This document shows, piece after piece, positions 1 through 64,000 of a stretch of 64,000 bases of DNA. Position 1 is the first letter of the stretch; each line of letters begins with the position of its first letter. A model generated the notes under the pieces. It was not told where the DNA came from and did no database searches. It worked only from the letters and a program-made list of their open reading frames with translations. Position numbers and translations under genes: made by a program. This stretch comes from Isoetes taiwanensis (lineage: Eukaryota > Streptophyta > Lycopodiopsida > Isoetales > Isoetaceae). Where the stretch lies: the NCBI GenBank assembly GCA_021234155.1, contig JAJEKV010000037.1, positions 1,544,171 through 1,608,170 of the forward strand, in the 5' to 3' direction.

Positions 1-114
1 TCCATGTTGCCTAGCGTGTATGATCACGGTCGGGATAAGGGCGCATTGGACAATGTACCAATGTCGAGCATGAAAGTATATACAAACACCGGAATAAACA
101 AATAAATAGTAGCC

Positions 115-510
115 CGGGTTTTCTCGACTCATGAGTCGAAAAGTCCCTTTGAATGTCTAATTTTCTTTTACTTCTTTTCGGGTTTCTCGACTTCAGTCGA
201 GAAAGCTCTACATCCTTTGATTTTCAGCATTACCACGGCTTTCTCGATTTCGCGAGTCGAAAACCCCATGATAATCGGCAAATAATAGGATGGCGGGGGC
301 TTTCTCGACTTCGCTCGAAAAGTCCCTTGAATGTCTAATTTTCTTTTTTCGGCTAAAGGTTTTCGACTCGCGAAATGAAAGCTCCACATCCTTTGATTTT
401 CTGTGTTACTCCTGGCTTTCTCGACTCGCGAGTCGAGAAACCCCAGTGATAATCGGCAAATGTTAGGATGGCAGGGCTTTCTCGACTCGCGAGTCGAGAA
501 TGGAAAGATT
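115..510. repeat. Array of short palindromes (ctcgactcgcgag family)
   Basis: Seven closely spaced copies of an inverted-repeat motif lie near 119, 181, 239, 301, 359, 417 and 478, about 60 bp apart. The best copies (417 and 478) read TTTCTCGACTCG followed by its near-exact complement, so each is a perfect or near-perfect palindrome of about 22-24 bp. The other copies carry small indels around the central CGCG. Spacer sequences also recur: 'gataatcggcaaat' and 'ctttgattttc' each appear at least twice, so the real unit is about 120-180 bp holding two or three palindromes. No coding content is credible here. The function is unknown. Confidence 0.75.
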
Positions 511-519
511 CAGAGTTAT

Positions 520-1700
520 TTACCTTACGTAGCTGGCACTCGCTGCTATTGTGTTCTGGCAGTGGCTAATGCTGGCCAGTTCGGTTGCTGGCGTCTCCGC
601 CGAAAGAACTCTGCACTCTCGCTTGGCATATCTATCCTTGATCCTTTGCGGCACCTCCTTCTCCGTCTGCAATACTTGAGCCGCCCTCACTGAATGCTGA
701 CCGTCTACAACCCAGAACCGGACTTCTTTTCCCTTCAGATCTTCCTCAGACTTCCAGCTGAACAACTCACCTGTCGATCTGCTAAAAGGTATGACATCCG
801 CAGGCATTGGATCTCAACGGGGATGTCGCGCACCATCGGGGTTGAATCTCCAAATGTGTGCTGGATTAAATTCCCTGTGGTTGAACAAGACGGCATCTCC
901 CGTGCAAACCTTCAGCCGTCTAATGTCCAGCAGCAGCTTGTGTGATATTCCCAACGGATAATACTGAGCTAGACGCTCCATTTTCTGTGCCCCTCTCTGT
1001 GAAATCCTGATCTGATCATCTGGATCGAGGTTTGGGGAGTCGACCATATCTTCGTCTCCTTCGTCATCTGATTCCTCCCGTGTGGTGTCATCATCCCCAT
1101 CTTTGTTTTTTGGTGGACTTTTTTGTGTATGAACCACAACTTCATTCCCCACTGCAGAGTGTTGTAGAGTCTTCAAAGACAAGAGAAGTGAAGCTCCCCG
1201 TATTGAAACGTTTTCCCGACTCGAAATCTCCATACCAAGCTCCCTGGATGTTAGGGTTCCGGCCTCCTTCATCCCTTCCAGATCCTTCCACCCAAGGTTC
1301 TGACAATTTAAAGGCGCCGGCCTTTTTTCGGTGCCCTTAGCCTTGCTCATGGAAGAGTGAGAATAATTTGAAACTGCTAATTTTTTGGTGCGATAGAACT
1401 TACTCTTCTGGCAGTCCTCGACATGTAGTGTTAAATGCTTCGAATCTGGCGCAGAGACGGAGAGCACAACACCGATTTTCTTGTACTTGTCTCCGAGCTC
1501 TTCTTGTCCCTTTGGTGTAGAAACAGATCTTTCTCCTTCCCACTTGTCGATACCTCGACATACCACCAAGAATCTGCATTTGTTTCAAGAAGCTCGTCTC
1601 CGATCCCTCGATGACCCGAAGAATGGAGTTCGGCCATGATCACCCGGTGAGTCCGAGGTGAATCTTTTGCAAGAAGAAAGGATGGATCGGTTAAGGTATT
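520..1700 (-). pseudogene. Broken gene with a ParB-like DGQH motif
   Basis: A minus-strand coding stretch runs from about 1635 down to 520 but is split over frames. An N-terminal piece (about 1635-1520) gives MAELHSSGHRG. The main piece (1569-814, 251 codons) has an acidic low-complexity segment (KNKDGDDDTTREESDDEGDED). A C-terminal piece (807-520) contains VRFWVVDGQHSVRAAQVLQ. The DGQHS-RAA signature (plus-strand about 680-712) resembles the nucleotide-binding signature of ParB/sulfiredoxin-fold proteins (DGxHR-xxA). A TGA at about 814 separates the last two pieces although they share a frame. The first junction needs a frameshift. Product function is not known; it may be an element-borne or plant-specific gene. 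The nearby palindrome array covers whatever followed the C-terminus. Confidence 0.4.
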
Positions 1701-1727
1701 CCGACAAAAGAAAAACCTCGAGCTCAC

Positions 1728-2424
1728 CCGGGTGTTTGTCTTCTTCTTCTTCTTTGCCGGCGAAGCATCCTCCTACCTACCGCTTCTTGGGCCGAGTCAT
1801 GTCTCAGATGCCCTCTCATCCTCTTCGGACCCTCGTAAATTAAGTTTCCTCCGCGGCGTTGTGAGTTTTAGGACTGCATGTAAAAAGATGATCATGGTTC
1901 TTTAATTTGAAGTTAAGGACATGCAATCATTTATGAAAAAAGCGGGCTAAAGTGCAAAGACGGTCGGCTTTAGCCCCAAAACACTATTTCGAAATTTAAT
2001 CACATCAAGGGACTAAGTGAGTGGAGCGTGGTTTATCTTCCCCTGGCGGCATTGGGGAACTTCGAGGTCGGAGGGGATCATCGACTGTTAGCGACTTCGA
2101 ATGGCGCCCGCTGACGGTAAGTCGCTAATGGCCTTGCATATGTGTGTTTTTCCCGACCCGGCGGCCCCTATTGCAAAGCGCTTGATTTGATCGATGAGCA
2201 CGGCTAAGGTAGGAAGCGGAGAGGGAGCCGCCGAACACGAACTCTACATCGCTGGCGCCATGGAAAGGGGATACGCGAGAATCGCAGTGGATACTGAGTA
2301 TTAGATCTTGAATACACTCTTGAAGAGACCGGCGAAAGAAGCAAAGACTCGGGTGAGGCTCATGGATCCGTGATACAAAGGGCCCAAGGAATTACCAAGC
2401 GGAAGAGGTGAGTTTTGAGATGCC
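1728..2424. other. Intergenic, nothing recognised
   Basis: No sustained reading frame, RNA gene or repeat was recognised. The segment is less AT-rich than the later intergenic DNA, with local GC-rich patches around 2040-2240. Confidence 0.4.
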
Positions 2425-2428
2425 TATG

Positions 2429-2467
2429 TTATTTAAACATGTAGAACATGCATATATGTTTAAATAA
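2429..2467. repeat. Perfect 12-bp inverted repeat
   Basis: TTATTTAAACAT at 2429-2440 is matched exactly by its complement ATGTTTAAATAA at 2456-2467, with a 15-nt loop. It is AT-only except for one C/G pair. It could be a small foldback or chance in AT-rich DNA. It lies just upstream of the longer hairpin at 2491. Confidence 0.6.
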
Positions 2468-2490
2468 TGGAACTGCTGATAAGCTCGACG

Positions 2491-2583
2491 GATTCAGTGT
2501 TTCCTTGTCCAGCATTTTTCAGCTTCGAGAGATGATTTACTCTCTAGGTTGAGAGATGCTCGGCAAGGAAACATTGGATCGGG
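2491..2583 (+). ncRNA. miRNA-precursor-like hairpin (candidate)
   Basis: A foldback of about 92 nt. The left arm (about 2491-2515) includes TGTTTCCTTG and the right arm (about 2557-2582) includes CAAGGAAACA. Outside these cores most arm differences are T:G or G:T wobbles, with only about two true mismatches in some 26 pairs. After a small asymmetric internal loop, a second helix pairs CAGCTTCGAGAG (about 2519-2530) with CTCTCTAGGTTG (about 2541-2552), leaving a loop of about 8-10 nt. Tolerance of wobbles fits selection at the RNA level, as in plant pre-miRNAs, but MITE-type foldbacks look similar. The arms match no miRNA family I recognise. Confidence 0.35.
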
Positions 2584-2699
2584 GGTAAAGAACAGTTCCG
2601 TTTAGGTGTGTTTTTCATGGACTGTTTACTTGGAATGTTGTACATAGATCAGGCTAGGACTAAGGCCCAGGAGATGCGGTTCAAATGCATCCTCTTGTA

Positions 2700-3860
2700 G
2701 TTAGTCGGAGGGGCCTCCACCCTGTCCGAACCACTCCTCTTCGCAATATTCGAGGAAGATGGTTCGAAGGAGAGTGGCTCAGACAGTAGACAGGCTAGAG
2801 GCACTTGGGACTAAAAACAGGAGAATAGAAAGTCACGATTTTGTAGAGAATGCAAGCCTTGGCTTCTTCGTGGTTTTCCCTGTGAAAGTTGTAGAGGCCT
2901 CCACCCAGTCCGAGCCCCTCCCCTTCGCAATATTCGACGAAGATGGTTCGAAGGAGAGTGACTCTGACTGGGTCGAGGCCACTGCTACCGGACACATTCT
3001 GGGAGAATTGGGTGGTTAAGGGATTCTCGACTTGGCGAAGTCGAGAATGCTTGGTTCGTCTACATTCTCGCTCGCAGTCGAGAATGCCTTAACCATCCGT
3101 AACTCCGGTTAGTACACATGGAGTGGAGTGTTGGGTAAAGGCATTCCGACTTCGAGCCGAGAATGCATACTCTGAAGCTCTGTGGTTTCCCTGTGGTTAG
3201 TTGTAGAGGCCTCCACCCAGTCAGAGCCCATCCCCTTCGCAATATTCGACGAAGAAGGTTCGAAGGAGACGGTCTTTGATTGGGTAGAGGCCAATCGCTA
3301 ATTCACAATAAGGTGAGAATTGGGTTGCTAGAGTTGGCCTCGGACAACAAAAACACTTCCCGCAATGTCCAGGAAGATAGAAGGAGAGTGTTTAAAGGCT
3401 CCTGCAGCCCAGCTCTAGAGTGCACTAGAACTGCATTTTTCTCGACCACCAGTCGAGAAAGCAGCCAACAACTCTGTGGTTAGTCGCCGAGGCCTCCACC
3501 CAATCGGGAGCCCATCCCCTTCGCAATATTCGGCGAAGATGGTTCAAGGAGACGGTCTTTGATTGGGTAGAGGCCATCCCACATTCACAGAGAATTGGGT
3601 TGCTAAGAGTTGGCCCGCAGACAATCAAAACCACTTCCCTTCAATGTCCCGAGGAAGATAGAAGGAGAGTGGTTGAGATCCATCTGCCAGCCAACTAGAT
3701 TTACTAGAGCTGCGTTTTCTCGACTCACGAGTCGGTGAAAGCCGCCAGCACCTCCGATGGTTAAGTCATGAGGCCTCCACCCGCCGGAGCCAATCCTCTT
3801 CGCCCATTCGATGAGCATGGTTCAAGGAGACTGACGGGACCGGGTGGAGGCACTGCGGCG
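2700..3860. repeat. Foldback-containing tandem repeat, five copies
   Basis: Five diverged copies of an ~90-bp module start near 2706, 2890, 3206, 3487 and 3770. Each begins with GAGGCCTCCACCC, runs through CCTTCGCAATATTCG, GAAGATGGTTCGAAGGAGA, and ends near GGGT(A/C)GAGGCC. The two ends are complementary (GGCCTCCACCC against GGGTxGAGGCC), so each module can fold on itself. Spacing between copies varies from about 185 to 315 bp because other sequence, including the CTCGACT palindrome, lies between. Short open frames here are by-products of the repeat. Confidence 0.7.
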
Positions 3861-4045
3861 CACAAAGAGCCATTGGCGGTATCACATTCTCGACTCACCA
3901 GCCCAGAAGGCTGCACGAGGGTTCTAAAGAATGTGAAGACATTGGGTAGTCAGCAATCCGGGAAATCCTTGAGAATCCCTCAACACGCCAACAGTCGAGT
4001 GTACACTCCTCTTCTCGCCCTGAAATCGAGAAGTTCATTCCTGAA
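3020..4045. repeat. Second cluster of the CTCGACT palindrome
   Basis: The palindrome seen at the left end recurs interspersed with the 90-bp module: near 3023 (attctcgacttggcgaag then complement), 3064, 3142, 3437, 3715 and 3886, with decayed half-sites near 4025-4050. Several copies start with ATTCTC and end GAGAAT, so the full unit is about 24 bp. One further half-copy lies near 8980 and another near 9128. Confidence 0.65.
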
Positions 4046-4139
4046 GTCGAGAAGAAGGCTCAGACTTCTGGACTATTGGCAAGCTGAAGTATTCTCAACT
4101 CGCCACTCCCTCTGATGTCTCCCCGCAGCGGGATTTCTT

Positions 4140-5040
4140 GTGAGTTAGAAATGGAGATTACGTGAAGCAATTCCTATTCTGAATTCTTCTTTGGGAGAAA
4201 GACATTCCTAGTTATTTTCTACGTTAATGCTCGCAATATCTTACTTCCTAACACCGCTCTCGATGATTTCTATCTCGGTTGCTTGCTACTATAACCACTA
4301 TTCTCACTTGTGCCCGCATAATGTATTCAATTCAACCACAAGCAAGAAAAAGATAACAAAAAACGAAAAACAATACAAAGATTAATGAGATTAATGAGAA
4401 AAACAGAGAACGCTGGAGAACAAATCTGAGAAAAAGTGGAGAACGATGCGAGAAAAATGAGATTAAAAAAGGGTATGATATTACAAAACATACCCGGAAG
4501 ATTTGTTTTGGATGAGGAGGAGGCTTCCGAGTTAAGCTTCCATGTGGGTATAGTCGTTGACAAAGCGTGAATAAGGATTTGTCCGGGTCAGAATTGTATC
4601 GTGGATTAATAAGAGCCTCTAACAACGTAATATAAGAAAAATGCACTAAAAGACTTCTGAGAAAAACTAAAAAGCGAAGACTAAAAGGGCCTCACTTTCT
4701 TCCCAAAGATGCGCCGCCGAACAATGAATCAAGGCGAGAACCCGGAAGCGCCCCGATCCGTCGACCAAGCCGTCATAATAATAAGATGGCCGAATCGCTT
4801 CGGTTCGATCGATCGCCTGATCGGTAAAAGCGCCTAAGGAAACAGGGGAGGAAGAGAGATCGAGAAAACGTGGGGAGGAAGAATGGTCGGGGGAGAGGAA
4901 GAGGGTGCGATTAATTAAAACACACCCTCGAACCTCGTAAAAAGTGCAATAATAAAACCATTGTCACGTGGGCCATGCCCTCCATGACGTGGCGATGGAT
5001 TCTTCGCGACGCCCACGGGCTCCCCTCTTAAGAGGCCACG
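4140..5040. other. Intergenic, purine-rich then GC-rich
   Basis: 4330-4480 is A-rich low-complexity DNA that yields spurious Phe/Ser/Leu-rich frames on the minus strand. 4690-5040 is CpG-rich, with several CGATCG/GATCG steps and a CACGTGG core (G-box-like) near 4964. This composition could mark a promoter or 5' region, but no gene was identified beside it. Confidence 0.35.
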
Positions 5041-5049
5041 GTGGCCATG

Positions 5050-5350
5050 ACAAAATATGAAAGGGTAGGTTATATGCTTATGTATTTAATAAGGTTTCAA
5101 TGGTTGTATTTAATATGGTTTCAATGGTTGTATTTAATATGGTTTCAATGGTTACAATGTTTACATATGGTTTAGAATGAGTGTGGTTGTATGCTTTAAT
5201 ATGGTTATATGATTTTAGTTAATATGGTTGTATGGTTTGTATATGGTTTGTATATGAGTGTGGTTTGTATGGTTTTATATGGTTGTATGGTTTGTATATG
5301 AGTGTGGTTTGTATGGTTTTATATGGTTCATATGGTCATATTTGTGGTGT
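5050..5350 (+). repeat. ATGGTT/GTATGG simple-sequence tract
   Basis: A low-complexity tract made of ATGGTT, TGGTTGTAT and TGGTTTGTATATGAGTG units, repeated imperfectly. It ends about 40 bp before the first credible codons of the downstream gene. The Trp/Phe/Tyr-rich translation of this tract is not protein. Confidence 0.75.
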
Positions 5351-5398
5351 TTGGGGCTATATGGTTTTAATGTGAGCTTTTTCATTCAGGGAGCATGT

Positions 5399-8300
5399 GA
5401 GATGAGTAAAATGGAGCCAGGGAATTCCAAAGGAGGCCATTGCCCTAGGCTCCAATGGAGGAAGATGGGTTGCCTTTTGTTGCACCCTTGCAACCAGACG
5501 GTATTTGCAGAGGGCATAATAACTGCAGTTGATCCATTTGATAGTGTGAATGATGAGAGGCTGGGAGATGAACATCTTGGAGTTGGCATTGTGAAGCTTC
5601 TTATCGAAGTTGATACTATCATGTCCCAGGGAAGCTCTAGGGCAAAAGTATGCTAGTGGGTATCAAAAAAACGCGGCCCCAGCACTTAGATCAGCACCAT
5701 GGATGTACTATTCTATCATAGTATTCCACTTGTTATTAATTGGAGTTGTTACATATTTCTATTGATTACCTAATTACCGTGTGCTAGTACCAGTAACACC
5801 TTAAACAAGCTGCCATATGGGGTGCTATATGAGTGCTGTCAGCATGTGTCTGGACGCCTGCTTTTGCACCCCACCAGCATACTTTTGCCCTCTAGTGATT
5901 GCATTGTGTGCTCAGGGCTGCTGGAGTCCCAAGCTCAGTTGAGATGGCCAATTAGATTTATTACACACAAGAATGGTGATACTCTAGAATGCCCTACTGA
6001 ACTACACACCCCAAGGCCCACCCAAGGCCATGTGGAAGATTTGGTGGTCGATGAGCATCCTTTGATCACAAGGAAGAGACGCTATGTCTTTCATAAAAGG
6101 CAGCCAAAGGTGCCCAAGAGGCCTAGAAGTGACAAATATTTAGAAAGGATGGAAAGTATGGCACCAACCAAAGAAAACCTGGAGGCAATTAGGGGACAAG
6201 AGTGTTGCAACCTAGATTGCACGCGGCATTACAATGTGGATGACCTCGTCTTGATAAGGTCCCAATACATTGGACAACTTCAAAAAAGATAGGATTAATT
6301 TCATTTACTCCTTGTGTAGGAATTCCAAATATGATGAAAACACAGATCTGCCGCTATATCAATTGAGGGGAATGAAGGTATGTATGAGAGCATTGAGATG
6401 GATTCTTGGGGTGAGCAAGTCTTCATTTTACAGATACTGGGAGCAGGTTAGAAAAGGGCACACTTTGTTCCAACATGGTAATGCACTCACTTTGAAACCT
6501 AGAGCAAATACTCTAAAGGCCATTGCAGTCTTCGAGAGCTTTGTGAGATACATGTCTCAATCTATGCCCCACAAGTCGAAGGTGAACGAGCACGGTGTGC
6601 TTAGTGGTGCAAAGAGTGTTGCCACAACACTATATCCAAAAGGAGTGCCTTGAGGAGGTCAACTCCATCCTAGAAACCACCGAGGTAGGCCTCTTTTCTC
6701 AATCACATTTCAGCAAGTTATGGAGCACTCACTTCTCGGACGTGAGTGTCCTACAACACATGCCATTCTCAAAGTGCAACACTTGCATTCAACTCAAGGA
6801 TACACTTGCATCAACTGCAATAGAGAAAGAAAGAATGGCAATTAGGGAGCAATTTGCAGATCACCAAAGGGACCAAATATCATGTAGACAGTTGTATTGG
6901 CGATGGAGAACATTTTCTCGAGATGCACCGGACAAATTTTTGTGTATAATTCATGATAAGATGGACCAACACAAGACTTTCTTGCCAAAGCTAGATCCTT
7001 TACCCAAGCGTTGTCAAAACGCTTTTCAGATGAAAGTAAGTCTGGCGGGTGTATTAACACATGGTCATGGAACTGGAACATATGGTCATTTTGTGCTTGA
7101 TCTATGGAGAGATGATCCAAACTTCCATGTGAGCTCTATTTTCAAGTGCTTGAGAACACTAGAGAAAGGATCGATAGAAGGGAGGAGGTATTCCCCTTCA
7201 ACACCCATTTTGAGGCTTTGATGGATGATCAACCGCTTTGTTACCAAAGGCGATAAAAAAGCTCACATCCAAGGTGTCTAGTGAATCAAGGAGGACTTGG
7301 GATGATTTCCCCTTACTTGAGAAATCAATTTGCTGAGGAGCTATGTGTTTCAGATTGGACAACCTGTTGGAAAAAAACAAGAATAGATGGATGTTTGGGG
7401 CAATGTCATACTTGACGGTGGGGGAGTATTCAAAGTTGTGAAAGTGGGATTCATGATGGTTGGGCATACGCATGATGATATAGATGGATTCTTTGGAACT
7501 TTCTCCACCAAGCTCAAGAGAGAAAACGTGACCACTCTCCCTGAACTAATGGATGTGTTTGAGAGCTGCATTGACCCCAACCCAATGGCTTTCTTGATGG
7601 ATGAGGTTGCAGATTGGAAATCATTTGTAGAAGGATACTTGCTAGATGGCAAGGACCAGTTGACAGGACACACAAAGCCACTTCAATTCAAGTTTTGGGT
7701 TAGGGATGGAATACCAATCATGCAATATAAGTGGAGACCAGGTGACAAGTTGTGGATGCCTGTACAAGGTATCGAGTTGTGGCAAAGGGGTGTTGCTGGT
7801 GAAGTTCTCATTCCTAAAGGGCAGCCAAAACCACTACCTCCCTTCAAGACAGTCAAAGACTCTAGCCAACTGGTGAAGGGCATCAAGGATTACATAACGC
7901 ACTGGGATGATGTTCGAAATGGAAAGCACACCTCCACTCTTAAGAAAAATCAAATGGACTCCCTAATCAAGTACTGGGAGAAAGTTGTGACATGCTTAGA
8001 AACCCAAAGTGACCATGTGGGAGGGAGCTAAGAGACGGGTTCTTGCCAGAGTCAAGATGGGAGGGTTCTCAAGGTGCAAGCACGTCTAAGAATGCTCACT
8101 TGGGTCCCAAGTGGTTTGTGGGAAGTAAGGCCTCAAAGCCAAAGTGGTTTGATCTTCCTGAGTGGGATCCCTTTGAGGACATCAAGGAAGGATACTTTGT
8201 GCTAGTAAGGCCTGATGATGAGGACTGTCCAATATGGTTAGGGGTGGCACTCTCCATGTGACCACCACTATGCCCCGATGGAGAGGAGTTGCGCCCTGGA

Positions 8301-8545
8301 TTCCAAATTCAATATTGGGAGCCCATTGGGAGGCACAAGAAGGGCAACTTGAAGGAGCAATACAATCGATTCTTTGGGAGAAGAAGTGGAGGCCAATTAT
8401 GTCGACCCTCAAAGGAGGGAATTGGTGGAGTGTGTGGTATGGTCATATCCAAGTTCTCACATTGCAAAAGACAACACACACAAGATCCCAAGAAAGGAGA
8501 TGGACAAGGCCATGAGCAACCTCCATGCTATATCATTGTATGAGG
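5399..8545 (+). pseudogene. DUF7869-type element gene, frameshifted
   Basis: One long plus-strand gene is spread over several frames. 5399-5650 starts MSKMEPGNSKGGHCPRLQW. 5810-6292 contains ECCNLDCTRHYNVDDL. 6270-6653 contains LGVSKSSFYRYWEQVRKG. 6595-7221 contains a cysteine pair (FSKCNTC), then FLCIIHDKMDQHKTFLPKL and GHGTGTYGHFVLD. 7350-8031 contains MMVGHTHDDIDGFFG (about 7456-7494) and 8043-8520 contains YWEPIGRHKKGN. The GHTHxDID signature, preceded by a cysteine-rich region and an Asp-containing HDKMD strand, is the pattern of the DUF7869 family, widespread in multicopy element-like plant genes. A nuclease/transposase role is my inference from the acidic motifs. Several frame changes fall at homopolymers (A6 at 6283, A4 near 6640, G5 near 7420), so some may be sequence errors. 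An intron at about 5720-5811 is possible. Confidence 0.6.
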
Positions 8546-8559
8546 GTGCATAATATTGA

Positions 8560-9222
8560 GAAGTTTGAAAACTTTCTCAACTAGTGGTTTGTAAAATTTA
8601 TGAGGAAAACAAGTAACCCAATTCTATGTGTGTCATGTGTAATTCTATTCAAGCAATCAATTCAGAAATTTCTTTTATGGTGTGTGAGTCCCATTTTCAG
8701 TCCGAGTCCCAAAATTCAAGATTTGTCCCACTTTAATTAAATACGACTTAATGTAGGTAATTGTAGTTGTTAAAGCTAGCATATTGGAAAAACAACCAAT
8801 TTTGTTAAGGGGTTCATGTCATCCCTCCCTCTTGAGGTTGAACATCCTCATTGGAAGAGAATGCCGTTACATGATGAGCTTGAATCTTTGCTAAAAACAT
8901 CTTTTGCTTTAAATACTACCAGAAAGTCATTGTACATCATTGCTTTAACATCATGAAAAGACCTAAAGCAGCAAAGGCATTCTCGAGTCGAGCATGTCCT
9001 ATAACGACACTATACATAGATATTGCACACTCCACCAAGAAAAAAAATGTAGGTAATTGTAGTTGTTAAAGCTATCATTGCTTTAACATCATGAAAAGAC
9101 CTAAAGCAAAACATCTTTGAAAAGGCATTCTCGAAAAGTCGAAAGCATGTCCTATAACGACACTATACATAGATATTGCACACTCCACCAAGAAAAAATG
9201 TAGGTAATTGTAGTTGTTAAAG
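8560..9222. repeat. Locally duplicated AT-rich repeat
   Basis: Two modules are repeated. Module A (TGTAGGTAATTGTAGTTGTTAAAGCTA) occurs near 8753, 9048 and 9200, and is followed by GCATATTGGAAAAACAACC in the first and third copies. Module B (TTGCTTTAACATCATGAAAAG through CACTCCACCAAGAAAAAA) occurs at about 8939-9046 and 9077-9197. Module B holds a remnant of the CTCGA palindrome (near 8980 and 9128). No gene is seen in 8560-8750. Confidence 0.65.
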
Positions 9223-9400
9223 CTAGCATATTGGAAAAACAACCAATTTTCCAGATGTTGCAAACATGTCAATGAGAGTAATGGCCAATACATCAACTGT
9301 TTTAAATCCAACACCAACTTCTTTAGCAATAATAATCGCCTCTTCTATGGGGACAATGCATGGTGTGAAGTTTGCTACTAGAAACATTTGAAATGAAAAA
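9223..9400 (-). pseudogene. Possible PPR fragment
   Basis: A 61-codon minus-strand frame reads PIEEAIIIAKEVGVGFKTV then DVLAITLIDMFATSGKL. The LIDMF-xx-GKL end resembles the L/S-type PPR helix 'LIDMYAKCGKL' of plant PLS-class PPR proteins, and EEAxxIAKEVxxxGF resembles the preceding helix. Only one or two repeats are present, so this is at best a fragment. Confidence 0.3.
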
Positions 9401-9408
9401 TATTGCAC

Positions 9409-9918
9409 CCTGTTATATATCTCTGAGATTTCATCTATAAGGTTTCATGTCTAAGCCTGTCATATCTTATTGTGCAGATTCACCTCTAACGATTCAAAGA
9501 ATACATTTTTTTGAAATATCCTTCGAAAAGGTAAACTTTGACTAATGCACATTTAAATCTGGAGCCCAAAATTCATATGTTTGTTATAAAATAAGTACCT
9601 GTTACATGAAACATTAACTAGAAACAAAAAGTAAATTGGGAAGTACATGAAAAATAGTGTTGTTTCAGAGAAAGCCAAGCCTCAGTGGAAGACCATAGTA
9701 ATAGACTTTTATAGATTAAGCAGGCCTATGGGAAACAGTTTACACCAAAGCAGTGTATAACAAACCTTTTTTGCCCAATAGGAAAAAAACCTTTTGTTTA
9801 TAAAATTAATAGGATTATATAAGTTTGAACCGGATTGGCCCTTTTGTTACAAAATCCATTAGGAACTTTCTTGTAACAAATATTTATAAAAGGGTCAACA
9901 TGAAGTTTCTTTTTTACA
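9409..9918. other. AT-rich intergenic, nothing recognised
   Basis: No coding signal. TTGTTATAAAATAAG and TTTGTTTATAAAATTAAT are ordinary AT-rich DNA. The tandem block starts at the right end of this stretch. Confidence 0.4.
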
Positions 9919-9939
9919 AAGAATCCTGTAGTAGACTTG

Positions 9940-10390
9940 TATGTAATAAGAACTCTCTTTACAAGGACATACAATGGAAACAAAATCAAACTTTTCTATT
10001 TCAGACCATTGTACAAGCTCATCAAGTGTTGTAGTACATTGCAAAACCTATAATACATGCACTATATGATGAAAAAATGTTTTAGAGGTGGTCGTTTAAT
10101 ATGATTTAATATTGTAGGCGTATATTAAATATAATATTTTCATTCCCTATATAAAAGTAGCTTAGTAAGAAAATCCTACTAGTATAAAAATATAACAAAA
10201 AAAAATCCTAGGACCTATGGCTTTAACCGCCCAAATCCTTATACCATTTTTTGGACGCCCCAGATATCCTACAATATTTCATATGGACCGGAACTTTTTA
10301 ATTTGAACCGGATTGTTTGATTCAATCCTAGGACTTTGTTGCACATTGCACCACAGTAAATGTGTTTCTAAAACCAAGATTATATGAACA
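9940..10390. other. AT-rich DNA upstream of the Helitron gene
   Basis: No coding content. It includes TAATATTGTAGG and ATATTAAATATAATATT-like AT-rich inverted stretches around 10105-10140. A Helitron 5' end (TC with no inverted repeat) would lie in or left of here but cannot be fixed from one sequence. Confidence 0.35.
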
Positions 10391-10393
10391 GGG

Positions 10394-12032
10394 ATGGAAG
10401 AGGAAGCCCTACAAAATTTAAATAGGAAGACCACCCTACGAAGGAAAAGAAATGAAGCACGAGCTAGGATGTTTAAAAAAAGACGAGTTGCTTTAAGACC
10501 AACGGCCACGTCTTGGCTAGAAATTCAGTCATTGCAATGCCATTGGATAAAAGACACAGCTAGTCTCATAAAAAACATGCAAATTTGTGCAATTTGTGGC
10601 AAGACATCCTACAGCCAACCTTCTGATCATGCAGCCGAATTCCATTATCATGACAACCTACATCCTCCTCCATTTTGCTTGATTAACCCTTTTTTGTACA
10701 AGCACACTTCAGCTACAAATGCTAGATACTACAAATGTAGCAAGTGCAATCGTTCAAATGGCACCACATCTACAAGTCCAGCCTACTCTCCAATGTACAT
10801 AAGGCAAGTACTTACCTTGCCAATATTTTATACTCAGTTGCTATCGTTGATTTGATAGACATTTCCATAGTTGTGAAGAAGAAATTCAATTCTATAGCTA
10901 CTGGATCTAGTCAGCAAAGGAGCCTCCTTGACAATCCCCTTGTAAGTTGGGGTGACATAGACGACTGTCTCAACAATGACTCACACAATAAAACAGTTGC
11001 AAGTTTGCTGTGGTTCTTACTGAACAACAACATGTTAGTCAAGCAATTCCTAACATTGTCAAATCCAAGAACAGGACTTTGCATCTTACCAGCAAGTGTT
11101 GTTCAAAAAATAGCAGAACGATCAAAAAATGACCAAGCATATGCATCAATGCAACATATGAACATACGTGCCTACTCTATTTTGGAAGACATGTCGTCCT
11201 ATCAAACAACCCAACCATTTTCAGAGGGCGATGTTTATGAGCTCCCAAAGCTAGTACCAAGACAAACATCTACCACAAACAACTACCCAACCTACACAGA
11301 TGTTACTGGCCTTGTGATTAACAGAAGTATTATTGACAAAACTGCGCAAGAGGTGGCATTCACACTTGAATCATGTATATTCCCATTCCTCTTTCCCCAT
11401 GGAACAATGCAACAAGACAAAGACGACATCTTCCAACACCTAAAAACACGTATTAGTTGTCTCTTCTCCATTTTTACACTATACAAACCATACCTTCTCA
11501 TGATGTTTCAAGTTAGACAATCTGTCCTTCTCGCCAACTCCATAAACAACTGCTACTTGGACCGAGACATGCTAAAATACAAAAGAGAACACCCCACGTC
11601 CACAGATATTGAATGCATGCGCCATGTGATAAAATATAAAGTGCCCAAAACAATCCCCAATTCCCCATCATGGCACCGCAAGCATTTAAAAGACTTATTA
11701 ACAATGGTACAGTACTGGGGAATTCCAACATTGTTCTTGACTTTGACATCAGATGAGGTTTCCAATCACGAGATGGCCGTAAATTGATGAAATCGAAAAA
11801 TAGTCCAACAAATAAACCACACCTTCACGTGGATAGATTGTCCATGGAATGTGCCTTGTTATTCCATAGTAGGCTACAAATGTTCCTCAAATTATGCGTG
11901 TTAAAGAGTAATGGAATACTAGGAAATGTCATTCACCACGTCATACGATCACGAGGTGCAAAACAGACCTCCTTGCATGCACACATCATCCTTTGGCTTG
12001 ACAATGAAGACGTGAGACCGCATCACAAATGA
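10394..12032 (+). pseudogene. Helitron Rep region (copy 1), frameshifted
   Basis: N-terminal half of a Helitron Rep/helicase protein, which initiates rolling-circle-type transposition. From ATG 10394 there is a basic start (RRKRNEARARMFKKRR), then a zinc-binding pair CAICGK and CSKCNRS. After a frame change near 10800 comes the Helitron_like_N region: FPFLFPHG (about 11381), then SPSWHRKHLKDLL and GIPTLFLTLTSDEV (about 11665-11757). After another frame change comes the HUH-type motif LHAHIILWL (His-Ala-His at 11976-11984). A Tyr pair (YxxxY) was not found in the damaged stretch that follows. The family normally continues into a PIF1-type helicase, as it does here. The element is probably inactive, with several frame breaks. 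Confidence 0.8.
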
Positions 12033-13140
12033 AATTGTTGCTTACATTCCCAAGCCATCAAACGATCAATTTGAGAAAAAACTCCACAACTTAGTTGTCA
12101 CAAAACAAATCCATACTTGTAGGGACTCATGCTACCTAAATGGAAAAACGAGGCATTGCAAATACAGTTCCCATTTAAGCCACATGTTCTCCATAATGCC
12201 CAAATTGATGAAAAAGGTGAGAGATGGATATACTATCGCCTTAAAAAGAACATCAAAGAGTAGTCCCATATCACCCAACCTGTACTAATGTTGTGGGGCC
12301 CATATGAACCTTCTTCTCGAGAGTAACAAATGGCAATTAGTCATTTTATTTGTTAAAGTGCGCTATGAAAAGTGAACCCTATGGTCATTTAAACTTGAAT
12401 GCGATGACATAAAAAATTGGGGTTGCTGGTTTGGATGATACAAAGTGCAAGCTAATATCCGCCATGGTTCTCATCAAAACCAATATCAACCAATGAAGCG
12501 GCCACATGCTTACAAATCCCAACGATCCAAAGATCGAACCACAGTCACCTTCATAGACACATCCCCACCTTCAACAAGGCAACGTCTCATACGTTATGGG
12601 TTCAAGCCCTACACTCCATGCGATTGACTTGTACCGCAAAGACCAAGCTCTATGCAACACCTAACTTACAAGGAATTTTGGAAGAACTATTGTGTCCATC
12701 CTCCTAGCAGCAAGAAAGATCCTTATGCCATAGACAACTATGGAAACAAATATGGTTAACAAACCAAATGGTTAGATTCACCACCACCCAGTTCATCATA
12801 TGGAAGAATTACATTACAACATCCTACTTTCGAAATCCCGTTTGCACATGAGTCCTAACTAATCTCTCTGAGAACAACTGCGAGAATCATACATCCTTGA
12901 ATGTCAGACTCAGCGGTATTATGAATTGTGAAGAAGACATCATCAAGCACATTGGTTCCTACATTGAGTATCATCTACTGGAAGGCGAGGAGCAAATGCA
13001 AATGCTTCATGCAATATTAAGCAAGACACTCACTGCTGCGGCGAGACATCAACATCCTCACCAAACATAGAAAGTTACTTCAACAATAACACATTGTTAC
13101 ATGAACATCAACTCAATCACCCTCTAAAGGATGCACAAGC
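12033..13140 (+). pseudogene. Helitron central region, badly broken (copy 1)
   Basis: Short pieces in changing frames keep Helitron order. YKEFWKNYCVHPP (about 12670), KPNGW and then YNILLSKS-like and SLREQLRESYILEC-like pieces (about 12800-12905) correspond to the linker region before the helicase (typically ...NYYxxxLLLxxPFRxE...). No complete frame exceeds about 60 codons. Confidence 0.55.
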
Positions 13141-14411
13141 TGCAATCTTCGAAGAATTGAAGGGCAATCCACACGGTATTCCGCGTAGTCTCGGGAACAC
13201 ACAGTTGCGGAAAAACCTACCTCATTAAGAAATTGCGGCGGCATTACGAAGATCTTGGGTAAAGCGTGTCCTCATCAACGCAACAACCGGAATAGCTGCA
13301 TGCGGAATATCAAGAAGAGCAACTACTGTGCACAACCAATTCGCCATACCGGTGAAAAACCAATGGCCCTCAACTTTGTCGAGATCAGACATAAGGTATC
13401 AGCAAATAAATAGCTTTGACATCATCGTAATAGATGAAATGTCCATGATGACAAGTGTCACATTCAATATGGTTCGACGCCAAATATCAGAAGTATTGTC
13501 CTCTTCAATTGATGAAATACTTCTCACAAGAACAATACTCCTGTTTGGAGACCATGCACAACTTCCACCAATTTGCTACCACAAGAAAGATAAAGATGAA
13601 TGTTGCTCAGCATGCTTGCTATCCAATTCCATTCACTTTCAAAGAGCTCGTAAATACCACCTTCACCAATCCATAAGGCATTCATTGGACCCCTCTTATT
13701 CTACATTTCTCAATATCATTCGCACCAGAGAGCCAACAAATATAGAGCTAGTAAACAACCTAAAAAATAACATCATTGACAAGGCAGAAGCTCTGAAGTT
13801 GATTGATCAGAATACTACAGTATTATGCTCCCACAATGAGGACGTTCTCTTCTACAATAAGTTTGCAATCCGAAGCTGTTCTCGTTAAACCGCTAGTGCA
13901 AGTCCACATTGACACAAATGCCAAGGAAGAGGACGGTGTGGAACCATGGCTTTCAGAACATATTTTCCATGAAATCCCATATGTCGCAACGGGTTCTAAG
14001 GTCATTATCACATCAAACATAGACCTCCAATCCTCAATAGCAAATGGCACAAAAGCAATAGTGACATACATTGATATCGACGACAACAACCAAGTTCAAT
14101 CTATTGTATGCAGCATAAATGATTCTCTTCAATACGTCACAATTAAAAGGACAAAGATGGTTCACAAATACCATAACGGCAAGCATTTGTACAAAAGGAC
14201 ATTCCCATTAGCACTAGCATATGCAATGACTGGCCACAAGTCCCAAGGGTCAACAATAGATCACAAAGTGATTGTGGTTGTTAGAAAGGCATTTACACCA
14301 GGCCTGCTCTATGTGATGCTCTCAAGAGTTAGAACCTCACAACAATTGCATATAATTCGTCCAATCAAGCCTACAGATTTCAAGCCAAACAATGCTCTGC
14401 TTATGCATTAA
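13141..14411 (+). pseudogene. Helitron PIF1-type helicase region (copy 1)
   Basis: Superfamily 1 helicase domain. Walker A GTHSCGKT lies at 13194-13217, followed by a frame break near 13258 (GGGTAAAG). Then come LINATTGIAACGISRRATT, Walker B IIVIDEMSM (about 13421-13447) and motif III LLFGDHAQLPP (about 13540-13571). After a break near 13880 comes the C-terminal half: SKVIITSNIDLQSSIANGT, LALAYAMTGHKSQGSTI (about 14210-14260) and GLLYVMLSRVRTSQQLHI, ending at TAA 14409-14411. All conserved helicase motifs are recognisable, which is typical of a recently active but now damaged Helitron. The next gene begins only 81 bp downstream on the same strand. Confidence 0.85.
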
Positions 14412-14492
14412 ATGCAGGTACCAGCCTTAATAATATTTTAATCTCATAACAGAATGACAACACACCTTTATGACAGATTAATAACAAAGAGA

Positions 14493-16223
14493 ATGGCTCC
14501 AAAAAACAATTCAAATGCAAACGCTGGGAAAAGGAAGAATGAGGTGGAAATTACAGAGGTACTCAACCCATTGTGCAAATAAACTTGTGCTCTATATACT
14601 AACAAACTCTCTAACCCTACACTGCTAGTTGTGGGAGCATTACTTGCAAGAAATAGAGAAAGAAGATGATATCAAGAACGCATCGTCCAGTGCAACGAAA
14701 CACACTTTAACAAGTCAAGTAATGAGACATGTTAACCTATGTGGAATACCACCAGAAGACTATATACAAGGGTGGGACACAAAGCACGACATGATCGAAT
14801 TTAAAGAAACAGCAAGAACTTACAGAAACGACTTCCAACGGGACAACAATGAAGATCCTGCAGAAGGTAAACCTAAACAACTTGCTGGTTTATATCATCG
14901 TAACATTGAGCAGCATAAACCCAATAAATAGCTTCCAAGTTCTGTAAAAATGGTCGTCCCATTCTTGGAAAAAATGCTTCCAATAGATATCATATAGCCT
15001 TGATCAGAAGCATATCCATAGGTATCCATGCATAAACCCAATAAATAGCTTGCAAGTTCTGTAAAAATGATTGTCCCATTCTTGGAAAACATCCTTCCAA
15101 TAGATATCATATATCACTCAAGGCATGTCCTGACCAACAAACCTCAAACATCATCTTAATGAACAATTTCAAAAATCCATTGCATTCTAGTTCTCTTATG
15201 TCATCGGTTAAGCTCATTTCAATTTGATTTGTTATATGGTTCAGTTAGTCAATTATAAGACTAATGCATCTTCAAGCTAACCATTAGCTTTAAGTTTTCT
15301 CGCTAAAACTCTTCGTTTGTTAAAACCCAGGTTTCTTGAAGTATTTTCTAAAAGCAAACAATGTTGTCGCTGATTATGCAAAGTTAACGAAAACTGAAGG
15401 CAACGAGCTCCTCCAGAAAATATCTAACGGAATAAACTCATATCAAATGAGCATCCTACATTTTGGCTACAACGTCAGGATCCCAGCGTTACTTTGCTTG
15501 AAAAGGCCAGCTGCACAAAAACTGATGGAGAAAATGATGGGATCATGCAACCATGACCACAAAGAAAACAACCCCATGACAATTGAGAAGGTCACCCATA
15601 TATTGGATAGCAATCTGGAGTTAGAACTATACGGCAACATAGAATTTTTCCCAAAAGGAAGCATTCAACGTAATTGAAATCTCAGCTTAAAAGACAATTG
15701 ATACTCCAATGCAAAACAAGCTTGCTTTTAAATATACAATCTATATAGTGGCTAATTTACATTCATCATAAAAACACCTGGCATTTAACAATTAAATTAC
15801 CTTAGACGAACGTTCCATGTTCTAAGGTTAATAAAATATATTACATACATGACAAAACTAACTCATATTGAAACAGGTGCAAAACCATCAAAACAAGACA
15901 ATGCAATCAAAATATACAAGATAACCTGCATACGAAATAACAAAATGTACATTGGCCAATCCAAGCATCCAACAAAAAGATTCTTCCAACACCTAAAAAA
16001 ACCAAACATGAAAATGATTCATGACACAAATCTCTATCATCCAGCAATACAAAATTTCAAATTGGAAATACTCCATCAAACACAAGACAAAAAAGAGGCA
16101 AACAAACTAGAGAAAACTTACATCGCAAAATTAAACACAACAACGCATGGATACAACAACTTACAGAGCAACCCATCCAGTTCTAAGAAATACTGGTACT
16201 TAAAGCGTAGGGGAAAAATATGA
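14493..16223 (+). CDS. Spliced GIY-YIG nuclease-domain gene (copy 1)
   Basis: Four exons are inferred from GT-AG borders and frame continuity: 14493-14558, 14629-14866, 15331-15669 and 15877-16223. They sum to 990 nt, 329 residues plus stop. Intron phases are 0, 1 and 1, and the first and third introns have CTAAC/ACTAAC branch-like sites. The first about 210 residues are lysine/glutamate-rich and unrecognised (MAPKNNSNANAGKRKNEVEI; LWEHYLQEIEKEDD; YQMSILHFGYNVRIPALLCL). The C-terminal about 100 residues form a GIY-YIG domain: KIYKITC, MYIGQS, TKRFFQH (catalytic Arg), ANKLEKTYI (metal-binding Glu) and YNNLQSN (Asn). The family cuts DNA in mobile introns, some viruses, repair proteins and Penelope-like elements. 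It lies 81 bp after the Helitron helicase stop on the same strand, so it may be a Helitron accessory gene or a captured host/viral gene. Without the introns the domain alone reads as a 124-codon frame from 15849. Confidence 0.6.
14914..15110. repeat. 117-bp tandem duplication in an intron
   Basis: CATAAACCCAATAAATAGCT begins at 14914 and again at 15031. The second unit runs about 80 bp before diverging. It lies inside the second intron of the GIY-YIG gene and is also present in block copy 2 (about 42855-43050). Confidence 0.8.
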
Positions 16224-16860
16224 CATTCGATGTTTTACAAAATCAACAAGATCATAGGAGTTTCATTCTACTGCACGTGAGCTAATGCATTTTGTACTTG
16301 CCACTCTTTCAACAACGTACTGTTTCAAAGACGTATTATTCCTGCTTAATTCAAAAGTTTCCATATGTTTAAGTGAACATTGATACAAGCATCTTTTCAA
16401 ACATGTAATTTCTGTAAAAAGTAATCAAACGTGCTTTTGACTAGTTTTTTTTTTTTTTAACATTACATATAATGTTGCTTAAACAAAAAGACAACAAGAG
16501 TCTTTAATAGTTGACCAATGGCATAACATGTTGTGGCACCAAAATATTGATTCTTAGACATAGAGCCTTATTTATTTGTTCACTAAAATAATAATATATG
16601 GTAAGTGCACAGCTGATAGAACATGTGTGTATGCAGCTCCCAAGACCTTTTATGTGAACAATTGCTTTTATGAGCCGAAAGAACTTAATTGGCATGGGTC
16701 CCCAGGTATCAAATTTAATAGTAAGATATTTTCTTAACCTAAGATATACAATAAGACTACATGACAGCCTGGTAAGATTCTTTGACCGCAAAAACCCTAA
16801 GGAAGATTTTGTATCTTCACATTTACAGCAATAGGAAACCCTAAATGGGCTTTCATTCTG
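16224..16860. other. Intergenic 3' of the GIY-YIG gene
   Basis: AT-rich, with a T-tract at 16446-16459 preceded by CTAG (16441-16444). CTAG is compatible with a Helitron 3' end (CTRR), and AAAAG...CTTTT just upstream could form a weak stem, but neither is diagnostic. No coding signal is convincing, including the minus-strand frame at 16504-17037. Confidence 0.35.
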
Positions 16861-16966
16861 ACGGACGGGAGACCTCTCTAGTTCTGATGAAGAATGGCTG
16901 AATAGTGAGGCGCTCAACCGTGAGCTCTTGTTTTGCTCTTTGGCAGAGCATAGACATAAAGATACT

Positions 16967-17146
16967 ATGGATTCTCGCAGCTCCAGAGGAGGTTTTGGCC
17001 AGAAGCGGTCATACTTTAACAGGGATGAGAGGAACAATTACCAAAGAGGACCTAAACAGTATGGAAAGAGACGCCATGAGGATCCATATTCTGCACAGAA
17101 TGTCAACGATTCACAATACAATGAGGATGATCCGGATAACAACCAG
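16967..17146 (+). CDS. RG-rich first exon (partial gene, copy 1)
   Basis: A 60-codon exon starts ATG GAT TCT CGC and ends CAG followed by GTTCTA, a plausible donor. It encodes a hydrophilic segment: MDSRSSRGGFGQKRSYFNRD, then GPKQYGKRRHEDPYS and a polar acidic end YNEDDPDNNQ. The upstream 200 bp contains AAACCCTAA-type telo-box motifs (about 16790 and 16838), common in plant promoters and 5' leaders of translation/RNA-related genes. Arg/Gly/Tyr-rich starts like this occur in plant RNA-binding (for example KH-domain) proteins, but no downstream exon was recognised. It could be a captured first exon with promoter. Confidence 0.45.
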
Positions 17147-17149
17147 GTT

Positions 17150-18800
17150 CTACCTCTGCTTGCATTTCGCTAAAGATATTATAGATATCTTCTTTATAAT
17201 TCCTGATAGACAATAGGCTATGATTCTTTTTGTAATACATAATGTCAGGGATCTGCACAATTCTAACTAATACAACTAAGATAATGTAGCATAATGGCTT
17301 GCTAGATTGAACTGATTAAAAGTTCAGGGATATAATAAGACAAGCCACAGGATATTATGGTCTTAAGCATATAATATGTGCAAGGAATTTGGCCTTTTGC
17401 TATTCGGCTGTCCGTTGTCGGCTGTTAGGAATAGCTGAAGTATTAATACATCTCAGATCATACAGTAGCATATATAAATGAATAAGATAAGTACCCTTAA
17501 AGCTAGCTGCTACCTTATGTAACAATAAGGGCATAAATAGAAAAAGATATACCAAGCTGGATAATATATCTAACTAGGATAGGAAGAATAGGTTTGACAT
17601 GCAGATCCATTGCTGTTGCAGTAGTACAGTTATTACTTATATTGGATTTGTAAATTCCCTCATAACAGGAGGATGCTCTAGAGGAATTGATTTGACATAG
17701 GGGGTACGTAGGATTTGGAATTGAGATATCCTCTTTCTTTATCTGTCCTGCCTCTATTTCCAATGGATTACTGGCCTCATCGTAATTAAAATAAAGGTGA
17801 CTGGTACAAACTTTCACCAATTTTTAGGTGCCCTTTAAATGGAATTGACCCAGGTGGTGATGATGGGATGCCCTGTGCAGTACACATGTAATTGTTCTCC
17901 CTGCTTGGTGGTTACCAGACAAGTTTCTGGTGTCATAATATGAACTGAACAAGTGGCTAAAGGAGCAACAATGCACTGCCTAACTTTACAAGTGGGCATG
18001 CTTGTTAAACCGAGGAGGGCTATGATTTATCTCTGGCTGAGACCTACACATGGAAGATGGCTTCATCAGATTAGTATTCTTTAAGCTACCCAGGTCAATA
18101 CTCTTGACATTATACAAAGTAAGGTAAAGCTAAAAGAGTAACACATTGAAAGGATTTGAGCAGCCAAGTGGTTATGCAGTACTGTTTGTCATAGGATAAA
18201 TTGGAAAAGCAGATATAATGACGTTAAAGGTTTGAACAGCTGGTAGTTATATGGCAGTGGATAACATGACATAGAATAGACATTGTATTCAATTTTCAGA
18301 ACTAGTGCTGAACATAAGAGATTGGTTCTCACTTACTGTTACATCTATGAATAGGCTGATGCATTAAACTAACTCCAATATCCCTTATGCTATTTCTAAC
18401 ACAAGGGGCAGAAGGCACAATGGGTAATCAGCGATGAGCTGAAAATCCCAAAGTACCTTTTGGCCCTTGCCCTGGTACCGTTTTCACGCTAACTGGGTAT
18501 TGATTGGCTGCAGGTACGGGATTTTCTTCCCATTGTTACTTTTGCTCCGTGTGTTTATTTTGGCTTAAAGGAAGATGGAGGTCTTGAAGATTAACAAGCT
18601 GTTTCAATGACATTTAAGAACGACAGAAGCAATCACAATGGATTAGAAACTTTGGCAGTCACGGATTACCTGGTTTTTCAATGATTTATTTTTTCTTATT
18701 TCTATAATGCTTATTATAGATTGCTAGCATTTTTCCAAATATAGTTGGCAGTCTGGCTTTTAGTGCTATAAGATAACAGACGTATCCTTAGCCTTGACAT
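17150..18800. other. Intron-like or intergenic DNA, no exon recognised
   Basis: AT-rich, stop-dense on both strands. If the RG-rich exon is live, this could be its intron sequence: TTGCAG/GTxx-like borders occur (for example near 18510 and 18925), but no exon with a recognisable domain was found. Confidence 0.35.
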
Positions 18801-18999
18801 TATCATGTTTACATATTAGCATAGTTGTTTATGGTGAAGGGCGATTAGCCGGATAAGTTCTTTGTTTACCTGCCGAATACATGACAACCATGTCTAATGC
18901 TTGTTTGTGTATTGTTTGGTGCAGGTAACCGAGCTTATCCTTCCATATGATGCTGTGTGATGCTGTGGTTTACAACATATTAACTCAGTTTTCTTAAAA

Positions 19000-19177
19000 G
19001 ATATTTTGGTGACATCTACAAGCTTTTATTCTGTTGTAGCTTAACATGAACACATGTTTATGAATGAATACTCTACATATTCTGTTTTGATATTTTGGTA
19101 ACATCTTCAAGCTTTTATTCCGCTGTAGCTTAACATGAACACATGTTTATGAATGAATATTCTACATATTCTGTTTT
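19000..19177 (+). repeat. 89-bp tandem repeat, two units
   Basis: GATATTTTGGTGACATCT starts at 19000 and GATATTTTGGTAACATCT at 19089, each continuing through AACATGAACACATG to CTACATATTCTGTTTT. It lies inside the inverted repeat arm and is mirrored at about 25090-25270. Confidence 0.85.
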
Positions 19178-19331
19178 GATGTCATAATACTATGTTTTGG
19201 TCCATATATTTCTCTGTTTTCTTTATTTGATAATATTATGGTTAGCAGAATTATTGTTGTAAGTCTTTTTGCTCCTGAACTTGTTTTTTCATATACATAG
19301 TTAAGTTTACATGTCCTGCACAAGTTTTTTT

Positions 19332-19565
19332 CGTCACCTTTTCGGCCATTACTCCTTCATATGGGTGAACCACAGCCAAATCGGAAACTAGACTCCGAGC
19401 CGGTTCCAATGAGGTAAAGGTCGCCGCAATCCGACCTCTGGTTGCCGAGATATGTCCAACTGAAGTTTCGGTTCTATTTATAGATCTCTCTGCGACTTTA
19501 GCCTTTTTTTTAGCAAGCAGTTGCCTTTTTTCCCAAAATATCTCCTTGCCTTTAATTAGATTATA
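19332..19565 (-). mobile_element. LTR fragment, inverted (copy 1)
   Basis: Read on the minus strand this matches the first part of the LTR at 32715 (TAATCTAATTAAAGGCAAGG ... CTATAAATAGAACCGAAAC ... GGCCGAAAAGGTGACGA), including the TATA-like CTATAAATAG. It is truncated at both ends and forms the inner end of the left inverted-repeat arm. Confidence 0.8.
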
Positions 19566-19570
19566 GTCCA

Positions 19571-20596
19571 GAAATTGAAGGAGCTGGTTCTGATGCTTGG
19601 TGAATCTTATTTAGCTCTTGGAGATGCTTATAAAGAAGAGTGCCAGCATGTTCTGTATATGGCGCCATGTCTCAGTACAAGGAATATAAGATAGATACAT
19701 CTGAGAGAGTTGGGAAGCATAACAAAGGTAAAATATTGGCAACAATCACAGGAGATGAAGCCAGAGATGATAAACACAACAGTTTATGTGACCCTAGCTT
19801 GAAGAATAATGTGTTGACTGCAAATTCGGTCAAAGTTGCATCTAAGACAAGAATGTCAAGATGCTCACAGTAATCATGCCAGATGTGAAGATTTGAAGAT
19901 ACCACAGGAGATAGTCAAGGAGGTAAGGCGTTTGAAAAAAAAATGGCACATAAACTCTCATGTAACTTATGCAGCTTAAGTGATTGTAGCTGCGAAACTG
20001 ACAGGGCAAGTAGTGGGCATAGCGCAAGTAGTAGCAACAACATGTATTATGGCACCGAAGGCCAAAAGCATAACCGCAAGTATAACAAGAAATTGGCAGT
20101 AAGAAATAGTGAAGTTGCACCTGAGGTTCATGTGGCTGAGGAATCAACAATTTGCCAGCTAGCAGGCAAATTATACATTCATCCTTCCGATGCCTGCACA
20201 CCCCAAAGTCATGGGGCTTCAAGAGAAAGCTGCCAAAAAGATCCATTTGACAATACATATGACAACGATTTCTCTTCATATTTAACCAAGGCAACAAATG
20301 CAGACTTTGACACTAGTTTGTCATGTGCAGTAGATTGCTATGGTAATTTCATTGCTGCATTGGGTTGTGAAAATGAGGGTTCCAGGGATATTCAATCTGC
20401 TATTAGAAAGAAGTGATGGGCTTGTAATGAGTTAGGCAGGAGACATCTTGCTATGGGAGACATAAAACTTGCAGAAGCAACCTTCAAAATAGCAATTAGG
20501 TTTTTCAGGAAAGTTCAAGATCACACAAATATTGTACTTGTTAATTGCAATTTGGGCCATGGATATAGGGCAGTTGCAGAAAGCAATTATTTGTAA
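19571..20596 (+). pseudogene. EDRF1-like gene fragment (copy 1)
   Basis: Plus-strand pieces resemble the eukaryotic EDRF1 (erythroid differentiation-related factor 1) family, which plants also carry as a conserved TPR-containing protein of unclear role. 19571-19640 gives KLKELVLMLGESYLALGDAY. 19943-20416 is a polar, poorly conserved linker (SCNLCSLSDCSCETDRASS). 20417-20593 gives WACNELGRRHLAMGDIKLAE and DHTNIVLVNCNLGHGYRAVA, the most diagnostic stretch. An in-frame TGA at 20414-20416 just before WACNELG is also present in block copy 2, so it is probably a real lesion. The fragment abuts the left inverted-repeat arm, suggesting capture or rearrangement. Confidence 0.55.
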
Positions 20597-20599
20597 AGT

Positions 20600-22420
20600 A
20601 ACTTTTCAAAGTCAGGTTTGGCACCAAGGTCTTGCAGCTACAGTTTTGAATTATCTCTCTTTATCTCAGACATGGATATGATGGTAGTTTGGCCCAGAAA
20701 CAACAATTTGCTTATGTATACCAATGCAAGAACAACTTTTAAACCTGAAGATCATACACTTCAAACCACACAAAGGGAACATTGCTCCGCTCCCAGTCCC
20801 AAATTGACCGAGCCCAGTTTAGGATGAAGTTCTATTGTGTAGATATCATTGTGGCCATTCCTAGTTTTTGCTGGGCGTGCAATTTAGATGAACATATTGG
20901 AGAGGATAGGGGTATGGTATAGCATAGCAAATAGAATGATGTTTAAACATCATCTGTTTGAGCCTTTACTGCCAGCTGCAATATCATTAAGCAAAACTGC
21001 CCGTTCAATGCAAGATCAAAATGTATTATTTAATTTGTGTGATATAGTTTTTGTTGGGCGTGAACGCTAAAACGAAACAATATAAATGTGCATAATATAG
21101 AATTATGTTATTAACCAGAGATTAGATACATGGCAAGGGCTGATAGATCTCTATTCCAGAGTCAGTAAATGTGCTGGCAGCTCACCACTATCTGATGAGA
21201 ATAATGGATCATCATATGTACATTATGGCCATCACAGTTGGTTTGTTTGATGCTCAGATGTCAATTCAGATATTGGCAATTCAGATTATGTCTGAAATTA
21301 CTATCCCCAACAAATACCATTTTTACAACAAATCCATATCAAAGTTTACCTTTTGAAAAGATGTTTCAACAATGGAAATGCTTCAAGCTTAGAGCTCAAC
21401 CTACACCAGACAGATTGAACAATGTTTTAGCAAAGGTATTTACAAGCTAGTTTTTTATCCCTTTTGCAGAATCTCAATGGATCAAAAAGTACTTAGGTTA
21501 TAAAATATATCGCCTTAAGGTAATATTCCATGCAAATTCTGCTTACTTCACGTTTCATTTAATGCAGAAACATCAGATTTTCTATGCCAAATGCCAATCC
21601 TAAACATATAGTTATCGCTGGTAAAATCCATCTATTTTGCTAAATATGGAGTCTTCTGCATTATTCGTTTCCTGAGAATTTTCAAAATGTTCTAGGCGAT
21701 TATTTGAAACCGCATGTCTTCATGCGTTCAAAGGTGCTATGTTTTGGGTCTTGCTTAGAGCTACTATTTCCAATCTGATTTGAATTGTCCAAATCAGAGA
21801 AGCATGATAGGAGAGGAAAGTGCAAAGATGTGTAACAAGAGATTTAAGTGAAAACAAATTTATAATTTGTCTCATTAATTTTGTTCGAATGAACTTAAAC
21901 TTAGACGATTAGTGCATCCATTAAGGTGAAAGATAGGCAGATGCTTTTAGGCTCCAAATGCTTCACCACCATACTAATTTTCGGGATGTGTGAAACAGCA
22001 AAGGGAATGCTTAAATGGTTAAGTAAATTTGGTCGGCCTGCAATATGTTCAATCACCGCATCAAGGAGACACGTAACATACGAAATGATGGTCAAATGTT
22101 AAATATCATAAAGATACCACCATACCTGAATCGTTATCGGTATTCACTCTGCAACCCGAGTTCCTGTTTTTAGAAGGTATCGCGTTCCTCTGCAACCACA
22201 AAAGAGGTTTTAGAAGCCCTCAAAGCAACCACAAGCATGATATTCAAAGGCACAACGATTTTAACCAAGTAAAGATCATTCAAGAAACATGGATGCACAT
22301 GCATGAACTTCAATTAAAAAAAAGGGAAGCTAAAGTATCAATTCTGCTAAGAGCATGCATGACAAACAGAGTTAATCCGGCAAGTTTTCTGTGCTATGGG
22401 TTATGACTAGCCTAATGCAA
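20600..22420. other. Decayed continuation and intergenic DNA
   Basis: Short plus-strand pieces such as YSRVSKCAGSSPLSDENNGS (about 21151-21210) may be further decayed exons of the EDRF1-like gene, but no family motif is clear. 21420-22420 shows no coding signal. Confidence 0.35.
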
Positions 22421-23780
22421 GCTCTCAGTATGACCTTAACTATATAATAGCTATGCTGGATGTTATCAGCGTTCATTTTGAGACACAAGTCCAAAGCATG
22501 ATTTACTGTTCACATGCAATGTAGCCATGATTTCTTGCTCACATGCAACGAGCCATGTCTAGGAATGCTCATTTTCATGTTTTCATTTTCATGCTCATTT
22601 TTTCTAAAATGACCACTACTTGCAGATCCCGAAGTCACAATTCCATGAATTTCTGCCATGTCTTTGGTAGTAGCTATTGAATGCATAAGAAGCATGTGCA
22701 TGAAGTGTATTGGGGTTGTAACAGATGCCATTTGGTTGAATGGCGGAGCAATCTCACCTGTTTCACCACATGCAAAATCTAAAGCTACTTTCAATGCCTT
22801 ACTGCACTTGGCTTTTCAACACATCACAAAGGTGGTCCTGTCTTTAACACCACTCCATAATCTATTCCTCCTCTTGTTCTTGAAATATTTGTTCCACATA
22901 TAATGATATCATTGCAGTCCATGTTACCACATCTTTTTGATGCATTCTATGAAACACAATGTAACATCTTCTAAAGCCCCGCACTTACCATACATGTTAA
23001 TCAAAGCCGTTCTAACAATAGTACCTAGTTCAAAGTCAAATTTTACAATGGAAGCATGCACCATTTTTCCATTGGCAAGAGCAGCGCACTTACCATACAT
23101 GCTCTCAGTATGACCTTAACTATATAATAGCTATGCTGGATGTTATCAGCGTTCATTTTGAGACACAAGTCCAAAGCATGATTTACTGTTCACATGCAAT
23201 GTAGCCATGATTTACTGTTCACATGCAACGTAGCCATGTCTAGGAATGCTCATTTTCATGTTTTCATTTTCATGCTCATTTTCTGAAATGACCACTACTG
23301 CAGTATCCTGGAAGTCACAATTCCATGAATTTCTGCCATGTCTTTGGTAGTAGCTATTGAATGCATAAGAAGCATGTGCATGAAGTGTATTGGGGTTGTA
23401 ACAGATGCCATTTGGTTGAATGGCGGAGCAATCTCACCTGTTTCACCACATGCAAAATCCAAAGCTACTTTCAATGCCTTACTGCACTTGGCTTTTCAAC
23501 ACATCACAAAGGTGGTCCTGTCTTTAACACCACTCCATAATCTATTCCTCCTCTTGTTCTTGAAATATTTGTTCCACATATAATGATATCATTGCAGTCC
23601 ATGTTACCACATCTTTTTGATGCATTCTATGAAACACAATGTAACATCTTCTAAAGCCCCGCACTTACCATACATGTTAATCAAAGCCGTTCTAACAATA
23701 GTACCTAGTTCAAAGTCAAATTTTACAATGGAAGCATGCACCATTTTTCCATTGGCAAGAGCAGCGCACTTACCATACAT
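22421..23780. repeat. 680-bp tandem duplication (copy 1)
   Basis: GCTCTCAGTATGACC begins at 22421 and again at 23101, and the two units match almost base for base up to the 105-bp PPR repeats. The junction at 23100/23101 joins ...TTACCATACAT to GCTCTCAGTA. The event duplicated part of a minus-strand PPR gene with its flank. It recurs in block copy 2 near 50420 and 51085. Confidence 0.9.
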
Positions 23781-24116
23781 GTTAATCAAAGCCGTTCTAA
23801 CAATAGTACCTAGTTCAAAGTCAAATTTTACAATGGAAGCATGCACCATGTTTCCATTGGCAAGAGCAGCGCACTTACCATACATGTTAATCAAAGCCGT
23901 TCTAACAATAGTACCTAGTTCAAAGTCAAATTTTACAATGGAAGCATGCACCATTTTTCCATTGGCAAGAGCAGCTAAACTAATGCATGCATCTAACATC
24001 GCAAGAAACGTGATATGATTTGGTTTCACATGCTGCAAAAGCATTTCATGGATATACAAGAGAGCTAAATATAAAATGCAATAGTCATACCTGCATTTGT
24101 GAAATCGTGGGTGCAA
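22916..24116 (-). pseudogene. PLS-type PPR gene fragment (copy 1)
   Basis: The minus-strand frame 24116-23604 (170 codons) encodes PPR repeats: HVKPNHITFLAMLDACISLA, then KMVHASIVKFDFELGTIVRT and ALINMYGKC. The product type is an organellar RNA-binding pentatricopeptide protein, often involved in C-to-U editing. The L-type unit occurs three times in exact tandem, and only then continues GALEDVTLCFIECIKKMW. The frame ends at a stop soon after, and a second partial copy lies at 22916-23100 through the 680-bp duplication. There is no signal peptide, start region or C-terminal E/DYW domain, so this is a rearranged fragment rather than a working gene. Confidence 0.75.
23661..23975 (-). repeat. Three exact 105-bp units (one PPR motif each)
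   Basis: Units at 23661-23765, 23766-23870 and 23871-23975 each start GCACTTACCATACATG on the plus strand and differ by only a base or two (for example ACCATTTTTCC against ACCATGTTTCC). 105 bp is exactly 35 codons, the length of one PPR motif, so the reading frame is kept through all units. Confidence 0.95.
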
Positions 24117-24169
24117 AATTAGTTAACAAAAGCTTGCTTGGTTCAAATACCCCAGTACGCAATCCGTGA

Positions 24170-24345
24170 CTAAGAACAGAAAATTGTCATTAGCAAAGAA
24201 AAAGGAGATAAAAGAAGGATAAACGTGACAACCGAATACCTTGCAAATTGACCAAGAATGGCAGGAACTGAACCTCGGTACAAACCTCTTATTCCAATAC
24301 TTGGTAGATTTGATATGAGCCCAAACAACGGATTCAGGCAGGCCG
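24170..24345 (-). pseudogene. Mitochondrial-carrier exon fragment (copy 1)
   Basis: The minus strand reads IGIRGLYRGSVPAILGQFAR followed by GTATTC, a plausible donor near 24240. GLYRGxxPAxLG is characteristic of the mitochondrial carrier (SLC25) family, inner-membrane metabolite transporters. Only part of one of three repeats is present. It lies between the PPR fragment and the right inverted-repeat arm. Confidence 0.45.
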
Positions 24346-24514
24346 GATAACTTCCCACGCTGCTATCCACTCTGGAATTTTCATGAATTTTTCATGCCAT
24401 AGATCAAATCCAACGACGGAAACATCATCCACCTGCACAAAAATCCCACCTGGCAGCAACGTGGACACTCTGAAATTGCTTCAAAGTGTCCACTTGCGTT
24501 TGTGCAAACGTGCT

Positions 24515-24633
24515 AAAAAAAAAAAAAAAAAAAAAAAAGAGCTCATATTGAATCTAAAGTGACAAATCTAAGTTCTCAATTCTAAAATTTAAAGTCTACT
24601 CAAATCATTCTAAACTAAATTCTAAATGCTTAC
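24515..24633. repeat. Poly-A tract plus 95-bp repeat R (first site)
   Basis: A run of 24 A (24515-24538) is followed by a 95-bp segment starting GAGCTCATATTGAATC and ending AAATGCTTAC at 24633. The same pair, poly-A then R, lies immediately before the intact LTR element at 32582-32714 and in both places in block copy 2 (about 52503-52612 and 60645-60770). Confidence 0.85.
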
Positions 24634-24952
24634 TGTTACGGCACAAGCTCGGGGGAGTAGCTCAGAGGATTTGCAGAGATGAACACAGAGGCAAAGGTGT
24701 TAGTCATATAATCTAATTAAAGGCAAGGAGATATTTTGGGAAAAAAGGCAACTGCTTGCTAAAAAAAAGGCTAAAGTCGCAGAGAGATCTATAAATAGAA
24801 CCGAAACTTCAGTTGGACATATCTCAGCAACCAGAGGTTGGATTGCGGCGACCTTTACCTCGTTGGAACCGGCTCGGAGTCTAGTTTCCGAATTGGGGTG
24901 GCACATTCTGTGGTTCACCCATATGAAGGAGTAATGGCCGAAAAGGTGACGA
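24634..24952 (+). mobile_element. Truncated LTR (copy 1)
   Basis: Starts TGTTACGGCACAAGC directly after CTTAC, like the 5' LTR at 32715, and matches it for about 319 bp up to AAAAGGTGACGA. There it breaks into the unique part of the inverted-repeat arm (AAAAAACTTGTGC). Because the upstream 95-bp repeat R is shared too, this is a duplicated segment and not an independent insertion. Confidence 0.85.
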
Positions 24953-25485
24953 AAAAAACTTGTGCAGGACATGTAAACTTAACTATGTATATGAAAAAAC
25001 AAGTTCAGGAGCAAAAAGACTTACAACAATAATTCTGCTAACCATAATATTATCAAATAAAGAAAACAGAGAAATATATGGACCAAAACATAGTATTATG
25101 ACATCAAAACAGAATATGTAGAATATTCATTCATAAACATGTGTTCATGTTAAGCTACAGCGGAATAAAAGCTTGAAGATGTTACCAAAATATCAAAACA
25201 GAATATGTAGAGTATTCATTCATAAACATGTGTTCATGTTAAGCTACAACAGAATAAAAGCTTGTAGATGTCACCAAAATATCTTTTAAGAAAACTGAGT
25301 TAATATGTTGTAAACCACAACATCACACAGCATCATATGGAAGGATAAGCTCGGTTACCTGCACCAAACAATACACAAACAAGCATTAGATATGGTTGTC
25401 ATGTATTCGGTAGCAAGTAAACAAAGAACTTATCCGGCTAATCGCCCTTCACCATAAACAACTATGCTAATATGTAAACATGATA
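24707..25485 (-). repeat. Inverted repeat, right arm (copy 1)
   Basis: Reverse complement of 18801-19565, about 95% or better by eye. It includes the truncated LTR (to 24952), the mirrored 89-bp double repeat and AAGGATAAGCTCGGTTACC. The outer end is near 25485. Confidence 0.85.
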
Positions 25486-26076
25486 AGCATTAAAAAGATA
25501 TTACAGGGGCATAAAGTTAGAATTAGAAGGTGAGCCTAAATTAGAACGGCTGGATTACATCAGCAGGTTATAATAGACAATAGATTCAATGCAGGAGCTA
25601 AGTTAAAGGAGGAAAATCCTTTAACTTAGAATAGAACGGGAAGAGTAAAGCACATTAATATTATGATGCAGAGGATCAGCAAAGCATGAATAAAATCCAG
25701 AAATAACTTGAAAGCAAATTATCCTAGTTTAAATTACAAAGACTGAAATGTATAAAACATGCAGGAGAAAAGGGTTAAAGTTTAAAAGGAAACAAATGGA
25801 GAACAATGAAAAATAGAGGAATGAATTTAAGAGAGAGAAAAATTCAAGCTATCATATAAGATAATGTAGTAATGGCCTAATTAGGCCTAAGAAAAGGTTG
25901 GGGATCGTGGAGAGTTTGAATAGATAGAGCGTAAATTGTTGGAAATATGGAAATTTATTGGGAAGAAAAAGATACAATTAGACATTATATTATGGAAAGA
26001 ACAGGATTCAGATAAGCAATAATGGACAAATAGTAAGAAGAAGATATGAGCAACAAAGATAACTAAATCCAGACAG
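25486..26076. other. A-rich intergenic, nothing recognised
   Basis: Purine-rich on the plus strand and stop-dense. No gene or repeat family was recognised. Confidence 0.4.
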
Positions 26077-26099
26077 AATAGAATAGAATAGAATAGTTT
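26077..26099. repeat. GAATA microsatellite
   Basis: Four GAATA-type units (agaatagaatagaatagaatag). Block copy 2 has an extra unit near 54107-54131. Confidence 0.8.
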
Positions 26100-26149
26100 T
26101 TTTATCGTCCACTGAGACCAATCGGCCTATGGGACCCAGAAGGAGCGCA

Positions 26150-26830
26150 AAGAAACTTATTACCGTCCCGTTAAAAACCCCACCCAAGGGTTTTCGAGGG
26201 AAAAACGCGGCGCGATAATAAGAATGTCACAAACCGCATAAGTATACATCATCATGAAATAAATGTGTATGTACATGTCAAGTCGTGTCTGAGGACATAG
26301 CTGATCTCGCATGTCCATGACCTCCGAAGGTATGATCCTAGCATCCGCATCGGATGCCGTACTCAATGTCACATGTAGCGGTGGCCGGCCTGACCAACTT
26401 CGGCATATAGCGCGTCCGGATTTGATCATATGTTTGGGCAACTTTGAAGAGTATGAGATTCATCCTCAATGACTCCCATTTGGCGGCATTAATGAGCTCG
26501 CCCCCGACGTGGGCTCACCAATCCATCCGCCCGCTCTCAATTCAAGATGATGTGCCCCGTATGCGAATGGAGGCAATGAGTCCGTCTTTTTCATGGGCAA
26601 GGGCACGCAGGTAGCATTGTGGGCCTCGTTCCAATGTGGGATTTATGTGTGGCGCTGTAGTGTCTTTGTCTTGACTGCTCAAGGGCGCTGCATCCCAAAG
26701 CTTGCTGATGAAGCAAGCGTCAAGATATTGCCTCAAGCTGGCGACCACTTCTGCTTGCACATGTATGCACTGTGTTCTCGCACATTCCATCTAGCCATCC
26801 ATTGAGCTCTCTTTTCCTCCAAAGGGCCTT
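26150..26830 (-). other. GC-richer segment with unrecognised minus-strand frames
   Basis: Two minus-strand frames (26790-26542 and 26441-26160) contain SKLWDAAPLSSQDKDTT and RPPLHVTLSTASDADAR with several Cys/His residues. The segment is clearly GC-richer than its flanks, and its block copy 2 counterpart is at about 54170-54860. It may be a decayed element fragment. No domain is recognised. Confidence 0.3.
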
Positions 26831-27440
26831 TGGCCCCCCATTGCCATGATATAAGCTAGTTTTGGAAGACGAGCATCGTCCATGTTGACCACCTTCTGAA
26901 AATAGACATGGATATTAATGGTGTAAAGCAGGAATAAGACTGAGGTATGGATAAGAGATCTAAATAAAGATCATGGAGCAGATCATACTGAAAAAATAAA
27001 AAATTATGAGGTATGTTAACGAATATAATCTAAAGGAAATCATAAGGTTACTGAAAGAAGACAGAATACAACAATATGAGCAAAGGGCAAAGAGGACATG
27101 AACAGTGACACAAGATGCTAGTGACCCTAAAAACACAAACAAAAGGACTGAAGGAAGAGGCAAAGCATATCATGAAATAGGGAAGAGCTAAGAGAACCCA
27201 TGGTTAAAACCTTTATAAATGAAAGCACAAAACCAACATAAATCTAAACCTTATTTGAAGAGATGTCATGGAGAGCATCAGAGGCAGGAACATCAGGGAC
27301 TACTTGAGAAGAGAGATCAATAGCAGGAACACCACCAATTGGAACAATAGGAGAGACTGGAGCAATGGGATCAACTGGAATCAAAACTTCAGAGGCTGGA
27401 AGCCATGACAAGGGAAATTCTCACGCAATTTGAGCCGAGC
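26831..27440. other. A-rich intergenic, nothing recognised
   Basis: Stop-dense A-rich DNA. CATCAGGGACTACTTGAGAAG and nearby stretches look codon-like on the plus strand but give no recognisable product. Confidence 0.35.
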
Positions 27441-27451
27441 TAGCAACTCCT

Positions 27452-27810
27452 TCAAGAATGATGGGGTTCTTGCGTAACCATGAATCTTTGCAGTCTATGG
27501 TACTCAAAGATTTTCTTTCTTTTATCACCTTTCAACTTCTCCCCGCCCATCTTGATCAAAGTTGCTTTATTGAGACCACCTTCCGCCTCCCCCATACACT
27601 CTTCAAAGCATAGCCGCATGCAAGCAAGCGAGGTCGAAACAACGCCCGAAACCACAAAGGAAAAAATACCGGAGGCAATTTTAAAAGAGAACTTCGACAC
27701 TTTCTCAGCTGGAAATTCCGGAAATAAAAGGGCTACTTGCATCGAAAATGGGCCAGCAGTGATGAAACCGTTAGAAAGACATCGTCCGCCATCGCTATCC
27801 GCTGTAGAGA
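27452..27810 (-). pseudogene. Unrecognised short gene or first exon
   Basis: A minus-strand start near 27800 reads MADDVFLTVSSLLAHFRCK and then stops at TAG. A frame beginning 27742 continues MQVALLFPEFPAEKVSKFSF, a serine/valine-rich stretch and a Lys-rich end (GGEKLKGDKRKKIFEYHR). The two overlap in different frames, so either GTAGCC after CAA is a donor or a base is missing. The upstream AGGGCTAGATTTTC resembles a plant 5' leader. The function is unknown. Block copy 2 counterpart: about 55480-55850. Confidence 0.3.
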
Positions 27811-27849
27811 CGTGAGAGAAAGAGAAAATCTAGCCCTAAAGAAGTTTAT

Positions 27850-29560
27850 TTACAAGAAGGGAAAATAGATAATAGAAGAACACGAAAAAAAGGAGTTATA
27901 AATGATAAAAAAACAGAAGGGGATCCACGAAAATAGACCATTAGAGTTTAGAAAAAAAATGTTAGAATAACCCTTATAGAAAAAAAAAACAACAAGTCAT
28001 CATATTAACAAAAACATTGGTCATATTAGAGGGTTACATCATACTAGGAAAAAAGTTAAGAACAAGAAAATAATAGATAGACCATAATAGACAGAAGGGA
28101 CGAAAGAATGGGCACTAATTGAAAGGAGCAACACGCTATTTCAATATATAAAAAAAAAAAAAACTAGTAAAAAGCACACCAGAAGGCTTTGGCAAAGTTT
28201 TTTTGTTTTAGAAAATGGCTAGGCATTTATCTAATCAAGATTGAATAAGAGAAAGTGGATCTTATTATGATCCAATAGTTCTTTGTTTTATTTGGCATTG
28301 TGTAGTTTGATCTTTCTTGATATTGTTATGATTTGCTTTAATTTTGATTGTTGTCACTTGAAGTTCAAATTCAAAGTTGTTTTCAAGAAAAAGAAAGTTG
28401 CTTTTTAAATGAAGCGATGAAGCTATGCAAAACTTATGTTTGTCACAATGTATATATAAATAAAGGAAAGAAGTCATTATCAATATCCAATAATATGGTA
28501 AAGAAAAGCTATATAGGTATAAGGGGAATGCAATATTAAAGATCTTCGACAATATAAAAAGAATAGTGGTTTCCACATTAAAATTGAGAGCCTCTATGAA
28601 AGTTGGTCCTCTAGGCTTGTACGATAGTCGCATTCTCCTTCTTTGTTCATCTAACTACTCAATTCTTGATAGTATACAAGTTCTTGCTCATTGGGCATAA
28701 CGTAAAATTGCACTGCTGCATTATAGCTTTAAAAGGAAAGATGCTCACAAAATACACACTTTAGGCAAAAAGCAATTTACGATTTTATGAGTAAGAATAA
28801 GAAAAGCAGGGACATTGATGACGACCATGGGATGGTTGATATTAAGAGTATACTAGGTGGTGTAGGTTCTGGAAATAAGCATAAAGGAAGACACTAAAAC
28901 AATAAAATCATACAAGATGGAGTTGGATCTCCAAGATTGTTCAGTTTTAAGAAGAAAGTAACTTCAATATATTGCTTCAGCAAAAGTCATCTCCAAAAGA
29001 GGTCCAAGATTATGTCTTTCTTCTTGGTGCTAGGAATCAACCATTAAAAAATGACCACTTGAAAATGCTAAGGAAACTTTTGGTGTATATGAAAACATAT
29101 GGAATGACCAATCTTACTCTTTGGTTTATGTGCATATGACCAATCTGTTCATTGCGATATAAGAGTATACATGATATTTTTTGGTTTAGTGTGCATCAAA
29201 ATCTATGAACAATTAAGAAGTGAGAAAATGTACAAATTTGAAAATGCTCACCTTCGGGTCCAAAGTTAAATTTATCTTCATAAAGACGCCGCGATAATGA
29301 ACCAAAGCTAATTGTGTTTTGAAGCTCACAAGAAGAAGGAATTAATTTGAGGTATTCAAAGCTTCAACCAATCATGTCCCGATATGGAACCATATCTCAA
29401 AACTATGTCGTTACATCTAATGATCTTTCTTATACTCCAAATTTTGTCATTGCTCGCTTGAATTAGTTGGGCTCAGGGTAATTCCTTTGGCCTCCAATTG
29501 TTGTTCTTCTTCCAATTGTTGTTCATCTGCAATTTCCAGTTCAAAAAAATGTGCCAAAGC
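27850..29560. other. AT-rich intergenic
   Basis: A-rich with a poly-A stretch at 28149-28161. Fragments such as YMKTYGMTNLTLWFMCI (about 29088-29138) may be relics of element coding sequence but are too short to assign. The block copy 2 counterpart (55.88-57.6 kb) is nearly identical. Confidence 0.35.
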
Positions 29561-29622
29561 TGCAGATTCTTTAAATCCATTCAAAGCATGAGCTCTGTTA
29601 AAGCAACTGAGAAGATACAACA

Positions 29623-30884
29623 ATGCCAGCTGAACTAGGCATCCTGATTTCACTTGAGCAAATGTACTTGCCCCATAACATATTAGGTCACATTCCAGAC
29701 ATCTTGTCTGACATGACAAAGCTGATACATATAGATGTCTCATACAACAATTTATCAGGAGATGTTCCCCAGTCATGGAAAAGGTTCCTGATTTCCTATC
29801 CTCTGTCATTTGCAGGCAACCAGAAGTTGTGCACTTCAAATACATTCGGCACTTGCGAATATGCCAGAAATTTCATCAAGCAAAAAGGACTAAAAAGGGG
29901 CATTCTTGCTGGGATAATTCTTGGAGTTGTCTTTTAGTTGTTTGTGTAATCACTATCTGGTGTCAGAAGGGCAAATCAAGAATCTTCTTTATCAATGGCT
30001 CCAAGAAACTGTCTGCAGCAGAAGTATTGCATGCCACAGAGAACTTAACTAACGATAATATTGTAGGAAAAGGTGCACATGGAATAGTATATGAAGTCAT
30101 TTGTAGATCTGGACAAGAACTTGCACTAAAGAAACTGGAGGTATCAAGAAAGGCAGCAGGAGCAACATTTGTAAGGAAGTTAGAAATTGTAGGCAAGTTA
30201 CAACATAGAAATCTAATAAACATCATTGGGTACTCAGCCCAAAATGGAATTGGTTACATCATATATGAGTACAAGTAACTAGGATGCTCTGCATGGGACA
30301 CCTGCTCTTGATTGGAAAATAAGATACAACATTGTATTAGGCACTGCACATGGATTCTGCAGCATGATGCTCATCCTCATTCATCATGACATCAAATCCA
30401 GCCATATTCTGTTACACTCTAACATGGAGCCTTGCATCACAGACTCCGGAATAGCAGAATTGATTGACAAAGATGGGCTATCTGTAAACTGCTATAGTTG
30501 GGACATATGGATACATGGCACCAGGTAAATCCAAAGATCTCAAAATATTTCTGCAATTTAATTTTTTATCTAACATGCATAATTTTCCGGATAGAGTATT
30601 GTTACACTATGAAAGTGGATGCAAGGTTGATGTTTATGCCTTCGCAAGGTTGATCCCAATTTTTCATAAAATGTGGATTTCGGAAAGTGGGCAACACTTG
30701 ATATCCAGCAAACAGAGTCTCTGTTGACAAGGTTTTTGATTCCAGGATAAGGCAATATAAAGGAAAGGAAGATGAGGAGATACTTACTGTTCTGAGGCTG
30801 ACGTTGCTGTACACAAATGAGATCCGCGTGCCAAACCAACTATGCAAGAAATTGCCAACTTTTTCTGTAAGCAATCCTGAGTAA
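29623..30884 (+). pseudogene. LRR receptor-like kinase pseudogene (copy 1)
   Basis: The 3' part of a plant LRR-RLK (plasma-membrane receptor). 29623 onward has LRRs (LGHIPDILSDMTKLIHIDVS, YNNLSGDVPQSW), then AGNQKLC, then a membrane span GILAGIILGVVF that continues LLVVCVITIW only after a frameshift at the TTTT near 29933. The kinase starts IVGKGAHGIVYEV (Gly loop) and LALKKL (ATP Lys). A small deletion after IIYEY near 30278 changes frame. Then come DALHGTPALDWKIRYNI, HHDIKSSHILL (HHD at 30382-30390 replaces HRD) and ITDSGIAEL (DSG at 30442-30450 replaces DFG). A C-terminal piece VDKVFDSRIRQYKGKEDEE lies near 30725-30785, with a stop near 30882. Upstream LRRs are absent. The lesions are shared with block copy 2. 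It is PEPR/CEPR-like by general look only. Confidence 0.75.
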
Positions 30885-31029
30885 ATCGATGCTGCTATGG
30901 GATAGTTGCGCTTAATAGTCTGGCATTTTCCCAATGAGTCAAGAGCTTGTTCAGTAACATTTTTGAACAACCATTTACTCCTGTATGTTTTTACTTAGAA
31001 AATGTACAAATCACATGCATCGATTCATC

Positions 31030-31135
31030 TGGAGTCATTTGCTGGCAACCAGAATTTGTGCACTTCAAATACATCCTGCACTTTGGAATATGCCAGAAAT
31101 TTTACCAAGCAAAAAGGGACTAAAAAGGGGCATTC
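31030..31135 (+). repeat. Partial duplicate of the RLK juxtamembrane segment
   Basis: Encodes SFAGNQNLCTSNTSCTLEYA and RNFTKQKGTKKGHS, a diverged copy of the kinase gene's AGNQKLCTSNTFGTCEYARN region at about 29808-29905. The similarity is local, so this is a small duplication downstream of the pseudogene. Confidence 0.75.
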
Positions 31136-32576
31136 AATTCAACATGCATTTGTAGTTCATACCTGTTATGCAAAGGGATCATGGACATACAGCTGTTTCT
31201 TCACTCTAACTAAATTAAGCTCTCAGACTTGCACCCTAGTTTGATAGAATGGGTATCCACATCTAGCAAGACTTCAGTGCATGTATGTGCTACATATCCA
31301 CCTCTAAACAATTGCTTCCATATGGTGTTTGCAGGAACCAAGTATAACATAGATTTCCATCTAAACTTTAGATATACACTCGCCACTATGAGTGTATAGG
31401 CAAATGGGCATACAATCAGCATTCAAACCCTCTCAGGCTTGCACAGTTATGCAAGGAGATAGTATGAAAGTTTAGGCTTAATGGCTCTAGTCTAGGATAT
31501 TTACATCCCATATTTTCATCCCTGCTCTGCATGTTCAAACCAAATCATGGCTGAAGGATTAGGCCACGAGCGTATATATGATATTCAATCCATACAAGCT
31601 ACTTTAACACTGGCCTAGTTAACACTGTAGGTGGATGAATTCAGCAAGCATTACATGATTTTGATAAAATCAAGGGGGCTAACCATATTGTGTGTCCCAT
31701 AGAGAAACGGCAGATCCGAAACTGGGCTTCCAGAGATGCTAGTGGGGTTTCCAAAGCTCCTTTGCCATAGGAGTTCGCAAAACTCATGGCATTCAAATTT
31801 GACGCTGCAAGACAATTGAAACTCCCTCAGCATCAGATCTGAAGATATACAGTTGAAGAAGAAAGCAGAGTTTTGTTCGTCAAACCCTAGATATAAAGCT
31901 TCTGTGTAAAACCAAGAAGATAAAATGAGAAGCCGTTGTATCCAATGGCGCATACTTTTTTTGGAAAGGATGCCATAAGCAAATTCCATTCTGGCCAGCA
32001 CAAGTAAAGTTATCCAATGCCTTTCCAATGCCTTTTCACATTTTGGAAAACGAGAATTGTCCTGGTGCAGCCGTTTGATCAGATACCAACAAGGAGAAGC
32101 AGAAGTATTTTTGTAAAGACGGCAAAGCTTAAGATCTGTGTTAACCCTAAATAAAACATCAATCTATAGCCCAAAATCAATCTTGCTGACCCGTACAAAA
32201 GAAAATTGCAAAGCTTTAAAGGTTGGAGAGCCGGAAAGATGGAAAACGAATATGGAAAACGAAGGTTGGAATGAGGTGTGATTCAGGTAATGCACGTTGA
32301 AAAACCATAAAATTTGGAAAACTGGCAACAAAGAAGGACACCAAAATTCTATAGCCATTTCATATTATTGGAACGGAGGTTATGTCGAATACGATGATCC
32401 ATTCCTGGGGTTGCGTCTTCTCCCATCTCCGTTCTATTTTCTTGGCCATTTTCTAATTTCCTCGACCCTTGATTTATGAAACTAGAGATTCAATGGTGGA
32501 GATTGATGCCACTTCAGATTTTGATTAGGTGGAAATTACACGTGGATAGGCTAGAATTTGAGGAAGAGAGGTCCAG

Positions 32577-32581
<5 letters not shown>
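31136..32581. other. Intergenic, one weak minus-strand frame
   Basis: A minus-strand frame (32028-31651, 125 codons) with CHEFCELLWQRSFGNPTS has no recognised domain and is broken in block copy 2. AAACCCTAGA (about 31882) is telo-box-like. The rest shows no coding signal. Confidence 0.35.
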
Positions 32582-32614
<33 letters not shown>

Positions 32615-32714
32615 AAAATGAGCTCATATTGAATCTAAAGTGACAAATCTAAGTTCTCAATTCTAAAATTTAAAGTCTACTCAAATCATTCTAAACTAAA
32701 TTCTAAATGCTTAC
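32582..32714. repeat. Poly-A tract plus 95-bp repeat R (second site)
   Basis: A run of 31 A at 32582-32612, then CTAAAAT, then repeat R starting GAGCTC at 32620 and ending in CTTAC (32710-32714), which is the left target-site duplication of the LTR element. Confidence 0.85.
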
Positions 32715-33295
32715 TGTTACGGCACAAGCTCGGGGGAGTGGCTCAGAGGATTTGCAGAGATGAACACAGAGGCAAAGGTGTTAGTCATATAATCTAATTA
32801 AAGGCAAGGAGATATTTTGGGAAAAAGGCAACCGCCATAAAAAAAAAAAAGCTAAAGTCGCAGAGATCTATAAATAGAACCGAAAACTTTAGTTGGACAT
32901 ATCTCGCAACCAAAGGTTCGGATTATGCTGACCTTTTTACCTTGGAACCGCCCGAGTCTAGTTTCCGAATTGGGTGGCACATTCTCGTGGTTCATCCGTA
33001 TGAGGGAGTAATGGCTGAAAAGGTGGACGAGGGGTCACAAAATTACTACGGTGGGCGACTTTCACGCTTTGTAACCAAGTCTTTATGATCCATAATGATC
33101 CCGAGAAGAAGTTATTCAGTTGAATAACAGAATTCTCAGTTTTGGGAAGAGCCACAAAGATCCTTTATAGTGTTCACAAATATGAGCCCGGTTAGGTGGT
33201 GAATTTGTGCCAGAAGATCCTGTTCCCGGGTTTTAAAGTTGTTTGGATTAACCGTGCTTGACAGTTTTGCAGGTAGAAAAGACGGTTTCGTATCA
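32715..33295 (+). repeat. 5' LTR (copy 1)
   Basis: Bounded by TG and CA, 581 bp. It contains CTATAAATAGAACCG (promoter-like) and a conserved tail TTAAAGTTGTTTGGATTAAC shared with the 3' LTR and with block copy 2. Confidence 0.88.
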
Positions 33296-33297
33296 AT

Positions 33298-33309
33298 TGG
33301 TATCAGAGC
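33298..33309 (+). promoter_or_regulatory. Primer-binding site (iMet-tRNA)
   Basis: TGGTATCAGAGC, the usual plant LTR-retrotransposon PBS, 2 bp after the LTR. In block copy 2 it reads TGGTATCGAGGC (61355-61366), a change at a CAG site. Confidence 0.92.
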
Positions 33310-33809
33310 GTAAGTTGATCTTATCCTGTGTTAGGCCTTAGCACGTTTCGAGATTTTGTATTAGCCAATTCGATGTTATAGGATGACTAAAAAGTTCCAA
33401 AGAGGTTAACCGGTTGGTTAAACAGACTCTCAGAGAAGGAAGGAAGGAATTGTTGTTGTTCTTGATGCAGGGAAAGTAGAAAGGACAAAAGACGAAAAAG
33501 ATTGTCCTGAGCAGAAGATATTGAGCAATGCTTTGTAAATGATCAGAAAGATCCATCCTTAACTTGACAAAGAGAAGGCAGAGGCCTAAGAGATAGAGGG
33601 CGAATTCAGATTGGTCATCTGAAAGGTAAGTAAACTAAACAAGTTTGTGTGTGCCTATAATTGCTAGTTTGAGCATAGTTTTGATTTGAGTTAAGAAAGG
33701 AGTTTCTTTTTCAAATGAATGTTGCTCTAGAGTTTAGAAGGGGCAACTCGTGGATCGCACGGCTGCAAGCGGACCCTTAGAATTGTTGGGCGATGGTAAG
33801 TTTACCAAA

Positions 33810-34184
33810 TTTAAAGAAATCCTTTCAAAGCAGATAGTCGTGACTAGCTTAGAAAGAAAGGTGGTTATTCCAAAGAAAGCTGGATAGTCAAGAGGACTAG
33901 CTTTGGGAAAGATTATTATTCCAAAGAAAGCGGATAGTCGTGACTAGCTTTGGGAAAGGTGGACCTTCCTGCAAGGCGATGATCGAGTTCGACCGCCTTG
34001 GAGACGTAGGGGAGACATTATTCCTCGCAGAAGGCGCATGATCGAGTTCGATCAATCTTGAGACAGAGGAAAATAAATTATTTCTGAAGACGATGATCGC
34101 GACGATCAGTCCTTGAGACGGGAAGGAATTGTTAAGACCCGCTAAGGCGATGATCGGGACGCATCGCCTTGAGACGGAAGGAAT
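33810..34184 (+). repeat. Internal minisatellites of the LTR element
   Basis: Two successive arrays. The first has about three ~50-60-bp units built on GCGGATAGTCGTGACTAGCTT and TTATTCCAAAG (33825-33960). The second has about four ~55-60-bp units built on GCGATGATCGAG, CCTTGAGACG and GGAAGGAATTGTT (33965-34184). Block copy 2 has the same arrays at about 61875-62242. Confidence 0.8.
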
Positions 34185-34657
34185 TGTTACCAAGACAAGC
34201 TCCTGGGAGGGCTCGTAGGATTTGCGAGATGAACACAGAGGCAAAGGTGTTAGTCATATAATCTAATTAAAGGCAAGGAGATATTTTGGCAATTGCTTGC
34301 TAAAAAAAAGGCTAAAGTCGCAGAGAGATTCTATAAATAGAACCAAAACTTCAGCTGGACATATCTCTAACCTGTGAGGTCTGATTATGGCGAGGGTCAC
34401 AAAATTATCAAGGGCGGCGACTTCACGCTTTTGTAACCAAGTCTTTATGATCCATGGGGCTGATCCCCGAGAAGTTATTCAAATGAATAATGTAATTCCG
34501 CCTTTGGGAAGAGCCACAAAGATCCTTTTTATAGTGTTCACAAATATGAGCCCGGTTTGTGGTGAATTTGTGCCGAAAACTCGCTCCCGAAGTTTTAAAG
34601 TTGTTTGGATTAACCGTGTTTGACATGGGGCAGGTGTAGAAAAGACGGCTCAGATCA
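34185..34657 (+). repeat. 3' LTR (copy 1)
   Basis: 473 bp, starting TGTTACCAAGAC and ending CAGATCA before CTTAC. It lacks about 100 bp that are present in the 5' LTR (around the primer-distal GAACCGGCTCGG part) and shows scattered indels. Confidence 0.85.
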
Positions 34658-34662
34658 CTTAC

Positions 34663-35215
34663 CATTCAACTCGCCAAGTTACATCTCTTAATGGCTCGGT
34701 CCTTCTTGGCACCAGATTTTATGAATCCTCATCCACATTTTCATTAACATTATCTTCGACAGAGATTCATACTGGATCGCCATGAATGTAATATTGATCA
34801 TCATCATGTATGTGAGAATCTACCTCTTCCACATATGTACTATCTTCGCTATCCTTCCCTCACATTTAAGTAGATGCTTGACCAAAAGTAGATACTTTTA
34901 ACAATTACGACATACCCCCACTGCTCCTCTTCCCATCCTAAAAAAGTCACATATAATTAAATATGAATACATGACATGTCTAATATGTCTGTAATGCATG
35001 ACATCTTGTTGTCTACATAACAATAGAATGACCTTTAATACTACACGGGGCAAGAAACAATATTGTAAGAATGATAATACTGTTATAAAGTACCTGGAGG
35101 TAGTATAATGCTTAACAGTATTTTCATTCATGGCTCAATAGCATGTGGAAAAATAACGAAGAAACTGATGAGAATATCACTTAATGGTTCAAAGGAGTAA
35201 GCATCTTTTATTCAC
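34663..35215. other. Intergenic or intron DNA
   Basis: No independent gene recognised. CTACCTCTTCCACATATG and nearby stretches could be minus-strand exon remnants of the adjacent TPR gene (an acidic reading EEVDSHI is possible) but are not secure. Confidence 0.3.
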
Positions 35216-35218
35216 TGG

Positions 35219-35874
35219 ATATTCGGGTTTCAGTGAACGTGCTGAAGCTGAAGCTATATAAACAGCAGACTGACTATACAGATCCGATGTTGCCTCCTCT
35301 TTCACACCAATGTGACGGCCATCTTTTCTGCTAAGCCATACTGCAAATAGTAACAATGCATATAGGAAGTAAGAAAAGAAACTATCCTGACATAAACCTG
35401 GTTAACAACTTCCGAATATATCAAATCAGAAATGGAATTCAGATACAAAAATTGTTACCAAGACAGTTCCAAAATTATAAATAGCACGATGGAAGTCAAA
35501 GCGCAAGTGAATGGCGGCACGGAACTGTTGTGCAGTAAAAAGTTATAATAGCAGAAGACAAAGCAGCTGACAAATGATAATTTCAGGTAAAAAGTACCTT
35601 CTTTATTGCCGTCCTTACAATGACATGCTTTTCGTTCAGTGGCACAATTGCCCCAAGTTCCTACACAATTGAAATATTATGACAAAGCCAACCACACAAA
35701 GCAAGTGAGCAATCCTTTTATCTTCATTATCAGTAAAAATATGATGGTTTTGTCACCAGAAAACTAGCCTGATAAGTTTCCTTATTCAAGAAAAAGGATG
35801 TTTCATTATATAAGTAAATAATCAATTAGCAAAAAAAAAAAGACCTGAAGTGCAACACCCCAATTGTTTAGTGC
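35219..35874 (-). CDS. Plant TPR-protein gene, four exons seen (copy 1)
   Basis: Minus-strand exons with clean borders: 35845-35874 (ALNNWGVALQ), 35598-35660 (ELGAIVPLNEKHVIVRTAIK), 35459-35524 ([20 protein letters not shown]) and about 35219-35340 (YGLAE..., EEATSDLYSQSAVYIASASA, SLKPEYP). The first three are 30, 63 and 66 nt, all phase 0. The series matches a conserved plant TPR-like protein with the pattern [43 protein letters not shown]. Its exact function is not known to me. In the last exon the frame shifts one base after YGLAE, which may be a base error. Further 5' exons should lie above 35874 and the 3' end below 35219; I did not identify them with confidence. Confidence 0.65.
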
Positions 35875-36727
35875 CTGCAAGAAATTATGGAACCCTCCAG
35901 GTTATAATGGAACATAGGTCATAAGAATAAGGACATTTTCAGCATTACCTGTGGACTTGCCCAGTTCAATTGAACCGATTTCTTATGACAACATTGGGTT
36001 CTTCACTTCAGGTACTGATTGAAATAAAAAACAACTAAAATCTATGTCATATCTGGTACATTAATTAGTCCAATGAAAAACTGATTATTACAGAGCTGAT
36101 ATGGCTGATATGACAGAGCTGAAAAGCTGATTATTACAGAGCTCTAGTTTTGCTCAGTGCTTAACAAGCAGGTGCAACAATGTATTGAACTACATCAGAA
36201 ATCAGAGATGGACGAAATCAGAAAGCAAAGAGACATTTGGGCATGGATGAAATCAGAAATCAGAGAGATATCAGAGAGACATGGATGACTTCAGAAATCA
36301 GACACAAATCAGAGCTCTTACCTGGAGATGTTGGAGCAGAGCAGTAGGCAACCAGAATCGGCAGGAGGAGCTGCTTCTGGAATGGAGGAGACGCTGGAGC
36401 AGACGCCGAACCGAGGAAGAAGATGCCAGATTTTTTTTTGGGGAAAAAAGTTACCTCTGTTTTTCTTTGGCAAAAATAACTAACATTATTCCTCGTTATT
36501 TTTTTTAATCATGGATCACGCGTTAGGAAATTGGGGCTAACGCATGATCTGCCAACCATGGATACAACCATATAACTGATTTCGCTCAGCTTTTGGAGAC
36601 AACCCTCAAATTGTGCTGCATTTCAAATACTACCAAACCTATGCTCCACGAGAAAAGCCAGATGGTGCAGAATGGCTGTGCAGCTCCTGAGATGGTTCCA
36701 TAAGCATGAGCCAAGCTTTTGACCACC
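35875..36727. other. Intron/intergenic, with a short CAGAAATCAGAGA repeat
   Basis: Upstream introns of the TPR gene are expected here. 36195-36320 is an imperfect array of AAATCAGA(GA)GA units. 36340-36425 is GC/purine-rich (GGAGGAGCTGCTTCTGGAATGG region) and might be exon sequence, but no product is recognised. Confidence 0.35.
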
Positions 36728-36873
36728 TGTCACTAAAAGGAAATGCAAAATCTCGTATGCAAATGATGTAACTTGTATAATTACAAGCAATTCAAGCAAC
36801 TGTCACTAAAAGGAAATGCAAAATCTCGTATGCAAATGATGTAACTTGTATAATTACAAGCAATTCAAGCAAC
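36728..36873. repeat. Exact 73-bp tandem repeat
   Basis: TGTCACTAAAAGGAAATGC starts at 36728 and 36801, and the two 73-bp units are identical. The second unit overlaps the stop codon end (36865) of the adjacent PPR frame. Confidence 0.9.
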
Positions 36874-37757
36874 AAAGGCCTTTTGTATACTGTATTCTGC
36901 TAGTTCCAGACTTCCATATATTGGACATGCACCAAGAAGATACTGCCATTCTTCTAGACTAGGGATGAATGCCAATCCATTTACAATCTCCGTAAGCTCG
37001 TCTAGACCCCCAAGACGTCCAAGCAGATCAATAAGACATGCGTAATGATGGCCCATTTGTACAATACCATGGCATTCACTCATTAGAATAAAATGGAAAC
37101 AACCACTATCAAGGAGATATGCATGACGACATGCAGACAAAACAGACGTAAATGTTATTTCATCTGGTTCTGTTCCTTCCTGTAGCATCCTATTGTAAAG
37201 CAATGCTTCTATGCCGTGAGCCATGTCACAGAATCCTGAAATCAGTGCTGCCAATGATACAATATTCCTTGATCATTATGTCAAACAGATTTTGGGCAAC
37301 TTCCATCCTCCCACATTTACCATACATGTCAATTAATGTATTGTTCACTAAAAGGTCTTGGTTATATGAAGATTTTAAAATGTGGAATGAGCCCATTTAC
37401 CATGTTCAAGTGCAAAGAATTGCACCACATGCATTGACAATGTTAGAGAACGAATTTTGTTCTTTATTTCACACATTCATGTCGTGATTTCTTTGAACAT
37501 GGCCAAAGCATTTGAAGATTGACCATGCCGCATACCCACAAATCATCACACCCAAGAGACAACATCCCTAACAACCAACTTATCGAACACCGCTGAGCAT
37601 CCTTCAAACTCCCAGCCTTAGCATACATGTCAATTAAAGCATTTCCAACAAAGTTACTTTATTTCAAAATGCCTTTTTCAACATTTGCATGCATCCATCT
37701 CTTTTTCCGTGGATGCGCAGTTAACATATTCCAAGAATGCCGACAAAGGTGAAGAGA
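36865..37757 (-). pseudogene. PLS-type PPR gene 3' end, truncated at block junction
   Basis: Minus-strand PPR repeats occur in several frames: NALIDMYAKAGSLKDAQ (about 37655-37605), NTLIDMYGKCGRMEVAQNLF (about 37335-37275), then 37254-36865 with MLQEGTEPDEITFTSVLSAC, an E-type region HHYACLIDLLGRLGGLDEL, and LLGACPIYGSLELAEYSIQK before the stop. This is the usual end of plant PLS-E PPR editing factors; no DYW domain follows. Frameshifts occur near 37600 and 37255. The upstream reading (LSAFLEYVNCASTEKEMDAC) runs into the block junction at about 37758, where the gene is cut. Confidence 0.7.
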
Positions 37758-38237
37758 AAGAATCACCTTGTAGTAGACTTGTATGTAATAAGAACTCTCT
37801 TTACAGGACATGAAATGAAACAAAATCAAACTTTTCTATTTTAGGACCATTTGTGACTGTGATGTTGTAGTACATTTACCAAAACCTGTAATACATGCAC
37901 TATATGATGAAAAAATGTTTTGAGGTGGTAAGTTTAATATGATTTAATATTGTAAGTATATTAAAATATAATATTTTCATTCACATATAAAAAGTAGCTT
38001 AGTAGAAAATCCTACTAGTATAAAAATATAACAAAAAAAAAAATCTGGGACTGTAGAAGCTAGCAAGCCCCAAATCCTTATACGCGTTTTTTGGGCAAAC
38101 ATAATATCCTACCAATATTTCATATGGGCCAGGAACTTTTAATTTGAGGCAGGATTGTTTGATTCAATCCTAGGACTTTTTTTGCACATTTACCACTGAT
38201 AAATGTGTTTTAAAACCAAGATTATATGAGGCGAGGG

Positions 38238-41200
38238 ATGGAAGGGAAGCCCTACAAAAGAATTTAAAATAGGAAGACCCACCCCTACGAGAAAGAAAAG
38301 AAATAGAAGCACGAGCTAGGATGTTTAAAAGGCGGTTGCTTTTAAGATAAGCGGCCCGCGTCTTGGCTGAAATTTGATCATTGCAATGCCATTGGATAAA
38401 AGACCATTAGTCTCATAAAAACATGCAAATTTCTGCGCCGATTTGTGGCAAGACATCCTAGGACCAGCCTTGATCATGCGGTAGAATTCCATTATCATGA
38501 CAACCCTACATCCTCCTCCATTTTGCTTGATTAACCCTTTTTTTTTGTACCAAGCTTTGCCCGATTTACAAATACTTGATACTACAAATAGTAGCAAGTG
38601 CAAATGGATTCAAATGGCACCACATCTACAAATCCGACCCTCTCCTCCAGTAACCATAAAGGCAGTAAACCTTGCAGAAATATTTTATCTTTTGCTATAA
38701 ATTTGATAACCCTTTCCATAGTTGTGAAGAAGAAATTCGAATTCTATAGCCTACTGGATCTGGTGACCAAAGGGAGCCTCCACCCGACCAATCCCCTTGT
38801 AAGTTGGGGTGACATAGGCGATATCTCAACAATGACTCACACAATAAAACGGTTGCAATTTTTTGGGGTTCTTCTTGAACAACAACATGTTAGTCGAAGC
38901 AATTCTAACATTGTATGAGAGACCAAATCCAAGAGAAAGGACTTTGCATCTTACGGTGAAAAGTGTTGTTCAAAAAATAAGCGAGCAGATCAAAAAATGA
39001 CCCGAACATATATTCATCAATGCAACATATGAACATCACATTCTCTATTTTGGAAGACATGTAAATCCTATCAAACAACCCAACCATTTTTTGAGGCGTG
39101 TTTATGAGCTCCCCAAAGCTAGTACCAAGACAAACATCTACCACAAACAACGCTACAACCCTACACCGCGGATAATTCGACGCCCCGTGATTACTTGAAG
39201 TAAATTGACAAAGCTGCTTTTGAAGTGGCATTCACACTTGAATCATGTATATTCCCATTCCGCCTCTTTCCCCATGGAACAATGCAACAAGGACAAAGGC
39301 GACATCTTCCAACACCTAAAAAACACGTATTAGTTGTCTCTTCTCCATTTTTACACTATACAAACCATACCTTCTCATGATGTTCAAGGATTAGACAATC
39401 TGTCCTTCTAAGCCAACTCCATAAACAAGCACTACTTGGACCCGAGACATGCTAAAATACAAAAAGAAAGACACCCCGTCCACCGGATATTGAATGCATC
39501 GCCATGTGATGATAAAATATAAAGTGCCCAAAAACAATCCCCAATAATTCCCCATCATGACACCTTAAGCATTTAAAAAGACTTATTAACAATGAGTATG
39601 CGATCTTTGGGGAATTCCAACATTGTTCTTGACTTTGACATGGGAGATGAGGTTTCCAATGCGAGATGGCGAAATTGATGAAATCGAGAAAATAGTCAAC
39701 AAATAAACCACACCTTCCGTTGGATAGATTGTCGATTGGAATGTGCCTTGTTATTCCATAGTAGGCTACAAATGTTCTCCAAATTTATGCGTGTTAAAGA
39801 GTAATGGAATACTAGGAAATGTCATTTCCCACCACGTCGTCATACGATACGAGGTGCAAAGCAGGGCACTCCTTGCATGCACACATCATCCTTTGGCTTG
39901 ACGGTGAAGGCGTGAAGCAGCATCACAGTAAAATTATTTGCCCATTCCCCGCCATCAAAGCGATCAATTTGAAAAAACTCCACAACTTAGTTGTCACAAA
40001 ACAAATCCATACTTGTAGGGACTCATGCTACCTAAATGGAAAAAGCGAGGCATTGCAAAATCACAGATTCCCATTTAAAGCCATGTTCTCCCCAATGCCC
40101 GGCTTGATGAAAAGGTGAGAGAGATGGATATACTATATGCCCGGAAAAAGAACATCAAAAGAGTAGTCCCATATCACTTGGCTATTACTAATGTTGTGTG
40201 GGAACCCATATGAACCTTGATGGAGTAAAATGGCAATTAGTCATTTTATTTGTTAAAGAAAAACGCTACTGAAAAGAGTGAACCCTATGGTCATTTAAAC
40301 TTGAATCTTGGAGATGACATAAAAAAATTTACTTTACGGTTTGGATGATACAAAGTGCAAGCTAATATCGCCATGGATTTAACATCCAAAACCAATATAA
40401 TGACAGCGAAAGCGGCTCACATGCTTACAAATCCCCAGCGATCAAAAGATCGGAACCACGGTCACCTTCATAGAACACATCCCCCACCTTCAACAAGGCA
40501 GCGTCTCATGCATTATGGGTTCAAGCCCTACACACTCCCACATCGCGATTGACATGCAGCCTTAGAACCAAGCTCATATGCAACACCTAACTTCTGAGGA
40601 ATTTTGGAAGAACTATTGTGTCCATCCTCCAAGCGCTTAGCAAGAACGCTATCCTTATGCCAAAGAAACCAAATGGTTAGATTCGCGTACCACCCGGTTC
40701 ATCATATATGGAAAAATTACATTTACAACATCCTACTTTTCGAAATCCGTTTGCACATGAGTCGAACTAATCTCTCTGAGAGAGAACAACTGCCGAAATC
40801 GCCATCCTTGAATAGCCGAGCTCAGCGGTAATATGAATTGTGAAGAAGACATCATCAAGCACATTGGTTCCTACATTGGAGTATCATCCTACTTTGGAAG
40901 GCGAGCAAATGCAAATGCTTCATGCAATATTAAGCAAGACACTCCGCTACCCGGCCGAGAGACATCAACGTCCTCACCAAACATAGAAAGTTACTTCAAC
41001 AATAACACATTGTTACACGGAACATCAACTCAATCACCCTCTAAAAGGATGCACAAGCTGCAATCTTAGAAGAATGAAGGGCAATCACCGCGGTATTCCA
41101 CGTAGTCTCGGGAACGCGCACAGTTGGAAAAACCTACCTCATTAAATTGCGGCGGCATTACGAAGATGCGGTAAAAGCGTGTGTCCTCATCTTTGCAATA

Positions 41201-42346
41201 GCGGGAATAGGCTTGCATCGCGGAATATCCAAGAAGAGCAACTCACATGCACAACCAATTACGCCATCTGGGTGAAAAACCAATGGCCCTCCCAACTGTC
41301 GAGATCCAGGACATAAGGTATCGTGAATAAATAGCTTTGACATCGCCGTAATAGATGAAATGTCCATGATGACAAAGAGTGTCACATTCAATATGGTTCT
41401 CGCCAAATATCGAGTATTGTCCTCTTCAATTGATGAAATACTTCTCCGCAAAGAACATAATACTCTGTTTGGAGACCATGCACAACTTCCCGCAATTTGC
41501 TACCCGAAAGATAAAAGATGAATGTTGCTTTCGGCATGCTTGCTATCAATTCCATTCACTTTCAAAAGAGCTTCCATTAAATACCACCTTCACCAATCCA
41601 TAAGGCATTCATTGGACCCCTCTTATTCTACATTTCTCAATATCATTCGCGCACGAGAGCCAACAAATATAAGAGCTAGTAAACGGCTTTAAAAAATAAC
41701 GCATCATTGACAAAGCGAAGCTCACGAAGTTGATTGGTCGAGAATACTCTGATAATATACTCCCCACAATGAGGGCGTTCTCTTCTACAATAAGTTTGCA
41801 ATCCACAGGCATTCTCGTTAAACCCGCTAGTGCGTCCCACATTGACACAAATGCCAAGGAAAGGACCCGGATGTGGAACCATGGCTTTCCGAACCTACTT
41901 TCATGAAATCCCATATGTGCCAGCGGGTTCTAAGGTCATTATCATCAAACTTAGACCTCCAATCCTCAATAGCAAATGGCACAAAAGCAATAGTGACATA
42001 CATTGATATCGGCGACAACAACCAAGTTCAATCTATTGTATGCGGCATAAATGATTCTCTTCAATCGTCCGCGATTAAAAGGACAAAGATGGTTCACAAA
42101 TACCATAACGGCAAGCATTTGTACAAAAGGACATTCCCATTAGCACTAGCATATGCAATGGTGGCCACATCCCAAAAGGGGTCAACAATAGATCACAAAG
42201 TGATTGTGGTTGTTAGAAAGCATTTACACGGGGCACGCTCTATGTGATGCTCTCAAGAGTTAGGAACCTCACAACAATTGCATATAATTACCGTCCAATC
42301 AAGCCCCTCTGATTTCAAAACCAAACAATGCTGCAACATGCATTAA
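38238..42346 (+). pseudogene. Helitron Rep/helicase (block copy 2)
   Basis: Second copy of the Helitron gene at 10394-14411, with more frame breaks. The HAH motif (LHAHIILWL) is intact at 39876-39899. Walker A is damaged near 41112-41133 (one codon short). Walker B is shifted near 41343-41369. The C-terminal SSIANGTKAIVTYIDIG and RTFPLALAYAM are readable at about 41960-42160. Extra breaks sit mostly at CAG/CTG and homopolymers, so this copy is not evidence for independent decay. Confidence 0.8.
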
Positions 42347-42428
42347 ATAAATTTTGACCTTAATAATATTTTAATCTCATATGAGAATGACAACACACCT
42401 TTATGGCCAGATTAATAACAAAAGAAAA

Positions 42429-44172
42429 ATGGCTCCAAAAAACAATTCAAATGCAAAAGCCAGGAAAAGGAAGGAAATGAGGGGAAATTCTGAGAGGAAC
42501 TCAACCCATTGTGCAAAATAAACTTGTGCTCTATATACTAACAAACTCTCTAACCCTACAGCTGCTAGTTGTGGGAGCATTACTTGCAAAAAGAAATAGA
42601 AAAGAAGATGATATCAAGAACACATGCGTCGGTCTGCAGCGAAACACACTTTAACAAGTCAAAGTAATGAGACATGTTAACCTATGTGGAATACCACGAA
42701 GACTATATACAAGGGTGGACACAAAACACGACATGGTCGAATTTAAAGAAAGGCAGAACTTCTGAAGCGACTTCCAGGGACAACAATGAAGATCTACCAG
42801 AAGGTAAACCTATAAAACAACTTGCTGGTTTATATCAGCTAACATTTAAGCGGCATAAAGCCAATAAATAGCTTCCAAGTTACTGTAAAAATGAGTCCAT
42901 TCTTGGAAAAAATGCTTCCAATAGATATCATATAGCCTTGATCGGGAAGCATATCCATAGGTATCCATGCATAAACCCAATAAATAGCTTGCAAGTTCGT
43001 AAAATGATTGTCCCATTCTTGGAAAACATCCTTCCAATAGATATCATATATCCTCAAGGCATCATGCGACCAACAAACCTCAAACATCATCTTAATGAAC
43101 AATTTCAAAAATCCATTGCATTCCTAGTTCTCTTTGTATGTCATCGGTTAAAAGCTCATTTCAATTTGATTTTGTATATGGTTGAGTTAGTCAATTATAA
43201 GACTAATGCATCTTCAAGCTAACCATTAGCTTTAGTTTTTTTCAAGCTAAAACTCTTGCGTTTTATTCCCAAAAACCCGGGTTTCTTGAAGTATTTTCTA
43301 AAAGCAAACAATGTTTATGCATTTGATTATGCAAAGTTAACTTGGCCAGAAGGCAGCGAGCTCCCTCAAAGAAAATATCTATGAGGAATAAGAACTCATA
43401 TCAAATGAGCATCCTACATTTTGGCTACAGCGTCGGGGATCAGCGTTACTTTGCTTGAAAAGGCCGGTTGCACAAAAGGATGGAAAATGATGGGATCATA
43501 CAACCATGACCACAAAGAAAACAACCCCATGACAATTGAGAAGGTCACCCATATATTGGATAGCAATGCAGGTTAGAACTATCACGGCAACATAGAATTT
43601 TCCCAAAGGAAGCATTCAACGTAATTGAAATCGGCAAAAGACAATTGATACTCAATGCAAAACAAAGCTTGCTTTTAAATCTCTAGATCTATATAGTGGC
43701 TAATTTGCATTCATCATAAAAACACGGCATTTAACAAATTAAATTTACCTTAGGCCAGGCGTTCCATGTTTCTAAGGTTAATAAAATATATTTACATACA
43801 TGACAAAACTAACTCATATTGAAAGCAGTGCAAAACCATCAAAACAAGACAATGCAATCAAAATATACAAGATAGCTTGCATACGAAATAACAAAATGTA
43901 CATTGGCCCAATCAAGCATCCAAAAGATTCTTCCAACACCTAAAAACCAAACATAGAAAATGATTCATGATACAAATCTCTATCATCCAGCAATACAAAA
44001 TTTCAAATTGGAAATACTCCATCAAACACAAGACAAAAAGGCAAACAAACTAGAAAAAACTTACATACTTAAAATTAAACACAACAGCATAGGATACAAC
44101 AACTTCTGAGCAACCCATCATCCCGGTTCAAAAATCTTTGGCGGGTACTTAAAAGCGTGGGGAAAAATATGA
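42429..44172 (+). pseudogene. GIY-YIG gene (block copy 2), frame-broken
   Basis: All four exons of the gene at 14493-16223 can be found in the same order: ATGGCTCCAAAAAAC at 42429, GTGGGAGCATTACTTGC near 42570, TTTCTTGAAGTATTTTC near 43281, and the GIY-YIG exon at about 43820-44172. Many 1-3-nt differences break the frame (for example near 43905 and 44040). The KIYKI, KMYIG and KRFF-equivalent codons remain visible. Given the CHG-type changes in this block, the copy may be intact in reality. Confidence 0.6.
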
Positions 44173-44932
44173 CATTGATGTTTTACAAAATCAACAAGAT
44201 CGCCAGGAGTTTCATTCTCTTTTGCCACGTGAGCTAATGCATTTTGTACTTGCCACTCTTTCAACAACGTCTTGTTTTCAAGGCTGCGTATTATTCTGCT
44301 TAATTCAAAAGTTTCCATATGTTTAGAGTGAACATTGATACAAGCATCTTTTCAAACATGTAATTTCTGTAAAAAGTAATCAAGCGTGCTTTTGACTAGT
44401 TTTTTTTTTAACATTACATATAATGTTGCTTAAACAAAAAACAACAAGAGTCTTTAATAGTTGACCAATGGCATAACATGTTGTGGCACCAAAATATTGA
44501 TTCTTAGACATAGAGCCTTATTTATTTGTTCACTAAAATAATAATATATGGTAAGTGCAATTTGATAGTGATTTTATGTGTGTATCATTTCTCCCAAGAC
44601 CTTTATGTGAACAATTGCTTTTTATGGTAGAAAAAGAACCTGTAATTGGCATGGGTCCCCGAATTATCAAATTTAATAGTAAAGATATTTTCTTAACCTA
44701 AGATATACAATAAGACTACATGGCTTGACACTGGTAAGATTCTTTGGCCTTAAAAACCCTAAGGAAGATTTAGGTATCTTCACATTTCTGACAATAGGAA
44801 ACCCTAAATGGGCTTTCATTACATTAGGCCGGACGGAGACCTCTCTAGTTACGATGAAGAATGGCTGAATAGTGAAACTCAGCGAAGTGAGCTCTTGTTT
44901 TGCTCTTTGGCGAGCATAGACATAAAAGATCT

Positions 44933-45104
44933 ATGGATTCTCGCGACTCCGGAGGTTTTGGCGACGGTCATACTTTAACGAGGGATGAGAGGAACAATTA
45001 CAAAGAGGACCTAAGCGGTATGGAAAGAGGCGCCATGAGGATCCATATTCTTACGGAATGTCAGCGATTCACAATACAATGAGGATGATCAGGATAACAA
45101 CCAG
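44933..45104 (+). pseudogene. RG-rich exon (block copy 2)
   Basis: Counterpart of 16967-17146: ATGGATTCTCGCGACTCC through GGATAACAACCAG then GTTCTA. It is 8 nt shorter, so the frame is lost. Changes lie at CAG sites (GCAGCTCCAG became GCGACTCCGG). Confidence 0.6.
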
Positions 45105-46771
45105 GTTCTACCTGCTTGCATTTAAGCTAAAGATATTATAGATATCTTCTTTATAATTCGATAGACAATAGGCTATGATTCTTTTTGTAATACATAATGT
45201 CAGGGGATCTGCGCACAATTCTAACTAATACAACTAAGATAATGTAGCATAATGGCTTGCTAGATTAGGCGATTAAAAGTTCGGGGATATAATAAGACAA
45301 AACCACGAGGATATTATGGTCTTAAGCATATAATATGTGCAAGGAATTTGGCCTTTTGCTATTAAATTTGTCGGTTTTGTAAATTTTGTTAGGAATAGGC
45401 TGAGTATTAATACATCTCGGATCATCTGTTAGCATATATAAATGAATAAGATAAGTACCCTTAAAGCTAGCTGCTACCTTATGTAACAATAAGGGCATAA
45501 ATAGAAAAAGATATACCAAAATTTGGATAATATATCTAACTAGGATAGGAAGAATAGGTTTGACATGCGAGATCCATTCTTTGTTTAGCGATAAATGCGA
45601 TTATTACTTATATTGGATTTGTAAAATTCCCTCATAAGAGGGGAGGATGCTCTAGAGGAATTGATTTGACATAGAGTGCGTGGGATTTGGAATTGAGATA
45701 TCCTCTTTCTTTATCATCACGCCTCTATTTCCAATGGATTCTTGGCCTCATAAGTAATTAAAATAAAAGGTGGTGGTACAAACTTTCACCAATTTTTAGG
45801 TGCCCTTTAAATGGAATTGACCGGTGGTGATGATGGGATGCCACATGCGGTACACATGTAATTGTTCTCCCCTGCTTGGTGGTTGCGGACAAGTTTACGG
45901 TGTCATAATATGAAGCCGAACAAGTGGCTAAAGGGAGCAACAATGCCTTTGCCCTAACTTTACAAGTGGGCATGCTTGTTAAGCAGGAGGGCTATGATTT
46001 ATCTCACATTTGAGACCTACACATGGAAGATGGCTTCATCAGTTAGTATTCTTTAAGCTACCCGTCAATACTCTTGACATTATACAAAGTAAGGTAAAGC
46101 TAAAAGAGTAACACATTGAAAGGATTTGAAGCAGCCAAGTGGTTATGCGATCTTGTTTGTCATAGGATAAATTGGAAAAAGCGGATATAATAATGGCGTT
46201 AAAGGTTTGAGCAATTTGGTAGTTATATGGCGTGGATAACATGACATAGAATAGACATTGTATTCAATTTTGAACTAGTCTTGAACATAAGAGATTGGTT
46301 CTCACTTCTTTATTTACATCTATGAATAGGCTGATGCATTAAACTAACTCAATATCCCTTATGCTATTTCTAACACAAGGGGCGAGAAGGCACAATGGAG
46401 TGTCGGATGATGGTGAAAATCCCAAAGTACCTTTTGGCCCTTGCCTGTTCCGTTTTCCGCTAACTGGGTATTGATTGGCTGCCAGTGCGGGATTTTCTTC
46501 CCATTGTTACTTTTTGCTCCGTGTGTTTATTTTGGCTTAAAGGAAGATGGAGGTCTTGAAGATTAACAAAATTGTTTCAATGACATTTAAGAACGGCGAA
46601 AGCAATCACAATGGATTAGAAACTTTGGCGATCCGCAGGATTACTGGTTTTCAATGATTTATTTTTCTTATTTCTATAATGCTTATTATAGATTGCTAGC
46701 ATTTTCCAAATATAGTTGGCGGTCGGCTTTTAGTGCTATAAGATATGACCCATTATCCTTAGCCTTGACAT

Positions 46772-47541
46772 TATCATGTTTACATATTAGCATAGTTGTT
46801 TATGGTGAAGGCGATTAGCGGATAAGTTCTTTGTTTACTGTAGAATACATGACAACCATGTCTAATGCTTGTTTGTGTATTGTTTGGTCGCGGTAGTAGA
46901 GCTTATCCTTCCATATGATCTTTGTGTGATCTTTGTGGTTTACAACATATTAACTTCAGTTTTCTTAAAAGATATTTTGGTGACATCTACAAGCTTTTAT
47001 TACATTTGTAGCTTAACATGAACACATGTTTATGAATGAATACTCTACATATTACTGTTTTGATATTTTGGTAACATCTTCAAGCTTTTATTCATTTGTA
47101 GCTTAACATGAACACATGTTTATGAATGAATATTCTACATATTACGTTTTGATGTCATAATACTATGTTTTTTGGTCCATATATTTCTCTTGTTTTCTTT
47201 ATTTTGATAATATTATGGTTAAGAGAATTATTGTTGTAAATCTTTTTGCTCACGAACTTGTTTTTCATATACATAGTTAAGTTTACATATCTGCACAAGT
47301 TTTTTAATCACCTTTTCGGCCATTACTCCTTCATATGGGTGAACCACAGCCAAATCGGAAACTAGACTCGAGGCGGTTCCAATGAGGTAAAATTAAGCGC
47401 AATCCGACCTCACAGTTGCCGATATGTCAAGCTGAAGTTTGGTTCTATTTATAGATCTCTCTGCGACTTTAGCCTTTTTTTTTTGGCAAAGCGGTTGCCT
47501 TTTTTTTCCCAAAATATCTCCTTGCCTTTAATTAGATTATA
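46772..47541 (+). repeat. Inverted repeat, left arm (block copy 2)
   Basis: Counterpart of 18801-19565, with the 89-bp double repeat at about 46970-47150 and the inverted LTR fragment at about 47308-47541. Confidence 0.8.
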
Positions 47542-47547
47542 GTCCGA

Positions 47548-48595
47548 AATTGAAGGAGCTGGTTTACGATGCTTGGTGAATCTTATTTAGCTCTTGGAGA
47601 TGCTTATAAAGAAAAGTGCCGGCATGTTACGTATATGGCGCCATGTCTCCGATTACAAGGAATATAAGATAGATACATCTGAGAGAGTTGGGAAGCATAA
47701 CAAAGGTAAAATATTGGCAACAATCCGCGGGGAGATGAAGCGAGGATGATAAACACAACGGTTTATGTGACCCTAGCTTGAAGAATAATGTGTTGTTTGC
47801 AAATTGGTCAAAGTTGCATCTAAGACAAGAATGTCAAGATACTCCACGATAATCATGCAGGATGTGAAGATTTGAAGATACCACGGGGAGATAGTCAAAG
47901 AGGTAAAAGCGTTTGAAAAAAAATGGCACATAAACTCTCATGTAACTTATAAACGAGAAGTGATTGTAGGCTACTTGGCCCAGCCGAGGAGCAAGTAGTG
48001 GGCATAAGCATAAGTAAATAGCAACAACATGTATTATGTACAGAAGGCCAAAAGCATAACATAAGTATAACAAAGAAATTGGCGGTAGAAATAGTGAAGT
48101 TGCACGAGGTTCATGTGGTGAGGAATCAACAATTTACCGACTAGCGGGGCAAATTATACATTCATCCTTCCGATGCACACTTTTACCCCAAAAGTCATGG
48201 GGCTTCAAAGAGAAAGGCTGCCAAAAGATCCATTTGACAATACATATGACCAGCGATTTCTCTTCATATTTAACCAAGGCAACAAATGCGGACTTTGACA
48301 CTAGTTTGTCATGTGCGATGGAATTGCTATGGTAATTTCATTCTTTGCATTGGGTTGTGAAAATGGGGTTCGGGGATATTCAATCGCTATTAGAAAGAAG
48401 TGATGGGCTTGTAATGAGTTAGAAGCGGGGAGACATCTTGCTATGGGAGACATAAAACTTGCAGAAGCAACCTTCAAAATAGCAATTAGGTTTTTCAGGA
48501 AAGTTCAAGATCACACAAATATTGTACTTGTTAATTGCAATTTGGGCCATGGATATAGAGGGCGATTCTTGAGAAAGCAATTATTTGTAAAGTAA
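47548..48595 (+). pseudogene. EDRF1-like fragment (block copy 2)
   Basis: Counterpart of 19571-20596. The TGA before WACNELG is retained (GAAGTGATGGGCTTG near 48398). 48430-48550 is base-identical to copy 1, while flanking parts carry CHG-type changes. Confidence 0.5.
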
Positions 48596-50419
48596 CTTTT
48601 CAAAGTCGGGTTTGGCACCAAGGTCTTGCGACTTCTGATTTTGAATTATCTCTCTTTATCTCAGACATGGATATGATGGTAGTTTGGCCCAGAAACAACA
48701 ATTTGCTTATGTATACCAATGCAAGAACAACTTTTAAACCTGAAGATCATACACTTCAAACCACACAAAGGGAACATTGCTCCGCTCCCAGTCCCAAATT
48801 GACCGAGCCCAGTTTAGGATGAAGTTCTATTGTGTAGATATCATTGTGGCCATTCCTAGTTTTTTCTTTGGTGCAATTTAGATGAACATATTGGAGGGAT
48901 AGGGGGTATGGTATAGCATAGCAAATAGAATGATGTTTAAACATCATCTGTTTGAGCCTTTCTTGCCATTTGCAATATCATTAAGCAAAAGCGCCGTTCA
49001 ATGCAAGATCAAAATGTATTATTTAATTTGTGTGATATAGTTTTTGTTGGGCGTGAGCAGCTAAAAAGCGAAACAATATAAATGTGCATAATATAGAATT
49101 ACATTTATTAACCGGAGATTAGATACATGGCAAGGGCTGATAGATCTCTATTCGAGTCGATAAATGTCTTTGGCGACTCACCACTATCGATGAGAATAAT
49201 GGATCATCATATGTACATTATGGCCATCACCGGTTGGTTTGTTTGATGCTTTCGGATGTCGAATTCCGGATATTGGCAATTGATTATATGCGAAATTACT
49301 ATCCCCAACGATCGGTCATTTTACAACAAATCCATATCAAAGTTTACCTTTTGAAAAGATGTTTCAACAATGGAAATGCTTCAAGCTTAGAGCTCAACCT
49401 ACACGGGGGAGATTGAACAATGTTTTAGCAAAGGTATTTACAAGCTAGTTTTTTATCCCTTTTTGCGGAATCTCAATGGATCAAAAAGTACTTAGGGTTA
49501 AAAAATATATAAGCCTTAAGGTAATATTCCATGCAAATTACGCTTACTTCCGTTTCATTTAATCGAGAAACATCCAGTTTTCTATGCCAAATGCCAATCC
49601 TAAACATATAGTTATATTTGGTAAAATCCATCTATTTTGCTAAATATGGAGTCTTACGCATTATTAGTTTCGAGAATTTTCAAAATGTTCTAAGCGTTAT
49701 TTGGAAGCGCATGTCTTCATGCGGTTCAAAGGGTGCTATGTTTTGGGTCTTGCTTAGAGCTACTATTTCCAATCTGATTTGAATTGTCCAAATCTGTAGA
49801 AGCATGATAGGAGAGGAAAGTGCGGCATGTGTAACAAAGAGGCGAAGTGAAAACAAATTTATAATTTGTCTCATTAATTTTATTCGAATGAACTTAAACT
49901 TAGGCGATCGTGCATCCATTAAGGTGAAAGATAGGCGGGATGCTTTTAGGCTCCAAATGCTTCGACCCGGTCATACTAATTTTCAGGGATGTGTGAAGCG
50001 AGGTATTAGGAATGCTTAAATGGTTAAAGTAAATTTGGTGGGCACGCAATATGTTCAATCAACGCATCAAGGAGACCGCGTAACATCTGAAATGATGGTC
50101 AAATGTTAAATATCATAAAGATACCACCATACGAATCGTTATCGGTATTGACTCTGCAACCCGAGTTCTGTTTTTAGAAGATGCGTTCCTCTGCAACCCA
50201 CGGTGGGTTTTAGAAGCCCTCAAAGCAACCACAAGCATGATATTGATTACAACGATTTTAACCAAGTAAAGATCATTCAAGAAACATGGATGCACATGCA
50301 TGAACTTCAATTAAAAAAGGGAAGCTAAAGTATCAATTACGCTAAGAGCATGCATGACAAGCAGAGTTAATCCGAGCCAAGTTTTACGTGCTATGGGTTA
50401 TGACTAGCCTAATGCAAGC

Positions 50420-51765
50420 TCTCGGTATGACCTTAACTATATAATAGCTATCTTTGGATGTTATCGGCGTTCATTTTGAACACAAGTCAAAGCATGATTC
50501 TTGTTCACATGCAATGTAGCCATGATTTCTTGTTCACATGCAGCGTAGCCATGTCTAGGAATGCTCATTTTCATGTTTTCATTTTCATGCTCATTTTAAA
50601 ATGACCACTCTTTGCGATATCACGGAAGTCACAATTCCATGAATTTACGCCATGTCTTTGGTAGTAGCTATTGAATGCATAAAAGCATGTGCATGAAGTG
50701 TATTGGGGTTATAACGGATGCCATTTGGTTGAATGGTGAACAATCTCACTGTTTCACCACATGCAAAATCTAAAGCTACTTTCAATGCCTTCTTTGCACT
50801 TGGCTTTTCAACACATCACAAAGGTGGTCTGTCTTTAACACCACTCCATAATCTATTCCTCCTCTTGTTCTTGAAATATTTGTTCCACATATAATGATAT
50901 CATTGCAGTCCATGTTACCACATCTTTTTGATGCATTCTATGAAACACAATGTAACATCTTCTAAAGCCCCGCACTTACCATACATGTTAATCAAAGCCG
51001 TTCTAACAATAGTACCTAGTTCAAAGTCAAATTTTACAATGGAAGCATGCACCATTTTTCCATTGGCAAGCAAGCGGTTACATGCTCTCAGTATGACCTT
51101 AACTATATAATAGCTATCTTTGGATGTTATCAGCGTTCATTTTGAGACACAAGTCAAAGCATGATTCTTGTTCACATGCAATGTAGCCATGATTCTTGTT
51201 CACATGCAAGCGTAGCCATGTCTAGGAATGCTCATTTTTCATGTTTTCATTTTCATGCTCATTTTACGAAATGACCACTACTGCTGATTATCACGGAAGT
51301 CACAATTCCATGAATTTACGCCATGTCTTTGGTAGTAGCTATTGAATGCATAAGAAGCATGTGCATGAAGTGTATTGGGGTTGTAACGCAGATGCCATTT
51401 GGTTGAATGGCCATTTGAACAAATCTCACTGTTTCACCACATGCAAAATCAAAGCTACTTTCAATGCCTTCTTGCACTTGGCTTTTCAACACATCACAAA
51501 GGTGGTCACATCTTTAACACCACTCCATAATCTATTCCTCCTCTTGTTCTTGAAATATTTGTTCCACATATAATGATATCATTGCAGTCCATGTTACCAC
51601 ATCTTTTTTGATGCATTCTATGAAACACAATGTAACATCTTCTAAAGCCCGCACTTACCATACATGTTAATCAAAGCCGTTCTAACAATAGTACCTAGTT
51701 CAAAGTCAAATTTTACAATGGAAGCATGCACCATTTTTCCATTGGCAAAAGGCGGTACCTTACCA
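50420..51765. repeat. 680-bp tandem duplication (block copy 2)
   Basis: GCTCTCGGTATGACC near 50418 and GCTCTCAGTATGACC near 51083, mirroring 22421 and 23101 in copy 1. The junction again cuts a PPR unit (CAAGCGGTTACAT|GCTCTC). Confidence 0.8.
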
Positions 51766-52090
51766 TACATGTTAATCAAAGCCGTTCTAACAATAGTACC
51801 TAGTTCAAAGTCAAATTTTACAATGGAAGCATGCACCATGTTTCCATTGGCAAAACGGCCTTACTTACCATACATGTTAATCAAAGCCGTTCTAACAATA
51901 GTACCTAGTTCAAAGTCAAATTTTACAATGGAAGCATGCACCATTTTTCCATTGGCAAAAAGCGACTAAACTAATGCATGCATCTAACATACATAAAGAA
52001 GCGTGATATGATTTGGTTTCACATCTTTGCAAAAAGCATTTCATGGATATACAAAGAGAGCTAAATATAAAATGCAATAGTCATACATTT
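50900..52090 (-). pseudogene. PPR gene fragment (block copy 2)
   Basis: Counterpart of 22916-24116, with the same three 105-bp units between about 51650 and 51963 and one partial unit near 50972-51071. Spacers between units differ at the GCAAGAGCAGCGCAC segment (CAG-containing), which breaks the long frame that copy 1 keeps. Confidence 0.7.
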
Positions 52091-52181
52091 GTGAAATCGT
52101 GGGTGCAAAATTAGTTAACAAAAAGCTTGCTTGGTTCAAATACCCGATCATAATCCGTGACTAAGAACGAGAAAATTGTCA

Positions 52182-52345
52182 TTAGCAAAGAAAAAGGAGA
52201 TAAAAAAGAAGGATAAGCGTGACAACCGAATACCTTGCAAATTGACCAAGAATGGCGAGGAGGCCGAACCTCGGTACAAACCTCTTATTCAATACTTGGT
52301 AGATTTGATATGAGCCCAAACAACGGATTGGGCAGGGGGATAACT
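52182..52345 (-). pseudogene. Carrier exon fragment (block copy 2)
   Basis: Counterpart of 24170-24345. The minus strand still reads GLLAILGQFAR-like and the donor GTATTC is retained. Confidence 0.4.
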
Positions 52346-52502
52346 TCCCCACTTTGCTATCCACTCTGGAATTTTCATGAATTTTTCATGCCATAGATCA
52401 AATCAACAGCGGAAACATCATCCACACACAAAAATCCACACAGCGACAGCGTGGACACTCACGAAATTGCTTCAAAGTGTCCACTTGCGTTTATGATAAT
52501 AC

Positions 52503-52935
52503 GAAAAAAAAAAAAAAGAGCTCATATTGAATCTAAAGTGACAAATCTAAGTTCTCAATTCTAAAATTTAAAGTCTACTCAAATCATTCTAAACTAAATT
52601 CTAAATGCTTCTTTATTCTGGCACAAGCTTCGGGGTAGCTCGGAGGGGATTTCTTGAGATGAACCTTCTGAGAGGCAAAGGTGTTAGTCATATAATCTAA
52701 TTAAAGGCAAGGAGATATTTTGGGAAAAAAGGCAAGCGCTTGCTAAAAAAAAAGGCTAAAGTCATGAGAGAGATCTATAAATAGAACCGAAACTTGAGTT
52801 GGACATATCTCAGCAACCAGAGGTTGGATTGCGGCGACCTTTACCTCGTTGGAACCGGCTCGGAGTCTAGTTTCCGAATTGGGGTGGCACATTCTGTGGT
52901 TCACCCATATGAAGGAGTAATGGCCGAAAAGGTGA
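52503..52935 (+). mobile_element. Poly-A, repeat R and truncated LTR (block copy 2)
   Basis: Counterpart of 24515-24952. The A-tract is shorter (about 13). TGTTACGGCAC is altered to TTATTCTGGCAC near 52613. Confidence 0.75.
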
Positions 52936-53474
52936 CGAAAAAAACTTGTGCAGGACATGTAAACTTAACTATGTATATGAAAAAACAAGTTCGGGAGCAA
53001 AAGACTTACAACAATAATTACGCTAACCATAATATTATCAAATAAAAAAACAGAGAGAAATATATGGACCAAAACATAGTATTATGACATCAAAAGCGAG
53101 AATATGTAGAATATTCATTCATAAACATGTGTTCATGTTAAGCTACTGTGGAATAAAACTTGAAGATGTTGCAAAATATCAAAGCAGAATATGTAGAGTA
53201 TTCATTCATAAACATGTGTTCATGTTAAGCTACAACAGAATAAAAGCTTGTAGATGTCACCAAAATATCTTTTAAAGAAAAGCTGAGTTAATATGTTGTA
53301 AACCACAACATCACCGCGACATCATATGGAAGGATAAGCTGGGTTACACTGCACCAAACAATACACAAACAAGCATTAGATATGGTTGTCATGTATTGGT
53401 AGCAAGTAAACAAAGAACTTATCAGGCTAATCATATTCACCATAAACAACTATGCTAATATGTAAAACATGATA
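52691..53474 (-). repeat. Inverted repeat, right arm (block copy 2)
   Basis: Counterpart of 24707-25485. 52800-52990 is almost identical to copy 1. Confidence 0.8.
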
Positions 53475-53479
53475 AGCAT

Positions 53480-55480
53480 TAAAAAGATATTCTGAGGGGC
53501 ATAAAGTTAGAATTAGAAGGTGAGCCTAAATTAGAGCGGTTTGGATTACATCAGCGGGTTATAATAGACAATAGATTCAATCACGGGGACTAAGTTAAAA
53601 GGAGGAAAATCCTTTAACTTAGAATAAAAACAGGAAGAGTAAAAGCACATTAATATTATGATCTCGGAGAGGATCAACAAAGCATGAATAAAATCGAGGA
53701 AATAACTTGAAAGCAAATTATCCTAGTTTAAATTACAAAAGGCCCGAAATGTATAAAACATCTGCGGGGAGAAAAGGGTTAAAGTTTAAAAGGAAACAAA
53801 TGGAGAACAATGAAAAATAGAGGAATGAATTTAAGAGAAAAAATTCAAGCTATCATATAAAGATAATGTATAATGTAAAATTAGGAATGGCTAAAATTAG
53901 GAAATTAGGAATGAAAAGGTTGGAAAATGGATCAGGGAGAGTTTGGAATAGATGGAGAAAGTAAATTGTTGAAAATGGATTATATGAGCAAATTCTGAGG
54001 ATACAATTAGACATTATATTATGGAAAGAAACGAGGATTGATATAAGCAATAATGGACAAATAGTAAGAAGAAGATATGAGCAACAAAGATAACTAAATC
54101 CAGACGAATAGAATAGAATAGAATAGAATAGTTTTTTATAGTCCCTTTGAGACCAATGCGGCCTATGGGACCCGAAGGGGCCTTGACAAACTTATTCTTG
54201 TCGGGTTAAAACCCCCGCCGAAGGGTTTTAGAGGAAAAAACCGTGGCGATAATAAGAATCTTTGTCAAAAGCTGTACAAGTATACATCATCATGAAATAA
54301 ATGTGTATGTACATGTCAAGTCGTGCAGGGGACATAGCTGATCTCGCATGTCCATGACCTCCACGAAGGTATGATCCTAGCATCCCGATGCGGATCAGGT
54401 GCTCAATGTCACATGTAGCGGTGGCGGGCGGACGACCAACTTCGGCATAAGCGGCGTCCGGTTGATCATATCTTTGGGCAACTTTGAAGAGTATGAGATT
54501 CATCCTCAATGACTCCCATTTGGCGGCATTGACAGCACGTCTGCGGCGTGGCTCACCAATCCATCTGCTGTCTCAATTCGAAGATGATGTGCCCACAATG
54601 CGAATGGAGCAATGAGTGCGTCTTTTCATGGGCAAGTGGAGTGCGGGGTAGCATTGTGGGCCTCGTTCAATGTGGGATTTATGTGGCTGGTAGTGTCTTT
54701 GTCTTGACACATGTTCAAGGCGGCATCCCAAAGCTTCTTGATGAAGCAAAAGCGTCAAGATATTACCTCAAGCTATGGCGATCTGCCTCTGTTTGCACAT
54801 GTATGCACACATTGCTCACGCACATTCCATCTAGCCATCCATTGAGCTCTCTTTTCCCTCAGTAGGCCTTGTGGCCCCATTGCCATGATATAAGCTAGTT
54901 TTGGAAGGCGAGCATAGATCCATGTTGACCACCTTACGAAAATAGACATGGATATTAATGGTGTAAAAGCGGGGAATAAGGCGAGGTATGGATAAGAGAT
55001 CTAAATAAAGATCATGGAGCGGATCATCTTGAAAAAATAAAAATTATGAGGTATGTTAACGAATATAATCTAAAAAAGGAAATCATAAAGGTTCTTGAAA
55101 GAAGGCGAGAATACAACAATATGAGCAAAAGGGCAAAAGAGGACATGAGCGGTGACACAAGATGCTAGTGACCCTAAAAACACAAACAAAAGAATTTGAA
55201 GGGAAGAGGCAAAGCATATCATGAAATAGGGAAGAGCTAAGAGAACCCATGGTTAAAACCTTTATAAATGAAAGCACAAAACCAACATAAATCTAAACCT
55301 TATTTGAAGAGATGTCATGGAGAGCATCGAGGCGGGAGCAGGCGGGGACTACTTGAGAAAGAGATCAATAGCGGGAACACCACCAATTGGAACAATAGGA
55401 GAGGCTGGAGCAATGGGATCAAGCTGGAATCAAAACTTGGAGAGTCAGAGGCCACAGACAAGGGAAATTCTTTGCAATTT
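53480..55480. other. Block copy 2 counterpart of 25.49-27.45 kb
   Basis: A-rich intergenic DNA, the GAATA microsatellite (about 54107-54131) and the GC-richer unrecognised segment (about 54170-54860). No new gene is seen. Confidence 0.4.
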
Positions 55481-57668
55481 GGTGAGCTAGCAACTCCTTC
55501 AAGAATGATGGGGTTCTTTGCAGAACCATGAATCTTTGCAGGTCTATGGTACTCAAAGATTTTCTTTCTTTTATCACCTTTCAACTTCTCCTGCTCCATC
55601 TTGATCAAAGTTGCTTTATTGAGACCACCTTTCCGTCTCCCCATACACTCTTCAAAGCATAGCCCGACATGCAAACAAGCGGTCGAAGCAGCGGCCGAAA
55701 CCACAAAGGAAAATCTTGAAATGACTTTAAAAAGAGAACTTGACACTTTCTCGATTTGGAAATTCGAGGAAATAAAAGGGCTACTTGCATCCGAAAATGG
55801 GCCATGCGGTGATGAAACGTTAGAAAGACATCGTCATACATAAGCTATCATTTGTAGAGGCGTGAGAGAAAAAAGAAAATCTAGCCCTAAAGAAGTTTAT
55901 TTACAAGAAGGAAAATAGATAATAGAAGAACACGAAAAAAAGGAGTTATAAATGATAAAAAAACAGAAGGGGATCCACGAAAATAGACCATTAGAGTTTA
56001 GAAAAAAAATGTTAGAATAACCCTTATAGAAAAAACAACAGTGGTCATATTAACAAAAACATTGGTCATATTAGAGGGTTACATCATACTAGGAAAAAAG
56101 TTAAGAACAAGAAATAATAGATAGACCATAATAGACAGAAGGGACGAAAGAATGGGCACTAATTGAAAGGAGCAACACGCTATTTCAATATATAAAAAAA
56201 AAAAACTAGTAAAAAGCACACCAGAAGGCTTTGGCAAAGTTTTTTTGTTTTAGAAAATGGCTAGGCATTTATCTAATCAAGATTGAATAAGAGAAAGTGG
56301 ATCTTATTATGATCCAATAGTTCTTTGTTTTATTTGGCATTGTGTAGTTTGATCTTTCTTGATATTGTTATGATTTGCTTTAATTTTGATTGTTGTCACT
56401 TGAAGTTCAAATTCAAAGTTGTTTTCAAGAAAAAGAAAGTTGCTTTTTAAATGAAGCGATGAAGCTATGCAAAACTTATGTTTGTCACAATGTATATATA
56501 AATAAAGGAAAGAAGTCATTATCAATATCCAATAATATGGTAAAGAAAAAGCTATATAGGGTATAAGGGGAATGCAATATTAAAGATCTTCGACAATATA
56601 AAAAGAATAGTGGTTTCCACATTAAAATTGAGAGCCTCTATGAAAGTTGGTCCTCTAGGCTTGTACGATAGTCGCATTCTCCTTCTTTGTTCATCTAACT
56701 ACTCAATTCTTGATAGTATACAAGTTCTTGCTCATTGGGCATAACGTAAATTGCACTGCTGCATTATAGCTTTAAAAGGAAAGATGCTCACAAAATACAC
56801 ACTTTAGGCAAAAAAGCAATTTACGATTTTATGAGTAAGAATAAGAAAAGCAGGGACATTGATGACGACCATGTGGATGGTTGATATTAAGAGTATACTA
56901 GGTGGTGTAGGTTCTGAAATAAGCATAAAGGAAGACACTAAAAACAATAAAATCATACAAGATGGAGTTGGATCTCCAAGATTGTTCAGTTTTAAGAAGA
57001 AAGTAACTTCAATATATTGCTTCAGCAAAAGTCATCTCCAAAAGAGGTCCAAGATTATGTCTTTCTTCTTGGTGCTAGGAATCAACCATTAAAAAATGAC
57101 CACTTGAAAATGCTAAGGAAACTTTTGGTGTATATGAAAACATATGGAATGACCAATCTTACTCTTTGGTTTATGTGCATATGACCAATCTGTTCATTGC
57201 GATATAAGAGTATACATGATATTTTCTGGTTTAGTGTGCATCAAAATCTATGAACAATTAAGAAGTGAGAAAATGTACAAATTTGAAAATGCTCACCTTC
57301 TGGTCCAAAGTTAAATTTATCTTCATAAAGACGCCGCATACAGAACCAAGCTACCTGTGCAGTTTGAAGCTCACAAGAAGAAGGGAATTAATTTGAGGTA
57401 TTCAAAGCTTCAACCAATCATGTCCCGATATGGAACCATATCTCAAAACTATGTCGTTACATCTAATGATCTTTCTTATACTCCAAATTTTGTCATTGCT
57501 CGCTTGAATTAGTTGGGCTCAGGGTAATTCCTTTGGCCTCCAATTGTTGGTCTTCTTCCAATTGTTGTTCATCTGCAATTTCCAGTTCAAAAAAATGTGC
57601 CAAAGCTGCAGATTATTTAAATCCATTCAAAGCATGAGCTCTGTTAAAGCAACTGAGAAGATACAACA

Positions 57669-58930
57669 ATGTCAGCTGAACTAGGCATCCTGATTTCACT
57701 TGAGCAAATGCACTTGCCCCATAACATATTAGGTCACATTCCAGACATCTTGTCTGACATGACAAAGCTGATACATATAGATGTCTCATACAACAATTTA
57801 TCAGGAGATGTTCCCCAGTCATGGAAAAGGTTCCTGATTTCCTATCCTCTGTCATTTGCAGGCAACCAGAAGTTGTGCACTTCAAATACATTCGGCACTT
57901 GCGAATATGCCAGAAATTTCATCAAGCAAAAAGGACTAAAAAGGGGCATTCTTGCTGGGATAATTCTTGGAGTTGTCTTTTAGTTGTTTGTGTAATCACT
58001 ATCTGGTGTCAGAAGGGCAAATCAAGAATCTTCTTTATCAATGGTTCCAAGAAACTGTCTGCAGCAGAAGTATTGCATGCCACAGAGAAGTTAACTAACG
58101 ATAATATTGTAGGAAAAGGTGCACATGGAATAGTATATGAAGTCATTTGTAGATCTGGACAAGAACTTGCACTAAAGAAACTGGAGGTATTTAGAAAGGC
58201 AGCAGGAGCAACATTTGTAAGGAAGTTAGAAATTGTAGGCAAGTTACAACATAGAAATCTAATAAACATCATTGGATACTCAGCCCAAAATGGAATTGGT
58301 TACATCATATATGAGTACAAGTAACTAGAATGCTCTGCATGGGACACCTGCTCTTGATTGGAAAAAAAGATACAACATTGTATTAGGCACTGCACATGGA
58401 TTCTGCAGCATGATGCTCATCCTCATTCATCATGACATCAAATCCAGCCATATTCTGTTACACTCTAACATGGAGCCTTGCATCACAAACTCCGGAATAG
58501 CAGAATTGATTGACAAAGATGGGCTATCTGTAAACTGCTATAGTTGGGACATATGGATACATGGCACCAGGTAAATCCAAAGATCTCAAAATATTTCTGC
58601 AATTTAATTTTTTATCTAACATGCATAATTTTCCGGATAGAGTATTGTTACACTATGAAAGTGGATGCAAGGTTGATGTTTATGCCTTCGCAAGGTTGAT
58701 CCCAATTTTTCATAAAATGTGGATTTCAGAAAGTGGGCAACACTTGATATCCAGCAAACAGAGTCTCTGTTGACAAGGTTTTTGATTCCAGGATAAGGCA
58801 ATATAAAGGAAAGGAAGATGAGGAGATACTTACTGTTCTGAGGCTGACGTTGCTGTACACAAATGAGATCCGCGTGCCAAACCAACTATGCAAGAAATTG
58901 CCAACTTTTTCTGTAAGCAATCCTGAGTAA
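57669..58930 (+). pseudogene. LRR receptor-like kinase pseudogene (block copy 2)
   Basis: Nearly base-identical to 29623-30884, with the same TTTT frameshift before the membrane-span end, the same deletion after IIYEY (about 58321), and the same HHD and DSG motifs. The few differences (for example Met to Ser at residue 2, Tyr to His in EQMHLP) are ordinary substitutions, unlike the CHG-type noise of the flanks. Confidence 0.75.
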
Positions 58931-60642
58931 ATCGATGCTGCTATGGGATAGTTGCGCTTGCAAAAATAGTCTGGCATTTTCCCAATGAGTCAAGAGCTTG
59001 TTCAGTAACATTTTTGAACAACCATTTACTCCTGTATGTTTTTACTTAGAAAATGTACAAATCACATGCATCGATTCATCTGGAGTCATTTGCTGGCAAC
59101 CAGAATTTGTGCACTTCAAATACATCCTGCACTTTGGAATATGCCAGAAATTTTATCAAGCAAAAAGGGACTAAAAAGGGGCATTCAATTCAACATGCAT
59201 TTGTAGTTCATACCTGTTATGCAAAGGGATCATGGACATACAGCTGTTTCTTCACTCTAACTAAATTAAGCTCTCAGACTTGCACCCTAGTTTGATAGAA
59301 TGGGTATCCACATCTAGCAAGACTTCAGTGCATGTATGTGCTACATATCCACCTCTAAACAATTGCTTCCATATGGTGTTTGCAGGAACCAAGTATAACA
59401 TAGATTTCCATCTAAACTTTAGATATACACTCGCCACTATGAGTGTATAGGCAAATGGGCATACAATCAGCATTCAAACCTCTCATGCTTGCACAGTTAT
59501 GCAAGGAGATAGTATGAAAGTTTAGGCTTAATGGCTCTAGTCTAGGATATTTACATCCCATATTTTCATCCCTGCTCTGCATGTTCAAACCAAATCATGG
59601 CTGAAGGATTAGGCCACGAGCGTATATATGATATTCAATCCATACAAGCTACTTTAACACTGGCCTAGTTAACACTGTAGGTGGATGAATTCAGCAAGCA
59701 TTACATGATTTTGATAAAATCAAGGGGGCTAACCATATTGTGTGTCCCATAGAAAGCAGCAGATCCAGAAACTGGGCTTCGGAGATGCTAGTGGGGTTTC
59801 CAAAGCTCCTTTGCCATAGGAGTTCATAAAACTCATGGCATTCAAATTTATTATTTGCAAGACAATTGAAACTCCCTCGGCATCAAATCTGAAGATATAC
59901 AGTTGAAGAAAAAGCGAGTTTTGTTCGTCAAACCCTAGATATAAAAGCTTACATTGTAAAACCAAGAAGATAAAATGAGAAGCCGTTGTATCCAATGGCG
60001 CATACTTTTTGGAAAGGATGCCATAAGCAAATTCCATTCACCGGCCAGCACAAGTAAAGTTATCAATGCCTTTCCAATGCCTTTTCACATTTTGGAAAAC
60101 GAGAATTGTCACAGTGCAGCCGTTTGATCGAGATACCAACAAGGAGAAGCAGAAGTATTTTTGTAAAGGCAGCAAAGCTTAAGATCTGTGTTAACCCTAA
60201 ATAAAACATCAATCTATAGCCCAAAATCAATCTTGCTGACCCGTACAAAAAAAAATTACAAAGCTTTAAAGGTTGGAGAGGGAAGATGGAAAACGAATAT
60301 GGAAAAAAACGAAGGTTGGAATGAGGTGTGATTCAGTGTAATGCGTTGAAAAACCATAAAATTTGGAAAACGGCAACAAAGAAGGACACCAAAATTCTAT
60401 AGCCATTTCATATTATTGGAGCGGAGGTTATGTCGAATACGATGATCCATTCACGGGGTTGCGTCTTCTCCCATCTCCGTTCTATTTTCTTGGCCATTTT
60501 CTAATTTCCTCGACCCTTGATTTATGAAACTAGAGATTCAATGGTGGAGATTGATGCCACTTCAGATTTTGATTAGGTGGAAATTACACGTGGATAGGCT
60601 AGAATTTGAGGAAAGGCTGTAGGCCCGGTAGGGCTGGTGTGC

Positions 60643-60644
<2 letters not shown>

Positions 60645-60673
<29 letters not shown>

Positions 60674-60770
60674 ATGAGCTCATATTGAATCTAAAGTGAC
60701 AAATCTAAGTTCTCAATTCTAAAATTTAAAGTCTACTCAAATCATTCTAAACTAAATTCTAAATGCTTAC
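60645..60770. repeat. Poly-A tract plus repeat R (block copy 2, second site)
   Basis: About 26 A followed by CTAAAAT and repeat R ending CTTAC at 60766-60770. Confidence 0.8.
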
Positions 60771-62705
60771 TTTTTCGGCACAAGCTGGGGGTGGCTCGGA
60801 GGATTTCTTGAGATGATGAACCTGAGGCAAAGGTGTTAGTCATATAATCTAATTAAAGGCAAGGAGATATTTTGGGAAAAAAGGCAACTGCTTGCTAAAA
60901 AAAAGGCTAAAGTCGCAGAGAGATCTATAAATAGAACTGAAACTTTAGTTGGACATATCTCGGCAACCAAAGGTCGGATTGCGGCGACCTTTACCTCGTT
61001 GGAACCGGCTCGGAGTCTAGTTTCCGAATTGGGTGGCACATTCTGTGGTTCATCCGTATGAGGGAGTAATGGCCGAAAAGGTGACGAGGGGTCACAAAAT
61101 TACTACGGTGGCGACTTCACAGTTTTGTAACCAAGTCTTTATGATCCACAGTTGATCCCAGAGAAGTTATTCAGTTGAATAACAGAATTCTCAGTTTTGG
61201 AAAGAGCCACAAAGATCCTTTATAGTGTTCACAAATATGAGCCCGGTTAGGTGGTGAATTTGTACCAGAAGATCCTGTTCCCGGGTTTTAAAGTTGTTTG
61301 GATTAGCAGGTGCTTAGCGGTTTTGCGGGTAGAAAAGGCGGTTTAAGTATCAATTGGTATCGAGGCGTAAGTTGATCTTATCACGTGTTAGGCCTTATAC
61401 GTTTGAGATTTTGTATTAGCCAATTCGATGTTATAGGATGACTAAAAAGTTCAAAGAGGTTAACCCGGTTGGTTAAAAGCAGACTCTCGAGAAAGGAAGG
61501 AAGGAATTGTTGTTGTTCTTGATGCGGGGAAAGTAGAAAGGACAAAAGGCGAAAAAAGATTGTCTGGCGAAAGATATTGAGCAATGCTTTGTAAATGATC
61601 GAAAGATCCATCCTTAACTTGACAAAGAGAAGGCCCCTAAGAGATAGAGGCCGAATTGATTGGTCATCACGAAGGTAAGTAAACTAAACAAGTTTGTGTG
61701 TGCCTATAATTGCTAGTTTGAGCATAGTTTTGATTTGAGTTAAGAAAGGAGTTTCTTTTTCAAATGAATGTTGCTCTAGAGTTTAGAAGGGGCAAGCTGT
61801 GGCTTGCGGCCTGAAGCGGACCCTAGAATTGTTGGGCGGATGGTAAGTTTACCGGCCCTAAAGAAATCCTTTCAAAGCGGATAGTCGGGGTGACTAGCTT
61901 AGAAAGAAAGGTGGTTATTCCGGCCAAAGCGGATGGTCGATGGACTAGCTTTGGGAAGGTTATTATTCCGGCCAAGGATGGTCGGTGACTAGCTTTGGGA
62001 AAAGTGGACCTTCTGCAAAAGCGGATGATCCGAGTTCGATCGGTCTTGAGAACGAAAGGGGAGACATTATTCACTGCAAAGGCGGATGATCGAGTTCGAT
62101 CAATCTTGAGGAGCGGAGAAAAATAAATTATTTACGCAAAGGCCAGGATGATCGTGGACGTCGGTCTTGAGGCAGAAAAAGGAATTGTTAAGACCCATAA
62201 AGCGGATGATCGAGGGCGATCGGTCTTGAGGCAGGAAGGAATTATTCTGGCACAAGCTTCGGGGGAGTGGCTCGGAGGATTTGCGAGAGATGAACCTGAG
62301 AGGCAAAGGTGTTAGTCATATAATCTAATTAAAAGGCAAGGAGATATTTTGAGATATTTTGGCTAAAGTCGCAGAGAGATCTATAAATAGAACCAAAACT
62401 TCAGTTGGACATATCTCGGCAACCAGAGGTCGAATTGCGGCGAGGGGTCACAAAATTACTGCGGCGGCGACTTCACAGTTTTGTAACCAAGTCTTTATGA
62501 TCCACAGTCGATCCCTGAGAAGTTATTCAGTTGAATAACAGAATTCTCAGTTTTGGGAAGAGCCACAAAGATCCTTTATAGTGTTCACAAATATGAGCCC
62601 AGTTGGGTGGTGAATTTGTGCCAGAAAATCCTGTTCCCGGGTTTTAAAGTTGTTTGGATTAACCGTGCTTGACAGTTTTGCAGGTAGAAAAGACGGTTCG
62701 TATCA
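60771..62705 (+). mobile_element. Small LTR retrotransposon (block copy 2)
   Basis: 5' LTR 60771-61352, PBS 61355-61366, minisatellites about 61875-62242, 3' LTR about 62243-62705 ending CGTATCA, and target duplication CTTAC at 60766-60770 and 62706-62710. Here the 3' LTR is better preserved than in copy 1, and parts of the internal region are worse, so consensus quality varies independently in the two copies. Confidence 0.88.
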
Positions 62706-63271
62706 CTTACCATTCAACTCGTCAAGTTACATCTCTTAATGGCTCGTGTCCTTCTTGGCACCAGATTTTGCGAATCCTCATCCACATTTTCATTAACATT
62801 ATCTTCGATTGGAGATTCATACTCGGGATCGTCATGAACAGAATATTGATCATCATCATGTACAGGAGAATCTACCTCTTCCACATATGTACTATCTTCT
62901 TCGCTATCCTCTCCCTCAGACCAGAAGTAGATGCTTGACCAAAAATAGATACTTCTTTAACAATTACGACATGTTCCCACTCTGTTCCCTTCCCCATCCT
63001 AAAAAAGTCACATATAATTAAATATGAATACATGACATGTCTAATATGTCTGTAATGCATGACATCTTGTTGTCTACATAACAATAGAATGACCTTTAAT
63101 ACTACACGGGGCAAGAAACAATATTGTAAGAATGATATCTTGTTATAAAGTACACGGAGGTAGTATAATGTTATGATATTTTCATTCATGGCTCAATAGC
63201 ATGTGGAAAAATAACGAAAAGCGATGAGAATATCACTTAATGGTTCAAAGGGTAAGCATCTTTTATTCACT

Positions 63272-63935
63272 TTGGATATTAGGGTTTCGATTGAGCGTCT
63301 TTGAAGCTGAAGCTATATAAGCAACCGCGGCCCGACTATCTGAGATCCGATGTTGCCTCCTCTTTCACACCAATGTGGCGGCCATCTTTTACGCTAAAGC
63401 CATCTTGCAAATAGTAACAATGCATATAGGAAGTAAGAAAAAGAAACTATCGACATAAACACAGTTAACAACTTCCTAATATATCAAATCGAAAATGGAA
63501 TTGGATACAAAAATTGTTACCAAGACGGTTCCAAAATTATAAATAACGATGGAAGTCAAAGCGCAAGTGAATGGCGGCCGCGGAGGCTGTTAATGCGGAT
63601 AAAAGTTATAATAGCGAGAAGACAAAGCGGTGACAAATGATAATTTCAGGTAAAAAGTACCTTCTTTATTGCCGTCCTTACAATGGCATGCTTTTCGTTC
63701 AGTGGCACAATTGCCCCAAGTTCCTACACAATTGAAATATTATGACAAAGCCAACCACACAAAGCAAGTGAGCAATCCTTTTATCTTCATTATCAGTAAA
63801 AATATGATGGTTTTGTCACGAGAAAACTAGCGATAAGTTTCCTTATTCAAGAAAAAGGATGTTTCATTATATAAGTAAATAATCAATTAGCAAAAAAAAA
63901 CAGACCTGAAGTGCAACACCCCAATTGTTTAGTGC
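63272..63935 (-). CDS. Plant TPR-protein exons (block copy 2)
   Basis: Counterparts of 35219-35874: exon 63906-63935 (ALNNWGVALQ, intact), exon 63661-63723 (ELGAIVPLNEK, intact apart from one Ile/Val-type Ala codon change near 63686), exon about 63522-63585 (frame-broken, AATAGCACGATGG became AATAACGATGG) and exon about 63272-63397 (damaged). The window ends about 65 bp beyond the first exon. Confidence 0.55.
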
Positions 63936-64000
63936 CTGCAAGAAATGATGGAACCCTCCAGGTTATAATGGAACATAGGTCATAAGAATAAGGACATTTT

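Follow-up and report, generated by a model that had tools for sequence, protein, structure and literature searches.

A GIY-YIG nuclease gene inside a Helitron lineage of Isoetes taiwanensis

In a 64,000-nucleotide stretch of Isoetes taiwanensis DNA, called the window below, a GIY-YIG nuclease gene (14493-16223, + strand) starts just behind the end of a Helitron helicase. Does the nuclease belong to the transposon and, if so, what might it do there? Accessory genes known from Helitrons encode RPA, OTU protease, AP endonuclease and Fanzor. Two steps of Helitron movement, the opening of the target and the completion of the second strand, are to our knowledge still unsettled; accessory genes offer a natural clue to both. 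The reading that we favour, with a probability of about 0.7, is that of a Helitron lineage with an ancient, intron-bearing GIY-YIG accessory nuclease, whose N-terminal domain is lineage-specific and which would cut DNA in the course of transposition.

The gene and its product

The helicase frame (13803-14411) is followed on the same strand by 81 bp and then by the nuclease ATG at 14493, a spacing already given by a sequence-only reading of the window. That reading had also joined four exons across three introns into a frame of 330 codons, and enumeration of the GT-AG joins led us to the same frame. Exon 1 (14493-14558, 22 codons, ending in phase 0), exon 2 (14629-14866, ending in phase 1), exon 3 (15331-15669) and exon 4 (15877-16223), all on the + strand and separated by GT-AG introns in phases 0, 1 and 1, make up 330 codons including the stop, or 329 aa, with no internal stops. 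The acceptor at 14629 was taken as the best fit because a sister lineage described below (lineage B) has a homologous exon, with W-E-x-x-L-x-E-I directly after its own acceptor; exon 2 is also conserved in L049-L056. In other copies, the exon blocks of the window nuclease recur with proteins that are 45-54% identical. The window lineage and the sister lineage have an identical exon 2/exon 3 splice (G|GT TTC). Comparison of divergent copies and of the two lineages thus supports the introns as real. Intron 2 contains an 84-bp direct duplication (14913-14996 and 15030-15113, 94%), found in other copies too.

Exon 4 encodes the GIY-YIG domain (15912-16157) and a conserved tail, PSxxKKYWxLxxRxKI. 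When the protein variant using the 14638 acceptor (326 aa) was searched, PF01541 (GIY-YIG) matched residues 224-305 with an E value of 1.1e-10, which bears out the signatures that had been noticed in the last ~100 residues. The active-site elements of the superfamily, namely the GIY and YIG strands with the Arg, the Glu and the Asn, are all present: Y15, YIG (Y26-G28), R36, H40, E80 and N95/N96, in exon 4 numbering, are invariant across diverse, distant copies, and the first Gly of the GIY motif is missing (x-I-Y). In profile and structure-database searches, the nearest relatives of the domain are the homing endonucleases of group I introns and phages. The domain is matched by TIGR01453 at 2e-13, a match under that model's own cut-off, by the I-TevI structures 1mk0/1ln0 with an E value of 1e-5, and by PHROG homing endonucleases, which are among its closest matches. 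IMG/VR contigs gave generic GIY-YIG relatives only, 31-41% identical across most of the domain.

Exon 3 encodes a conserved N-terminal domain of about 110 aa, in which 22 residues are invariant across 8 diverse copies. Profile searches of Pfam, PDB, IMG/VR and prokaryote genomes returned no credible match to it, in agreement with the earlier description of this part of the protein as unrecognised. Weak matches to isopentenyl transferase and endoglucanase were rejected as not credible, and structure prediction for exon 3 from the single sequence reached a pLDDT of 45.

The element around the gene

A tblastn search with the intact 1388-aa RepHel of the sister-lineage locus L074 traced the RepHel gene of the window from 10388 to 14411 (+ strand), in multiple frames and with stops. 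The HUH motif HAHIIL (at 11976) and the PIF1-type helicase C-terminus (13803-14411) are kept. Many stops and frame changes disrupt this gene, so the copy is not autonomous, though its nuclease frame is open. Of the element as first described, the adjacency of helicase and nuclease therefore stands, but the RepHel of the window is a pseudogene and the tail runs to 16444, past the 16223 reported as its end.

The 3′ end is the CTAG at 16441-16444 (+ strand). Three independent 10-kb copies (L057, L058 and L059) stay aligned with the window across the nuclease gene and all end at one and the same base, directly after this CTAG, their flanks beyond it being unrelated; six short copies, again with differing flanks, match the window over the last 45-60 bp only and have the identical end. 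Overall, the nuclease gene region has about 20 long copies at 81-99% identity, and the 22-bp terminus occurs 369 times exactly in the assembly searched (1,658,258,908 bases, 1110 contigs), with 0 occurrences for the reversed control. The window and most copies have CTAG|T as their terminus, and L058 has CTAG|A, so that the CTRR followed by T of the Helitron1 type, which inserts between A and T, is found here as CTAG|T. Divergent subfamilies have GCTAG|T; their ends read GTGCCTYTTGCTAG|T or near variants and lie about 0.1-0.4 kb past the nuclease stop (about 110-340 bp for these ends). Of the 41 exact termini of one subfamily, 11 lie 195-392 bp downstream of a GIY-YIG match on the same strand, and the remaining 30 presumably belong to short non-autonomous copies. 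Because the shared 3′ terminus lies downstream of the nuclease stop, the nuclease gene is inside the Helitron. Helitron copies ending before 14493, which would have told against this, were looked for, and none was found among the copies read.

The 5′ side is less regular. A part common to other copies covers 8750-9918 (+ strand); similarity to L058 and L059 starts at 8750, and to L057 at 8858. Tandem repeats of 140-160 bp occupy 8750-9250, and several copies break off there at differing points. No 5′ TC end was found in the window or in the copies compared. Two copies extend several kb further upstream than the window; their common stretch of about 10.2 kb starts with TGCTGTTGC, not with TC. 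The window copy thus seems to be 5′-truncated, as do some others. At the 3′ side, a search for a hairpin 10-12 nt before the end revealed a weak AT-rich stem only, and 179 of 200 shuffles folded equally well. The element is therefore filed as a Helitron by its RepHel and its 3′ end, and is not a canonical Helitron1 in every respect.

Directly after the CTAG, outside the element, comes a T-tract at the insertion site (16445-16458). At least six T follow 131 of the 369 exact termini (35%), where about 0.1% would be expected for random AT-rich sequence by base frequency. T-tracts are strongly preferred as insertion sites of the window Helitron family.

A tandem segmental duplication fills most of the window: its units, 9918-35939 and 37757-64000, are about 26-28 kb long and 90.6% identical over 26.8 kb, and both contain the Helitron with its flank. 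The second helicase end and nuclease copy (41861-44172, + strand, 89% identical, with stops in exon 3) thus comes from the tandem duplication and is not a separate insertion. Inverted 780-bp repeats (97%) lie at 18800-19565 and 24707-25486, and are present in the duplicated half too.

Pairing, descent and selection

The sequence-only reading had proposed a genome search for other Helitrons with the same downstream gene, and the pairing does recur. The helicase and nuclease lists compared were the best 150 candidates for each, and the pairing counts are lower bounds. Among the 33 helicases closest to that of the window, at least 25 are followed within 8 kb by a nuclease gene on their own strand, mostly at a spacing of 0.5-1.4 kb, against a chance expectation of 0.29 among all 150 helicase matches listed. 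Two further helicases (C908:6580144 and C907:39683304) have the nuclease 11-14 kb downstream, a spacing consistent with later insertions. For other Helitron families, one of the 100 best PIF1-profile helicases has a nuclease match within 8 kb, 7 kb off. The genome holds more than 1800 Helitron_like_N candidates; the best are mostly of other families, and some are single open frames of at least 1000 aa.

The order helicase, exon 2, exon 3, exon 4 was found at all eight divergent loci read, where protein identity to the window is 54-64% for the helicase and mostly 44-54% for the nuclease exons. The RepHel of a divergent locus on C907 has HAHIIL and YLLKYAVK. One relative, C974:8799216-8799719, has a 1352-aa open RepHel frame and no nuclease detected within 8 kb. 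The association is therefore not absolute, and the nuclease may be dispensable or act in trans.

In lineage B the same nuclease gene is found upstream of RepHel but on the other strand, so that the two genes diverge. Its sequence was read at two loci. L074 (C995:670480-678920) holds an uninterrupted 1388-aa RepHel with HSHIIL, YVLKYATK and GTPGSGKT, matched by Helitron_like_N (PF14214) at 7e-22 and by PIF1 (PF05970) at 2e-19; nuclease exons 2-4 lie about 3 kb upstream in divergent orientation, exon 4 having a frame break (RepHel at 4273-8436 and nuclease pieces at 172-1250 of L074). With the gene of the window broken, it is on L074 that the HUH motif, the two-tyrosine motif and the PIF1-type helicase expected of a RepHel are found together, the HUH and two-tyrosine motifs being present on C907 too. 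At L070 the RepHel N-terminus stands head to head with nuclease exons 2 and 3. By coordinates, the opposite-strand arrangement is found at 7 or 8 more loci; contigs with this arrangement are C68, C957, C974, C1018, C1025, C1039 and C1087. Both lineages share the exon 2/exon 3 junction, which implies that introns were already present in the gene of their common ancestor.

Helicase and nuclease protein distances, compared by Mantel tests over 21-22 loci, are strongly correlated (exon 3, r 0.83; exons 4 and 2, r 0.93; p 0.0005), which points to an old nuclease that diverged in step with the helicase. Selection was estimated from pairwise counts. Pooled pN/pS was 0.19 over independent sister pairs (0.07 to 0.31 for single pairs), and comparisons between subfamilies show saturated synonymous sites but a nuclease protein that is still about 50% identical. 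Close, partly decayed copies gave a median dN/dS of 0.23 for exon 3 and 0.42 for exon 4. Most copies are decayed. For the window subfamily, purifying selection is weaker (w about 0.3-0.4), and exon versus intron identity did not separate selection from drift. Taken as pairwise estimates, these values indicate that the nuclease is under purifying selection.

Could the nuclease nevertheless be a passenger, namely a host or intron-type homing nuclease that was acquired in a single capture and then carried along with no function in transposition? Helitrons readily capture genes, the domain has its nearest relatives among the homing endonucleases of group I introns and phages, and spliceosomal introns are kept as in captured host genes. 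A useless gene would decay, yet pN/pS is 0.19 and the catalytic residues are invariant across subfamilies saturated at synonymous sites; the gene also persists in two lineages with differing gene arrangement. We consider a mere passenger unlikely. A selfish homing-type gene, using Helitrons as its host and spreading by cutting nuclease-less copies, would explain why the gene follows the helicase in the window lineage (lineage A) but precedes it, in divergent orientation, in lineage B, and would fit both the affinity of the domain to homing endonucleases and the existence of at least one related RepHel without nuclease. Frequent hopping is nevertheless at odds with the strong correlation of nuclease and helicase distances, which implies long joint inheritance, and with the conservation of introns and neighbourhood within lineage A, so that a homing parasite is quite improbable. 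Coincidence, with a host or Penelope-like GIY-YIG gene beside a Helitron and both copied by later duplications, could invoke the large segmental duplication that carries both genes, but is scarcely credible, and was rejected, given the common terminus of independent copies with unrelated flanks, the recurrence of the pairing in divergent subfamilies and the lack of an adjacent RT among the frames that were listed for the loci read. A Penelope-like reading was rejected as well: instead of being joined to a reverse transcriptase, the GIY-YIG domain follows an unrelated N-terminal domain, the neighbouring gene is a RepHel, and the frames listed show no RT.

Of the two options in the sequence-only reading, the first was a Helitron family that has a GIY-YIG protein as its accessory, and the shared terminus past the gene, the recurrent pairing, the joint divergence and the purifying selection all speak for it. 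The second, a captured viral or host nuclease, bears on where the gene came from.

What the nuclease may do, and known systems

With its HUH/Y2 nicking-joining part and its PIF1 helicase, RepHel provides complete rolling-circle machinery, which makes the nuclease an accessory. As the gene is retained with invariant active-site residues, DNA cutting is presumably what selection keeps, and the product is probably a DNA nickase used in transposition. It would nick or cut DNA during the process, most likely either at T-rich sites, where it would open the target strand, or on a strand or branch left by RepHel, which it would process, and its N-terminal domain might give specificity or contact RepHel. 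A link between the T-tract preference and the nuclease is a conjecture. More tentatively still, the lineage might work with two nucleases, HUH and GIY-YIG, and not with RepHel alone, the GIY-YIG enzyme being a working second enzyme that sets the choice of T-tract targets; we regard this fuller proposal as possible, though on balance doubtful. Two lineages have kept the nuclease together with the helicase under selection, which makes it a concrete and testable second-enzyme candidate for Helitron transposition, and its long co-inheritance with the helicase points to an unrecognised tool in Helitron movement.

Canonical plant Helitrons (Helitron1) encode RepHel and RPA-like accessory genes, and plant Helitron RPA genes bear introns. 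The present lineage resembles them in a RepHel with HUH, Y2 (YxxxYxxK) and PIF1 parts, in a 3′ CTAG followed by T, in many short non-autonomous copies, and in an accessory gene that bears introns. It differs from them in that the product of this gene is a GIY-YIG nuclease whose N-terminal domain is new, in the strong T-tract at the insertion site, and in that the 5′ TC and a clear 3′ hairpin were not found in the window lineage. The closest characterised GIY-YIG domain is that of I-TevI and the group I intron homing endonucleases (TIGR01453, 1mk0); unlike these, the window nuclease has no intron context, has other N- and C-terminal regions, and is a spliced nuclear gene in a transposon.

No published Helitron with a GIY-YIG nuclease was found in a search that took in part of the literature, with Repbase and eukaryotic databases outside it; the GIY-YIG passages sampled there concern Penelope-like elements, Terminons, mitochondrial introns and a viral Mariner. 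Penelope-like elements and Terminons have a GIY-YIG endonuclease in a eukaryotic mobile element, as here, and the Terminons of rotifers also hold stand-alone GIY-YIG and Rep-like ORFs (PMC6431247); these are retroelements with reverse transcriptase, whereas the partner in the window is a RepHel, with no RT in the frames listed. PGv-1 is a viral Mariner that encodes a GIY-YIG protein together with Fanzor1 (PMC3627910), hence likewise a DNA transposon with a separate GIY-YIG endonuclease ORF, but it is a DDE cut-and-paste element of a virus and an isolated case, whereas the element of the window is of the rolling-circle type. Helentrons, or Helitron2 (PMC5148889), are Helitron-like elements with an acquired endonuclease and T-rich insertion sites, features shared with the present lineage, and Helitron2 gene orientation is variable; their endonuclease domain, an AP endonuclease, came from a retrotransposon (PMC6431247). 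In the window, by contrast, the GIY-YIG nuclease has a spliced gene of its own, and the element ends in CTAG. A GIY-YIG nuclease would thus join the known accessory genes of Helitrons, in parallel to the gain of an endonuclease in Helentrons.
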